Below, in pieces: positions 1 through 41,931 of a stretch of 41,931 nucleotides of DNA (position 1 is the first letter of the stretch; each line of letters opens with the position of its first letter). Origin of the DNA: Dictyobacter arantiisoli (GTDB lineage: Bacteria > Chloroflexota > Ktedonobacteria > Ktedonobacterales > Ktedonobacteraceae). The notes beneath the pieces were generated by a model. It searched no databases. It saw nothing but the letters and a program-made list of their open reading frames with translations, and was not told the origin of the DNA. The stretch spans positions 1-41,931 of the forward strand of contig NZ_BIXY01000062.1 in the NCBI RefSeq assembly GCF_008326305.1, read 5' to 3'. The position numbers and the translations under genes are program-made.

Positions 1-38
1 AATTGGTCACTGACTTCCCACGGTTTGGTTCGGGCCAT
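1..38 (-). CDS. IS5-like transposase, N-terminal 12 residues (runs off left edge)
   Basis: A minus-strand start codon at 38 opens a frame that begins MARTKPWEVSDQ and runs off the window. This resembles the N-terminus of IS5-family DDE transposases (remembered resemblance, not searched). An AAGGAG ribosome binding site lies 8 nt upstream of the ATG. The protein would insert the element by transposition. The rest of the element lies outside the window, so intactness cannot be judged. Confidence 0.6.
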   Translation of the reverse strand, partial: MARTKPWEVSDQ

Positions 39-124
39 CTTGGTTTCTCCTTTGCTTGGGGGATTCGTGTTCCTTTCCTTGTTCTTGATTCTATCATCTC
101 CTTCCACGTTTTCGGATAAGTTCT
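1..124 (-). mobile_element. Terminal part of an IS5-family-like insertion sequence
   Basis: The stretch contains the transposase start (1-38), its ribosome binding site and about 85 bp of non-coding end sequence. At about 122-125 the sequence switches into a reading frame that looks like the inside of a host gene, with no start codon. This makes 122-125 the likely element border. The exact terminal inverted repeat and target duplication cannot be fixed because the other end is outside the window. Confidence 0.5.
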
Positions 125-472
125 AAGGCGGCTGATCGCTATGAAGAAGCTATGAACATTTTGCGCGCAGCAGGCGCTGCCAATACCGGGCGAGATGCCT
201 TTCCCACAGGCTCAGAGCGTGCCTCCGCTATCATGAATGACTATGCAGTCACTGATCCCACCGTTCCTACCACCCCCGAAATGTATCCTGCCGCTCCGGA
301 GGCTTCGAGCGGTACTGAGGGCATGATCAATCCTGGTCTTCCAGAGGCCGAACGCACGGTAGCAACTCCTCATGTCACTGATGAGCTGAGCCAGCCTGCT
401 GTGACAGAAGTGGCGCGTGAACATGAGCAGCAGAAGTTTGAAGAAGAAGAAGTGGATGAGCGCTCCTGGTAG
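125..472 (+). pseudogene. Truncated stress-protein-like gene, 3' part only
   Basis: The frame is open from 89 and its recognisable part starts at about 125 with KAADRYEEAMNILRAAG. That helix is typical of the end of the domain in general-stress/low-temperature-induced proteins (YflT/GSP17M-like; inference). The tail is acidic and Pro/Glu-rich, ending EEEEVDERSW. An ATG at 152 could start a 106-residue product, but it lies inside the helix and lacks a convincing ribosome binding site. The gene most likely lost its 5' part when the adjacent insertion sequence landed. Stress proteins of this type are usually about 170-250 residues. A strong terminator follows. Whether the remnant is expressed is unknown. 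Confidence 0.45.
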
Positions 473-494
473 CATTCGTTTCTTTTACATTCAC

Positions 495-548
495 AAGGTA
501 TTCTCTCGGTCAATTGCTAAAGTCAGACCGAGAGAATACCTTCTTTTT
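495..548 (+). terminator. Rho-independent terminator after the stress-protein remnant
   Basis: A perfect 17-bp inverted repeat (495-511 with 526-542, 14-nt loop) is followed by a T-rich tract. It ends transcription of the upstream gene and isolates the sigma-factor operon. Confidence 0.9.
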
Positions 549-640
549 ATTTATTTTCTTATGCTATGATGCTGCGAAAGAATTGCCTCGGTCGCCCCCA
601 GAAAAATGGATTTTGCCTGTTCTGAAAATTACATGATCTA

Positions 641-670
641 TTGACGTGTATATGGCAGGAAGAATTCTAT
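641..670 (+). promoter_or_regulatory. Possible promoter of the ECF sigma operon
   Basis: TTGACG at 641-646 and TTCTAT at 665-670 are separated by 18 bp, just upstream of a G-rich ribosome binding site and the start at 687. The -10 match is weak. An ECF-type autoregulatory promoter would have a different consensus, so this is only a candidate. Confidence 0.3.
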
Positions 671-686
671 CCTATTTGGGGGGGAT

Positions 687-1397
687 ATGTCTGCTATGTT
701 TAATTTACTGGCTAATGCTGGTATACTAATCGTACCAAATGCGGATATTGGTACAACGCATGTACATATACGAGAGAAAGTATATCCCAGCATGACAGTG
801 GACAAATCAGCCAATCAGCCGCAGGCTGGTTCCTCAGCAGATGACTCCGCGCTGATACATTTGTATGAGCAATATCGTCGTCCCATTCACTCCTACACAT
901 ACCGTTTGTTGGGGAGTCAGGAAGATGCTGATGATGTGACGCAAGAGGTGTTTATCCGAGTTTTTACATCCTGGAAAGGATTGTATGAACGCGATAAACT
1001 CTCGGCATGGCTCTATCGCATTGCGACTAATCTCTGTGTGGATATTTTGAGAAAGCGCAAGCGTATTTCATGGTGGCCGTTGCGCTTTCGTACGCATCAC
1101 GATAGTGTGTCTGATGACGATGCTCATGAGGACTTTTCTGCTTTTCTGTCCGATACCGGTGGCATTCCTGAAATTGCTGAGCGGGAGTTGATTCGTTCAG
1201 TACTGGCTCAGATGCCGGAAGAATACGCGGTTGTGCTTGTGTTGCATGCGGCCCAGGGGGTACCCTATCAGGAAATTGCCGACATTGTTGGAGTTTCCCC
1301 CAATGCGGCAGCCACACGTATTTCGCGCGCTAAGAAGTTATTCGCTACCCACTATCAACGTCTCTCTAAGGATGGTGTTGGCAAGCAGGAGCAATGA
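687..1397 (+). CDS. ECF-type RNA polymerase sigma factor
   Basis: A 236-residue sigma-70 family protein that would direct RNA polymerase to a regulon in response to an envelope or extracellular signal. Region 2 spans about residues 56-125, with the core-binding helix DADDVTQEVF at 80-89 and LSAWLYRIATNLCVD following. Region 4 lies at about 172-222 and includes the helix-turn-helix YQEIADIVGVSPNAAATRIS. The first 35 residues are unusual for the family. An internal ATG at 792 (MTVDKS) would give a more typical 201-residue protein, but the ATG at 687 has a G-rich ribosome binding site (GGGGGG) at good spacing. The stop overlaps the anti-sigma start by 4 nt (ATGA), implying translational coupling. 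Confidence 0.9.
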   Translation: MSAMFNLLANAGILIVPNADIGTTHVHIREKVYPSMTVDKSANQPQAGSSADDSALIHLYEQYRRPIHSYTYRLLGSQEDADDVTQEVFIRVFTSWKGLYERDKLSAWLYRIATNLCVDILRKRKRISWWPLRFRTHHDSVSDDDAHEDFSAFLSDTGGIPEIAERELIRSVLAQMPEEYAVVLVLHAAQGVPYQEIADIVGVSPNAAATRISRAKKLFATHYQRLSKDGVGKQEQ

Positions 1398-2419
1398 GTG
1401 ATATGAGCAACACCAACGATCAGAATAATTTGTTTGAGCGTGGCCAGAGCACGCGTGAGCGACATGCGCGTCTGCTTGAGCTTCCTCCACTGCCCGCTGC
1501 TACTGCTGTGGGTCCTGAGGTATGTGCGACGATGCGTCTCTATCTGGCTGTCTGGCAAGATCTGACACCAACGCAAATGTGGACAGTATCACAACATGCC
1601 CAGCTGTGTGCTCAATGTCGTAATGAGCAGCAGATGTTGGAGCGGGCCGGAAACTTAATCCGGCATCTGCCTGTTTCTCAACCATCCGCGCACGTCGATC
1701 AGGCTGTGATGGCGGCTCTGACCGCGCGTCGTAATCTTCGACCTATGCCCGTGACTCCGATTGGCATCAGGCGTACACACCAACGCCGCACACGTATGAT
1801 TGGTTCGCTGGTAGCTGCTGCCATCTTGCTACTTGCGCTGGGTTTTGCCGCGACGAACTTCCTCTTTCCCAGCCAGCAAGCCTTCGCGTTGCCTGCGACG
1901 CTATCATGGAATAACTATGTTCTGTTCCATACGCAGACGATGGCTGGTTCCCAGGGACAGCATTATGAAGTGACCTACTATCAAAATATGAGTGAACATG
2001 TTGTCAATGAGGAAACAGTACAGCCTGGCAAGCTCGATCTGGTCGTTGTGCACGATCAGCAGAAATCTTTGGGATTGGATATGATGCATCATGTGGCGCA
2101 ATGGGATGTAACTCCGATGTCAGATGATGGAACATGGTTCAATTTGCAGCATTTACGCGAGGATTTGCAGCATGGGAGCGCAACCTATCTGGGGAAAGAT
2201 CGTTTCCGGAATCAGGATGTCTACCGCATTCGCTATGCCGATGGGCATATTCTGTTGCTGGACATGGATTATATGCCGGTGAATGTGCTGTCGTCAGCAA
2301 ACTCCACTCCGCTGTACGAGAAGGTGCAATGGTTACAACCCTCACAGGTGGCATCATCTATGTGGAACATGGATGTTCCGTCTGACTTCCGTATGGGGCA
2401 GGTGCGAAAGGTCTCTTAA
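1394..2419 (+). CDS. Membrane anti-sigma factor, ZAS zinc finger with RseB-like outer domain
   Basis: A 341-residue regulator partner of the preceding sigma factor. The cytoplasmic part carries the zinc-binding anti-sigma motif HAQLCAQC (H68, C72, C75). One transmembrane helix lies at about 136-157. The remaining ~180 outer residues resemble the MucB/RseB or LolA-like sensory fold (outer-membrane-lipoprotein-sorting type; inference from pattern). By family knowledge, the inner domain holds the sigma factor at the membrane until a signal releases it. The gene overlaps the sigma gene by 4 nt, so the pair is one operon. The signal sensed cannot be read from the sequence. Confidence 0.85.
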   Translation: MSDMSNTNDQNNLFERGQSTRERHARLLELPPLPAATAVGPEVCATMRLYLAVWQDLTPTQMWTVSQHAQLCAQCRNEQQMLERAGNLIRHLPVSQPSAHVDQAVMAALTARRNLRPMPVTPIGIRRTHQRRTRMIGSLVAAAILLLALGFAATNFLFPSQQAFALPATLSWNNYVLFHTQTMAGSQGQHYEVTYYQNMSEHVVNEETVQPGKLDLVVVHDQQKSLGLDMMHHVAQWDVTPMSDDGTWFNLQHLREDLQHGSATYLGKDRFRNQDVYRIRYADGHILLLDMDYMPVNVLSSANSTPLYEKVQWLQPSQVASSMWNMDVPSDFRMGQVRKVS

Positions 2420-2439
2420 TCCATCTGGCTCTTTTAACG

Positions 2440-2448
2440 TGATACAAT
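2440..2448 (+). promoter_or_regulatory. Extended -10 element upstream of the thiolase gene
   Basis: The sequence TGATACAAT (TG, one base, TACAAT) lies 80 bp before the thiolase start. There is no good -35 at 17 bp. The same nonamer occurs before the biotin carrier gene at 36373-36381 on the minus strand. Confidence 0.4.
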
Positions 2449-2527
2449 AGAATCTGTTATGCGTCCTACATCTTCACCGATATTTTCATCTCCAGCGTTG
2501 TAGATAGTATGCAAGGAGAGGTTTGCG

Positions 2528-3709
2528 ATGTCTGAACATATTCCGGTTCTGGTTGGTGCTGTACGGACGCCAACCGGAAAATTTCTGGGCTCACTGGCGA
2601 GCCTGACTGCACCTCAACTGGGGGCAATCGCGATTAAAGAGGCTGTGCGCCGCGCGGGCGTCGATCCCAATGAACTTGATGAAGTGATTATGGGAAATGT
2701 CATTTCGGCTGGCGTGGGACAGGCTCCCGCCCGGCAGGCGGCTCTTCATGCGGGATTGCCCGTCTCTATCCCCGCTTTCACGGTCAACAAGGTATGTGGT
2801 TCGGGTTTAAAGGCGGTCATGCTGGCAGCCCAGGCTATTCGCGCTGGCGATGCTCAAGCCTTTGTGGCTGGCGGCATGGAGAGTATGAGCAATGGCCCTT
2901 ATCTGCTGACAGAGGCGCGTAGCGGCTATCGTATGGGCGATAAGAAGGTTGTGGATAGCGTCGTGCATGATGGTCTCTGGTGCGCCTTTGAGAATATCCA
3001 TATGGGTAATGAAGCCGAGATTATTGCTGAGAAGTTTGGCGTGACGCGTGAAGAGCAGGATCGCTTTTCGCTCCAGAGTCATCAACGTGCCGCTGCTGCT
3101 ACAGAAGCTGGCCGCTTTAAAGATGAGATTGTACCCGTTGCGATTCAGCAGAAGCAGCATACCCTCCTGGTCGAGACCGATGAACCGATTCGCGGCGATT
3201 CTTCAATGGATGCACTGGCGAAATTAATGCCCGCCTTTCAGGAAGGGGGCACGGTGACGGCAGGTAATGCTCCTGGCTTGAGCGATGGCGCATCGGCAAC
3301 CATCGTGGTTGAGCAAAATTTCGCGCAAGAACGACAACTGCCGGTACTGGCTCGCATCATTGGTTATGCCTCAGCCGCGATTACTCCCCGCTATATCTTT
3401 GCCGCACCGACCCTGGCTGTACGCCGTCTGCTTGAACGCACAGGATTGCACATTGGCGATTTTGATCTGATCGAGGTCAATGAAGCGTTTGCCGCCCAGG
3501 CTCTGGCGAACGGCAAAGAGTTGGATTTTGATTGGTCACGCGTCAATGTCAATGGTGGCGCGATCGCGCTTGGTCATCCCATTGGTTCCAGTGGATCACG
3601 CGTGCTGACAACTCTGCTGTATGAATTGCGGCGGCGCGGTGGTGGTCGTGGTCTGGCAACACTGTGTCTGGGTGGTGGTGGGGCCGTAGCTTTAGCCATC
3701 GAAGTATAG
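2528..3709 (+). CDS. Acetyl-CoA C-acetyltransferase (thiolase II)
   Basis: A 393-residue biosynthetic-type thiolase, the usual length. It condenses two acetyl-CoA to acetoacetyl-CoA, or cleaves it, in the cytoplasm. The three active-site elements are all present: nucleophile Cys90 in VNKVCGSGLKA, His350 in ALGHPIGSSGSR, and Cys380 in LCLGGGGAVAL. The ATG at 2528 has a strong AAGGAGAGG ribosome binding site. The mutase gene follows on the same strand after about 90 bp. Together they fit short-chain acyl-CoA metabolism (acetoacetyl-CoA to butyryl/isobutyryl-CoA), although the intermediate enzymes are not here. AtoB/PhaA/ThlA cannot be told apart from sequence alone. Confidence 0.93.
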   Translation: MSEHIPVLVGAVRTPTGKFLGSLASLTAPQLGAIAIKEAVRRAGVDPNELDEVIMGNVISAGVGQAPARQAALHAGLPVSIPAFTVNKVCGSGLKAVMLAAQAIRAGDAQAFVAGGMESMSNGPYLLTEARSGYRMGDKKVVDSVVHDGLWCAFENIHMGNEAEIIAEKFGVTREEQDRFSLQSHQRAAAATEAGRFKDEIVPVAIQQKQHTLLVETDEPIRGDSSMDALAKLMPAFQEGGTVTAGNAPGLSDGASATIVVEQNFAQERQLPVLARIIGYASAAITPRYIFAAPTLAVRRLLERTGLHIGDFDLIEVNEAFAAQALANGKELDFDWSRVNVNGGAIALGHPIGSSGSRVLTTLLYELRRRGGGRGLATLCLGGGGAVALAIEV

Positions 3710-3801
3710 TGCATACCATTTGCTAAGTAGCAGGACAAACGGCTTACACGATGATGTGTCTATTCGTGCTGATGTCTGGCGAAGAAAGCGAGGCGGTCGC
3801 C

Positions 3802-5532
3802 ATGCCTGAACAAGAATCGATAGAGACAACGCAGCCTGTAATCGAGCAGGGGATGTTGTTTGATCCTGCTGAGCTTGCACGTCTGGAGGTGGCTCACCAG
3901 CAGTGGGAGGAGACGGCGCTACACCAGTCGTTACAACATCTCTCTGAGCGTGATTTACTCGAAACCACTTCTGGCGTACCGATCAAGCGCCTCTATCTGC
4001 CACAGGATATCGCCACCTTTGATTACATGCGCGATAGTGGTTTTCCTGGCTCCTATCCTTTTACGCGGGGTGTACAATCTACTATGTACCGGGCGAAGCC
4101 GTGGACGATGCGTATGTTTGCTGGCTTTGGCACCGCCGAGGATACCAACACTCGTTTTAAATATCTGTTACAGCAGGGCCAGACAGGACTCTCGACCGCT
4201 TTTGATATGGCGACTTTGTATGGCTATGATACCGACCATCCTCTGGCTGCGGGTGAATTTGGTAAATGTGGCGTCGCCGTCTCCTCGCTGGCCGATATGG
4301 AGCTATTGTTTGCGGATCTTCCGCTGGATCAGATCACCACCTCGATGACGATTAATGGTCCTGCATCGGCGATCTGGGCGATGTACATTGTCAATGCGGA
4401 GAAGCGGGGTATTCCACGTGCCCGGTTAGGTGGCACGCTCCAAAATGACATTCTGAAAGAATATATCGCGCAGAAGGAATATCTTTTTCCTCCTGAACCC
4501 TCGCTGCGCCTGGTGATTGATACCATCGAATTTGGGGCACGCGAGATGCCGCGCTGGAATACCATCAGTATTAGCGGCTACCATATTCGTGAAGCGGGCG
4601 CTACGGCTGTACAGGAACTGGCCTTTACGTTAGCAGATGGACTGGCCTATGTGGATGCCGCCCTGGCCCGTGGGTTGTTGATTGATGAATTTGCGCCACG
4701 CCTGTCTTTTTTCTTCGATGTTCATAATGACATTTTTGAAGAGGTGGCAAAGTTCCGGGCCGCCCGTCGCCTGTGGGCCAGATTGATGCGCGAACGCTAT
4801 CACGCCAGAGATCCTCGTTCATGGATGCTGCGCTGTCACGCGCAAACCGCCGGAGTATCGCTCTCCGCTCAGCAGCCAGAAAACAATATTGTACGTACCA
4901 CGCTTCAGGCTCTGGCAGCCGTGCTGGGTGGCACTAATTCCCTGCACACCAATTCCCTGGATGAAGCCCTGGCCTTACCTACCGAGCAGGCTGCATTGAT
5001 TGCCCTGCGCACTCAGCAAATCATTGCTCATGAAAGCGGTGTAGCTTATACCATTGATCCTCTGGCTGGCTCCTATTTTATAGAGCAACTGACCTCTGAA
5101 ACCGAACAGGCTGCGTACGCCTATCTGGAGCGTATTGATGCGCTGGGTGGTGTACTGGCCTGTATCCAGAATGGCTTCTTCCAGCGTGAGATTGCCGAGT
5201 CCGCGTATCGCTATCAGCAAGAAATTGATACTGGTCGCCGCCAGATCGTCGGAGTCAATGCCTATACAACCGATGAGCCACTCAAGGTGCCAACCCTGTA
5301 TGTGGATTATACGGGCCAGCAGCACCATCTGGATCGCCTGCGCTACGTACGCCGTACCCGTGATCAGGCTGAGGCCAGGCGCTGTCTGGATAATCTACGC
5401 CGTGTCTGTGAGACACAAAATAATACCATGCCTGCCTTATTAGAGGCTGCACGCGCTTATTGTACGCTGGGTGAAATGACCAATGTGTTACGCGCTGCTT
5501 TTGGAGATTATACAGAACCCGCCATCTTTTGA
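3802..5532 (+). CDS. Acyl-CoA mutase large subunit, isobutyryl-CoA-mutase-like signature
   Basis: A B12-dependent carbon-skeleton mutase catalytic barrel of 576 residues from the ATG at 3802. An upstream ATG at 3751 would add 17 residues but lacks a ribosome binding site, whereas GAGGCGG precedes 3802. Family motifs include [35 protein letters not shown] (His261) and [10 protein letters not shown]. The substrate-pocket positions equivalent to Tyr89 and Arg207 of Propionibacterium MutB are Phe106 (RMF) and Gln224 (YIAQ). This is the pair described for isobutyryl-CoA mutase, so the reaction is probably butyryl-CoA/isobutyryl-CoA rather than methylmalonyl-CoA. No B12-binding domain is fused, so a separate small subunit is required. 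The gene lies downstream of thiolase; substrate remains an inference. Confidence 0.85.
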
Positions 5533-5647
5533 GTCGTATGGATAACAAATATGACATAATGGGAAAAGATTTTTCTCTGGATGAGGATATTCAGCTTCTT
5601 GCAGAGTATGGTAGATAAAATGCAATGAAATGGAGTTATAGAGGGAT

Positions 5648-6526
5648 ATGCCAGACGAGCAACAGCAGGGACTGTTCAAAAAAAGCACTTTGACATTCGA
5701 TGAGGTGGAGGCAATCAAGCAACTTGCCATCCTTTGTGAGACCCATGAGCAATTACATATGCGTCTGGAATGGTCGATGCTCCAGTATCGCTCAGGCACA
5801 GCGACCAATGATTTTTTGTATTATGAGGATGGCTTGCTGGTCGGTTATCTCGCTATGGATGACCATCCTGCCTCAGAAAATGAGTTGGTCGGCATGGTGC
5901 ATCCTGAGTATCGACGGCGTGGCATCTTTAGCCAGTTACTCACGGCCGCACAGGAAGAGGCCCGTGCGCGTGGTGTACAGCAATTTATCCTTGTTTGTGA
6001 GCGCATGGCGTATACCGGACATGCTTTCCTGCGGGCGAAAGATGCTCGTTTAAGTGAATCCGAGCATGAGATGATTCTAGCCAAATTGCCCCAGCAGCGC
6101 GTGTCCGAACATCGTTTAAAGGTGCATCAGGCCGACAGGAGCGAGATTGATATTCTTGTTGCAGTGCAATCTGATAGCTTTAACGATCCCATTGAGGCAA
6201 CACGTTCTCGTGTTGAGCAATGCCTGCAACATCCTGATCGCATCTATTATCTGGCAGTCACGGAGGCTGGAGAGGCCGTTGGCTGTTTCCGGCTAGATAA
6301 AGGCGAAGATTTCGTTGGCATCTATGCTTTTGGTGTTCGTTCCGCGTATCAGGGGCATGGCTATGGGCGGCAGATGCTGGAAGAGGCTATCTCGATTATT
6401 CGAGCACAGACCCAAAAATCGATTATGCTCGATGTGGATGTTGAGAACACACGGGCTTTTCGCCTCTATCAAGGCTGTGGTTTTAAGATCCGTACTACCT
6501 ATGATTATTATGTACTTGAATTGTAA
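5648..6526 (+). CDS. Tandem-domain GNAT N-acetyltransferase
   Basis: A 292-residue protein with two GNAT folds. The first (about residues 1-150) has VGMVHPEYRRRGIFSQLL, the acetyl-CoA-binding R/QxxGxG/A motif. The second (about 160-292) has AFGVRSAYQGHGYGRQML and ends with the usual VENTRAFRLYQGCGF motif. It transfers an acetyl group from acetyl-CoA to an unidentified amine. The ATG at 5648 follows an AGAGGG ribosome binding site. Two-domain GNATs of this kind include mycothiol synthase, but nothing here identifies the acceptor. The gene stands alone between the mutase and an IS remnant. Confidence 0.85.
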   Translation: MPDEQQQGLFKKSTLTFDEVEAIKQLAILCETHEQLHMRLEWSMLQYRSGTATNDFLYYEDGLLVGYLAMDDHPASENELVGMVHPEYRRRGIFSQLLTAAQEEARARGVQQFILVCERMAYTGHAFLRAKDARLSESEHEMILAKLPQQRVSEHRLKVHQADRSEIDILVAVQSDSFNDPIEATRSRVEQCLQHPDRIYYLAVTEAGEAVGCFRLDKGEDFVGIYAFGVRSAYQGHGYGRQMLEEAISIIRAQTQKSIMLDVDVENTRAFRLYQGCGFKIRTTYDYYVLEL

Positions 6527-6527
6527 A

Positions 6528-6684
6528 TGGCGCTGTAGCTAAAGACATGGATTATCCACGGAGCTTTTTGTGCGATCGCCGTGGGCTTCCACTGGGGCTT
6601 TACATTGAGGGGGCCAATCGTCACGACAGCAAACGGCTCTTCTCTACCTTGATGGCTTTTTATCGTGACACCACAAGGGAATAA
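6528..6684 (+). pseudogene. IS4/IS5-type transposase fragment
   Basis: A short open frame, too small to be a full gene, encodes LPLGLYIEGANRHDSKRLF. This matches the DDE transposase pattern GiPLgl.i.gANrHDsk around the second catalytic Asp (family knowledge). It has no start of its own homologous to a transposase N-terminus and stops at 6682-6684, 15 nt before the kinase start. It is therefore a remnant of an insertion sequence lying in the kinase upstream region. It is not the same part of the protein as the transposase start at the left edge, so whether they belong to one family cannot be tested here. Confidence 0.65.
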
Positions 6685-6699
6685 GGGAATGATACACAA

Positions 6700-8187
6700 A
6701 TGAGTGATTTTGTTGGAAAACAATTTGGGAATTACCTCTTGACCAAAGAAATTGCCCGTGGGGGTTTTGGAACGGTGTATCAAGCAGAACATACCATCCT
6801 CACGAACAAACAAGCGGCCATCAAAGTGCTTCATGATATTCACCTGAATTCTTCTAAAGAACGCGAAGCCTTCTTACAAGAAGCACAGTTCCTGGATAAG
6901 CTCAAACATCATTTTATCCTGCCATTCATCGATGTTGGCATTCAGCAGAATATCCCTTTTCTTATTACAGAATATGCTGTATCTGGTTCTCTACGGAAAC
7001 GCCTCGAAGCACAATCACCACGCTTGCTCAGGGTTGAGGAAAGTCTCACTATTTTGTCACAGATTGGGCAAGCACTTCACTATGCACATCAGCAGACTCC
7101 TGCCATCATCCATCGTGATCTCAAACCAGACAATATTCTCTTTAATCAGCAAGGCGAAGCACTCCTGGCTGATTTTGGCATCGCAACCATTCTCTCAACG
7201 GCGAGTCTGATCCTCACCAGAGTCACCGGGACACCTCCCTATATGGCTCCTGAGCAATTTCGTGGGTATGTGAGTCGGGAAACGGATCAATACTCCTTGG
7301 GATGCATTGCCTATGAACTGTTTACCGGGCAAAAACCGTTTACGGCCCCTGATTTCGTTGCCATGGGATTTAAGCATGCCGATGAAATGCCAATTCCACC
7401 AACACAACTGAACCCAGACCTTCCCCAGCATGTGGAAGACGCAATTCTTAAGGCAATGGCAAAACGGCGTGAAGATCGCTACCCTGATGTGGTTGCGTTT
7501 GTTGCCGGGTTGTATGGGTCTTCCGATACCCAAAGAAAGACTGAGTCCAAGGACCAGCAAAGTCGTCCACCATCTCCTCCTCCTCCTCCAGATGACCCCA
7601 CAGTTTCAATGAAAGTGTCTGAGTCACTTGATCCAAAAACAGTGCTGGAGAGAATCCGGCGGAACGATGTTCCATCTACCTGGCATGTTCTCAAAAAAAA
7701 AGTATTATCACCTATGCCCATCAGCGATGTTTTTTTTGCGTTCTTCGGCGTACCCATCTTTGGAGGGTACATAGGCTTGCTATCGGCGCACGACTCTCTC
7801 TCCTCTCTCTTCTCTTTCCACCCACCCCAGTCTGCGATTATAGGTGCGGCGATAGGTTTGGTAGTGGGACTGTGTCTCACCAGCGTCAATGAAGAGGCCA
7901 TATTAGTATTCATGCCCAATGGTTTTATCGTTGACAATATCTCCCCTGTAAAAAATCAAAGATATATCATCAGCTACAAAGAAGTCGAGGATATTCGTTT
8001 TGACAGCACGAGTGAAATGCTTATAGTGGTCAAGACCACTGCTGCCTCTGGTTTTACGTTATTACCTATTGGGGGCTTTCACGAAGCTCCTCATCTCATT
8101 GCGCAACGTGTTGAACAGGCATACACCCGCTTTCGCCTCTATCAGATCCTATTACATCGATGTGAGATGATTCGCCATCACACGTAA
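6700..8187 (+). CDS. Hanks-type Ser/Thr protein kinase with C-terminal membrane and PH-like segment
   Basis: A 495-residue protein. The kinase domain covers about residues 9-272: glycine loop ARGGFGTVY (19-27), Lys42, Glu61, catalytic HRDLKPDN (138-145), DFG (158-160) and the activation-segment motif GTPPYMAPEQF. All catalytic residues are present, so it should be active. A Pro-rich linker (about 289-300) leads to two hydrophobic stretches (about 342-362 and 378-395). A final ~90 residues look like a small membrane-associated beta domain (bacterial-PH-like; inference). The catalytic domain is thus cytoplasmic and membrane-tethered. The ATG at 6700 follows AAGGGAATG. A transposase remnant lies directly upstream and may supply or disrupt its promoter. 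Confidence 0.9.
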   Translation: MSDFVGKQFGNYLLTKEIARGGFGTVYQAEHTILTNKQAAIKVLHDIHLNSSKEREAFLQEAQFLDKLKHHFILPFIDVGIQQNIPFLITEYAVSGSLRKRLEAQSPRLLRVEESLTILSQIGQALHYAHQQTPAIIHRDLKPDNILFNQQGEALLADFGIATILSTASLILTRVTGTPPYMAPEQFRGYVSRETDQYSLGCIAYELFTGQKPFTAPDFVAMGFKHADEMPIPPTQLNPDLPQHVEDAILKAMAKRREDRYPDVVAFVAGLYGSSDTQRKTESKDQQSRPPSPPPPPDDPTVSMKVSESLDPKTVLERIRRNDVPSTWHVLKKKVLSPMPISDVFFAFFGVPIFGGYIGLLSAHDSLSSLFSFHPPQSAIIGAAIGLVVGLCLTSVNEEAILVFMPNGFIVDNISPVKNQRYIISYKEVEDIRFDSTSEMLIVVKTTAASGFTLLPIGGFHEAPHLIAQRVEQAYTRFRLYQILLHRCEMIRHHT

Positions 8188-8597
8188 TTTACCGGTGGCT
8201 TTGCTGATTTTCCAAATCACATGGAATTCAAAGGATTTGATATTACTGTGAACGAGGGTGTGCCTTCTGGTATCAAGCCTGGCTCACTACCGGATGCCAA
8301 CGCTTTCTCACCCGCTCCTGCTTCGTCGAAGATACGCCGCTCATCACTCACTGCCACCTCTGGCAACTACACACACAAAGATGGGGAACACCGCTTTCTA
8401 AACGGGTTCCCCCACGACATTACTGCCAATTATCCGTGTAGCCATCCACCAATCTCGGCGCGGGAATCACCTATCCACCCCTGATCGTCCGGTCTATCTC
8501 CTTCTCCCTTAAATGATATCTTTTATGCCCAGAACTCCCCAACGATCAACTTGTTTCCCTTGTCTCACAAACCATCATGGTCTGGCGAGAAGATTTG
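8188..8597. other. Gene-poor stretch between kinase and accessory patch
   Basis: No supported gene. An 87-codon plus-strand frame (8221-8484) has no ribosome binding site, no recognisable domain and an unusual Ser/Pro/His-rich composition. No repeat or clear terminator was seen after the kinase stop. Confidence 0.4.
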
Positions 8598-8954
8598 TTA
8601 TAGTTCATCATAATCTACCTCCTCTAAAACAAAAGTGAAATCTTGACACTCAAACAATATATCAGCATGATCAGCAATATCCATAAAAACATATGGCATT
8701 TTTTTGCCAGGCTGAACGAGAATATCTACTTTCCATCCAGTATAAAGGGTTGCATAGGCATTATCACTCACATTGTATGCATGTATTTTTAATCTGAGTA
8801 ATTCGAACAAGATGGAGATACCATGGAAATTGATTACATCACTCAAAAAAATCAAGGAGGAGGGGAAGAGATAAGCAACAAATGTCTTCTCCATCGACAT
8901 TGCCATGATGACCGACACGCTAGGCCTGCCGAAGGTATCTCTGACAAAGACCAT
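8598..8954 (-). pseudogene. Immunity-like small gene, 5' end apparently replaced by intron sequence
   Basis: The minus-strand frame encodes 118 residues. Its C-terminal ~80 residues (HAYNVSDNAYATLYTGWKVD to the acidic end EEVDYDEL) look like a genuine small soluble alpha/beta protein of the sort that accompanies polymorphic toxins. The first ~35 codons are antisense to the reverse-transcriptase tail of the group II intron remnant, so the original N-terminus is probably lost from about 8850 upward. No ribosome binding site supports the ATG at 8954. The function as toxin immunity is inferred only from context: size, AT-rich composition and position beside a toxin module. Confidence 0.4.
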
Positions 8955-9045
8955 AACACTGGAATTGAGCCGGATGAAGGGAAACCTTCATGTCCGGTTT
9001 TGAAGCCGAGCAGAGGAGGTAACTCCTTTGCTTAGGTCAACAATC
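8850..9045 (+). mobile_element. Group II intron 3' remnant: maturase tail plus domains V and VI
   Basis: A plus-strand frame contains NKCLLHRHCHDDRH, similar to the extreme C-terminus of group II intron reverse transcriptases. About 40 nt later, 8967-9001 folds as a canonical domain V: GAGCCGG pairs with CCGGTTT, then TGAAGG/CCTTCA capped by a GAAA tetraloop, with the AGC catalytic triad in place. It is followed at about 9009-9030 by a domain VI-like hairpin (GCAGAGGAG, GTAA loop, CTCCTTTGC). The 5' intron domains and most of the reverse transcriptase are missing, so the element cannot splice or move by itself. Confidence 0.75.
8967..9001 (+). ncRNA. Group II intron domain V
   Basis: A 35-nt hairpin with lower stem GAGCCGG/CCGGTTT, a short bulge, upper stem TGAAGG/CCTTCA and a GAAA tetraloop. 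These are the diagnostic features of the catalytic core of group II introns. It lies directly downstream of the maturase C-terminus, as in intact introns. Confidence 0.75.
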
Positions 9046-9607
9046 GGGTTCGTCGGCATTCCACGCGGGCATACATGAGTCCACTCCAGTGTAAAAAACG
9101 GAGGATCAACGTACGTTACATAACATTTGAAGCAATACATTTTCATTGGTAGAATAAATACGTATTACGTAATATGATGTAAAAACGTTTTCTGTTCTCC
9201 TCAGCTCTAACCACTAGAGACTCTACAAAAACGGGGCAGGCTCATTATCTGCCTCAGACCACTACAGAAGCTCCGTAGCCTATCAGGTTGTCAGAATCAA
9301 AGCTCATAGCCTATAGACATCCTGACATAGACCCTCCACGTTTAGCAGTATGTGTATTTCAGGTGGATTAGATTTTTTTCGTGCATTTCTGTCGTGCAAC
9401 GTCTTCTGCGTCGAGAGGATGATGAGGATATTAAAGAGTACAGAAATCACGATGAAAAATCTCTGTAAACTTCTTCTGTGTATGTCTCTGTCAGCCTCCG
9501 TACACTCAGGAAATCAAGGCCAAGAAACTGGGATTTTCAACCTTACTACCTCTTGCGGTCAGTCGGAATAGAGACGCCAGAGCTTTCAGCTAAGATGATT
9601 ACAGATG
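9046..9607. other. Unassigned accessory DNA between intron remnant and immunity gene
   Basis: No gene could be supported. The stretch is AT-rich and holds short imperfect palindromes (for example around TACGTATTACGTA at about 9166). A plus-strand frame near 9395-9460 reads LLRREDDEDIKEYR and is charged enough to look like old coding sequence, possibly a transposase or recombinase scrap. It is closed by stops on both sides and I cannot name it. Confidence 0.4.
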
Positions 9608-9970
9608 CTAAAAAGCTTTGATCATTATTTCACAATGTGCTCCTGTGCCATTGTCCATTATAGTATAAAGAGTATAATGTATCTTCTCCTTATCCTGTTG
9701 ACTTGAATATAATGTCATGCTGCTATATTCAATACTATTTACAAATTTTTTTAAAATTTTTCTTCCTTTAATATAAGAAAAATTTTTGACTAAAATATCT
9801 ACTGTATAAGTAGCGCTTTCAACAGTGTAATCTAATTTAAAACTACCGATATCTTCACACTCTTCAAGGAACATAGTAATTTCTATAATCATTCCTGAAT
9901 CTATTTTGTACTCGAATTGCTTAGAAAAATCATGCATCATCATTAGTATATTTTTGGTATTTTTACCCAT
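9608..9970 (-). CDS. Small AT-rich protein, probable immunity partner of the adjacent Hint–toxin module
   Basis: A 120-residue soluble protein with no recognised domain, no signal peptide and no membrane segment. The start at 9970 has a textbook AGGAGG ribosome binding site. Base composition is much more AT-rich than the flanking core genes, a sign of horizontal transfer. It follows directly (80 bp) the end of a Hint–toxin C-terminal reading frame on the same strand. That is the standard toxin-then-immunity order in polymorphic toxin systems. The immunity role is inferred from order, size and composition only; the sequence itself does not reveal a known Imm family to me. Confidence 0.65.
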   Translation of the reverse strand: MGKNTKNILMMMHDFSKQFEYKIDSGMIIEITMFLEECEDIGSFKLDYTVESATYTVDILVKNFSYIKGRKILKKFVNSIEYSSMTLYSSQQDKEKIHYTLYTIMDNGTGAHCEIMIKAF

Positions 9971-10050
9971 TTTTCCTCCTATTAACTGTCTTTAGCAGTT
10001 AAACCTCTATATAATAAGTTTAACTGCTAAAGTTCGATTTTCAATAATTT

Positions 10051-10845
10051 TTAGGGTTTAGGGATGAAATTTGTGTCGTTAAGAGAGGCTGGATGTGAAA
10101 AAACCGTAATAATTCTTTCTATGTATTGATTAGTAACTACGGTATTTCCTCTCTTATCACTAAATCGGAAACGCTTTTCCAAAATCCCCGGATCCTTTTC
10201 TGTAGGTACCCATTGCTCTATTTTCCTGCCTTGTCTTACAATATTATCTATAGCTTCTGGCGTGAAACCTCTTTCGTTGGCTCTAGCAGCTCCATGATCA
10301 GTAAACTCTAGCCCACCAGGCGTTTCACCACCACCAACGCAAGCATTATGAACGATCCAATGTCCGTCACCCACAGTATACGTGTGATCCTGGGCGACTT
10401 CAAGGTTGTACATAGTACTAGCACCGGATAAGGCTTGCCAGCCAGAGACGACGCCGTAGCTGCCGTCGGCTTTGCGGATGTGCAGGCCGATGTGCAACTG
10501 GGACACGGGGACAAAGCCCTCTTCCTGCGTCAGGAACGGATGCTTGGCGGTGGTGTGGATGACCTCGTCTTTCTCGTGCGTCTGCCCCTTTTTGTCGGTG
10601 GTCGTGGTGGTGATGGCAAGGTCGACTAAGTCAGTGTCGTGATTGATCCAGACATACTTGATCGGTTCCAGCTCCATGTGTTGGGTCTGGGTGTTGTAGG
10701 CCAGGACCTTCTCACCTACACTCAGGCTGCCAATCGTCAGGGCTCCCCCGGCAGTCATGACAGAGGTATCAAATGATTGATAAGAAATGTAAAAATCACC
10801 TTGTTGGACGGAGCCCCATGTTCCATTTACGGTTATCCTGTAATA
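10051..10845 (-). pseudogene. Orphan C-terminal module of a polymorphic toxin: pretoxin-Hint plus DUF4258-like toxin domain
   Basis: The frame is open from 10845 but has no proper start; the first ATG (10758) lacks a ribosome binding site and falls inside the domain. It opens with the Hint splice block SFDTSVMTAGGA and LSVGEKVLAYN, continues with TTAKHPFLTQEEGFV, and closes with QDHTYTVGDGHWIVHNAC, the autocleavage end. The last ~80 residues (FTDHGAARANERGFTPEAI onward, ending in ITVFSHPA) resemble the DUF4258/BECR-type small RNase toxins (inference). By family knowledge Hint releases the toxin tip. The Hint half is GC-rich and the toxin half AT-richer, marking the modular joint near 10320. 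The N-terminal RHS carrier is absent, so this is a displaced toxin tip. Confidence 0.75.
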
Positions 10846-11084
10846 TTATTTCTAGCATTATCCAGCCAGAATACACAATTTCTTTCTTCGAATTTTTTAT
10901 GTAGGTAAGTAACTATATCTGCATATTCAATATTACCTTTTTCAGCTTGGTCCATTCGAAGAGGGATATTGTGAAAAACATCTGAAAGCACAAAACAGGT
11001 GTGGTAATCATATGAATGACTAGCGAAACGAATATCTATAAATGCCGCATACATGAGCTTTAGAATGTACTCTTTATCTGTCAT
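10833..11084 (-). CDS. Small immunity-like protein upstream of the orphan toxin module
   Basis: From the ATG at 11084, which has GGAGG 5 nt upstream, the product is 83 residues; an ATG at 11096 adds four residues but has no ribosome binding site. It is acidic, soluble and AT-rich, ending CVFWLDNARNNITG. No family was recognised. Its stop codon sits immediately before the first codons of the Hint-containing sequence (overlap of open frames at 10833-10845). This is the junction expected when a new toxin tip is appended after the immunity gene of the previous tip. The immunity role is inferred from this arrangement. Confidence 0.55.
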   Translation of the reverse strand: MTDKEYILKLMYAAFIDIRFASHSYDYHTCFVLSDVFHNIPLRMDQAEKGNIEYADIVTYLHKKFEERNCVFWLDNARNNITG

Positions 11085-11099
11085 GAAATCCTCCATTAT

Positions 11100-11436
11100 A
11101 GTATTTGAGTAGCACCGCCTCAGTGGACAGGATTCCGAGAGGTGTTACCTCGTCGGTGAGAGATCGAGCGAACCTTTTCTTGGAAATGACCCTTTCTCGA
11201 CGGCTCTGAAAAGATCGCGAATTTCTGCCGAAAAGTAGCGAAAACTGGATCTACGTTTGTATGTCTCTTCTCATGATTCGTTGGTTAGCGCGAAAGGGTG
11301 CCTAGAGCCTTTTCGCACAGCCCTTAGTACTACAGTGCCACTTAGAAGATGAGGAGGCTCCAGAAGCGAGCTCCCGCGGGTTAGGCTTTTGCATGAGACT
11401 GAGCCTGAGAAGCCATATCCCGATGATTGTACCTTG
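11100..11436. other. Non-coding stretch with a stable hairpin inside the toxin patch
   Basis: No gene is supported. A hairpin of about 10 bp occurs at 11291-11322 (GCGCGAAAGGG against CCTTTTCGCAC, with a 9-nt loop). On the minus strand the element starts GTGCGAAAAGG, reminiscent of a group II intron 5' end, but nothing further supports that. The stretch separates the RHS fragment from the immunity-like gene. Confidence 0.35.
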
Positions 11437-11760
11437 CTAACTGGGGCTGTAGTAGTAGGTGGTATACGTCGTCGGCAGGCCGACCGAAGGAGAGGTCCCT
11501 GCTGAAGAGCCTTCATCATAGGTGGTATCCTGACACGACCAGACATGCCCTTGCGCATCATCCGTCTCCGTATGCTTCACTTTGTTGGTGATGTAGTAAC
11601 GGATGCCATTGGTCAGGCTATCATTGATGGCGTAGGTCATCTTATTGGTCACAGCTGCGACATTGGAACCGGTCGTGACCGTTTGGGTGACATTATGATA
11701 ATGTACTTGCGACCAGAACCATTGGTTGTCGTATGATCCAGGTCAGAGTAGTGATTGGTT
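11437..11760 (-). pseudogene. RHS-repeat protein fragment with frameshift
   Basis: On the minus strand, one frame reads SDLDHTTTNGSG near 11750-11715. A second frame takes over with YHNVTQTVTTGSNVAA, then DDAQGHVWSCQDTTYDEG, ending at 11437. This is the style of Tyr/Thr-rich RHS or wall-associated repeat proteins that carry Hint–toxin tips (inference). The change of frame near 11710-11730 and the missing ends show a broken gene. It lies on the same strand as, and upstream of, the immunity and toxin module, so it is plausibly the last piece of their former carrier. Confidence 0.6.
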
Positions 11761-11866
11761 TCATCCGTAGCACTCCTATTCAAGAGAGACCATGAGCCGA
11801 AAAAAGAAGAACTGGATTGCAAGCGCCACTTTCAACCATAGCAGGCAAAGCCCACACCATCACACA

Positions 11867-11897
11867 GAAAAGCAGCCGAGCCATTCAACCCGACTGC
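11867..11897 (-). terminator. Probable terminator of the prmA-rsmE operon
   Basis: On the minus strand, GCAGTCG (11897-11891) can pair with CGGCTGC (11878-11872), followed by TTTTCTG. It lies about 50 bp beyond the rsmE stop. Confidence 0.5.
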
Positions 11898-11947
11898 ATT
11901 CCCTAAAAAATGCCCGAGGAGTAACAAGGTCCCCGTGAGACTGAGAG

Positions 11948-12736
11948 TTAGACGGTTCCCAGGATCAGGGCTTCCAGATCGTAGATGACGTTGGCGACGG
12001 TTGCCAGGGCAGCTGTCTCAGCGCGTAAAATCCGGCTGCCCAGCGAGACAATCTGTACGCCATGCTCTTTAGCTAGCGCGACCTCTTCGGCTGTTAAGCC
12101 ACCTTCGGGTCCGATGAAGATCATCACGGTATAGGGTTCATGGTCCGTCGGTGGTATCCAGTCAGTGCGTAGCGTTTGTAGGATCTGATGCAGGCTTTGT
12201 CCCTCTTCCTCTTCCCATGGCATGATGGCAAGCGTCCTGGATGGCAGCTCTTGCAAGATGCGTGCGAGTGGTTGAATAGCCTGTAATTCAGGTACGCGTG
12301 AGCGACCACACTGTTCAGTCGCTTCTTGCATGATCCGTTCCCAGCGCTGGCGCTTCTTCGGACCCGCCTCTTCTAATCCCGATAATGAGCGTTGACAGAG
12401 TGTTGGCACAAAGGTGGTCACGCCCAGTTCTGTCCCCTTTTCCAGGATAAACTCGAAGCGCGCTGATTTGAGCAGTCCCTGGCACAGGATAACGCGTAGC
12501 GCGGGCTCTCTTTTGCCGATACGCTGCTCGTTCACCTGGACATCTATGCCGCTCCGGCTGCTCTGCGTCACGCTACATACATATTCAGTTCCGCTGTTAT
12601 CAAAGAGGATGAGTTGTTCGCCGACGTTAAAATGCAGTACGGCATGAACCTGATGGGCTAACTTTTCTGGGAGCGCCAGCGTTTCGCCCGGCGATATGGA
12701 CAGCGAGCCAGTTTCACCAATAAAAAAGCGGTGCAT
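11948..12736 (-). CDS. rsmE: 16S rRNA (uracil-1498-N3)-methyltransferase
   Basis: A 262-residue SPOUT-class methyltransferase that uses S-adenosylmethionine to methylate U1498 of 16S rRNA in the 30S subunit. The N-terminal PUA-like domain starts MHRFFIGE. The SPOUT knot carries the family motifs KGTELGVTTFVP, EQCGRSRVPE, FIGPEGGLTAEEV and LGSRILRAETAA. Length is normal. It lies 5 nt downstream of prmA on the same strand, an arrangement common in bacteria, so the two rRNA/ribosomal-protein modification genes are cotranscribed. Confidence 0.95.
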   Translation of the reverse strand: MHRFFIGETGSLSISPGETLALPEKLAHQVHAVLHFNVGEQLILFDNSGTEYVCSVTQSSRSGIDVQVNEQRIGKREPALRVILCQGLLKSARFEFILEKGTELGVTTFVPTLCQRSLSGLEEAGPKKRQRWERIMQEATEQCGRSRVPELQAIQPLARILQELPSRTLAIMPWEEEEGQSLHQILQTLRTDWIPPTDHEPYTVMIFIGPEGGLTAEEVALAKEHGVQIVSLGSRILRAETAALATVANVIYDLEALILGTV

Positions 12737-12741
12737 CGCTC

Positions 12742-13662
12742 TTACGCTCGCTTTCGATACGTCAGTGCCAGCCAGTCATCGATCTTCATCTCTTCGACCA
12801 GTTCCAATCCAGCGGCCAGTAAAGGACCCTCGGCATCGGGACGGCGAGCTTCAATGATACCGCTGACCACCAGTAGTCCATCGGGGGCCACAACCTGCGC
12901 CAGTTGTGGAGCAATTGAGCCGATAATATGGGCGATGATATTTGCCAGTACCAGATCGTATTGACCAGCTGTACGAACAGCCGTTTCTTCATCCAGCACA
13001 CCCAGGACCACATGTATTTGCTCTTGTAGCCCATTCATCTCGGCGTTGGCTTTGGAACTCTCGACAGCCACGCTACTATTATCAATAGCCTCGATATGAG
13101 TAGCCCCCAGTTTCGCGGCAGCCAGTGCCAGAATACCAGAGCCAGTTCCAACATCCAGCAGCTTCATCCCTGGCTGTACCAACTGTTCAACGCGTTCCAG
13201 GCACATGCGTGTGGTGGGATGCACCCCGGTACCGAATGCCATACCTGGATCAAGGGTCAGGACGACCTCATCATTTTTGGGTGTGTACTCACGCCAGGAT
13301 GGGCGGATCACCAGACGTTGCCCGATGTGGGTAACATGATAATAATCCTTCCAGGCGTTGGCCCAATCTTCCTCATCGACGATGCGCGTCTGTAATTCGC
13401 CGACAAAATGGGCTCCAATGCTGGAGAAATGCCAGAGGCCCTGCGCAATCTCCTGTTTTTTCTGCTCTTGTGTGCCATCCAGAGGGAGATAGGCATGGAC
13501 GATAACGGGCTGTCCTTGCAAGATACGGTATTCCTGCCCATCATCACTTAATTCGTATGGCTCTTCAATGACAACTCCATCTCGTGAATAGGTGCTGAGC
13601 AATTCACTGACCGACTCTACCGCTTCGGGATGTGTCTGTATTGTTAATTCTAACCACTGCAT
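12742..13662 (-). CDS. prmA: Ribosomal protein L11 methyltransferase
   Basis: A 306-residue class I SAM-dependent methyltransferase that methylates ribosomal protein L11. The N-terminal half has the PrmA substrate-recognition region (EEDWANAWKDYYHVTHIG). The catalytic half has DPGMAFGTGVHPTTRMCLE, SAM-binding LDVGTGSGILALAAAKLG and the acceptor loop DLVLANIIAHII. All are diagnostic of PrmA. The gene begins the operon with rsmE; its ATG at 13662 faces the divergent SWIM gene across about 300 bp. Confidence 0.95.
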   Translation of the reverse strand: MQWLELTIQTHPEAVESVSELLSTYSRDGVVIEEPYELSDDGQEYRILQGQPVIVHAYLPLDGTQEQKKQEIAQGLWHFSSIGAHFVGELQTRIVDEEDWANAWKDYYHVTHIGQRLVIRPSWREYTPKNDEVVLTLDPGMAFGTGVHPTTRMCLERVEQLVQPGMKLLDVGTGSGILALAAAKLGATHIEAIDNSSVAVESSKANAEMNGLQEQIHVVLGVLDEETAVRTAGQYDLVLANIIAHIIGSIAPQLAQVVAPDGLLVVSGIIEARRPDAEGPLLAAGLELVEEMKIDDWLALTYRKRA

Positions 13663-13877
13663 GAAAACGACTCTCTATCTTTTGTACTATATTAGCCTGA
13701 TAACTGTGGACTTTATTAAATGCAGCTACAGGCGCTGCGCAAGCGCGGCTACCGCTAGCATGATAGCTCTGACTGTATGGCGTACTTTATAATTATGGTA
13801 TATGCTGTTGTCTAGCATATCACAGGGGGCCAGTGTTGAATATGTGGTCGATATGCTATGAAACATGTCAGCAAATA

Positions 13878-13907
13878 TTGACCAAAACAGATACTTCGTG
13901 CTATCAT
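13878..13907 (+). promoter_or_regulatory. Promoter of the SWIM gene
   Basis: TTGACC (13878-13883), 18-bp spacer, TATCAT (13902-13907). It predicts a transcript starting near 13914. This lies after the GTG at 13833, the first possible start of the frame, and so supports the later start at 13956. Confidence 0.5.
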
Positions 13908-13955
13908 AGTCGAATATATCAGTTTATAGCAGGTTTTTCGAGTAATTTGTCATTG

Positions 13956-16358
13956 ATGGAAAATGTGATACCTGGCGTGTTAAAGCGCCTGCGTGCCGCT
14001 GATATTATCCGCATGGCTGGATTAATCGCGGCTTCGCTGGGACAAGAGTATAATCGAATTGCGATACTAAAAGATACGCAGAGGCGAGGGGCGCGTTTAC
14101 GCGGCAGTGTGGAACTTTCTTCCATCACCGATACTTTGACGTCAGCTTTTGATGGAAATTCGTCAGTAATACGTTCCTATACAGTGGAAGTAGAACTGAT
14201 TGGTAACACGTCATGGCGGAGTGCCTGTTCCTGCGATGGAAAAGGTCCTTTGTTATGTTCCCATGCTGCGGCTTTGTTGTATCGCTGGTTGGCGCAACCA
14301 GCACTTTTTGACGTGCTCGGCGAAACTGATGAGCCTCTAGCCATCCCTCCCCGGAAGGCCGCCTCTTCCTCATCTCAGCTGTTTCCCGTCCATGCTGGCA
14401 CGCGTGCTGAGGATACCCTTTCTGAAAATAATGCTGTGGTAGATTACAGTCCTGATTTAGTGGCTATCCTGAGCCAGTTGAGTCTGGGTGAATTGCGTGG
14501 TATGGCGCGCGAATATGAGCTTTTGACTAATGGAGCATCCAAACAGCAATTGGCCGAATTGATTGTCGAGGCGCTTAAGCAACCTGATGTGGTGCGACAT
14601 GTGGCCTCAACTCTGGAGAAGGCGCAACGGCAGTTGCTGTCGGCGCTGTTACTGGCTGGTGGCGGGATTAGCGATGATGATTTACAGGGAATCTTTGAGC
14701 GTTTTTCGCTTGGTCAACCTGCTCAGTTGCAACTGGCTCTGCTGGCTTTACAGCATAAAGCCCTGCTCTTTCGTGTCAATCATGCTATCAGCGCCGATGT
14801 GGGATTGAACGCCGCACGTTCTTCGGGTAACGGCAACTTGCTGGCGAGCGGTTGGTTTGTACCCGCAGAGGTGCGTAGCGCATTGCGCGTTTTGATTCCA
14901 GCCACTCCCTTTGATATCGCCCATGCTGATGAGCAGCATGGAGAGCTTCAGACGCAGCTTGCTCAGCCATATCATATTCTGGCAGATCTGTTGTTAGTGG
15001 CACGCGTGTTGCATGGTATGCAGCTTGCTGAGACTGATCCCTGGTTTCCCCAGCGTGCTGCCGATACGGCATCTCTCCCAAGCAGCGTGGGCCGTACCGA
15101 AAATTCGTTCTTGATCCTGCGATCAGTGGATATGCCTTCATCACTGTTGTTGGAAACCTTGCAAACGAAATTACCTTTTTCCACGAGATTTTTGAGTTTT
15201 GCTGTGCGTGTGCTCTGTCTGGCGGGCATTGTACAAAAGCCAGAACGCGATCAGCCCTGTTTTCGAACCCTCCCCGATGCGGCTCAACTCCTCCTGGGTT
15301 CAACACCCTCTGCTGTCTTGCGGGATCTTTTTACCTTATGGCGTCAACATGTGACAACGGCTGAATTGTTTGAATTTTTAGATCATGGTCTCCAGTTACG
15401 CTCTCGGATGACCCCCCTGAATGTCCCTGTTTTAAGTATGAATGAGTTAGCAGGCGAAAATACTGAGGCGCGTCAGGTTATCATAAATTTGCTCACGCAG
15501 GCCCCATTGCAAAAGTGGATGCTTTTTGCGGCGTTCGCCCGTTTTGTCTCACGGTTAAATCCTTTGTTCTTACAGCGGCGTCAGAAGCTACTGCAACCAC
15601 CACACTGGTGGTTAGAGGTCGAGACAGGTAAACCTTTGAAGCCTTTGAAATTAGGCGATTGGCAACAGGCAGAATTGCACTACCTGGCATACTTATTGAT
15701 GGGACCACTCCATTGGTGGGGACTGTGTGATATTGTGCTTTCCGAGCAGGGGAGTTTGCTGGCGTTTCGTATGACAGATCTTGCTGCATGGCTCTTTCAG
15801 ACAGATGCTACTGCGGCTGCGGAATTGGAGGCCGAGATCCCTGCATCTACCGAGGAGATAGTACAACAGATCCAGGTGTTGGAAAACGATACCCTATTGA
15901 TCCCTTGCTCCGCGCACTACTGGCCGGTTATTGCATTGCTCGAAAGCTTTGCGGAAGTTGGAGGTGTAGAGCAAGGCTGTTTATGTTATCGCTTTACGCC
16001 ACTCGCTTTGAGCACGGCCCTCAGTCGTGGACAACGTCCCGATGCTTTGCTAGCATGGTTACGCAAGCTTGCCGAGCAGCAGCCGCAGGATAGTGAACGC
16101 AGCGAGCAGTTAGTACTTCGTTTAGAACAATGGTTGGCTGGTTATGGTCGTGTACGCATCTACTCTGATGTAACATTGCTGGAAACAATTGATACTACGG
16201 CCATGCGCGAGCTCACAGCCATCTCTCCACTTGACACGCAGGTTGTTCGATCCTTACATCCTACCCTGGTAGTATTGCGGAAGTCTGCTATTGAGCGTCT
16301 GGTTGATGATCTCAAACGACGGGGTCAATCTCCACTCATTCACGATGAGGAAGTATAA
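13956..16358 (+). CDS. SWIM zinc-finger protein, partner of the following helicase-associated protein
   Basis: 800 residues from the ATG at 13956. A GTG at 13833 would add 41 residues of unlikely composition that lie upstream of a predicted promoter. The SWIM motif CxCx7CxH (C91, C93, C101, H103) lies in a domain beginning VIPGVLKRLRAADIIRMAG; SWIM fingers mediate DNA or protein binding. After a linker come a SAP-like helical segment (LSLGELRGMAREYELLTNGA) and repeated helical modules rich in Leu and Gln, including LMGPLHWWGLCDIVL. There is no nuclease or ATPase motif. It is followed after 4 nt by the next gene, with which it shares module order. The role in DNA transactions is inferred. Confidence 0.75.
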   Translation: MENVIPGVLKRLRAADIIRMAGLIAASLGQEYNRIAILKDTQRRGARLRGSVELSSITDTLTSAFDGNSSVIRSYTVEVELIGNTSWRSACSCDGKGPLLCSHAAALLYRWLAQPALFDVLGETDEPLAIPPRKAASSSSQLFPVHAGTRAEDTLSENNAVVDYSPDLVAILSQLSLGELRGMAREYELLTNGASKQQLAELIVEALKQPDVVRHVASTLEKAQRQLLSALLLAGGGISDDDLQGIFERFSLGQPAQLQLALLALQHKALLFRVNHAISADVGLNAARSSGNGNLLASGWFVPAEVRSALRVLIPATPFDIAHADEQHGELQTQLAQPYHILADLLLVARVLHGMQLAETDPWFPQRAADTASLPSSVGRTENSFLILRSVDMPSSLLLETLQTKLPFSTRFLSFAVRVLCLAGIVQKPERDQPCFRTLPDAAQLLLGSTPSAVLRDLFTLWRQHVTTAELFEFLDHGLQLRSRMTPLNVPVLSMNELAGENTEARQVIINLLTQAPLQKWMLFAAFARFVSRLNPLFLQRRQKLLQPPHWWLEVETGKPLKPLKLGDWQQAELHYLAYLLMGPLHWWGLCDIVLSEQGSLLAFRMTDLAAWLFQTDATAAAELEAEIPASTEEIVQQIQVLENDTLLIPCSAHYWPVIALLESFAEVGGVEQGCLCYRFTPLALSTALSRGQRPDALLAWLRKLAEQQPQDSERSEQLVLRLEQWLAGYGRVRIYSDVTLLETIDTTAMRELTAISPLDTQVVRSLHPTLVVLRKSAIERLVDDLKRRGQSPLIHDEEV

Positions 16359-16362
16359 GCGC

Positions 16363-18789
16363 ATGGATCAGAATGACCTTGAGTTATTGCAAATGGTTCC
16401 CTTGTATCATTTACAGGCGATTGCTAAGGCATGTCACCTCTCTACGACGCTCCGTGTCTTTTCTACGGCAATTTCGGCTTCCAGTGATCTTTCTGCCACT
16501 CCTTCTACTCCGGTTGTCCTGGAGATGGCGCATTATCTGTTGGATGCAACCTCAATTGGCGAGATGTTCAACGAACTCGATGAGTTTGAAGTCTCATTGT
16601 TGCTTGAATTGCTGGCCTGTGGTGGACGCGCGAATAGTCGTGATCTCGCGCTCTATTTCCAGGGAGCCGCGCCGCTAGGTACGGTACACTCAGAAGAAAT
16701 GAGAATATTGGCTCTCAATGCGGGAGTACAAATTTATCAGCCAGGGACATCGCTGCAGCCTCCACGCTATCCCGTCCCGCATCCACATGGGACATTTGAG
16801 CAGGCTGTACACCATTTATTGTTATTGGGTTGTGTTTTTTGGGGCAAGCAGACGCATTTTGTGGGGCGCGATTATGCCAGTGGAATGCATGATGGCTTAT
16901 TGATTGTTCCGCAGACCATTTTGAACGCGGCGCGCCGTAAGTGGCATGCGGAAGCACCATCTTTGCCAGATAGCAGTGTTGCGGGGCGTATCGTCCAACA
17001 CGATGAGCGTCTGGCTTTTTTTCAGCGCAGGCTTTATCGCTACTGGTCTTTTGTTGCAGGGATGCGTGGGGGTCTGACGTTGATTAATAATGGCCTCTTG
17101 TCCCGTACTGGCTTGCGCCAGATGATTGATCACATGAATGTCCCGTCGACTATTGAGCCTGTGCGCCTGGAAAGCGATCATGCACAACTGTTATTCATCC
17201 GCCTGTTATTGATACAGTTAGGATTATTGCGTGTACGACAGAATGCCTTGATCGCTGCTCCTGCCGAGACCTTTTTTTCGCTGCCTCTCTATGAGCGAGT
17301 TCAGCTCTGTTATCATGCATATCGCGATAGCGACTTTTGGAATGAACTCCTCTATTTGCCGGAGATCAATGTACGCCCTATTCCTGAACCATTGACGCCC
17401 GCACATGAGGAAATTCTCCGCGCACGCTGTCAGGTCATTGAACGTTTGCTGATTGAGCCCCCGGCTAAATGGCATCAGCAGGCTGCCTTGATCGCCCGTG
17501 CCAAGTTACACATCCCTTATCTGCTTTTTCCGCGCCAGTATGGTCCACGCGCTGAACGCTATTCGCAAGGATGCAATCCCTATGGCTGGGATTTCCGTTT
17601 ACGGCGTGGTTGGCTGACTCACCGCGAAGGATGGCATATGGTTGAAGGCGGTTTTATGCGCGCCATGCTCACCGGACCGCTAGCCTGGATGCAACTGGTA
17701 CAACTTGATCAGGAAAAATTGTCATCCACCTTCCAGATCTCTGAGGCCGGTGCGCTAATTATGCGCGATGTTCCCCTGCAACTGGCTGAGGAGGATGTGC
17801 AGAGTAATCGTCTTATCGTGCAACCTAATTTTGATCTGGTGGTACTGGCGCCTGTTTCTGAAGGATTGTTGGTTCGATTGGATCGTTTTGCCGATTGTGT
17901 TAATCTGGAGCATATTGCCCAGTATCGTGTGAGCAAAGCGAGCGTAACGCGTGCGGTTCAGCATGGTCTGTCTGCTTCGGATCTGCTCGTGCTCCTGGAA
18001 CTGAATATCGAGGGAGATATTCCACAAAACGTGCGCTATTCTCTGGAGGAATGGGAGCGACAGGCTCGTCGGGTTGAGATATGGCCGCATGCTACCTTGC
18101 TTGAAGTTGAGGATAGCGCTCTATTGGATCGTTTCTTTGCAGATCCCTCGCTGAGTGTTCTTTTTCGCCGTCGTCTGACACAACAACTGGTAGAGGTCGT
18201 GCCAGAGAAATTATCCGAGGTTCAGCAATTACTCTGGCAACAGAATGAGCTACCCGCATACTCTACCGCAACTAATGATTCGATTACCTCTGGTCATACC
18301 TTGTCCGCGCATGAGCCGCAATGGCATCTGCATGAGGACGGCACGTTGTCACCTGTGTATGCTGTGTTGGACTTCTATCTGATTGCTGAAGCTTTGCTGT
18401 TCTGTGATCGTTCTGAACAAACTGGAGGATTGCGCATCACTGCCGCATCTCTACAGCGTGCCCTTGCGTCTGACATCAGCCTTGAGCAGATTATCGCTTT
18501 CTTACAAAGCTATTGTGCTGATGGTATTCCTGGCTCTTTTCTCATTCGTCTCAAGCTCTGGGGAGGTGGATATGCCGCGACACAATGCATTCATGTCGAG
18601 CAAGCGCCCCTGTTGCGCCTGTCTGCAGATGTATTGCGTGATCTTCAGGCTGATCCAGAGGTAGCATCCTTATTAGGGAGTGAAGTTGCCGCCGAGCAAC
18701 GTCTGGTCCATATTGATGTTGCACAGCTTGCTCAATTGTTAAAGCTCTTAGAAATACGTGGTTTTTTGACCAACGCTCAAGAAGATTAA
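16363..18789 (+). CDS. Helicase-associated (Helicase_C_3-type) domain protein
   Basis: 808 residues from the ATG at 16363, which follows GAGGAAG at 9-nt spacing and starts 4 nt after the upstream stop; earlier in-frame ATGs lie inside the upstream gene. The middle part (LIVQPNFDLVVLAP, then YRVSKASVTRAVQHGLSASD and DIPQNVRYSLEEWERQARRV) matches the pattern of PF13625 as I know it. That domain occurs in proteins encoded beside XPB-type helicases in Actinobacteria and Chloroflexota. No Walker A or B motif is present, so it is not itself a helicase. N-terminal and central modules echo the preceding protein. No helicase gene follows here; tRNA genes do. Confidence 0.75.
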   Translation: MDQNDLELLQMVPLYHLQAIAKACHLSTTLRVFSTAISASSDLSATPSTPVVLEMAHYLLDATSIGEMFNELDEFEVSLLLELLACGGRANSRDLALYFQGAAPLGTVHSEEMRILALNAGVQIYQPGTSLQPPRYPVPHPHGTFEQAVHHLLLLGCVFWGKQTHFVGRDYASGMHDGLLIVPQTILNAARRKWHAEAPSLPDSSVAGRIVQHDERLAFFQRRLYRYWSFVAGMRGGLTLINNGLLSRTGLRQMIDHMNVPSTIEPVRLESDHAQLLFIRLLLIQLGLLRVRQNALIAAPAETFFSLPLYERVQLCYHAYRDSDFWNELLYLPEINVRPIPEPLTPAHEEILRARCQVIERLLIEPPAKWHQQAALIARAKLHIPYLLFPRQYGPRAERYSQGCNPYGWDFRLRRGWLTHREGWHMVEGGFMRAMLTGPLAWMQLVQLDQEKLSSTFQISEAGALIMRDVPLQLAEEDVQSNRLIVQPNFDLVVLAPVSEGLLVRLDRFADCVNLEHIAQYRVSKASVTRAVQHGLSASDLLVLLELNIEGDIPQNVRYSLEEWERQARRVEIWPHATLLEVEDSALLDRFFADPSLSVLFRRRLTQQLVEVVPEKLSEVQQLLWQQNELPAYSTATNDSITSGHTLSAHEPQWHLHEDGTLSPVYAVLDFYLIAEALLFCDRSEQTGGLRITAASLQRALASDISLEQIIAFLQSYCADGIPGSFLIRLKLWGGGYAATQCIHVEQAPLLRLSADVLRDLQADPEVASLLGSEVAAEQRLVHIDVAQLAQLLKLLEIRGFLTNAQED

Positions 18790-18830
18790 GACAAAGAGTG
18801 TAAGCCTGACAATTTTTTCTCTAAAAACTG

Positions 18831-18859
18831 TTGACAAACCATAAAGGGTATGATATCTT
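18831..18859 (+). promoter_or_regulatory. Strong promoter of the tRNA pair
   Basis: A consensus TTGACA (18831-18836), 17-bp spacer and TATCTT (18854-18859) with an extended -10 TG (18851-18852). It lies about 45 bp upstream of tRNA-Gly, as expected for a stable-RNA promoter. Confidence 0.85.
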
Positions 18860-18905
18860 ATCCCTACAAAACGTTGATGCATTTCTCCTGAAAAGAAATG
18901 CAGAT

Positions 18906-18977
18906 GCGGGAGTGGCTCAGTGGTAGAGCACTTCCTTGCCAAGGAAGATGTCGCGGGTTCGAATCCCGTCTCCCGCT
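18906..18977 (+). tRNA. tRNA-Gly (GCC)
   Basis: A full cloverleaf can be drawn. The acceptor is GCGGGAG/CTCCCGC, the D stem GCTC/GAGC, the anticodon loop TTGCCAA with anticodon GCC, and the T arm GCGGGTTCGAATCCCGT, with discriminator T. CCA is not encoded. It is transcribed with the following tRNA-Cys from the promoter at 18831. Confidence 0.97.
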
Positions 18978-18991
18978 CCCCTTTTTTTTTC

Positions 18992-19062
18992 GGCGACGTA
19001 GCCAAGTGGTAAGGCACGGCTCTGCAAAAGCTGCACCAGCGGTTCGAGTCCGCTCGTCGCCT
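18992..19062 (+). tRNA. tRNA-Cys (GCA)
   Basis: The acceptor is GGCGACG/CGTCGCC, the anticodon loop CTGCAAA with anticodon GCA, and the T arm GCGGTTCGAGTCCGC, with discriminator T as required for Cys. CCA is not encoded. It lies 14 nt after tRNA-Gly and directly before a strong terminator. Confidence 0.97.
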
Positions 19063-19065
19063 CCC

Positions 19066-19101
19066 AAAAAGAGACGTGGTATATTTGCCACGTCTCTTTT
19101 T
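19066..19101 (+). terminator. Rho-independent terminator of the tRNA operon
   Basis: A 14-bp perfect stem, AAAAAGAGACGTGG with CCACGTCTCTTTTT, and an 8-nt loop. The 3' arm itself supplies the T tract. Confidence 0.93.
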
Positions 19102-19127
19102 TAGTCGCTAATCTGGAAAATCCACCT

Positions 19128-19943
19128 ATGCGTGAGCAACGTAGTTATCCCACCGATGCTATTATTCTTAAACATACCGATCTAGGCGAAGCTGATCGGG
19201 TACTTACCCTGCTTACTCCCTATAAGGGCAAAATACGCGCCCTCGCCAAAGGATCGCGCCGACCCGGCAGTAAAAAAGCCGGGCACCTTGAATTGTTGTG
19301 TTATAGTCAGTTGCAACTGGCTGTGGGTCGTACTTTTGATGTTGTGACGCAAGCACAAGCGAAAGAGAACTTCTTTCATTTACGCAATGACCTGTGGTAT
19401 ATGACCTGTGGTTTCTATCTGGCCGAGCTTGTGGATCGCTTTGTTGAAGATCGTATGCAGCAGATGGATGTCTATACACTGTTATTGGATACATTACGCA
19501 CCCTGGATGCCGATGCGGCCGAGCTGAAAAAGCGCCGGGCTGAAGGTGCTGAACCCTCTCCCCAGGACCGGGATCGAACACGCCTGTTGATGCGCTACTT
19601 TGAAATATATCTTCTTACGTATATTGGTTATGAACCCGTCTTGCGGAACTGTGCCCACTGTGGTACTGAATTAAAGCCAGAAGAGAATGGCTTCACTCCT
19701 ACCCTTGGCGGGGCCGTGTGTCCTCAGTGCTCTCAGCTCTGGTCACAGGCACTCTCGCTGAATGCCCTCAAAGTCATGCGCTTATTACAAAGGACTGAAT
19801 GGTCCCATGTTCCACATTTGCGACTGGATTTACGGCTCCAGGCAGAGATCGAGGCAGCTATGCATAGCTTGATCCGCTATCACCTGGAGCGTGATTTAAA
19901 ATCCTGGGGTTTCCTGGAGATGCTCACTGTCCACACCTCCTGA
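19128..19943 (+). CDS. recO: DNA repair protein RecO
   Basis: A 271-residue recombination mediator that, with RecR, loads RecA on SSB-coated DNA. The N-terminal OB fold starts YPTDAIILKHTDLGEADRVL, with KIRALAKGSRRPGSKKAGHL typical of RecO. The C-terminal helical part carries the zinc ribbon CAHCG…CPQC (about residues 179-205). A 25-residue charged insertion around 125-150 (KKRRAEGAEPSPQDRDR) is seen in some Chloroflexota-type RecO (inference). The ATG at 19128 lies 27 nt after the tRNA terminator, and no clear ribosome binding site was seen. Confidence 0.93.
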   Translation: MREQRSYPTDAIILKHTDLGEADRVLTLLTPYKGKIRALAKGSRRPGSKKAGHLELLCYSQLQLAVGRTFDVVTQAQAKENFFHLRNDLWYMTCGFYLAELVDRFVEDRMQQMDVYTLLLDTLRTLDADAAELKKRRAEGAEPSPQDRDRTRLLMRYFEIYLLTYIGYEPVLRNCAHCGTELKPEENGFTPTLGGAVCPQCSQLWSQALSLNALKVMRLLQRTEWSHVPHLRLDLRLQAEIEAAMHSLIRYHLERDLKSWGFLEMLTVHTS

Positions 19944-19951
19944 TAGGATGA

Positions 19952-20545
19952 TCAACCAAGGACACGATGACTATAAATAAGCGTATCCGCTCGATTGTAG
20001 AGCTCGGCCTGGATGGGAAGATCAACAGGCTGATCAGTTAAAAAGAGCACCATCCCATTTTCTACGTTATCTTCGACAACCGTTCCACATTTGGCGATCA
20101 GGCATACGCGTGTCACATCCTGTCCATGATCAGCCACAAAGCCGCCGGCATAGAAATGATTGGGCATGCCACCGCCTCCGAGATTAGCCCAGGCTCGTTC
20201 AACTACCGGACCAGGATTATGTCCCATAATGCCATCGCCGGCAGCGCCACGGAAGAGCCAGTTCCCCTGCGTATCCTGTTCAACGTAACAGGTAAAATAG
20301 ATTTCACTCCCCTGCTCATTTTCAAATACTACGATATACACAATGCGTCCGGGTAATGAGCGCTCTTTCAAAAATCTCAGCGTTTTATTCTTCGTCTCTG
20401 GCGTATTCTCTTGCGGCGTACCCACTGGAATCTTGCCTGGCGATGCTACTAATAAGCGCGTCAAACGATTAATGATCTCTTGCTTTGGATCTTGATGTGC
20501 CATAGGTTTCCCATCCTCATTCATTGCTCTATCCCGTGTCACCAT
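19952..20545 (-). CDS. Conserved-looking protein of unknown function
   Basis: A 197-residue soluble protein without recognised domain. Its N-terminal 80 residues are charged and Pro/Asn-rich. The centre (RIVYIVVFENEQGSEIYFTC) is a beta-strand pattern, and the part NLGGGGMPNHFYAGGFV is glycine-rich. Internal ATGs at 20524 (MNEDGK) and 20503 (MAHQDP) are alternative starts; none has a convincing ribosome binding site. It converges with recO, with stops 8 bp apart, and is divergent from hisD. Codon use matches the neighbours, so it is likely a native gene. No function is proposed. Confidence 0.6.
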   Translation of the reverse strand: MVTRDRAMNEDGKPMAHQDPKQEIINRLTRLLVASPGKIPVGTPQENTPETKNKTLRFLKERSLPGRIVYIVVFENEQGSEIYFTCYVEQDTQGNWLFRGAAGDGIMGHNPGPVVERAWANLGGGGMPNHFYAGGFVADHGQDVTRVCLIAKCGTVVEDNVENGMVLFLTDQPVDLPIQAELYNRADTLIYSHRVLG

Positions 20546-20648
20546 ATGGCTCGCAGGATACAGGCACGGATTGTACCAGTCTGTCTAATTTTAGCCATCA
20601 TACCATAGCGCTCAATGCGAATGACAGCCTTGCGGTCTGATTGAATGG

Positions 20649-20678
20649 TAGACAATAAACTTACAAGTCGCGTATTAT
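20649..20678 (+). promoter_or_regulatory. Predicted hisD promoter with long leader
   Basis: TAGACA (20649-20654), 18-bp spacer, TATTAT (20673-20678), each 5 of 6 matches. It implies a 5' leader of about 147 nt. A hairpin AGGATGA/TCATCCT (20684-20690 with 20706-20712) would form at the very 5' end of that leader. Confidence 0.5.
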
Positions 20679-20831
20679 GGTAAAGGATGAAGCCGGCAAG
20701 CAGCCTCATCCTGTCCCTCAGAAATATTTAAACAGAATGTAAGGGTATCTCTAGCTCTCGCTCTGTATATGGTGGACGACGTTTGCTGCCATACGAACAT
20801 AGAAAGTAAATGAAAGGAAGAAGTATACATC

Positions 20832-22148
20832 ATGGTTCATACTTATGAACTGACTACTCTGGATAAGGCGCAACGTGGCCGCCTTCTCCGTCGAGCCGAA
20901 GTTGCCATTGATGATCTCCTGGACTATATCCGCCCTGTGGTGCACGATGTACGCGACCGCGGAGATGCGGCGCTTATCGACTATATGGAGCGTTTCGATC
21001 ATGTGCATCTTACCGCGGATCAGTTTCGCGTGAGTCACGAGGAGATTGCACGAGCCCATGATTTGCTTGATAAAGATGTCTATCAGGCTATCAAGCATGC
21101 AATTAAGAATGTGCGCACCTTCCATGAGCGCCAGATGCCGCATGAGCAGTGGTTTACCGAAGTAGCTCCCGGGGTGATGGCGGGCGAGAAGATCACCCCC
21201 ATTAGCAGTGTGGGACTTTATGTCCCGCGTGGTAAAGGCTCGTTTCCATCCGTGGTGTATATGCTGGCAACACCGGCCAGTATTGCGGGTGTGCCGCGTA
21301 TTGTTATCTGTACGCCGCCAGCACCCAATGGAGAAGTTGACCCGGCTACACTGGTGGCTGCAGATCTCTGTGGCGTCCATGAGGTATATCGTGTGGCTGG
21401 AGCGCAGGCAATTGCCGCGCTGGCCTATGGTACTGAGACGATTGCGCGTGTCCATAAGGTTACCGGACCAGGCAGTCCCTATGTCTCCGCAGCCAAACGC
21501 CTGCTCTATGGAACCCTGGATGTTGGTTTGCCCGCTGGACCCAGTGAAGCTGCCATTCTGGCGGACGAGAGTGCCGACCCGGAACTGGTCGTACGCGATC
21601 TAATGGTCGAAGCAGAGCATGGTCCTGATTCGTCGAGTATCCTGGTTACCAATAGTCGAGCCTTGCTTGATGCCGTCAAGGATTTGTTGCCTGCCAGAAT
21701 TGCCTCCCTACCTGAGCCACGCCAGACTTTTTGTAGGACCGGATTTGAGGGCGAGAAGGGCACCGGTGGCCTGATATTGGCACCTAATCTTTCCGAAGCC
21801 ATTGCTTTTGTCAATGAATATGCGCCCGAGCATTTGCTGGTTCATATGCGCGAGCCATTTGCCGTCCTGCCCGAGTTGCGCAACGCCGGTGAGATTTTAT
21901 TAGGTTCACGAACTTCCGGTCCACTGGCTAACTATAGCCTGGGAATTAACGCGATTCTGCCCACAGGAGGATTTGCACATACCTTCTCGTGTACCTCTGT
22001 ATTCGACTTCCTGAAGCGCACCAGCCTGGGTTATGTGACCGCTGAAGGCTATGGTCCACTTAGCGATAGCACACGCATCCTGGCCGACTTTGAAGGCTTC
22101 CCATCGCATGCACGAGCCGTCACCGACCGCCCCGAAGCCCGCTTCTAA
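20832..22148 (+). CDS. hisD: Histidinol dehydrogenase
   Basis: A 438-residue zinc-dependent enzyme that oxidises L-histidinol to L-histidine with two NAD+, the last step of histidine synthesis. Motifs: YVPRGKGSFPSVVYM, VTGPGSPYVSAAKRLLYG, VGLPAGPSEAAILADE, EAEHGPDSSSIL with the catalytic/zinc region, LPTGGFAHTFSCTSVFDFLK, and the late His in PSHARAV. The length is that of the family. The ATG at 20832 is preceded by GAAAGGAAGAAG. No other his gene is nearby, so it is transcribed alone, ending at the 22170 hairpin. A HisD paralogue acting on another alcohol is possible but less likely. Confidence 0.9.
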   Translation: MVHTYELTTLDKAQRGRLLRRAEVAIDDLLDYIRPVVHDVRDRGDAALIDYMERFDHVHLTADQFRVSHEEIARAHDLLDKDVYQAIKHAIKNVRTFHERQMPHEQWFTEVAPGVMAGEKITPISSVGLYVPRGKGSFPSVVYMLATPASIAGVPRIVICTPPAPNGEVDPATLVAADLCGVHEVYRVAGAQAIAALAYGTETIARVHKVTGPGSPYVSAAKRLLYGTLDVGLPAGPSEAAILADESADPELVVRDLMVEAEHGPDSSSILVTNSRALLDAVKDLLPARIASLPEPRQTFCRTGFEGEKGTGGLILAPNLSEAIAFVNEYAPEHLLVHMREPFAVLPELRNAGEILLGSRTSGPLANYSLGINAILPTGGFAHTFSCTSVFDFLKRTSLGYVTAEGYGPLSDSTRILADFEGFPSHARAVTDRPEARF

Positions 22149-22169
22149 TCTTCCAATAGCGCCATAAAA

Positions 22170-22216
22170 AAGAGGAGAAGTCAGTAGCACGTATTGTATA
22201 ACCGACTTCTCCTCTT
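22170..22216. terminator. Hairpin terminator after hisD
   Basis: A 13-bp perfect stem (AAGAGGAGAAGTC with GACTTCTCCTCTT, 21-nt loop). On the plus strand it is followed by GACCCTTTTC, a weak T tract. On the minus strand it is followed by TTTTT, so it would terminate better in that direction. Confidence 0.65.
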
Positions 22217-22949
22217 GACCCTTTTCAAGACCAACTTTGATGCCTTCTTCTTTAATTCAGTCGTATGATCTTTGCTTTTTTATGCTGGTAGACGGTCAGC
22301 GAAATTGGACGCTATCACTGTGTGAAAAAGCAGGAGCGGCCACCGTTCTACGGTGGAGTGAAACGCACCGCTTCCCCCATGGTGAGCGTCACCCCCTGAC
22401 ACCTGCTCCCGTCTCTCTTGCAGTGCCTTGCAGGGGTGTTTCGCGTACGACTCCACCGTAGAACGGTGGCCGCTACGTTGGTTCTCCCCATCCACCTTCT
22501 CATAGTAGAACAGCGAAAATTCGCTGATATGCACGGATGGATAGAATGGGCTAAATGTTTTTTGAGCGGTAAATGAGGAAGACATAGCCGGTGAGATAAG
22601 ATAGTTGGATGAGTTGAGGCAGAGGTTGCATTTATTCAGTCTGGTCGCGTACACTATGTCTTAGATAAAGATGAGTATATGTGTGTGTGTTGGTGCTGAT
22701 ATGCGAGAAAGGCAGGTAGCGCCGTCCTGGCTGATGCTGATAAATGCTGTCTTCTGGCCTCTGTTCCAATCGAATAGTTCTATGATTGGGCAACATAACT
22801 CGAAAGATGTGTTATAATGCCCCCTATAAAAGTCTAAATTTGAGGTATGGAGCGCATATGTTTTTGAACTCTAGCATAAGACTGGCATAAAATAAAAGTG
22901 TAGAAGCCGATCGAAGAGTTCAAATAGTTTTCGCGGTGTAAAAATACGT
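22217..22949. other. Long intergenic region before the kinase–phosphatase operon
   Basis: No gene is supported in these 730 bp. It contains the 140-bp inverted-repeat element at 22335-22474, a GT dinucleotide run at about 22678-22691, and a TATAAT at 22813-22818 that may be the -10 of the kinase operon, without a good -35. Confidence 0.5.
22335..22474. repeat. 140-bp inverted-repeat element, REPIN/MITE-like
   Basis: A 25-bp sequence starting AGCGGCCACCGTTCTACGG (22335-22359) recurs as its perfect reverse complement at 22450-22474. Each arm is itself a hairpin (CCACCGT-TCT-ACGGTGG). The 90-bp centre is GC-rich with further complementarity (GTGAAACGC near the left arm and TTTCGCGT near the right). 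There is no coding potential. The arrangement is that of two REP-like hairpins in inverted orientation. Confidence 0.75.
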
Positions 22950-24755
22950 ATGTCAAATAATTATTCATCTGATAACGAGCATGTCTTACCAGTACATAGA
23001 GGGCCTGAGCCAGTTGAGACTGGGCTAGATCAGCATGCACGCACACCGCTTTCTCCGCATGCTGTTTCTCCTGAACCGGAAGGGAAGGCATCTCAAAAAG
23101 GGTTAGCACCTGGTACTACTCTTTCGTCTGGACGCTATATGCTCGAAAAGCTGATAGCCTCTGGTGGTATGGGCGCTGTCTATCGCGCGATTGATACTCG
23201 TTTCCAACGTCCCTGTGCGGTGAAGGAGATGCTGGATAAGTTCCATGATGAGCAAGAGCAGGCACAAGCAGTTGAGTGGTTCTCTCGTGAGGCCACGATG
23301 CTCCTCGAATTAAACCATCCCTGTATTCCACGCGTGCGCGATTTCTTTGTTGAGGACAGTCGCCATTATCTGGTGATGGATTTTATTGATGGGTATACTC
23401 TCTCGGAAAAGGTGGAGCGTGAGGCGAATGTCGTCGGTGTGAAGGGCGCACGTGGGATTACTGAGCTCCAGGCTCGAAGCTGGATGCGGCAAATAACCAG
23501 TGTGCTTGGTTATCTTCATGCTCAACTCCCTCCGATTATTTTCCGGGATTTGAAGCCTTCCAATGTGATGGTAACCGGGCGTGATGAAATTAAATTGATT
23601 GATTTCGGTATTGCTCGCACCTTTCAAGCTCAAAGCCAGGCCACGGTGATTATGACGATAGGCTATGCCCCACCTGAACAGTTGCAAGGTATGCCTGAGC
23701 CACGCAGCGATATTTATGCTCTGGGCGCGACGATGTATCGTTTGTTAACCCGGCACGATCCCGCCAATAATAAGCCCAATATGTTTCAATTTCCACCGCT
23801 GCGTTCGTTGCGACCGGATCTATCCATCGCTTTTGAGCAGATTGTGATGAAGGCATTGGCTCCTCAATTGGAGCAGCGCTGGGTGAATGCCGCTGAGTTG
23901 GAACAAGCTTTGATTAATTTGCCCAATATTGCAGTGACACCACCCGTCGTATCCGTTGATCCAACGCTCCTGAGTAGCGTTGCACAGGGGCCACGCTCAT
24001 CGGGTCCAGCGCCATATCAGCCCCCTGTTTCATCGGGCCCTGTCTCCGCGCCGCTCACTGGCCCCGCGGGAGCGTACCTCTCGAGCGCTCTGGGCCACCT
24101 GGGTGCGAAGCGTATAGATGCCGCGTATGAAGCGATCAAAATGGCCCATACGTTAGAACCACAGAATGCATTGGTTCATCAAATCTTTGGACAGATCTTT
24201 GCCCGGCGTACACCACCGCAGATTGATTATGCTTTGCAAGCCTATCAACGCTCATTGTCGTTGAATCCAAACAATGCAGAAACTCATAAGCTGATTGGTG
24301 ATGTCTGGTTCTTCTTGCGTAAAGCGCCGCAGAACGCCATTGCAGCATATATGCAGTCATTGCGGCTAAATCCACAGGATTTTGAATCCCATGATCGGCT
24401 TGCGCAGTGTTATGAACAGATGAATCAGGTTGAGCCGGCTTTATATGAGTATCAGCAAGCTTTGCAACTGGTTCCGGCGCAACCTGAGATTTTGCGTTTG
24501 CGGTTATCCTTTTCGTTGGGCCAGATAGCGATGCGCGCCACGCAATGGGCTATCGCCGAGCAGGCATTTGTGCAGGTGCTCACCTTAAATGCGGCGGATG
24601 CACAGGCTCGCTTCCTGTTAAGCCAGGTGTATGAGCGAGAAGGAAAGTTAGAGGACGCCTTCCGCGAATGCGGCTATGTCATCAATGGACCACTGGGTAA
24701 AAATCCTGCGGTCCAGCAATTATTCTTTAGTGTAAAACAACGTTTAGGACGGTAA
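22950..24755 (+). CDS. Ser/Thr protein kinase with C-terminal TPR repeats
   Basis: A 601-residue protein. The first ~55 residues are disordered. The kinase domain (about 62-330) has SGGMGAVYRA (71-80), Lys92, FRDLKPSN (198-205; Phe replaces the usual His of HRD but the catalytic Asp200 is present), DFG (218-220) and TIGYAPPEQLQG. A Pro/Ser-rich linker (about 335-365) leads to several TPR-like helical repeats (about 370-600; for example YQRSLSLNPNNAETH and YMQSLRLNPQDFESH), which usually bind partner proteins. There is no membrane helix. It is followed after 48 bp by a PP2C phosphatase that would reverse its phosphorylation. The start ATG lacks a clear ribosome binding site. Confidence 0.92.
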   Translation: MSNNYSSDNEHVLPVHRGPEPVETGLDQHARTPLSPHAVSPEPEGKASQKGLAPGTTLSSGRYMLEKLIASGGMGAVYRAIDTRFQRPCAVKEMLDKFHDEQEQAQAVEWFSREATMLLELNHPCIPRVRDFFVEDSRHYLVMDFIDGYTLSEKVEREANVVGVKGARGITELQARSWMRQITSVLGYLHAQLPPIIFRDLKPSNVMVTGRDEIKLIDFGIARTFQAQSQATVIMTIGYAPPEQLQGMPEPRSDIYALGATMYRLLTRHDPANNKPNMFQFPPLRSLRPDLSIAFEQIVMKALAPQLEQRWVNAAELEQALINLPNIAVTPPVVSVDPTLLSSVAQGPRSSGPAPYQPPVSSGPVSAPLTGPAGAYLSSALGHLGAKRIDAAYEAIKMAHTLEPQNALVHQIFGQIFARRTPPQIDYALQAYQRSLSLNPNNAETHKLIGDVWFFLRKAPQNAIAAYMQSLRLNPQDFESHDRLAQCYEQMNQVEPALYEYQQALQLVPAQPEILRLRLSFSLGQIAMRATQWAIAEQAFVQVLTLNAADAQARFLLSQVYEREGKLEDAFRECGYVINGPLGKNPAVQQLFFSVKQRLGR

Positions 24756-24803
24756 GAGGCAATCTTTTATGCACTGTCTATCTGGCATGAAGGGAAAGTG
24801 TCA

Positions 24804-27410
24804 ATGAGTACGCATCGTCTCAGCTCGCGGAAATTACAAAAGAGCTTTCGACTGCCAGCTATCTTAGTACTCGCTTGGCTCATGATCGCCCTGTTCTTCG
24901 GGCGTTCCTCCACTGCCTTTGCTGCTACTCGCCAGGCACCGCTATCACTTCCTCCACAGGATGTAACACGCGCAGGTGTCTCAGTTGTGCGCCTCCTTGT
25001 GTCATATACAGGTACTGCCGATACTGGAGGGGCGGCTGCCAATTCCACTATTTTGTGTACTGGTTTGGGTGTGCTTGTATCCAGTCAGCTCGATGAGGCT
25101 AAAAATCAGTATGAGAACTGGGTATTGACCGATGGCTCGCTGGTCAATAATGAGAAAAAAGCTACCTGCTTAACATCGGCACCTGATGCAACTCTCAATG
25201 GTATCACTGTCTATACAAGCGCAGCATATAATGCCCAAAGTGTTGTGAAGTATACGGTGAATGCCTCCGCTATTTCCGCCTATTGTTTGCCTGCGACCAG
25301 TTCGTGTGTCAATAGCCCGACCTTGTTTTCTTTTTCCAGTAGTACACAGGAACCACAGCCATTTATTGACCTGGCATCCAGTCAAAATAGTGGGAATAGC
25401 GCACAAAATCCTCCCCTTGTGCTGGCAAAAAGTGATGCCACGCTTGATGGATTGCAAACGACCAGTGAGGGTTCGACGCAGATCAGCACCTATGAGAATC
25501 TCTTAGAAGGATATCGTACACCTGTTACTCAGCCACAGAATGCAACGACGCTTGAGCGTGGCGCATTGCTGGTTAATCCCACTGGCGAACTGGTTGGCAT
25601 GTATGGAGGAGGAAGTACAACGGTCTTTTCGCTCTCCTCCATTCAATCGCTCTTGAATGCAACATTGCCAAAAAATCCTAACTCCGCCACGGTAAATCCT
25701 GTACATGATAATTGGAAAAATGGCATGGATGCGTATTATCATCAGATGACGGATAGCGCTCGCGTTGCTTTCCAGCAAGCCTATAGCGCCAATAAAAATT
25801 TCCAGGCTGCGCAACGCTTCCTTTCGCTCACGGAACCCACAGTGGTTGCACAGCATGTGTCTCCTCCTCCGGCGGCCTCTCCCTCTTCAGAAGGTTTTTC
25901 TTCCGCTGGCTTAACCATACATGGAGTATATGTACTGTATTGGCAACTTGGTCTATTCGTTGCTATACTGATAGCGTTACTGCTGTTGGTGGTGTTTATG
26001 ATATGGCGCATGCGCATAAACAAACGCCGTCGTGCTCTGGAGGCAGAGTTGGCGGATGCCGAGCAGCGTGCTACTATCGAGGCTCAACGCATTCGTCAGT
26101 CCGAACTGGACGTCGCACAGGAAAAAGAAGAGGTGTCCGCTTCTTCTGCTCCTTTGCCTGTGGTGCTGAAGAATGGTCCTTTAGGATCATCGACGCTGCA
26201 TTGCCCGCATTGTGATGAGGTTGTGGCTCTCAACGCACGTTTTTGTGGCTATTGCCAGCAACAACTCTTGCCGGTGGATGGAAAAGTTCAGCGACGCGAG
26301 CCCTTCAGGCCAGCTTCGACGGCCTCTGAAGGATCACAGGCTCCGCTGACAACACCAGCTGTTTCAGCTCGCTCGATAGCGGAACAAACCACGATTGTAC
26401 CTGCCAATGCTATTGCGGAACAGCCCACCGTGGTGCCGGGACGCTCAATTGCGGAACAGCCTACTGTGGATATCGCATCACGCATGGGGGCGGGCAATGA
26501 GATGCCAGCTGATCCTGAGAAAACGGTTCCTTATACGATGCGTTTGAGTGGACAGCGGATTGGTTTTGTGGTGGGAGCGCGCTCTAACGCAGGAATTAAG
26601 CGTAAGTATAAGCCTAATGAGGATAGTCTGTTTGCGGCTCAGGGAGTGTTGCGCAGTGCCTCAAAATCACCGATGTTTGGTTTGTTGGTGGTGGCGGATG
26701 GTATGGGTGGACATGCGAATGGCGAGGATGCCAGTCGTCTTGCCATTCAAGCGATTGCGAGTTATTTGCTCCCCAGAATTATTGGGCAGCCAGTACAGCA
26801 GGGTGATGCTTATGCCAGTTTACTGGTTGAAGGCGCCCAGCAAGCCAATCTGGCGGTCCATCAAAATAATATTGAGCAAAATGGTGATATGGGCACAACC
26901 ATTACGGCGACGCTGATTATTGATGGCATAGCATATGTCGTCAATGTGGGAGATAGCCGGACCTACCTGTTTAATCCGGCTCTGGGATTGCGCAAGGTGA
27001 CAACTGATCACTCGGTAGTTGCCAGTCTGGTAGAAGCTGGTATCATTAAACCAGATGATATCTATACACATCCGAAGCGCAATCAAATCTATCGCAGTCT
27101 GGGTGAGAAGCCAGCGGTTGAGATAGATTCATTTACAGTGCAATTGCAACCGGGTGACAAATTATTACTTTGTTCCGATGGCTTATGGGATATGGTCCGT
27201 GATCCAAAGATCGAAGCGGTGGTGAAAAATCCTGATCCCAATCCTTTTGTTATCGGCGACGCACTTATACAGGCTGCACTGGATGGTGGCGGGGAAGATA
27301 ATGTCAGTGTGATCGTAGTAAATGTAACGGAACCCATTGATACGGCTGGAATGCCGCAGTTTCAACTGATCGCGAAACCTGATTCCGTACAGATCCCACA
27401 GTTACAATAA
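24804..27410 (+). CDS. Membrane PP2C-type Ser/Thr phosphatase with outer domain and zinc ribbon
   Basis: 868 residues from the ATG at 24804 (AAGGGAA 8 nt upstream; a GTG two codons earlier is possible). In order: signal peptide or anchor (about 15-40), an outer domain of ~330 residues with trypsin-like-protease flavour (LSVVRLLVSYTG-type start; ELVGMYGGGSTTVFSLSSI, but no catalytic triad recognised), a transmembrane helix (about 375-400), a coiled-coil stretch, a zinc ribbon CPHCDE…CGYCQQ, a linker with three IAEQxTxV repeats, and a PP2C domain (about 590-850). The PP2C metal-binding motifs are NEDSLF, VADGMGGHANGE, VGDSRTYLF, CSDGLWDM and GGGEDNVSVIVV. It probably dephosphorylates targets of the upstream kinase in response to an outside signal. 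Confidence 0.88.
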   Translation: MSTHRLSSRKLQKSFRLPAILVLAWLMIALFFGRSSTAFAATRQAPLSLPPQDVTRAGVSVVRLLVSYTGTADTGGAAANSTILCTGLGVLVSSQLDEAKNQYENWVLTDGSLVNNEKKATCLTSAPDATLNGITVYTSAAYNAQSVVKYTVNASAISAYCLPATSSCVNSPTLFSFSSSTQEPQPFIDLASSQNSGNSAQNPPLVLAKSDATLDGLQTTSEGSTQISTYENLLEGYRTPVTQPQNATTLERGALLVNPTGELVGMYGGGSTTVFSLSSIQSLLNATLPKNPNSATVNPVHDNWKNGMDAYYHQMTDSARVAFQQAYSANKNFQAAQRFLSLTEPTVVAQHVSPPPAASPSSEGFSSAGLTIHGVYVLYWQLGLFVAILIALLLLVVFMIWRMRINKRRRALEAELADAEQRATIEAQRIRQSELDVAQEKEEVSASSAPLPVVLKNGPLGSSTLHCPHCDEVVALNARFCGYCQQQLLPVDGKVQRREPFRPASTASEGSQAPLTTPAVSARSIAEQTTIVPANAIAEQPTVVPGRSIAEQPTVDIASRMGAGNEMPADPEKTVPYTMRLSGQRIGFVVGARSNAGIKRKYKPNEDSLFAAQGVLRSASKSPMFGLLVVADGMGGHANGEDASRLAIQAIASYLLPRIIGQPVQQGDAYASLLVEGAQQANLAVHQNNIEQNGDMGTTITATLIIDGIAYVVNVGDSRTYLFNPALGLRKVTTDHSVVASLVEAGIIKPDDIYTHPKRNQIYRSLGEKPAVEIDSFTVQLQPGDKLLLCSDGLWDMVRDPKIEAVVKNPDPNPFVIGDALIQAALDGGGEDNVSVIVVNVTEPIDTAGMPQFQLIAKPDSVQIPQLQ

Positions 27411-27411
27411 A

Positions 27412-27440
27412 TTGTCGCTCCCTGTTCCCTGTGCTATAAT
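27412..27440 (+). promoter_or_regulatory. Promoter of the nuo operon
   Basis: TTGTCG (27412-27417), 17-bp spacer, consensus TATAAT (27435-27440) with extended -10 TG (27432-27433). It starts immediately after the phosphatase stop. A hairpin CCTCCGCT/AGCGGAGG (27460-27480) lies in the leader just before the ribosome binding site. Confidence 0.8.
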
Positions 27441-27502
27441 CTAGTCAGCATTTTCTTGGCCTCCGCTGCTATAGCGGAGGTATTTCTTGGGAGGAAAAGC
27501 TC

Positions 27503-27871
27503 GTGTCAACACCAGCTAATATTGGATATTTATATGCAGGTATCCTTGTGGCAGCAGGTTTTGTGTTTGTGATATTGGCAACAACTGTCTCAGGCCTGCT
27601 TTCTCCACATAATCCAACAAAGGAAAAACTGCAGACGTACGAATCTGGCGAAACTCCCATTGGCTCTGCTTGGGTTCAATATCCGCTCGGATTTTACATC
27701 TACGCCTTGCTCTTCGTGGCCTTTGATGTAGATATTGTTTTTGTTATCTCCTGGGCTGTTATCTTTAAGCAATTAAGCATTTTTGGCTTTTGTGAGATTG
27801 TATTCTTTATTGTCGTCCTTGCGATTGGGCTTTTGTATGCATGGCGTAAGGGAGTAACACGATGGATCTAG
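27503..27871 (+). CDS. nuoA: NADH-quinone oxidoreductase subunit A
   Basis: A 122-residue membrane subunit of respiratory complex I with three predicted helices (about 10-32, 63-83, 92-112). The conserved loop ETPIGSAW and segment FDVDIVFVISWAV are typical. It starts with GTG at 27503 after GGGAGGAAAAG. Its 3' end overlaps nuoC by 10 nt, so translation is coupled. It belongs to the membrane arm near the quinone site. Confidence 0.95.
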   Translation: MSTPANIGYLYAGILVAAGFVFVILATTVSGLLSPHNPTKEKLQTYESGETPIGSAWVQYPLGFYIYALLFVAFDVDIVFVISWAVIFKQLSIFGFCEIVFFIVVLAIGLLYAWRKGVTRWI

Positions 27872-28587
27872 TACCACGATCTAAAAATATTCCCAGTGCT
27901 ACAACTGGGTATCGCGACCAGAACGCCGCATTGGCTCGTGATCTGGCCCCGATTGCTCAGATTACCGGAAAGCCCCTTGTAACGCAGCTTCAAAAAGGTG
28001 ATTATCTCGGTCTCGATGTTGAGCGCGAACATCTTGTGGCGGTGAGCCGCCTTTTGCGTGACCAGCTTGGCTTCGATATTCTGAGTTGTATCTCAGGTAC
28101 CGATATGCTGGATCATCTGGAGACGGTGTATCATATGCGTTCCACGATCCGTGAGCAGTTAATCCAGATCAAGGTTCGTCTTGATCATGAGGCCCCTGAA
28201 GTTGATAGCGTTGTATCGGTCTGGCCGACAGCGAATTGGCTGGAGCGTGAAACATATGACATGTACGGCATTCGTTTCGCTGGTCATCCTGATCTGCGTC
28301 GTATGCTGCTCGATGATGATTTTGAAGGGTATCCTCTGTTAAAGAATTTCCATCAGGTTCCGATGACTGTCAAACCACGTGCCACGACTCAGATTGATCC
28401 AAACATGGCTGTTTCTGGTCAATATCAGCAGCAGAATGTGGAACGTGTGGTGCAAAAGAAGTTGGGCCAGGGTATGGAGGAGCGGTTGCATCCTGGAACG
28501 CCAACCTTTGGACATGCCAATGAAGCTGCCCACAAGGAAGCGGACTCGTCAACTGAGACACACTCTTCGAGCAATGGTAACGCGTAG
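27862..28587 (+). CDS. nuoC: NADH-quinone oxidoreductase subunit C (30 kDa)
   Basis: A 241-residue peripheral-arm subunit. The family signature is complete: VWPTANWLERETYDMYGIRF followed by GHPDLRRMLLDDDFEGYPLLKNF in two steps. It packs against NuoD. The N-terminal 60 and C-terminal 50 residues are longer and more polar than usual. It overlaps nuoA directly; the nuoB gene usually found between them is missing. Confidence 0.95.
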   Translation: MDLVPRSKNIPSATTGYRDQNAALARDLAPIAQITGKPLVTQLQKGDYLGLDVEREHLVAVSRLLRDQLGFDILSCISGTDMLDHLETVYHMRSTIREQLIQIKVRLDHEAPEVDSVVSVWPTANWLERETYDMYGIRFAGHPDLRRMLLDDDFEGYPLLKNFHQVPMTVKPRATTQIDPNMAVSGQYQQQNVERVVQKKLGQGMEERLHPGTPTFGHANEAAHKEADSSTETHSSSNGNA

Positions 28588-28599
28588 TTGTAGCGCTGC

Positions 28600-28944
28600 A
28601 TGTCAATCCTGATAGATATCAGAATGATAGATAGCATGCCAAAGTCAAAAAAACGCACAAAGCATGGCCGTGAGCAGGGGGCTCTGGCACAGCCAGAGAG
28701 AGTTCATCCAGGCATGAGTCGCAGGCTGGTTTCACGCCGCACTGGCCGTACTGATAGTATGTCTGGTCTGGTGATAGGGGCGGTTGTGGCACTCGGTTGT
28801 TGGGGAATTGCCTACAGTTTTGTTTCGCTTAATGATCCCAATCGCTATGTTTTTGCTGGTATGATGGCTATGATTGCGTTACTGTGGTCGATTAGCTTCG
28901 GCGTTCGTCTATGGAAGTGGCAACGAAGAAGACAAGCAAATTAG
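28600..28944 (+). CDS. Small two-helix membrane protein inside the nuo operon
   Basis: Up to 114 residues. An ATG at 28636 (MPKSKKRTKHG) would give 102 residues and a positively charged start, but neither start has a good ribosome binding site. A basic N-terminus (about 45 residues) is followed by two transmembrane helices (about 55-75 and 84-104). There are no Cys motifs, so it is not NuoB or NuoI, and it is not recognisable as NuoJ or NuoK. It sits 12 nt after nuoC and 9 nt before nuoD. This suggests a lineage-specific accessory or assembly protein of complex I (inference). Confidence 0.7.
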   Translation: MSILIDIRMIDSMPKSKKRTKHGREQGALAQPERVHPGMSRRLVSRRTGRTDSMSGLVIGAVVALGCWGIAYSFVSLNDPNRYVFAGMMAMIALLWSISFGVRLWKWQRRRQAN

Positions 28945-28953
28945 AGGAAGCTT

Positions 28954-30105
28954 ATGGCTACAAACCAAGATACTGAGTTTCAAGCCGAATTTTCTGGAAC
29001 ATCTGAAGGCATTAAAACTCAGGAAATGTTGTTAAACATGGGTCCGCAACACCCCAGTACCCATGGTGTTTTGCGTCTGATTATTACCCTGGAAGGTGAA
29101 ACGATCACGAGTTGTACTCCGGTGATCGGCTACCTGCACCGTGGTATTGAAAAGATTCTGGAAAACCGTACCGTTATGGCGGGTATCCGCTACATGGATA
29201 ATTCCGATTATCTGTCTCCTATGCTCAATGAGACCGCCTATGCGGGTGCCGTTGAACAGGAGATGGGGATTGAGATTCCACGCCGTGCGCAGTATATTCG
29301 CTTGATTACCAATGAATTACAGCGCATCGCAAGCCATCTGGTCGGTATTGGTACCTATGGTATGGACCTGGGAACCACTACTCCGATCATCTGGGCTTTC
29401 CGTGATCGCGAAGGTATTCTCTCGATGTTTGAGGCTCTGAGCGGCAGCCGCTTTAACGTGAACTATATGCGCGTCGGCGGTGTCTTGCATGATTTACCTA
29501 AGGGCTGGCTCGATGAGTGCTCGACTTTCCTGGACAAATTAGAAAAGAATATGGTCGAAATGGACGGCCTGCTGTCCGGTAACGAAATCTTTATGTCCCG
29601 GACGCAAGGTGTGGGTTATATCGATCCACAGCAGGCGCTGGCCTATGGCCTAACCGGTCCGATGCTGCGCGCAAGCGGTATCAACTGGGATCTGCGCGTG
29701 AATCGTCCATACATGGCGTATCGAGAAGTGGCTGTGAATCCGATTGTGCGCCAGGAGGGTGACTGCTTTGCGCGCTATTATGTCCGCTTGCAGGAAATCA
29801 CTGAGAGCATTCGCCTTGTCCGTGAGGGCATCGATAAACTGCCTGGTGGTCCGATCAGCGTCCGTACTCCGATTGCGTTACGTCCTCCACGTGGTGAGAC
29901 CTACTTCGCCATTGAGAGCAGTAAGGGCGAGTTAGGGGTGTACTTCATCAGCGATGGAAGTGAGTATCCATGGCGTGCCAAGCTCCGTGGACCATCCTTT
30001 GTCAATTTACAGATTGTGCCTGAATTGTTGCGCGGCCATAAAATGAGTGACGCCATTGCAATTTTGGGTAGTACCGATATTGTGCTTGGCGAGGTCGATC
30101 GGTAA
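28954..30105 (+). CDS. nuoD: NADH-quinone oxidoreductase subunit D (49 kDa)
   Basis: A 383-residue subunit lining the quinone-binding cavity of complex I. Conserved motifs: MGPQHPSTHGVLRL (quinone-site His), GYLHRGIEKILENRT, RIASHLVGIGTYGMDLG, and the C-terminus GSTDIVLGEVDR. The ATG at 28954 follows AGAGGAAG. It is not fused to NuoC. It is in the same operon as nuoA, nuoC and nuoH. Confidence 0.96.
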   Translation: MATNQDTEFQAEFSGTSEGIKTQEMLLNMGPQHPSTHGVLRLIITLEGETITSCTPVIGYLHRGIEKILENRTVMAGIRYMDNSDYLSPMLNETAYAGAVEQEMGIEIPRRAQYIRLITNELQRIASHLVGIGTYGMDLGTTTPIIWAFRDREGILSMFEALSGSRFNVNYMRVGGVLHDLPKGWLDECSTFLDKLEKNMVEMDGLLSGNEIFMSRTQGVGYIDPQQALAYGLTGPMLRASGINWDLRVNRPYMAYREVAVNPIVRQEGDCFARYYVRLQEITESIRLVREGIDKLPGGPISVRTPIALRPPRGETYFAIESSKGELGVYFISDGSEYPWRAKLRGPSFVNLQIVPELLRGHKMSDAIAILGSTDIVLGEVDR

Positions 30106-30169
30106 GCGTGTCTTGAGGTAGCAAATGAGCCCATGCGGGCGTTTGCTGCTTCTCCCGTGGAGTTATCAT

Positions 30170-31591
30170 ATGTTTAGAATGATTGTCGCAGATATCGCAG
30201 CTAATAGTTGGTTTTATTGGCTCAGCAACCTGTGGAATGGAATTATCTCCTGGAATTTCTTGCAGTTTGTGGTGGCCTTCCTGACTATCTTCGGGTTTAT
30301 TCTGACCAGCGCTACGATTCTGGTGCTCGCTGAGCGCAAAATTCTGGCCTGGATGCAGGACCGCTACGGCCCATTGCACACTGGCCCCTGGGGACTTCTC
30401 CAGTCGGTCGCGGACGTCGGTAAGCTGTTATTAAAAGAAGATGTCCACGTTGGTGGTGCTGATAAAGCGATGTTGATCTTCGCCCCGGCAGTCTTTATGG
30501 CTCCGGTTATCGCATCTTTTGCCATTATGCCATTTTCTCCTTATATTCAACTGCCTGGTAGTGCTCTGGCGGTCGGCCTGGTCTTCTATGTTGCCATGAG
30601 CTCGATTGACGTTATTGGCGTGATTATGGCTGGTTGGGGCTCTAATAACAAATATTCATTGATCGGTGGCTTACGTTCTGCTGCTCAGATGATTTCCTAT
30701 GAGCTTCCCCTGGTGCTGGCTTTTGTCAGCGTGATTATGTTGACAAGCGTGCTGGCTGGCCGACCTGGCTTTCCTGGTCAGGATGGTATTGGTACACTTG
30801 CCCCTTATGAAATTCAGATCTTCCAGAACTCGGCCTGGAATCATACCGGTATTGGTATTCTCGACTTCCTCTTCCAGGGCTTTACTCCCTGGTCCTGGTT
30901 TGTACTGTTTCAGCCTTTGATGTTGTTGATCTACTACATCTGTGGTCTGGCTGAGACCAACCGCGCTCCATTCGACCTGCCAGAAGCTGAGTCCGAACTG
31001 GTTGCCGGTTACATGACTGAGTATAGCGGCATGCGTTGGGCTATGTTCTTCCTGGGTGAATACGGTAACATGACAATCGTTTCTGCGGTTGCTTCCTACC
31101 TCTTCCTGGGTGGATTCGCTGGCCCTGGTGTTGCCTTCTTAACAGCCCAGCATTCGCTGCTGTGGGGCTTTGTTGGTAATATGCTGGCTCTCCTGTACTT
31201 CATTATTAAGATTTACGCCCTCTGTGCGGTCTTCATCTGGATTCGTGCAACGTTGGTACGTTTGCGCGCTGACCAGTTGATGCAATTCGCCTGGTTGGTG
31301 TTGATGCCTGTAACCCTGGTGAATATCCTGGTTACTGGTATCCTGTACTTCGCAACCTCAGCTCTGCCGACCTGGGTCTTCCTGGTTGTACTGGCCTGTG
31401 TGAACTGGGCTGGTGTCTTCGGCTTTGTCTGGTTGGTGCGTCGTGTTACGCTCTCGACCACACGTCATGCTCAGGCTCCGGCTATTCGGGCGCAACTGCG
31501 TGCGAAACCTGCCGTTCCTGCCATCGCCCTGCGCGATGGTGTGCCGAGCCGGGTAGCTTTACCTGCTGGTACTGCTGCGAGTCAGGAGTAA
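30170..31591 (+). CDS. nuoH: NADH-quinone oxidoreductase subunit H
   Basis: 473 residues from the ATG at 30170, preceded by TGGAG at 8 nt; the frame is open upstream to 30125 but without a good start. It is a multi-helix membrane subunit joining the two arms of complex I, with the family motifs AERKILAWMQDRYGP, LIGGLRSAAQMISYELPL and AETNRAPFDLPEAESELVAG. It is longer than usual (about 330-420). There is an extra loop rich in Gly/Pro (about 200-235) and a basic Ala/Pro-rich C-terminal tail of about 45 residues. It is the last nuo gene before a terminator. Confidence 0.95.
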   Translation: MFRMIVADIAANSWFYWLSNLWNGIISWNFLQFVVAFLTIFGFILTSATILVLAERKILAWMQDRYGPLHTGPWGLLQSVADVGKLLLKEDVHVGGADKAMLIFAPAVFMAPVIASFAIMPFSPYIQLPGSALAVGLVFYVAMSSIDVIGVIMAGWGSNNKYSLIGGLRSAAQMISYELPLVLAFVSVIMLTSVLAGRPGFPGQDGIGTLAPYEIQIFQNSAWNHTGIGILDFLFQGFTPWSWFVLFQPLMLLIYYICGLAETNRAPFDLPEAESELVAGYMTEYSGMRWAMFFLGEYGNMTIVSAVASYLFLGGFAGPGVAFLTAQHSLLWGFVGNMLALLYFIIKIYALCAVFIWIRATLVRLRADQLMQFAWLVLMPVTLVNILVTGILYFATSALPTWVFLVVLACVNWAGVFGFVWLVRRVTLSTTRHAQAPAIRAQLRAKPAVPAIALRDGVPSRVALPAGTAASQE

Positions 31592-31623
31592 TACGCTTCT
31601 CTGGAAGCATGCTGATATACCTT

Positions 31624-31670
31624 AAAAAGACAGATGGCTTAACCTTAAAGGTGAGCCGCCTGTCTTTTTT
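31624..31670 (+). terminator. Rho-independent terminator of the nuo operon
   Basis: AAAAAGACAGATGGCTT can pair with the downstream GAGCCGCCTGTCTTTTTT with one mismatch, ending in six T. It lies 33 bp after the nuoH stop. Confidence 0.88.
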
Positions 31671-31690
31671 CTTTCGTAAGGGGGGATCGC

Positions 31691-32206
31691 TTGAAGAGAT
31701 TGGCTGTGCTGGTCTGTGCGGCGTTGCCCGCAAAACAGATTCAGATCCTGGTGGCTCTGGCCCAGGATGAGGATTGGGATGTCTCTGTGTTCGCGACCCC
31801 CAACGCACGTGCTTTTATTGATGAGCCACTGCTGGCACAAAAGATCGGACATAGCGTCTTCACGACCACCCCGACTGAGCCTTTAGCATCCTTCACCCTT
31901 GCCGTGGTTATCCCGGCAACCTTTAATACGCTACGCAAATGGACGCAGGGCATCACCGATACCTATGTCCTGGAACTGTTATGGCAATGGACACAGCAGC
32001 AGTCCTGTCCAATCCTCGTTTTCCCACGTGCCAGCGCTGAACTGGCGCAAGATCCCGCCTTCGCCCCCAGCCTGAACTGGCTGCAACAACACCAGATAGA
32101 CGTCTTCTACCAGCCAGAACTCTATCCTCCTAACAATAACATCCCCTGGAACAAGGTTATGGATAACATCCGTAGTATCTCCCACGAGAATGAGGACGCA
32201 ACTTAA
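31691..32206 (+). CDS. Flavoprotein of the HFCD (Dfp/UbiX decarboxylase-like) type
   Basis: A 171-residue Rossmann-like protein. It starts with TTG at 31691 after AAGGGGGG. The opening RLAVLVCAALPAKQIQIL and the segment VVIPATFNTLRKWTQGITD match the FMN-binding fold of homo-oligomeric flavin-containing Cys decarboxylases (PATANTxxKxAxGIxDxL pattern; family knowledge). The catalytic His and the PxMN loop of CoaBC are not visible, so it may bind flavin without decarboxylating. It lies downstream of the nuo terminator and converges with the PAP2-like gene. The precise substrate is unknown. Confidence 0.7.
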   Translation: MKRLAVLVCAALPAKQIQILVALAQDEDWDVSVFATPNARAFIDEPLLAQKIGHSVFTTTPTEPLASFTLAVVIPATFNTLRKWTQGITDTYVLELLWQWTQQQSCPILVFPRASAELAQDPAFAPSLNWLQQHQIDVFYQPELYPPNNNIPWNKVMDNIRSISHENEDAT

Positions 32207-32248
32207 TTAATAATCCGCTTCCTCATTCTTTTCAAGCGTCGTGGATAA

Positions 32249-32881
32249 TCAAAAGCCCTGGGTTTTAAGGAGTGACCAGGAGAGCAGGATACCGATGATA
32301 GAGCCCGCAATTACTTGGGCGAGGGTGTGGCGCTTGAGTCTGACCCGGGACCAACTGACCAGTATGAGGAGCACGAATGCGGGCAGGATGATTTTACCAT
32401 AGGCCATGCTGAGGGCCGTCAGTGCAGCTCCCAGGGCTGATGCATGCATGCTGATCTTCCACCATAGCGTGACAATCATCATAAGTAGGCCACAGATCGC
32501 AACCAGGAGCAAGACTGTTTCCAGATTTTTTAGTCCCTGGGTGAGATGTAAAATGACATCTCCCAGCAGGCTGGAGGTAATGCCAAAGAGAAAGGGTCCA
32601 ACCCGTTGTGAGCGCACACTTACATCGGCATCGGTAAATTTACCGGTGATAACCCCGAATACGATATAGGCCATGGGACCAACACAGAGAAAGAAGATGG
32701 TAATAATAACGGAAGATAAGATATTCGATGCGTTGGTCGACAAAGCCATGAGCACAATAAAGGGCAGGGCAACAACAGCAGGTGATAGGATCGTCGAGAC
32801 CAAACGTGCAAAGGGCATTTGAGCCTGCTGCGTGGCCGTCGGCGTATCATCGCTATCTTGTAGTGCCATGTTCTCAAGCAT
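32249..32881 (-). CDS. PAP2-like membrane protein
   Basis: A 210-residue integral membrane protein with about five or six helices after a 25-residue polar N-terminus. It shows the PAP2 phosphatase signature in degenerate form: VSVRSQRVGPF (motif I region), KISMHAS (motif II, replacing PSGH) and SRVRLKRHTLAQV (motif III SRx5Hx3D, with Gln for the final Asp). Such proteins dephosphorylate lipid phosphates. The changed motif leaves activity uncertain. The ATG at 32881 has AAAGGAG 10 nt upstream. It is downstream of murI on the same strand, separated by 112 bp. Confidence 0.75.
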   Translation of the reverse strand: MLENMALQDSDDTPTATQQAQMPFARLVSTILSPAVVALPFIVLMALSTNASNILSSVIITIFFLCVGPMAYIVFGVITGKFTDADVSVRSQRVGPFLFGITSSLLGDVILHLTQGLKNLETVLLLVAICGLLMMIVTLWWKISMHASALGAALTALSMAYGKIILPAFVLLILVSWSRVRLKRHTLAQVIAGSIIGILLSWSLLKTQGF

Positions 32882-32993
32882 GTAGAGTTTCTCCTTTGTT
32901 TCCCTTCATTGCGCTGAAGGAGACTATCTATCGATTTTATGTATTCAGAGTAGCATGTACGATTTATTCCTGAATGTATTTGAATGAGCGTTG

Positions 32994-33905
32994 CTAATTT
33001 AGTATGCATGGTGCCTGAGATACTTCAACTGGATAGCCAAGTATCGCGCTGGCGACTGAGCTGAATGCTCTGGCATCCCCGCTACACCAGATGTTCAATG
33101 TACCATGCTCTTCTTCCTGTGCCGGGAAAAGCATACCATCGGTATCCAGAATGGTGTGAGTTCGTCGCGCGATAGCGGTTCCACTATCGATGACCTGCAC
33201 GCCTTTTCCTACCACGCGTTCAATTGCTGGACGCAGAGCTGGAAAATGGGTACAACCGAGCACAAGCACGTCTATATCTTTGCCTGTTAAGGGTTGCAGG
33301 GCATGACGCAGGGTTTCATCCACAACTGGTCCATCCAGTTGACCCTGTTCGACCAGGGGGACCAGTTCCGAACAGCCCACGGAATAGGCCTGAATATCTG
33401 AAGCAAAGGTATCAATCAAATCATGCAGATAGGCCGACTGTACCGCACCATTGGTTGCGGCAATCCCAATGCGCCCCCGTCTGGTGATGCGTGCAGCGGG
33501 TTTGACCGCCGGTACCACTCCTACAAAGGGAATATGGGGATAGGTCTCGCGTAACGCACTGAGCGCGGCCTGTGATGCGGTATTGCAGGCGACTACGATT
33601 AATTTCACCCCTTGTTCGACGAGGAAGCGGCAGGCCTGCACCGTCAATTGAATAACCTCAGCGTCATCCCGGACCCCATAGGGACAAAAGGCAGTGTCGC
33701 CATAGTAAATGAAGTGTTCCTGAGGCAGTTCTTTGCGTAGATCTGACAGAATTGTCAGACCACCTGCTCCAGAATCAAAGACCCCGATGGGGGCCAGGGC
33801 CAGTTTATTGGGCTGATCCAGGTGGCCTTGTCGGCTACGAGGATCACTATGATGATAATCGTAGAAGATATTCTCACTCCGCTCCGCATCACGTGCGGGA
33901 TGCAC
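32994..33905 (-). CDS. murI: Glutamate racemase
   Basis: Converts L-glutamate to D-glutamate for peptidoglycan. Motifs: IGVFDSGAGGLTIL, YGDTAFCPYG, VVACNTAS with the first catalytic Cys, and VLGCTHFPAL with the second. The start chosen is GTG at 33905, because AGGAG lies 8 nt upstream; it gives 303 residues. An ATG at 33950 would add 15 residues, but has no ribosome binding site and lies only 11 nt after a TATAAT (33962-33967), so it would need a leaderless message. The 34-bp gap from the mutase stop holds that -10 element, so the gene can have its own promoter. Confidence 0.93.
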   Translation of the reverse strand: MHPARDAERSENIFYDYHHSDPRSRQGHLDQPNKLALAPIGVFDSGAGGLTILSDLRKELPQEHFIYYGDTAFCPYGVRDDAEVIQLTVQACRFLVEQGVKLIVVACNTASQAALSALRETYPHIPFVGVVPAVKPAARITRRGRIGIAATNGAVQSAYLHDLIDTFASDIQAYSVGCSELVPLVEQGQLDGPVVDETLRHALQPLTGKDIDVLVLGCTHFPALRPAIERVVGKGVQVIDSGTAIARRTHTILDTDGMLFPAQEEEHGTLNIWCSGDARAFSSVASAILGYPVEVSQAPCILN

Positions 33906-33984
33906 TTGCTGCTCTCCTGCAGCATTGTTTACACTTTTGATAATTTTCATATGCTATTTCTATTATACTCTATAACAACTACCA

Positions 33985-35652
33985 CTAATCTATACGACGC
34001 AATTCTCTTTGTTCGCCAAACACCTGACGCAGGATATCACTGATTTCTCCCAGGGTTGCGTAGGCCTCAACTGCGGCAATAATAGGTGGCATGAGATTGC
34101 TATTGCCACGTGCGGCCTGTTCAAGGATTTGTAGTCGTTGTCCAACCAGTGCATTATCCCGTTTTTGTCGCAAGGCCGCCAGCCTGGCGGTCTGTCGCTG
34201 GACAATTTGGGGATCAATCGTTTGAGATGTGAATGGTTCTGAGGTCGCGGTTTGAAAGCGATTGACACCCACAACAATACTTTGCTCTTCCTCCAGCGCT
34301 CGCTGATACACATACGCTGCTTCTTCGATCTGTGCTTGCAGATAACCATGCTCGATGGCGCGTACACTCCCGCCCAACGCATCAATCTCCTGGATGTACT
34401 GCCAGGCACGTTGCTCAAGCTCGTTCGTTAGTGCCTCGACATAATAGGAGCCAGCCAGTGGATCTACCACATCCGCGACGCCGGTCTCATAACCGAGAAT
34501 CTGCTGGGTACGCAGGGCCACGCGGGCTGTTTCCTCGGTGGGCAAGGACAGGGCTTCATCTTTGGCGTTGGTGTGTAAGGATTGCGTTCCGCCCAGGACG
34601 GCCGCCAGCGCCTGATAGGCTGTCCGCACGATATTGTTATCTGGTTGTTGGGCCGTCAGAGTTGAGCCAGCGGTCTGAGTGTGGAAACGCAACATCAGCG
34701 AGCGAGCATCCTGTGCATGGAAGCGTTCGCGCATAATATGGGCCCACATACGGCGCGCGGCCCTGAATTTGGCTACCTCTTCAAATAGATTATTATGGCT
34801 ATTAAAGAAGAATGAGAGCTGACCCGCAAAGGTATCCACATTCAGTCCGGTCTCAACGGCGGCCTGGACATACGCAATCGCATTGGCTAGCGTGAAAGCA
34901 ATCTCTTGTGCCGCGGTAGAACCGGCCTCGCGAATATGATAGCCACTGATACTGATCGTGTTCCAACTGGGCAGGTTTTTTGCACAGTAGCTAAAGATGT
35001 CAGTAATGATACGCATAGAATGCCGGGGTGGATAGATATAGGTGCCACGGGCGATATATTCTTTTAAGAGGTCATTCTGGATGGTACCAGAGAGTTTGTG
35101 CATATCCGTCCCCTGTTTTTTCGCCACAGCGATATACAGGGCTAATAAGATACTGGCGGTGGCATTAATCGTCATCGAGGTACTGATACGTTCCAGGGGC
35201 AATCCCTCTAGCAGTGTCTCCATATCTTCCAGACTGGAGATTGAGACCCCTACTTTACCAACTTCACCCTCTGAGAATGGATGATCGGCATCATAGCCCA
35301 TCTGTGTGGGGAGATCAAAGGCGACAGAGAGACCGGTTGTCCCCTGGGATAACAGGTAGTGATAACGGCGGTTTGACTCCTCGGCACTGGCGAAACCAGC
35401 GTATTGACGCATGGTCCAGAGCCGTGAACGATACATAGCGGGTCGTATCCCGCGCGTGAAAGGGAACTCTCCCGGATAGCCAAGCCGGGCGTGCATATCG
35501 CTATTCGCCAGATCCTCTTCTGTGACCAGATCAGGAATGGGAATCCCTGAGCTCGTCTCAAAGCTTGCTTTGCGCTCTATTCTCTGTTTGCCGCCACTGC
35601 TGGCTGTTGTTTCACGCCATTCAGCGGCGCTATTGCTCTCATGTATCTCCAT
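33985..35652 (-). CDS. Methylmalonyl-CoA mutase large (catalytic) subunit, without B12 domain
   Basis: 555 residues from the ATG at 35652, preceded by AGGAGG at a 12-nt spacing; a TTG at 35685 extends the frame but falls before that site. The protein is the TIM-barrel part of a B12-dependent mutase. Substrate residues match true methylmalonyl-CoA mutases: RQY (Tyr84, equivalent to Tyr89 of Propionibacterium MutB) and YIAR (Arg202, equivalent to Arg207); the active-site His239 is in SISGYH. It interconverts methylmalonyl-CoA and succinyl-CoA. The cobalamin-binding domain is absent and must come from a separate small subunit. It is downstream of a biotin carrier protein gene, linking it to propionyl-CoA carboxylation. 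Confidence 0.92.
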
Positions 35653-35722
35653 GACGCGCAAAAACCTCCTATGGGTCCCAAACAATTATAACATACGCAA
35701 TAATGAGAGCATATCAAGCATA

Positions 35723-36319
35723 TCAAAGGAGTATCGTGTTTTCAGGTTCGCCGTCTGCTTGACTCTCGATGATCACCAGGGCTTGCCCTTGATCGACTGT
35801 TTGTCCTGCCTGGACTTTGAGCTCTTTCACTATGCCAGCAAGAGGAGCGGAAAGATCATTTTCCATTTTCATGGCTTCTAATATTACCACGGTCTCGCCA
35901 GCCCTGACCTTGTCTCCCGGAGTTACCAGAGTATTGACGACCAGTCCTGGCATGGGCGCGCGGACAGTTGCGGCGCTGGTATGGACGTTGGTGCGAGCGA
36001 TACCTTCCAGCAGATGAGTTCTCTCATCTTCAACTGCCACCATAAAGTACTGCCCGGCGAGCTGTATTTCGTAGGTTCGCGTGCCCTTTTCATCGAGCTG
36101 GGGGAGGTGGCGCGCCAGAATTTCATAGGATTTGCCTTGCAGGAGCAGGCTATAGCGTCCCCCTGCCTGTACCTTGCCCCTGTCATCGGCGCTCAGGGGA
36201 GCGATACGCTTCCAATCAATGGCCTCTGAAACACCATCCAGGGTCGCCAGAGTCTGGTTGCCTTGCTGCTGTGTGGTGATTTGATACTGGTAGTGATCAA
36301 CGGTGGTAATGTATGACAT
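35723..36319 (-). CDS. Biotin carboxyl carrier protein of an acyl-CoA carboxylase
   Basis: A 198-residue protein. The C-terminal ~75 residues form a biotinyl domain with the EAMKMEND motif; Lys151 carries biotin. The flanking PMPGLVVNTLVTPGDKVRAG is typical. The first ~115 residues are a beta-rich BT-like domain of the kind found in propionyl/acyl-CoA carboxylase alpha chains. The biotin carboxylase domain is not fused. Its place 70 bp upstream of methylmalonyl-CoA mutase suggests it serves propionyl-CoA carboxylase (propionyl-CoA to methylmalonyl-CoA). The carboxylase and transferase subunits are not in the window. Confidence 0.9.
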   Translation of the reverse strand: MSYITTVDHYQYQITTQQQGNQTLATLDGVSEAIDWKRIAPLSADDRGKVQAGGRYSLLLQGKSYEILARHLPQLDEKGTRTYEIQLAGQYFMVAVEDERTHLLEGIARTNVHTSAATVRAPMPGLVVNTLVTPGDKVRAGETVVILEAMKMENDLSAPLAGIVKELKVQAGQTVDQGQALVIIESQADGEPENTILL

Positions 36320-36372
36320 GCTATTTTACCTTCTATAGTGAAAGTTCTTTCTTATCACATGTGCCCGTGATT

Positions 36373-36381
36373 ATTGTATCA
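36373..36381 (-). promoter_or_regulatory. Extended -10 element of the biotin carrier–mutase operon
   Basis: On the minus strand, TGATACAAT lies 54 bp upstream of the ATG at 36319, identical to the element before the thiolase gene. There is no good -35. Confidence 0.45.
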
Positions 36382-36433
36382 TGCCATCACAGAAGAGGAG
36401 AAGTGCGCCCTGTTACGAGGCTTATTGCTGGCA

Positions 36434-36490
36434 TTCTAACACTTTTCTAACACTTTTCCTATGTGGTTCTAACAATCATTGTGGCATACT
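36434..36490 (+). promoter_or_regulatory. PhoB/PhoP-like operator array and activator-dependent promoter
   Basis: Heptamers TTCTAAC (36434), TTCTAAC (36445), TTCCTAT (36456) and TTCTAAC (36467) follow one another with exactly 4-bp spacers (ACTT, ACTT, GTGG), an 11-bp period. This is the layout of OmpR/PhoB-family binding boxes. The last heptamer overlaps the -35 position of a promoter whose -10 is CATACT (36485-36490) with extended TG (36482-36483). That is where such activators normally stand in for a missing -35. It would drive the Cys-rich gene and groESL. Confidence 0.55.
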
Positions 36491-36660
36491 GCTTTACAGA
36501 GAAAAGAATAACGTTGCATTTTAAATCTACATGCAGACATTTCGTCTGTCTAATGCCTGAACGTGAAGAGTTGCAATGACGCAGAAAACGCCAAACATCT
36601 ACTTTAGAGGGAATTATTTCCTGGGTGGTGGTTCAGCGCAACTGCAACAAAGGTATCACA

Positions 36661-36951
36661 ATGAAGAGACAAGAGGATTTCGAGCACGTCTATAATAAAG
36701 ATGATGAGCATAAACAGAGGAAACAAAATAAGGCGATTTCTGCCAATAGTCAGAAGCCGCCTCGTTGCGCGAACTGTGATATCGATATCCTTTGGCCTCC
36801 TACCATGGTAGCTGAGACGACCTATTGCTGTACCGGATGTGCGGCAGGTGGGCCGTGTTGTTGTGACTATTCACAGTATCGTTCGGTGAACATCTCTGGT
36901 GTGATCCATTATGGTTCAGACGAAGAGGCACTGAATACGTCTTCTGATTGA
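36661..36951 (+). CDS. Small Cys-rich metal-binding-type protein upstream of groES
   Basis: 96 residues from the ATG at 36661 (AAAGG upstream; an earlier start at 36625 lacks one). The first ~35 residues are polar and charged. Then follow CANCD, a 20-residue gap, and YCCTGCAAGGPCCCDYSQY: nine Cys in about 33 residues, in a zinc-ribbon or metallothionein-like arrangement. No enzymatic motif and no membrane segment are seen. The gene ends 30 nt before groES without a terminator, so it is likely cotranscribed with the chaperonins. A role in metal binding or redox sensing is inferred from the Cys spacing. I do not recognise a named family. Confidence 0.7.
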   Translation: MKRQEDFEHVYNKDDEHKQRKQNKAISANSQKPPRCANCDIDILWPPTMVAETTYCCTGCAAGGPCCCDYSQYRSVNISGVIHYGSDEEALNTSSD

Positions 36952-36981
36952 TAATTTCACTGATGAAAGGAAGTATACATC

Positions 36982-37272
36982 GTGGCTAAGATTCGTCCTA
37001 TTGGTGACCGTGTGGTTGTAAAGCCTGCGGCCAAAGAAGAAGTAACAAAAAGCGGTATCGTTATCCCTGACACAGCCAAAGAGAAACCTCAAGAAGGGGT
37101 TGTGATTGCGGTTGGTAATGGTCGTTTGCTGGATAATGGTGAGCGCGCTGCAATAGAGATCCATGAGGGTGATCGTGTGCTGTTCGCTAAATATGGCGGC
37201 ACCGAGTTCAAACTGGACAACGAAGAGTACCTGGTACTCAAAGAGAACGATATTCTCGCAATCGTTGGTTAA
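36982..37272 (+). CDS. groES: Co-chaperonin GroES
   Basis: A 96-residue 10-kDa chaperonin cap, with [12 protein letters not shown] at the start, the mobile loop [30 protein letters not shown], and the end [14 protein letters not shown]. It starts with GTG at 36982 after GAAAGGAAG. It caps GroEL rings during ATP-driven folding. groEL follows after 79 bp. No CIRCE inverted repeat precedes the gene. Confidence 0.97.
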
Positions 37273-37342
37273 TTATTCCTCTTCCTGGTATTCAGGAAAG
37301 TCTTTCTTGAATACAGAAGGATAGTATGTAGTGAAGGAATGA

Positions 37343-38977
<1,635 letters not shown>

Positions 38978-39017
38978 GCTTTATTATAGTCAGCGTGCTG
39001 GCTTGAAATAACCTGAG

Positions 39018-39054
39018 AACAGTCCTCCCTGAAATCTGGGGAGGACTGTTTTTT
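39018..39054 (+). terminator. Rho-independent terminator of the groESL operon
   Basis: A 12-bp perfect stem (AACAGTCCTCCC with GGGAGGACTGTT), a 9-nt loop and a run of T. Confidence 0.95.
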
Positions 39055-39071
39055 ATTGCATGTTTGCTTGT

Positions 39072-39980
39072 TCAGGACAAGAATTTAAAGGAATTGAACA
39101 TGGGCTGTAAGTATTTCTGGGTGGCTTCACGATAGATGTCGTCTGGCATAAAGACGGCGATCGAGTAGTAACTCTTCTTATGGTTCACTGAAATGATCGT
39201 GAAATGGTATTTATTGTTATTCGTATCGAGTACTGTTGCCTCATTCTGTGACCATTTTTCGCCACCAATGGAGGGTTGTGCATTACTTGTCTGGACAGTC
39301 TGAATGTTTTGGAATCCTTGCTGGTTTAAATTTTGCATGTGAGCCTGATTCAAGGTTGCAGTATCGGGAATTGAGCTGGTGACGGATGAAGCAAAATGGG
39401 TGAGATAGACCTGAATCCCGATCTGATTCTGGGACGTAAAAGCCATCGAGGTGGATGTGGTTGATTTTTGTGGCGCGCCAGCTGTCCAGTCAGCTGGATA
39501 TTGTAGCGAGACGTTGATAGTTGGGTCCTTGGCGGTCTTAAAGGATGTTGGAATAGGGAGCGTGTTCTGGCTCTGGGACGGTTTTGGGGTTGCGCGTGTC
39601 TGGGCGCGGGTTGTGTTGGTATTCACTGCTCTGGCGGGTGTATTGGTCAACTGCCCATTGCTATAAAGGGTTGCCAGCGCAATCAAAACGCCGAGTACGG
39701 GCGCGAGTACCAGTACGGCAATCGTTGCGATCCATCCTCTTCCCGCTTTGCGGGCTTTGGAGTCTCGCTGGCGTGTTTTGAGAGGCCCATTGCCAGGTGG
39801 ATCTACCGTATTCGCCTCAATAATAGAGGGACGGGTGACTGGCGGCGCTGTCGGCCATGGTGGTGCCCCTGGTGGTAAATACGAAAACGTCGATATTTGA
39901 CTCGTCTGCGTCCTTGTTCCACAGCGGGGACAAAAGGCAGTGTTTTCACGAAGTTCAGTTGAGCATTGAGAACATTTCAT
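39072..39980 (-). CDS. Membrane protein with N-terminal zinc ribbon and outer PsbP-like domain
   Basis: 302 residues. A zinc ribbon (C3, C6, C17, C20: MKCSQC…FCPRCG) is followed by a Pro-rich linker, a basic patch and one transmembrane helix (about 86-108). A Thr/Gln-rich linker leads to an outer domain of ~150 residues with the beta pattern INVSLQYPADWTAG…MAFTSQNQIGIQVYLTH. This resembles the PsbP/MOG1-type fold common in such bacterial proteins (inference). The start at 39980 has AGGGAG upstream. The role is unknown; the zinc-ribbon-plus-sensor layout is shared with the PP2C protein's ribbon. Confidence 0.8.
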   Translation of the reverse strand: MKCSQCSTELRENTAFCPRCGTRTQTSQISTFSYLPPGAPPWPTAPPVTRPSIIEANTVDPPGNGPLKTRQRDSKARKAGRGWIATIAVLVLAPVLGVLIALATLYSNGQLTNTPARAVNTNTTRAQTRATPKPSQSQNTLPIPTSFKTAKDPTINVSLQYPADWTAGAPQKSTTSTSMAFTSQNQIGIQVYLTHFASSVTSSIPDTATLNQAHMQNLNQQGFQNIQTVQTSNAQPSIGGEKWSQNEATVLDTNNNKYHFTIISVNHKKSYYSIAVFMPDDIYREATQKYLQPMFNSFKFLS

Positions 39981-40156
39981 AAGTCACGCTCCCTGCTAGT
40001 GTTGAGTTGGTATTACAGAATGCTGAACAAATCGTTTGCCCTCAGGGATGTATCAGGTTGGTTGTATTTGCTACTCCTTGCTTCTAATTATCGAATAGAA
40101 TAAGCAATTTTGCAACCATTTGGCACGAGCAGAATATTTTGCCTGCATTGTGCTGC

Positions 40157-41545
40157 TTATTGCCAGATTTGGATTGTGCCATCCGTTAACCCGACAATCA
40201 GTTGTTGCTCGCTAAAGTTGAGCGCGCTGACCTGCCATGGATGATAAAACTTCTGGATAATTTGACCGGTTGTGATCGACCACAGATCGACGACCCCCTC
40301 GCTTACTTCACTGTCCTCGCGCGCTACCGCCAGCCATTGGGCGTCTGGTGAGATTGCTATACGGGCGCTTCCACCCATCGTGCCGCTGGTGATTTCGCTA
40401 TAGGTGCCTGTAGTGGTATCACACAGGCGAATGTTTGAGCCAGCATAGACAAAGGCCAGCAGGGAGGCATCCAGGGAGGCTGCATATGGTGGGGCGCAAT
40501 CTTCGCACCGCCCCATCAAAATAGAGGCTTCAATGTGTGGCGTTTTATGGCCCAGTGTTTTTTTTGGGGTGATATTCCAGCGCCGTATAATCGCCATCTG
40601 CTCAGGCTCATGTGGTATCTGGGCACAGGATAAGGTGACAAGCGTATGGGCATCCTGTGATAAAGCACGCATACGGATAGCCCAGAAACTGCGCCGATCA
40701 GTATTTTCTTCGGGGCAAACGATGGCATCAGAGACCTTGGCCGTTGGCTGTTCCATCCCATGATGAATGATATCCGTGCTCCGCACTCCCCAGGAGCGTG
40801 GAGTGCGTGTATCTTCATTAAGATGGGGTAAGGCCATGGAAACGCTACGCTTCCCATCTGGTTGCACATGCAGGCTCATATCCAGCGAATAATGGGCTGA
40901 TACGGCGCGTGCAGTTAATGGATAGCTCCAGAGTCGTGTGCCTGAATAAGCATCCCATACATGCAATCCCAGGCGGTTCCAACCTGATAGAAGTGAGCCG
41001 GCCTGTGAGAAGCGCAGTTCGCGCAACGCTTCAACCGTCAACGCGGGATCAACCGCGAAATTGGTCGTTTCGGTGACTTTTCCATCATGATGGACCTGCC
41101 AGAGCGTTCCCTGACCATCGAGCGAGCCAGCAGCAATCTGTACACCATGTACTGTGGGACGACTGTGCAGGGCTGAAGGGACCACCAGTTTTGTTTGGAT
41201 GATCGGCCCGGCGCGAAATGGTCCCCGGGTGCTGAATGTATTCAGCCCCGAAAATTCCACGTCGTTTGGATCATCGGGCACATGCGGGCGTGAATGTGGA
41301 CGTACCAGAGGTTGGCGCATATCTATAATGCCGCTTAAGATTGCATCATAGCTTTCGCGTTTTTCCTGATCCCCCAGGACCGCGTAGGCGCGATTAATCT
41401 GTTTCATTTCCAGAGCCCCTTCGGGACCAGCCAGATCGGGATGAAAACGGCGTGCTAATTGGCGATAGGCTCTTTTGACGGTATCAAGGTCCGCATTGGG
41501 CGGAACCCCTAAGATAGCATAATAGTTCTCTGGTCTATCTATCAT
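40157..41545 (-). CDS. J-domain (DnaJ-like) protein with C-terminal WD40 repeats
   Basis: 462 residues. The J-domain (residues 1-68) has NYYAILGVPPNADLDTVKRA, the HPD triad (35-37) needed to stimulate DnaK, and INRAYAVLGDQEKRESYD. The rest is a set of WD40-like blades, clearest near GLHVWDAYSGTRLW and at the end (GVVDLWSITTGQII and GLTDGTIQIWQ), forming a probable beta-propeller for binding client proteins. There is no Gly/Phe or zinc-finger region of true DnaJ. No ribosome binding site precedes the ATG, and a -10-like TGATACGAT ends 3 nt before it, so the message may be leaderless. Confidence 0.85.
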   Translation of the reverse strand: MIDRPENYYAILGVPPNADLDTVKRAYRQLARRFHPDLAGPEGALEMKQINRAYAVLGDQEKRESYDAILSGIIDMRQPLVRPHSRPHVPDDPNDVEFSGLNTFSTRGPFRAGPIIQTKLVVPSALHSRPTVHGVQIAAGSLDGQGTLWQVHHDGKVTETTNFAVDPALTVEALRELRFSQAGSLLSGWNRLGLHVWDAYSGTRLWSYPLTARAVSAHYSLDMSLHVQPDGKRSVSMALPHLNEDTRTPRSWGVRSTDIIHHGMEQPTAKVSDAIVCPEENTDRRSFWAIRMRALSQDAHTLVTLSCAQIPHEPEQMAIIRRWNITPKKTLGHKTPHIEASILMGRCEDCAPPYAASLDASLLAFVYAGSNIRLCDTTTGTYSEITSGTMGGSARIAISPDAQWLAVAREDSEVSEGVVDLWSITTGQIIQKFYHPWQVSALNFSEQQLIVGLTDGTIQIWQ

Positions 41546-41548
41546 CTT

Positions 41549-41557
41549 ATCGTATCA
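41549..41557 (-). promoter_or_regulatory. Extended -10 directly before the J-domain gene
   Basis: Minus-strand TGATACGAT ends 3 nt before the ATG at 41545, placing the expected transcription start on or beside the start codon. No convincing -35. Confidence 0.4.
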
Positions 41558-41579
41558 CATCCATTCTTGCGAAATACAT

Positions 41580-41690
41580 TCTTTCTCAACCAACGAAGGC
41601 TCGAACCCTCGCAGCCAATACCGAGAAGGTGGAACACCATTCCCCCGTAGGCGCCACCCTTCACGGGCAATACCGCTTAAATAACGAGAA
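41580..41690. repeat. Structured intergenic element resembling the 22.3-kb inverted-repeat element
   Basis: A GC-rich stretch with short hairpins (GGTGGAACACC; CCCGT/ACGGG). Its centre ATTCCCCCGTAGGCG then CCACCC aligns by eye with CTTCCCCCATGGTG then TCACCC at 22371-22394. It is non-coding on both strands. It could be a second, diverged copy of the same repeat family. Confidence 0.35.
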
Positions 41691-41692
41691 AA

Positions 41693-41750
41693 GGAAGTTT
41701 CTTTCTGGCATAATAAAAAAAACGTTACATAGATCCAGAAAGAAAATTCC
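41693..41750. repeat. 16-bp inverted repeat around an AT-rich core
   Basis: 41693-41708 (GGAAGTTTCTTTCTGG) and 41735-41750 (CCAGAAAGAAAATTCC) are reverse complements with one mismatch, 26 bp apart. It may act as a terminator for the minus-strand frame ending at 41824, though no T tract follows. Confidence 0.5.
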
Positions 41751-41823
41751 TTATGCCTTTTAGAATAACGTATCTTCCTGATGATGACAAGCTTTGCCAT
41801 CACATTTCCAGGGCTTTCCAATT

Positions 41824-41931
41824 CTAAAAAACGGAACAGTAGCCAGTGAGCAAGAGATCAAGAGCCTTGTCATACGATGCATCAAAATAGCGCATCTGTC
41901 GGGCAACATTGCACACGCCGACACGATCCAT
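41824..41931 (-). CDS. C-terminal 35 codons of a gene entering from the right edge
   Basis: The minus strand is open from the window edge to a TAG at 41824-41826. The visible peptide runs from MDRVGVCNVARQM to GYCSVF. The Met at 41931 coincides with the edge, so this may be the start of a tiny gene or, more likely, the end of a longer one. No family was recognised. Confidence 0.35.
   Translation of the reverse strand: MDRVGVCNVARQMRYFDASYDKALDLLLTGYCSVF

Follow-up and report, generated by a model that had tools for sequence, protein, structure and literature searches.

The tandem heptamers upstream of the groESL operon of Dictyobacter arantiisoli are part of a conserved control element that stands before protein-repair genes across the Chloroflexota. 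Very probably, the array is the site of an OmpR/PhoB-family activator of a chaperone regulon in this phylum, with a KdpE-like regulator and its GAF/PAS kinase as the likely reader. The features of the promoter and operon, within the window (the whole stretch of DNA analysed, 41,931 nucleotides), are as follows.

36434..36440, forward strand: box 1, TTCTAAC (type A), read from the sequence and conserved in 27 relatives
36445..36451, forward strand: box 2, TTCTAAC (type A), likewise read from the sequence and conserved in 27 relatives
36456..36462, forward strand: box 3, TTCCTAT (type B variant), a B-type box kept at this place, TCCTAY in most relatives
36467..36473, forward strand: box 4, TTCTAAC (type A), with 11 bp from its end to the -10, a spacing constant in groESL, hsp20 and htpG promoters
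36485..36490, forward strand: -10 hexamer CATACT with TGG before it (extended -10), invariant or close to it in relatives
36491..36660, forward strand: putative untranslated operon leader, placed from the promoter position
36661..36951, forward strand: opening gene of the operon, encoding a 96-aa Cys-rich protein, with an alternative GTG start at 36625
36982..37272, forward strand: groES (Pfam Cpn10; NCBIfam)
37352..38977, forward strand: groEL (Pfam Cpn60_TCP1; TIGR02348 GroEL)
39020..39056, forward strand: terminator-like hairpin CAGTCCTCCC..GGGAGGACTG and then a T run, the operon end, recognized by eye in the sequence

Across 36434-36473 the array reads TTCTAAC-N4-TTCTAAC-N4-TTCCTAT-N4-TTCTAAC with a period of exactly 11 bp; the boxes reported at this period before the chaperonin operon by the initial annotation are present, the third being a conserved variant of the heptamer rather than an exact repeat. 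A random heptamer passes the box threshold with a P of about 0.01, so that four boxes at fixed spacing would arise by chance at ∼1e-8 per position. A search of the 7.2-Mb genome for TTCTAACN4TTCTAAC gave a single match, and the reversed control pattern gave none. With a 17-bp spacer, the -35 slot falls at 36462-36467 (TGTGGT), where there is no TTGACA-like hexamer. The spacer between boxes 3 and 4 covers this slot, and box 4 lies just downstream of it. Direct repeats of 6 to 7 bp at 11-bp spacing, at a fixed distance from a -10 with a poor or absent -35, constitute the geometry of an OmpR/PhoB-type site, as had been proposed, and with its 11-bp distance to the -10 the array occupies the position of an activator in place of the -35.

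Conservation in relatives, on which the initial annotation had staked its reading, was found throughout: in each of the 27 relatives sampled that have the Cys-rich-groES-groEL operon, the array lies upstream, at equal distance to the -10. Flanking sequences vary among them, and the box bases, box order and -10 are constant. Box types run A A B A or, in several genera, A A B A B A. Within each box, C3 and A6 hardly ever change, in contrast to the variable spacers. A degenerate four-box pattern gave 34 matches in the 257-Gb GTDB collection, 32 of which are Ktedonobacterales-type arrays that precede the chaperonin operon wherever the contig is long enough to tell. The other two matches lie on one Anaerolineales contig and one Bacteroidetes contig; the latter match (L167) is a TCTAAC tandem repeat and was rejected as unrelated. 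On the Anaerolineales contig (L142:5256-5294), a four-box array with a -10 lies about 350 bp before a membrane-GAF-PAS-cyclase gene, a non-chaperone. On a contig labelled Proteobacteria (L153, Centralia_MAG_377), a six-box array accompanies a groESL locus of the Ktedonobacterales type; this is probably a mislabelled MAG.

Homologs of the Cys-rich protein were found in 28 of 41 genomes (host included), and groES and groEL follow wherever this was checked. The protein has no family match in Pfam or NCBIfam; it has the motif CxNCDI..TYCCxGCAxGGPCxCDYS, is conserved in Ktedonobacterales and also occurs in other Chloroflexota (L224 and L233). It is possibly a metal- or redox-sensing co-chaperone. 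Convergent with groEL, positions 40157-41545 encode a DnaJ domain fused to a WD40-like beta-propeller, and J-domain genes are also found near the candidate regulator (see below) in other families. Elsewhere, the window contains a match to an Rfam group II intron domain (8965-9041; RF00029, 49 bits) and a pair of adjacent tRNA genes (18906-19062; Rfam RF00005).

The array is not restricted to groESL. A sequence-only profile built from 19 sites (R1) was run over 31 genomes, and matches up to E = 0.01 were considered. Besides groESL, these comprise about 20 hsp20 promoters, second groESL copies (L065, L068 and L097) and htpG (L063, L069 and L099); a few reach contig ends or resemble chance (L087). 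The host genome has its second array, of six boxes, at an hsp20 promoter. Alignment of promoters places the last heptamer 11 bp from the -10 in groESL, hsp20 and htpG alike, the distance being still 11 bp in hsp20 and htpG promoters, which mostly lack the TGn. Counted upstream from the -10 end, the number of boxes is four or six, and the array ends are sharp; occasional arrays appear shorter only through a degenerate second-last box. This parity would fit dimers on 22-bp units.

Two further arrangements accompany these promoters. Weak R1 matches (E of 0.1-0.5; L089, L091-L093, L096 and L082) are reverse-oriented two-box sites, GTTAGA-N5-GTTAGA; the hsp20 or hsp20-dnaK promoters downstream of them are of the TTGACA-N17-CATAAT type and represent a different promoter class on the same boxes. 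Directly upstream of the array in Ktedonobacterales hsp20 promoters (L066-L090; host copy L098) lies a palindrome, TTGATAG-N5-CTATCAA, with a CTTGA-N11-TCAAG geometry that we take to recall the HspR box; the resemblance suggests a putative second regulator of hsp20.

Over 301 Chloroflexota genomes, R1 gave matches in five genomes outside Ktedonobacterales; in four of these the match is followed by hsp20, dnaK or htpG, and in the fifth it reaches a contig end. When 400 genomes were scanned with a broader profile (R2; 35 training sites, five of them from these out-of-order genomes), 98 had arrays, including 52 outside Ktedonobacterales. When 31 out-of-order R2 matches were fetched (E up to about 1e-3, with near-duplicates within genera omitted), chaperone-operon genes followed 27 of the arrays: 26 stand before groES/groEL, hsp20 or dnaK and one before a Cys-rich protein homolog at a contig end. 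The other four fall at a membrane-protein gene, in an unclear region, in a kinase-regulator/zinc-ribbon gap and at a contig end. At L221, the array lies between a kinase-regulator operon and genes for zinc-ribbon and FmdB/Ruc-like proteins, the last of which is of interest, as Ruc of M. tuberculosis is a redox chaperone (PMC7448276).

The initial annotation had suggested scanning the genome for other genes behind the same array, with phosphate genes as a pointer to PhoP. Genome and phylum scans return almost exclusively chaperone genes, with hsp20, htpG, dnaK and groESL sharing the array, and no phosphate genes; a phosphate role of the PhoB/PhoP kind is not sustained, and a phosphate regulon was rejected. 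The promoter had also been called unusual. Response-regulator control of a chaperonin operon survives from that description, but a one-off promoter does not, since the array belongs to a phylum-wide chaperone regulon.

The predicted control of chaperones by a response regulator is well supported by sequence comparison, and the likely reader of the array is one orthologous pair of a GAF/PAS kinase and an OmpR-type (KdpE-like) response regulator. For the chaperonin operon, where such control had been postulated, the support comes from the adjacency, co-occurrence and conserved contact residues of this pair. In the host, it is encoded on contig C3 at about 137976-140398 (L238:3477-5899), where the gene for a 563-aa PAS-HisKA-HATPase kinase overlaps that for a 244-aa response regulator (L238:5165-5899); the candidate kinase is of the form (GAF-)PAS-HisKA-HATPase, and the regulator carries Trans_reg_C. 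These host genes are not adjacent to chaperones. Array neighbourhoods were searched for OmpR-type domains only, and five OmpR-type regulators were found near arrays. Four of these (in G341, G201, G316 and G262) form one ortholog group, with 60-74% mutual identity and 62-66% identity to the host regulator (L183/L238), versus at most 48% for the 22 host paralogs. In G341 the array separates groESL from a divergent kinase-regulator operon. It is flanked in G316 by hsp20 and the kinase-regulator operon, in G201 by the kinase-regulator operon on one side and a zinc-ribbon gene on the other, and in G262 by the regulator gene and hsp20. An OmpR regulator about 1 kb from hsp20 in G119 (L117/L202) was rejected and counted as chance, because it does not belong to the candidate group.

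When the ortholog loci were taken as the starting point, 40 being picked across families, 13 had a chaperone or J-domain gene no more than about 4 kb away (hsp20 in eight cases), versus none in 90 kb around paralogs, a small control with windows narrower than those of the orthologs. The array is located in the shared gap by profile matches at L278, L304 and L313 and by eye at L284. Outside Ktedonobacterales, the ortholog is present in 48 of 52 array-bearing genomes versus 63 of 301 array-less genomes (Fisher p of 1.4e-23, ignoring the relatedness of genomes), the 63 being array-less at the sensitivity of the scan. No ortholog was found in the array-bearing genomes G050, G242, G284 and G384 outside the order or in drafts G005 and G007 in the family; in a full-sensitivity search of the ortholog-lacking genomes, it was still missing in G005, G007, G242, G284 and G050. 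The ortholog gene of G001 is split by a frameshift.

The closest solved structures to the candidate are KdpE-type (best PDB matches, 6lgq/4kny; E of about 5e-56). KdpE binds TTTATA-N5-TTTACA and requires R193, R200 and T215, and its Y191, I194, H198 and T217 correspond to the base-contacting positions of PhoB (PMC3264566). The candidate retains Y191, R193, R200 and T215 and differs by I194L, H198Y and T217R. In the alignment of 69 orthologs, KdpE positions 191, 193, 194 and 198 are occupied by Y (67/69), R (68/69), L (69/69) and Y (69/69), and the Y/R/L/Y set is found in none of the host paralogs. Contact residues are near-invariant in the 69 orthologs, and the reading surface is therefore conserved phylum-wide, as is the motif. 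The candidate resembles KdpE in the 11-bp direct-repeat layout and in the KdpE-specific R193, but it has L/Y/R at 194/198/217, arrays of four or six boxes, chaperones rather than kdpFABC as targets, and a GAF/PAS kinase that is not KdpD-like.

Other explanations of the boxes deserve consideration. Their reader could be a different protein with an OmpR-like domain, i.e., one of the 22 other host OmpR regulators or a SARP-type protein, with the kinase-regulator pair a chance neighbour or merely co-regulated. The host genome encodes 23 OmpR-type regulators, SARP-type proteins also read 11-bp-spaced heptamers, at sites of similar geometry, and the candidate's own genes in Ktedonobacterales have no autoregulatory array (none at the host's 27 OmpR-domain loci or the order's 31 candidate loci). 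We nevertheless consider another reader unlikely, given that four of five array-adjacent OmpR regulators, from different families, are the same ortholog, that array and ortholog co-occur in 48 of 52 genomes and that the candidate's contact residues share the phylum-wide conservation of the motif. A lower probability still attaches to the boxes being a repression operator, or marking the polymerase of an alternative sigma factor, instead of an activator site. The -10 resembles the housekeeping type, a four- or six-box array is not a sigma-factor element, and there is no -35 consensus; the extended -10 TGn of groESL promoters could allow activator-independent transcription, but most hsp20 and htpG promoters lack it and yet retain the 11-bp distance between array and -10. 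Phased DNA curvature that aids the promoter without any specific reader can be practically discounted: a period near one helical turn and the T-rich start of each box are compatible with it, but not the near invariance of C3 and A6 against variable spacers, the maintained order of A and B boxes or the confinement of profile matches largely to chaperone promoters.

CIRCE control of this groESL promoter was also rejected, as TTAGCACTC-N9-GAGTGCTAA has no match across the whole window at up to 3 mismatches. The earlier statement that there is no CIRCE is true of the promoter and the window but not of the host genome, where CIRCE elements lie before a solo groEL with a GGM tail (L198) and, in multiple copies, before two ClpB/ClpC-like clp genes (L199 and L200). 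HrcA itself is encoded in the host genome, and 39 of the 41 relatives have it. The HrcA system, like the array regulon, controls groEL and other chaperones; unlike the host promoters of solo groEL and the two clp genes, the array promoter has no CIRCE.

Under the preferred reading, with an OmpR/PhoB-family activator on the array, protein stress would activate the kinase, and the regulator, once phosphorylated, would occupy the array as two or three tandem dimers on the four or six heptamers. The bound regulator would contact RNA polymerase where the promoter has a good -10 but no -35, and the filled array would switch on groESL, hsp20, htpG and dnaK, while HrcA/CIRCE may act as a parallel circuit for solo groEL and clp. 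This model predicts that the candidate regulator is phosphorylated, binds and activates, and that heat or misfolding is the signal; we infer activation and the heat signal from promoter layout and target genes, and heat induction of the regulon from gene identity. More tentatively, and at somewhat less than even probability, the cytosolic heat-shock response of much of the Chloroflexota could have a phosphorelay, rather than a sigma factor or repressor, as its master activator, one that reads two or three tandem dimer sites and whose kinase may be restrained by nearby-encoded chaperones or J-domain proteins and freed once misfolded protein titrates them.

Bacterial heat-shock control in textbooks relies on sigma-32, HrcA, HspR or CtsR. 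CpxR and CssR are OmpR-family envelope-stress regulators of protein-quality genes, but they serve the envelope, whereas the targets here are the cytosolic groESL, hsp20, dnaK and htpG. In cyanobacteria, Hik34/Hik2-Rre1 is a two-component activator of groESL, dnaK2 and htpG (PMC13421787). Two-component control of chaperone genes is common to both systems, but Rre1 is of the NarL/LuxR type with a proposed motif of GTNCGGK, in contrast to the 11-bp-spaced TTCTAAC heptamers and OmpR/KdpE-type candidate described here; a regulator of the Rre1 type was rejected on the array consensus and the DNA-binding fold (Trans_reg_C). For M. tuberculosis PhoP, the spacer between the 7-bp motifs must be exactly 4 bp, and tetra-repeats are the better bound sites (PMC4832192). 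The array shares with PhoB/PhoP pho boxes the 7-bp direct repeats, 4-bp spacers and position upstream of the -10, but differs in its heptamer and in having no phosphate genes among its targets. In Myxococcus xanthus, the response regulator MXAN_4468 affects groESL transcription together with HrcA (PMC9040617), but that protein is CheY-like and acts negatively via HrcA, unlike a winged-helix activator candidate with its own array. A text search for TTCTAAC and Chloroflexi heat-shock control found no prior description in the open-licence literature, nor was an OmpR-type activator with multi-dimer arrays found there as a phylum-wide chaperone regulator. This suggests a known regulator class in a heat-shock role that the open-licence papers searched do not describe.

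Much of the Chloroflexota appears to run groESL, hsp20, dnaK and htpG by an OmpR-type two-component system. The array is unusually legible, with four or six heptamers 11 bp from the -10, and the site and a candidate regulator are both named; the proposal is therefore testable in cultured strains of Dictyobacter, Ktedonobacter or Thermogemmatispora. The motif also provides a means of predicting stress genes in many genomes of uncultured Chloroflexota.
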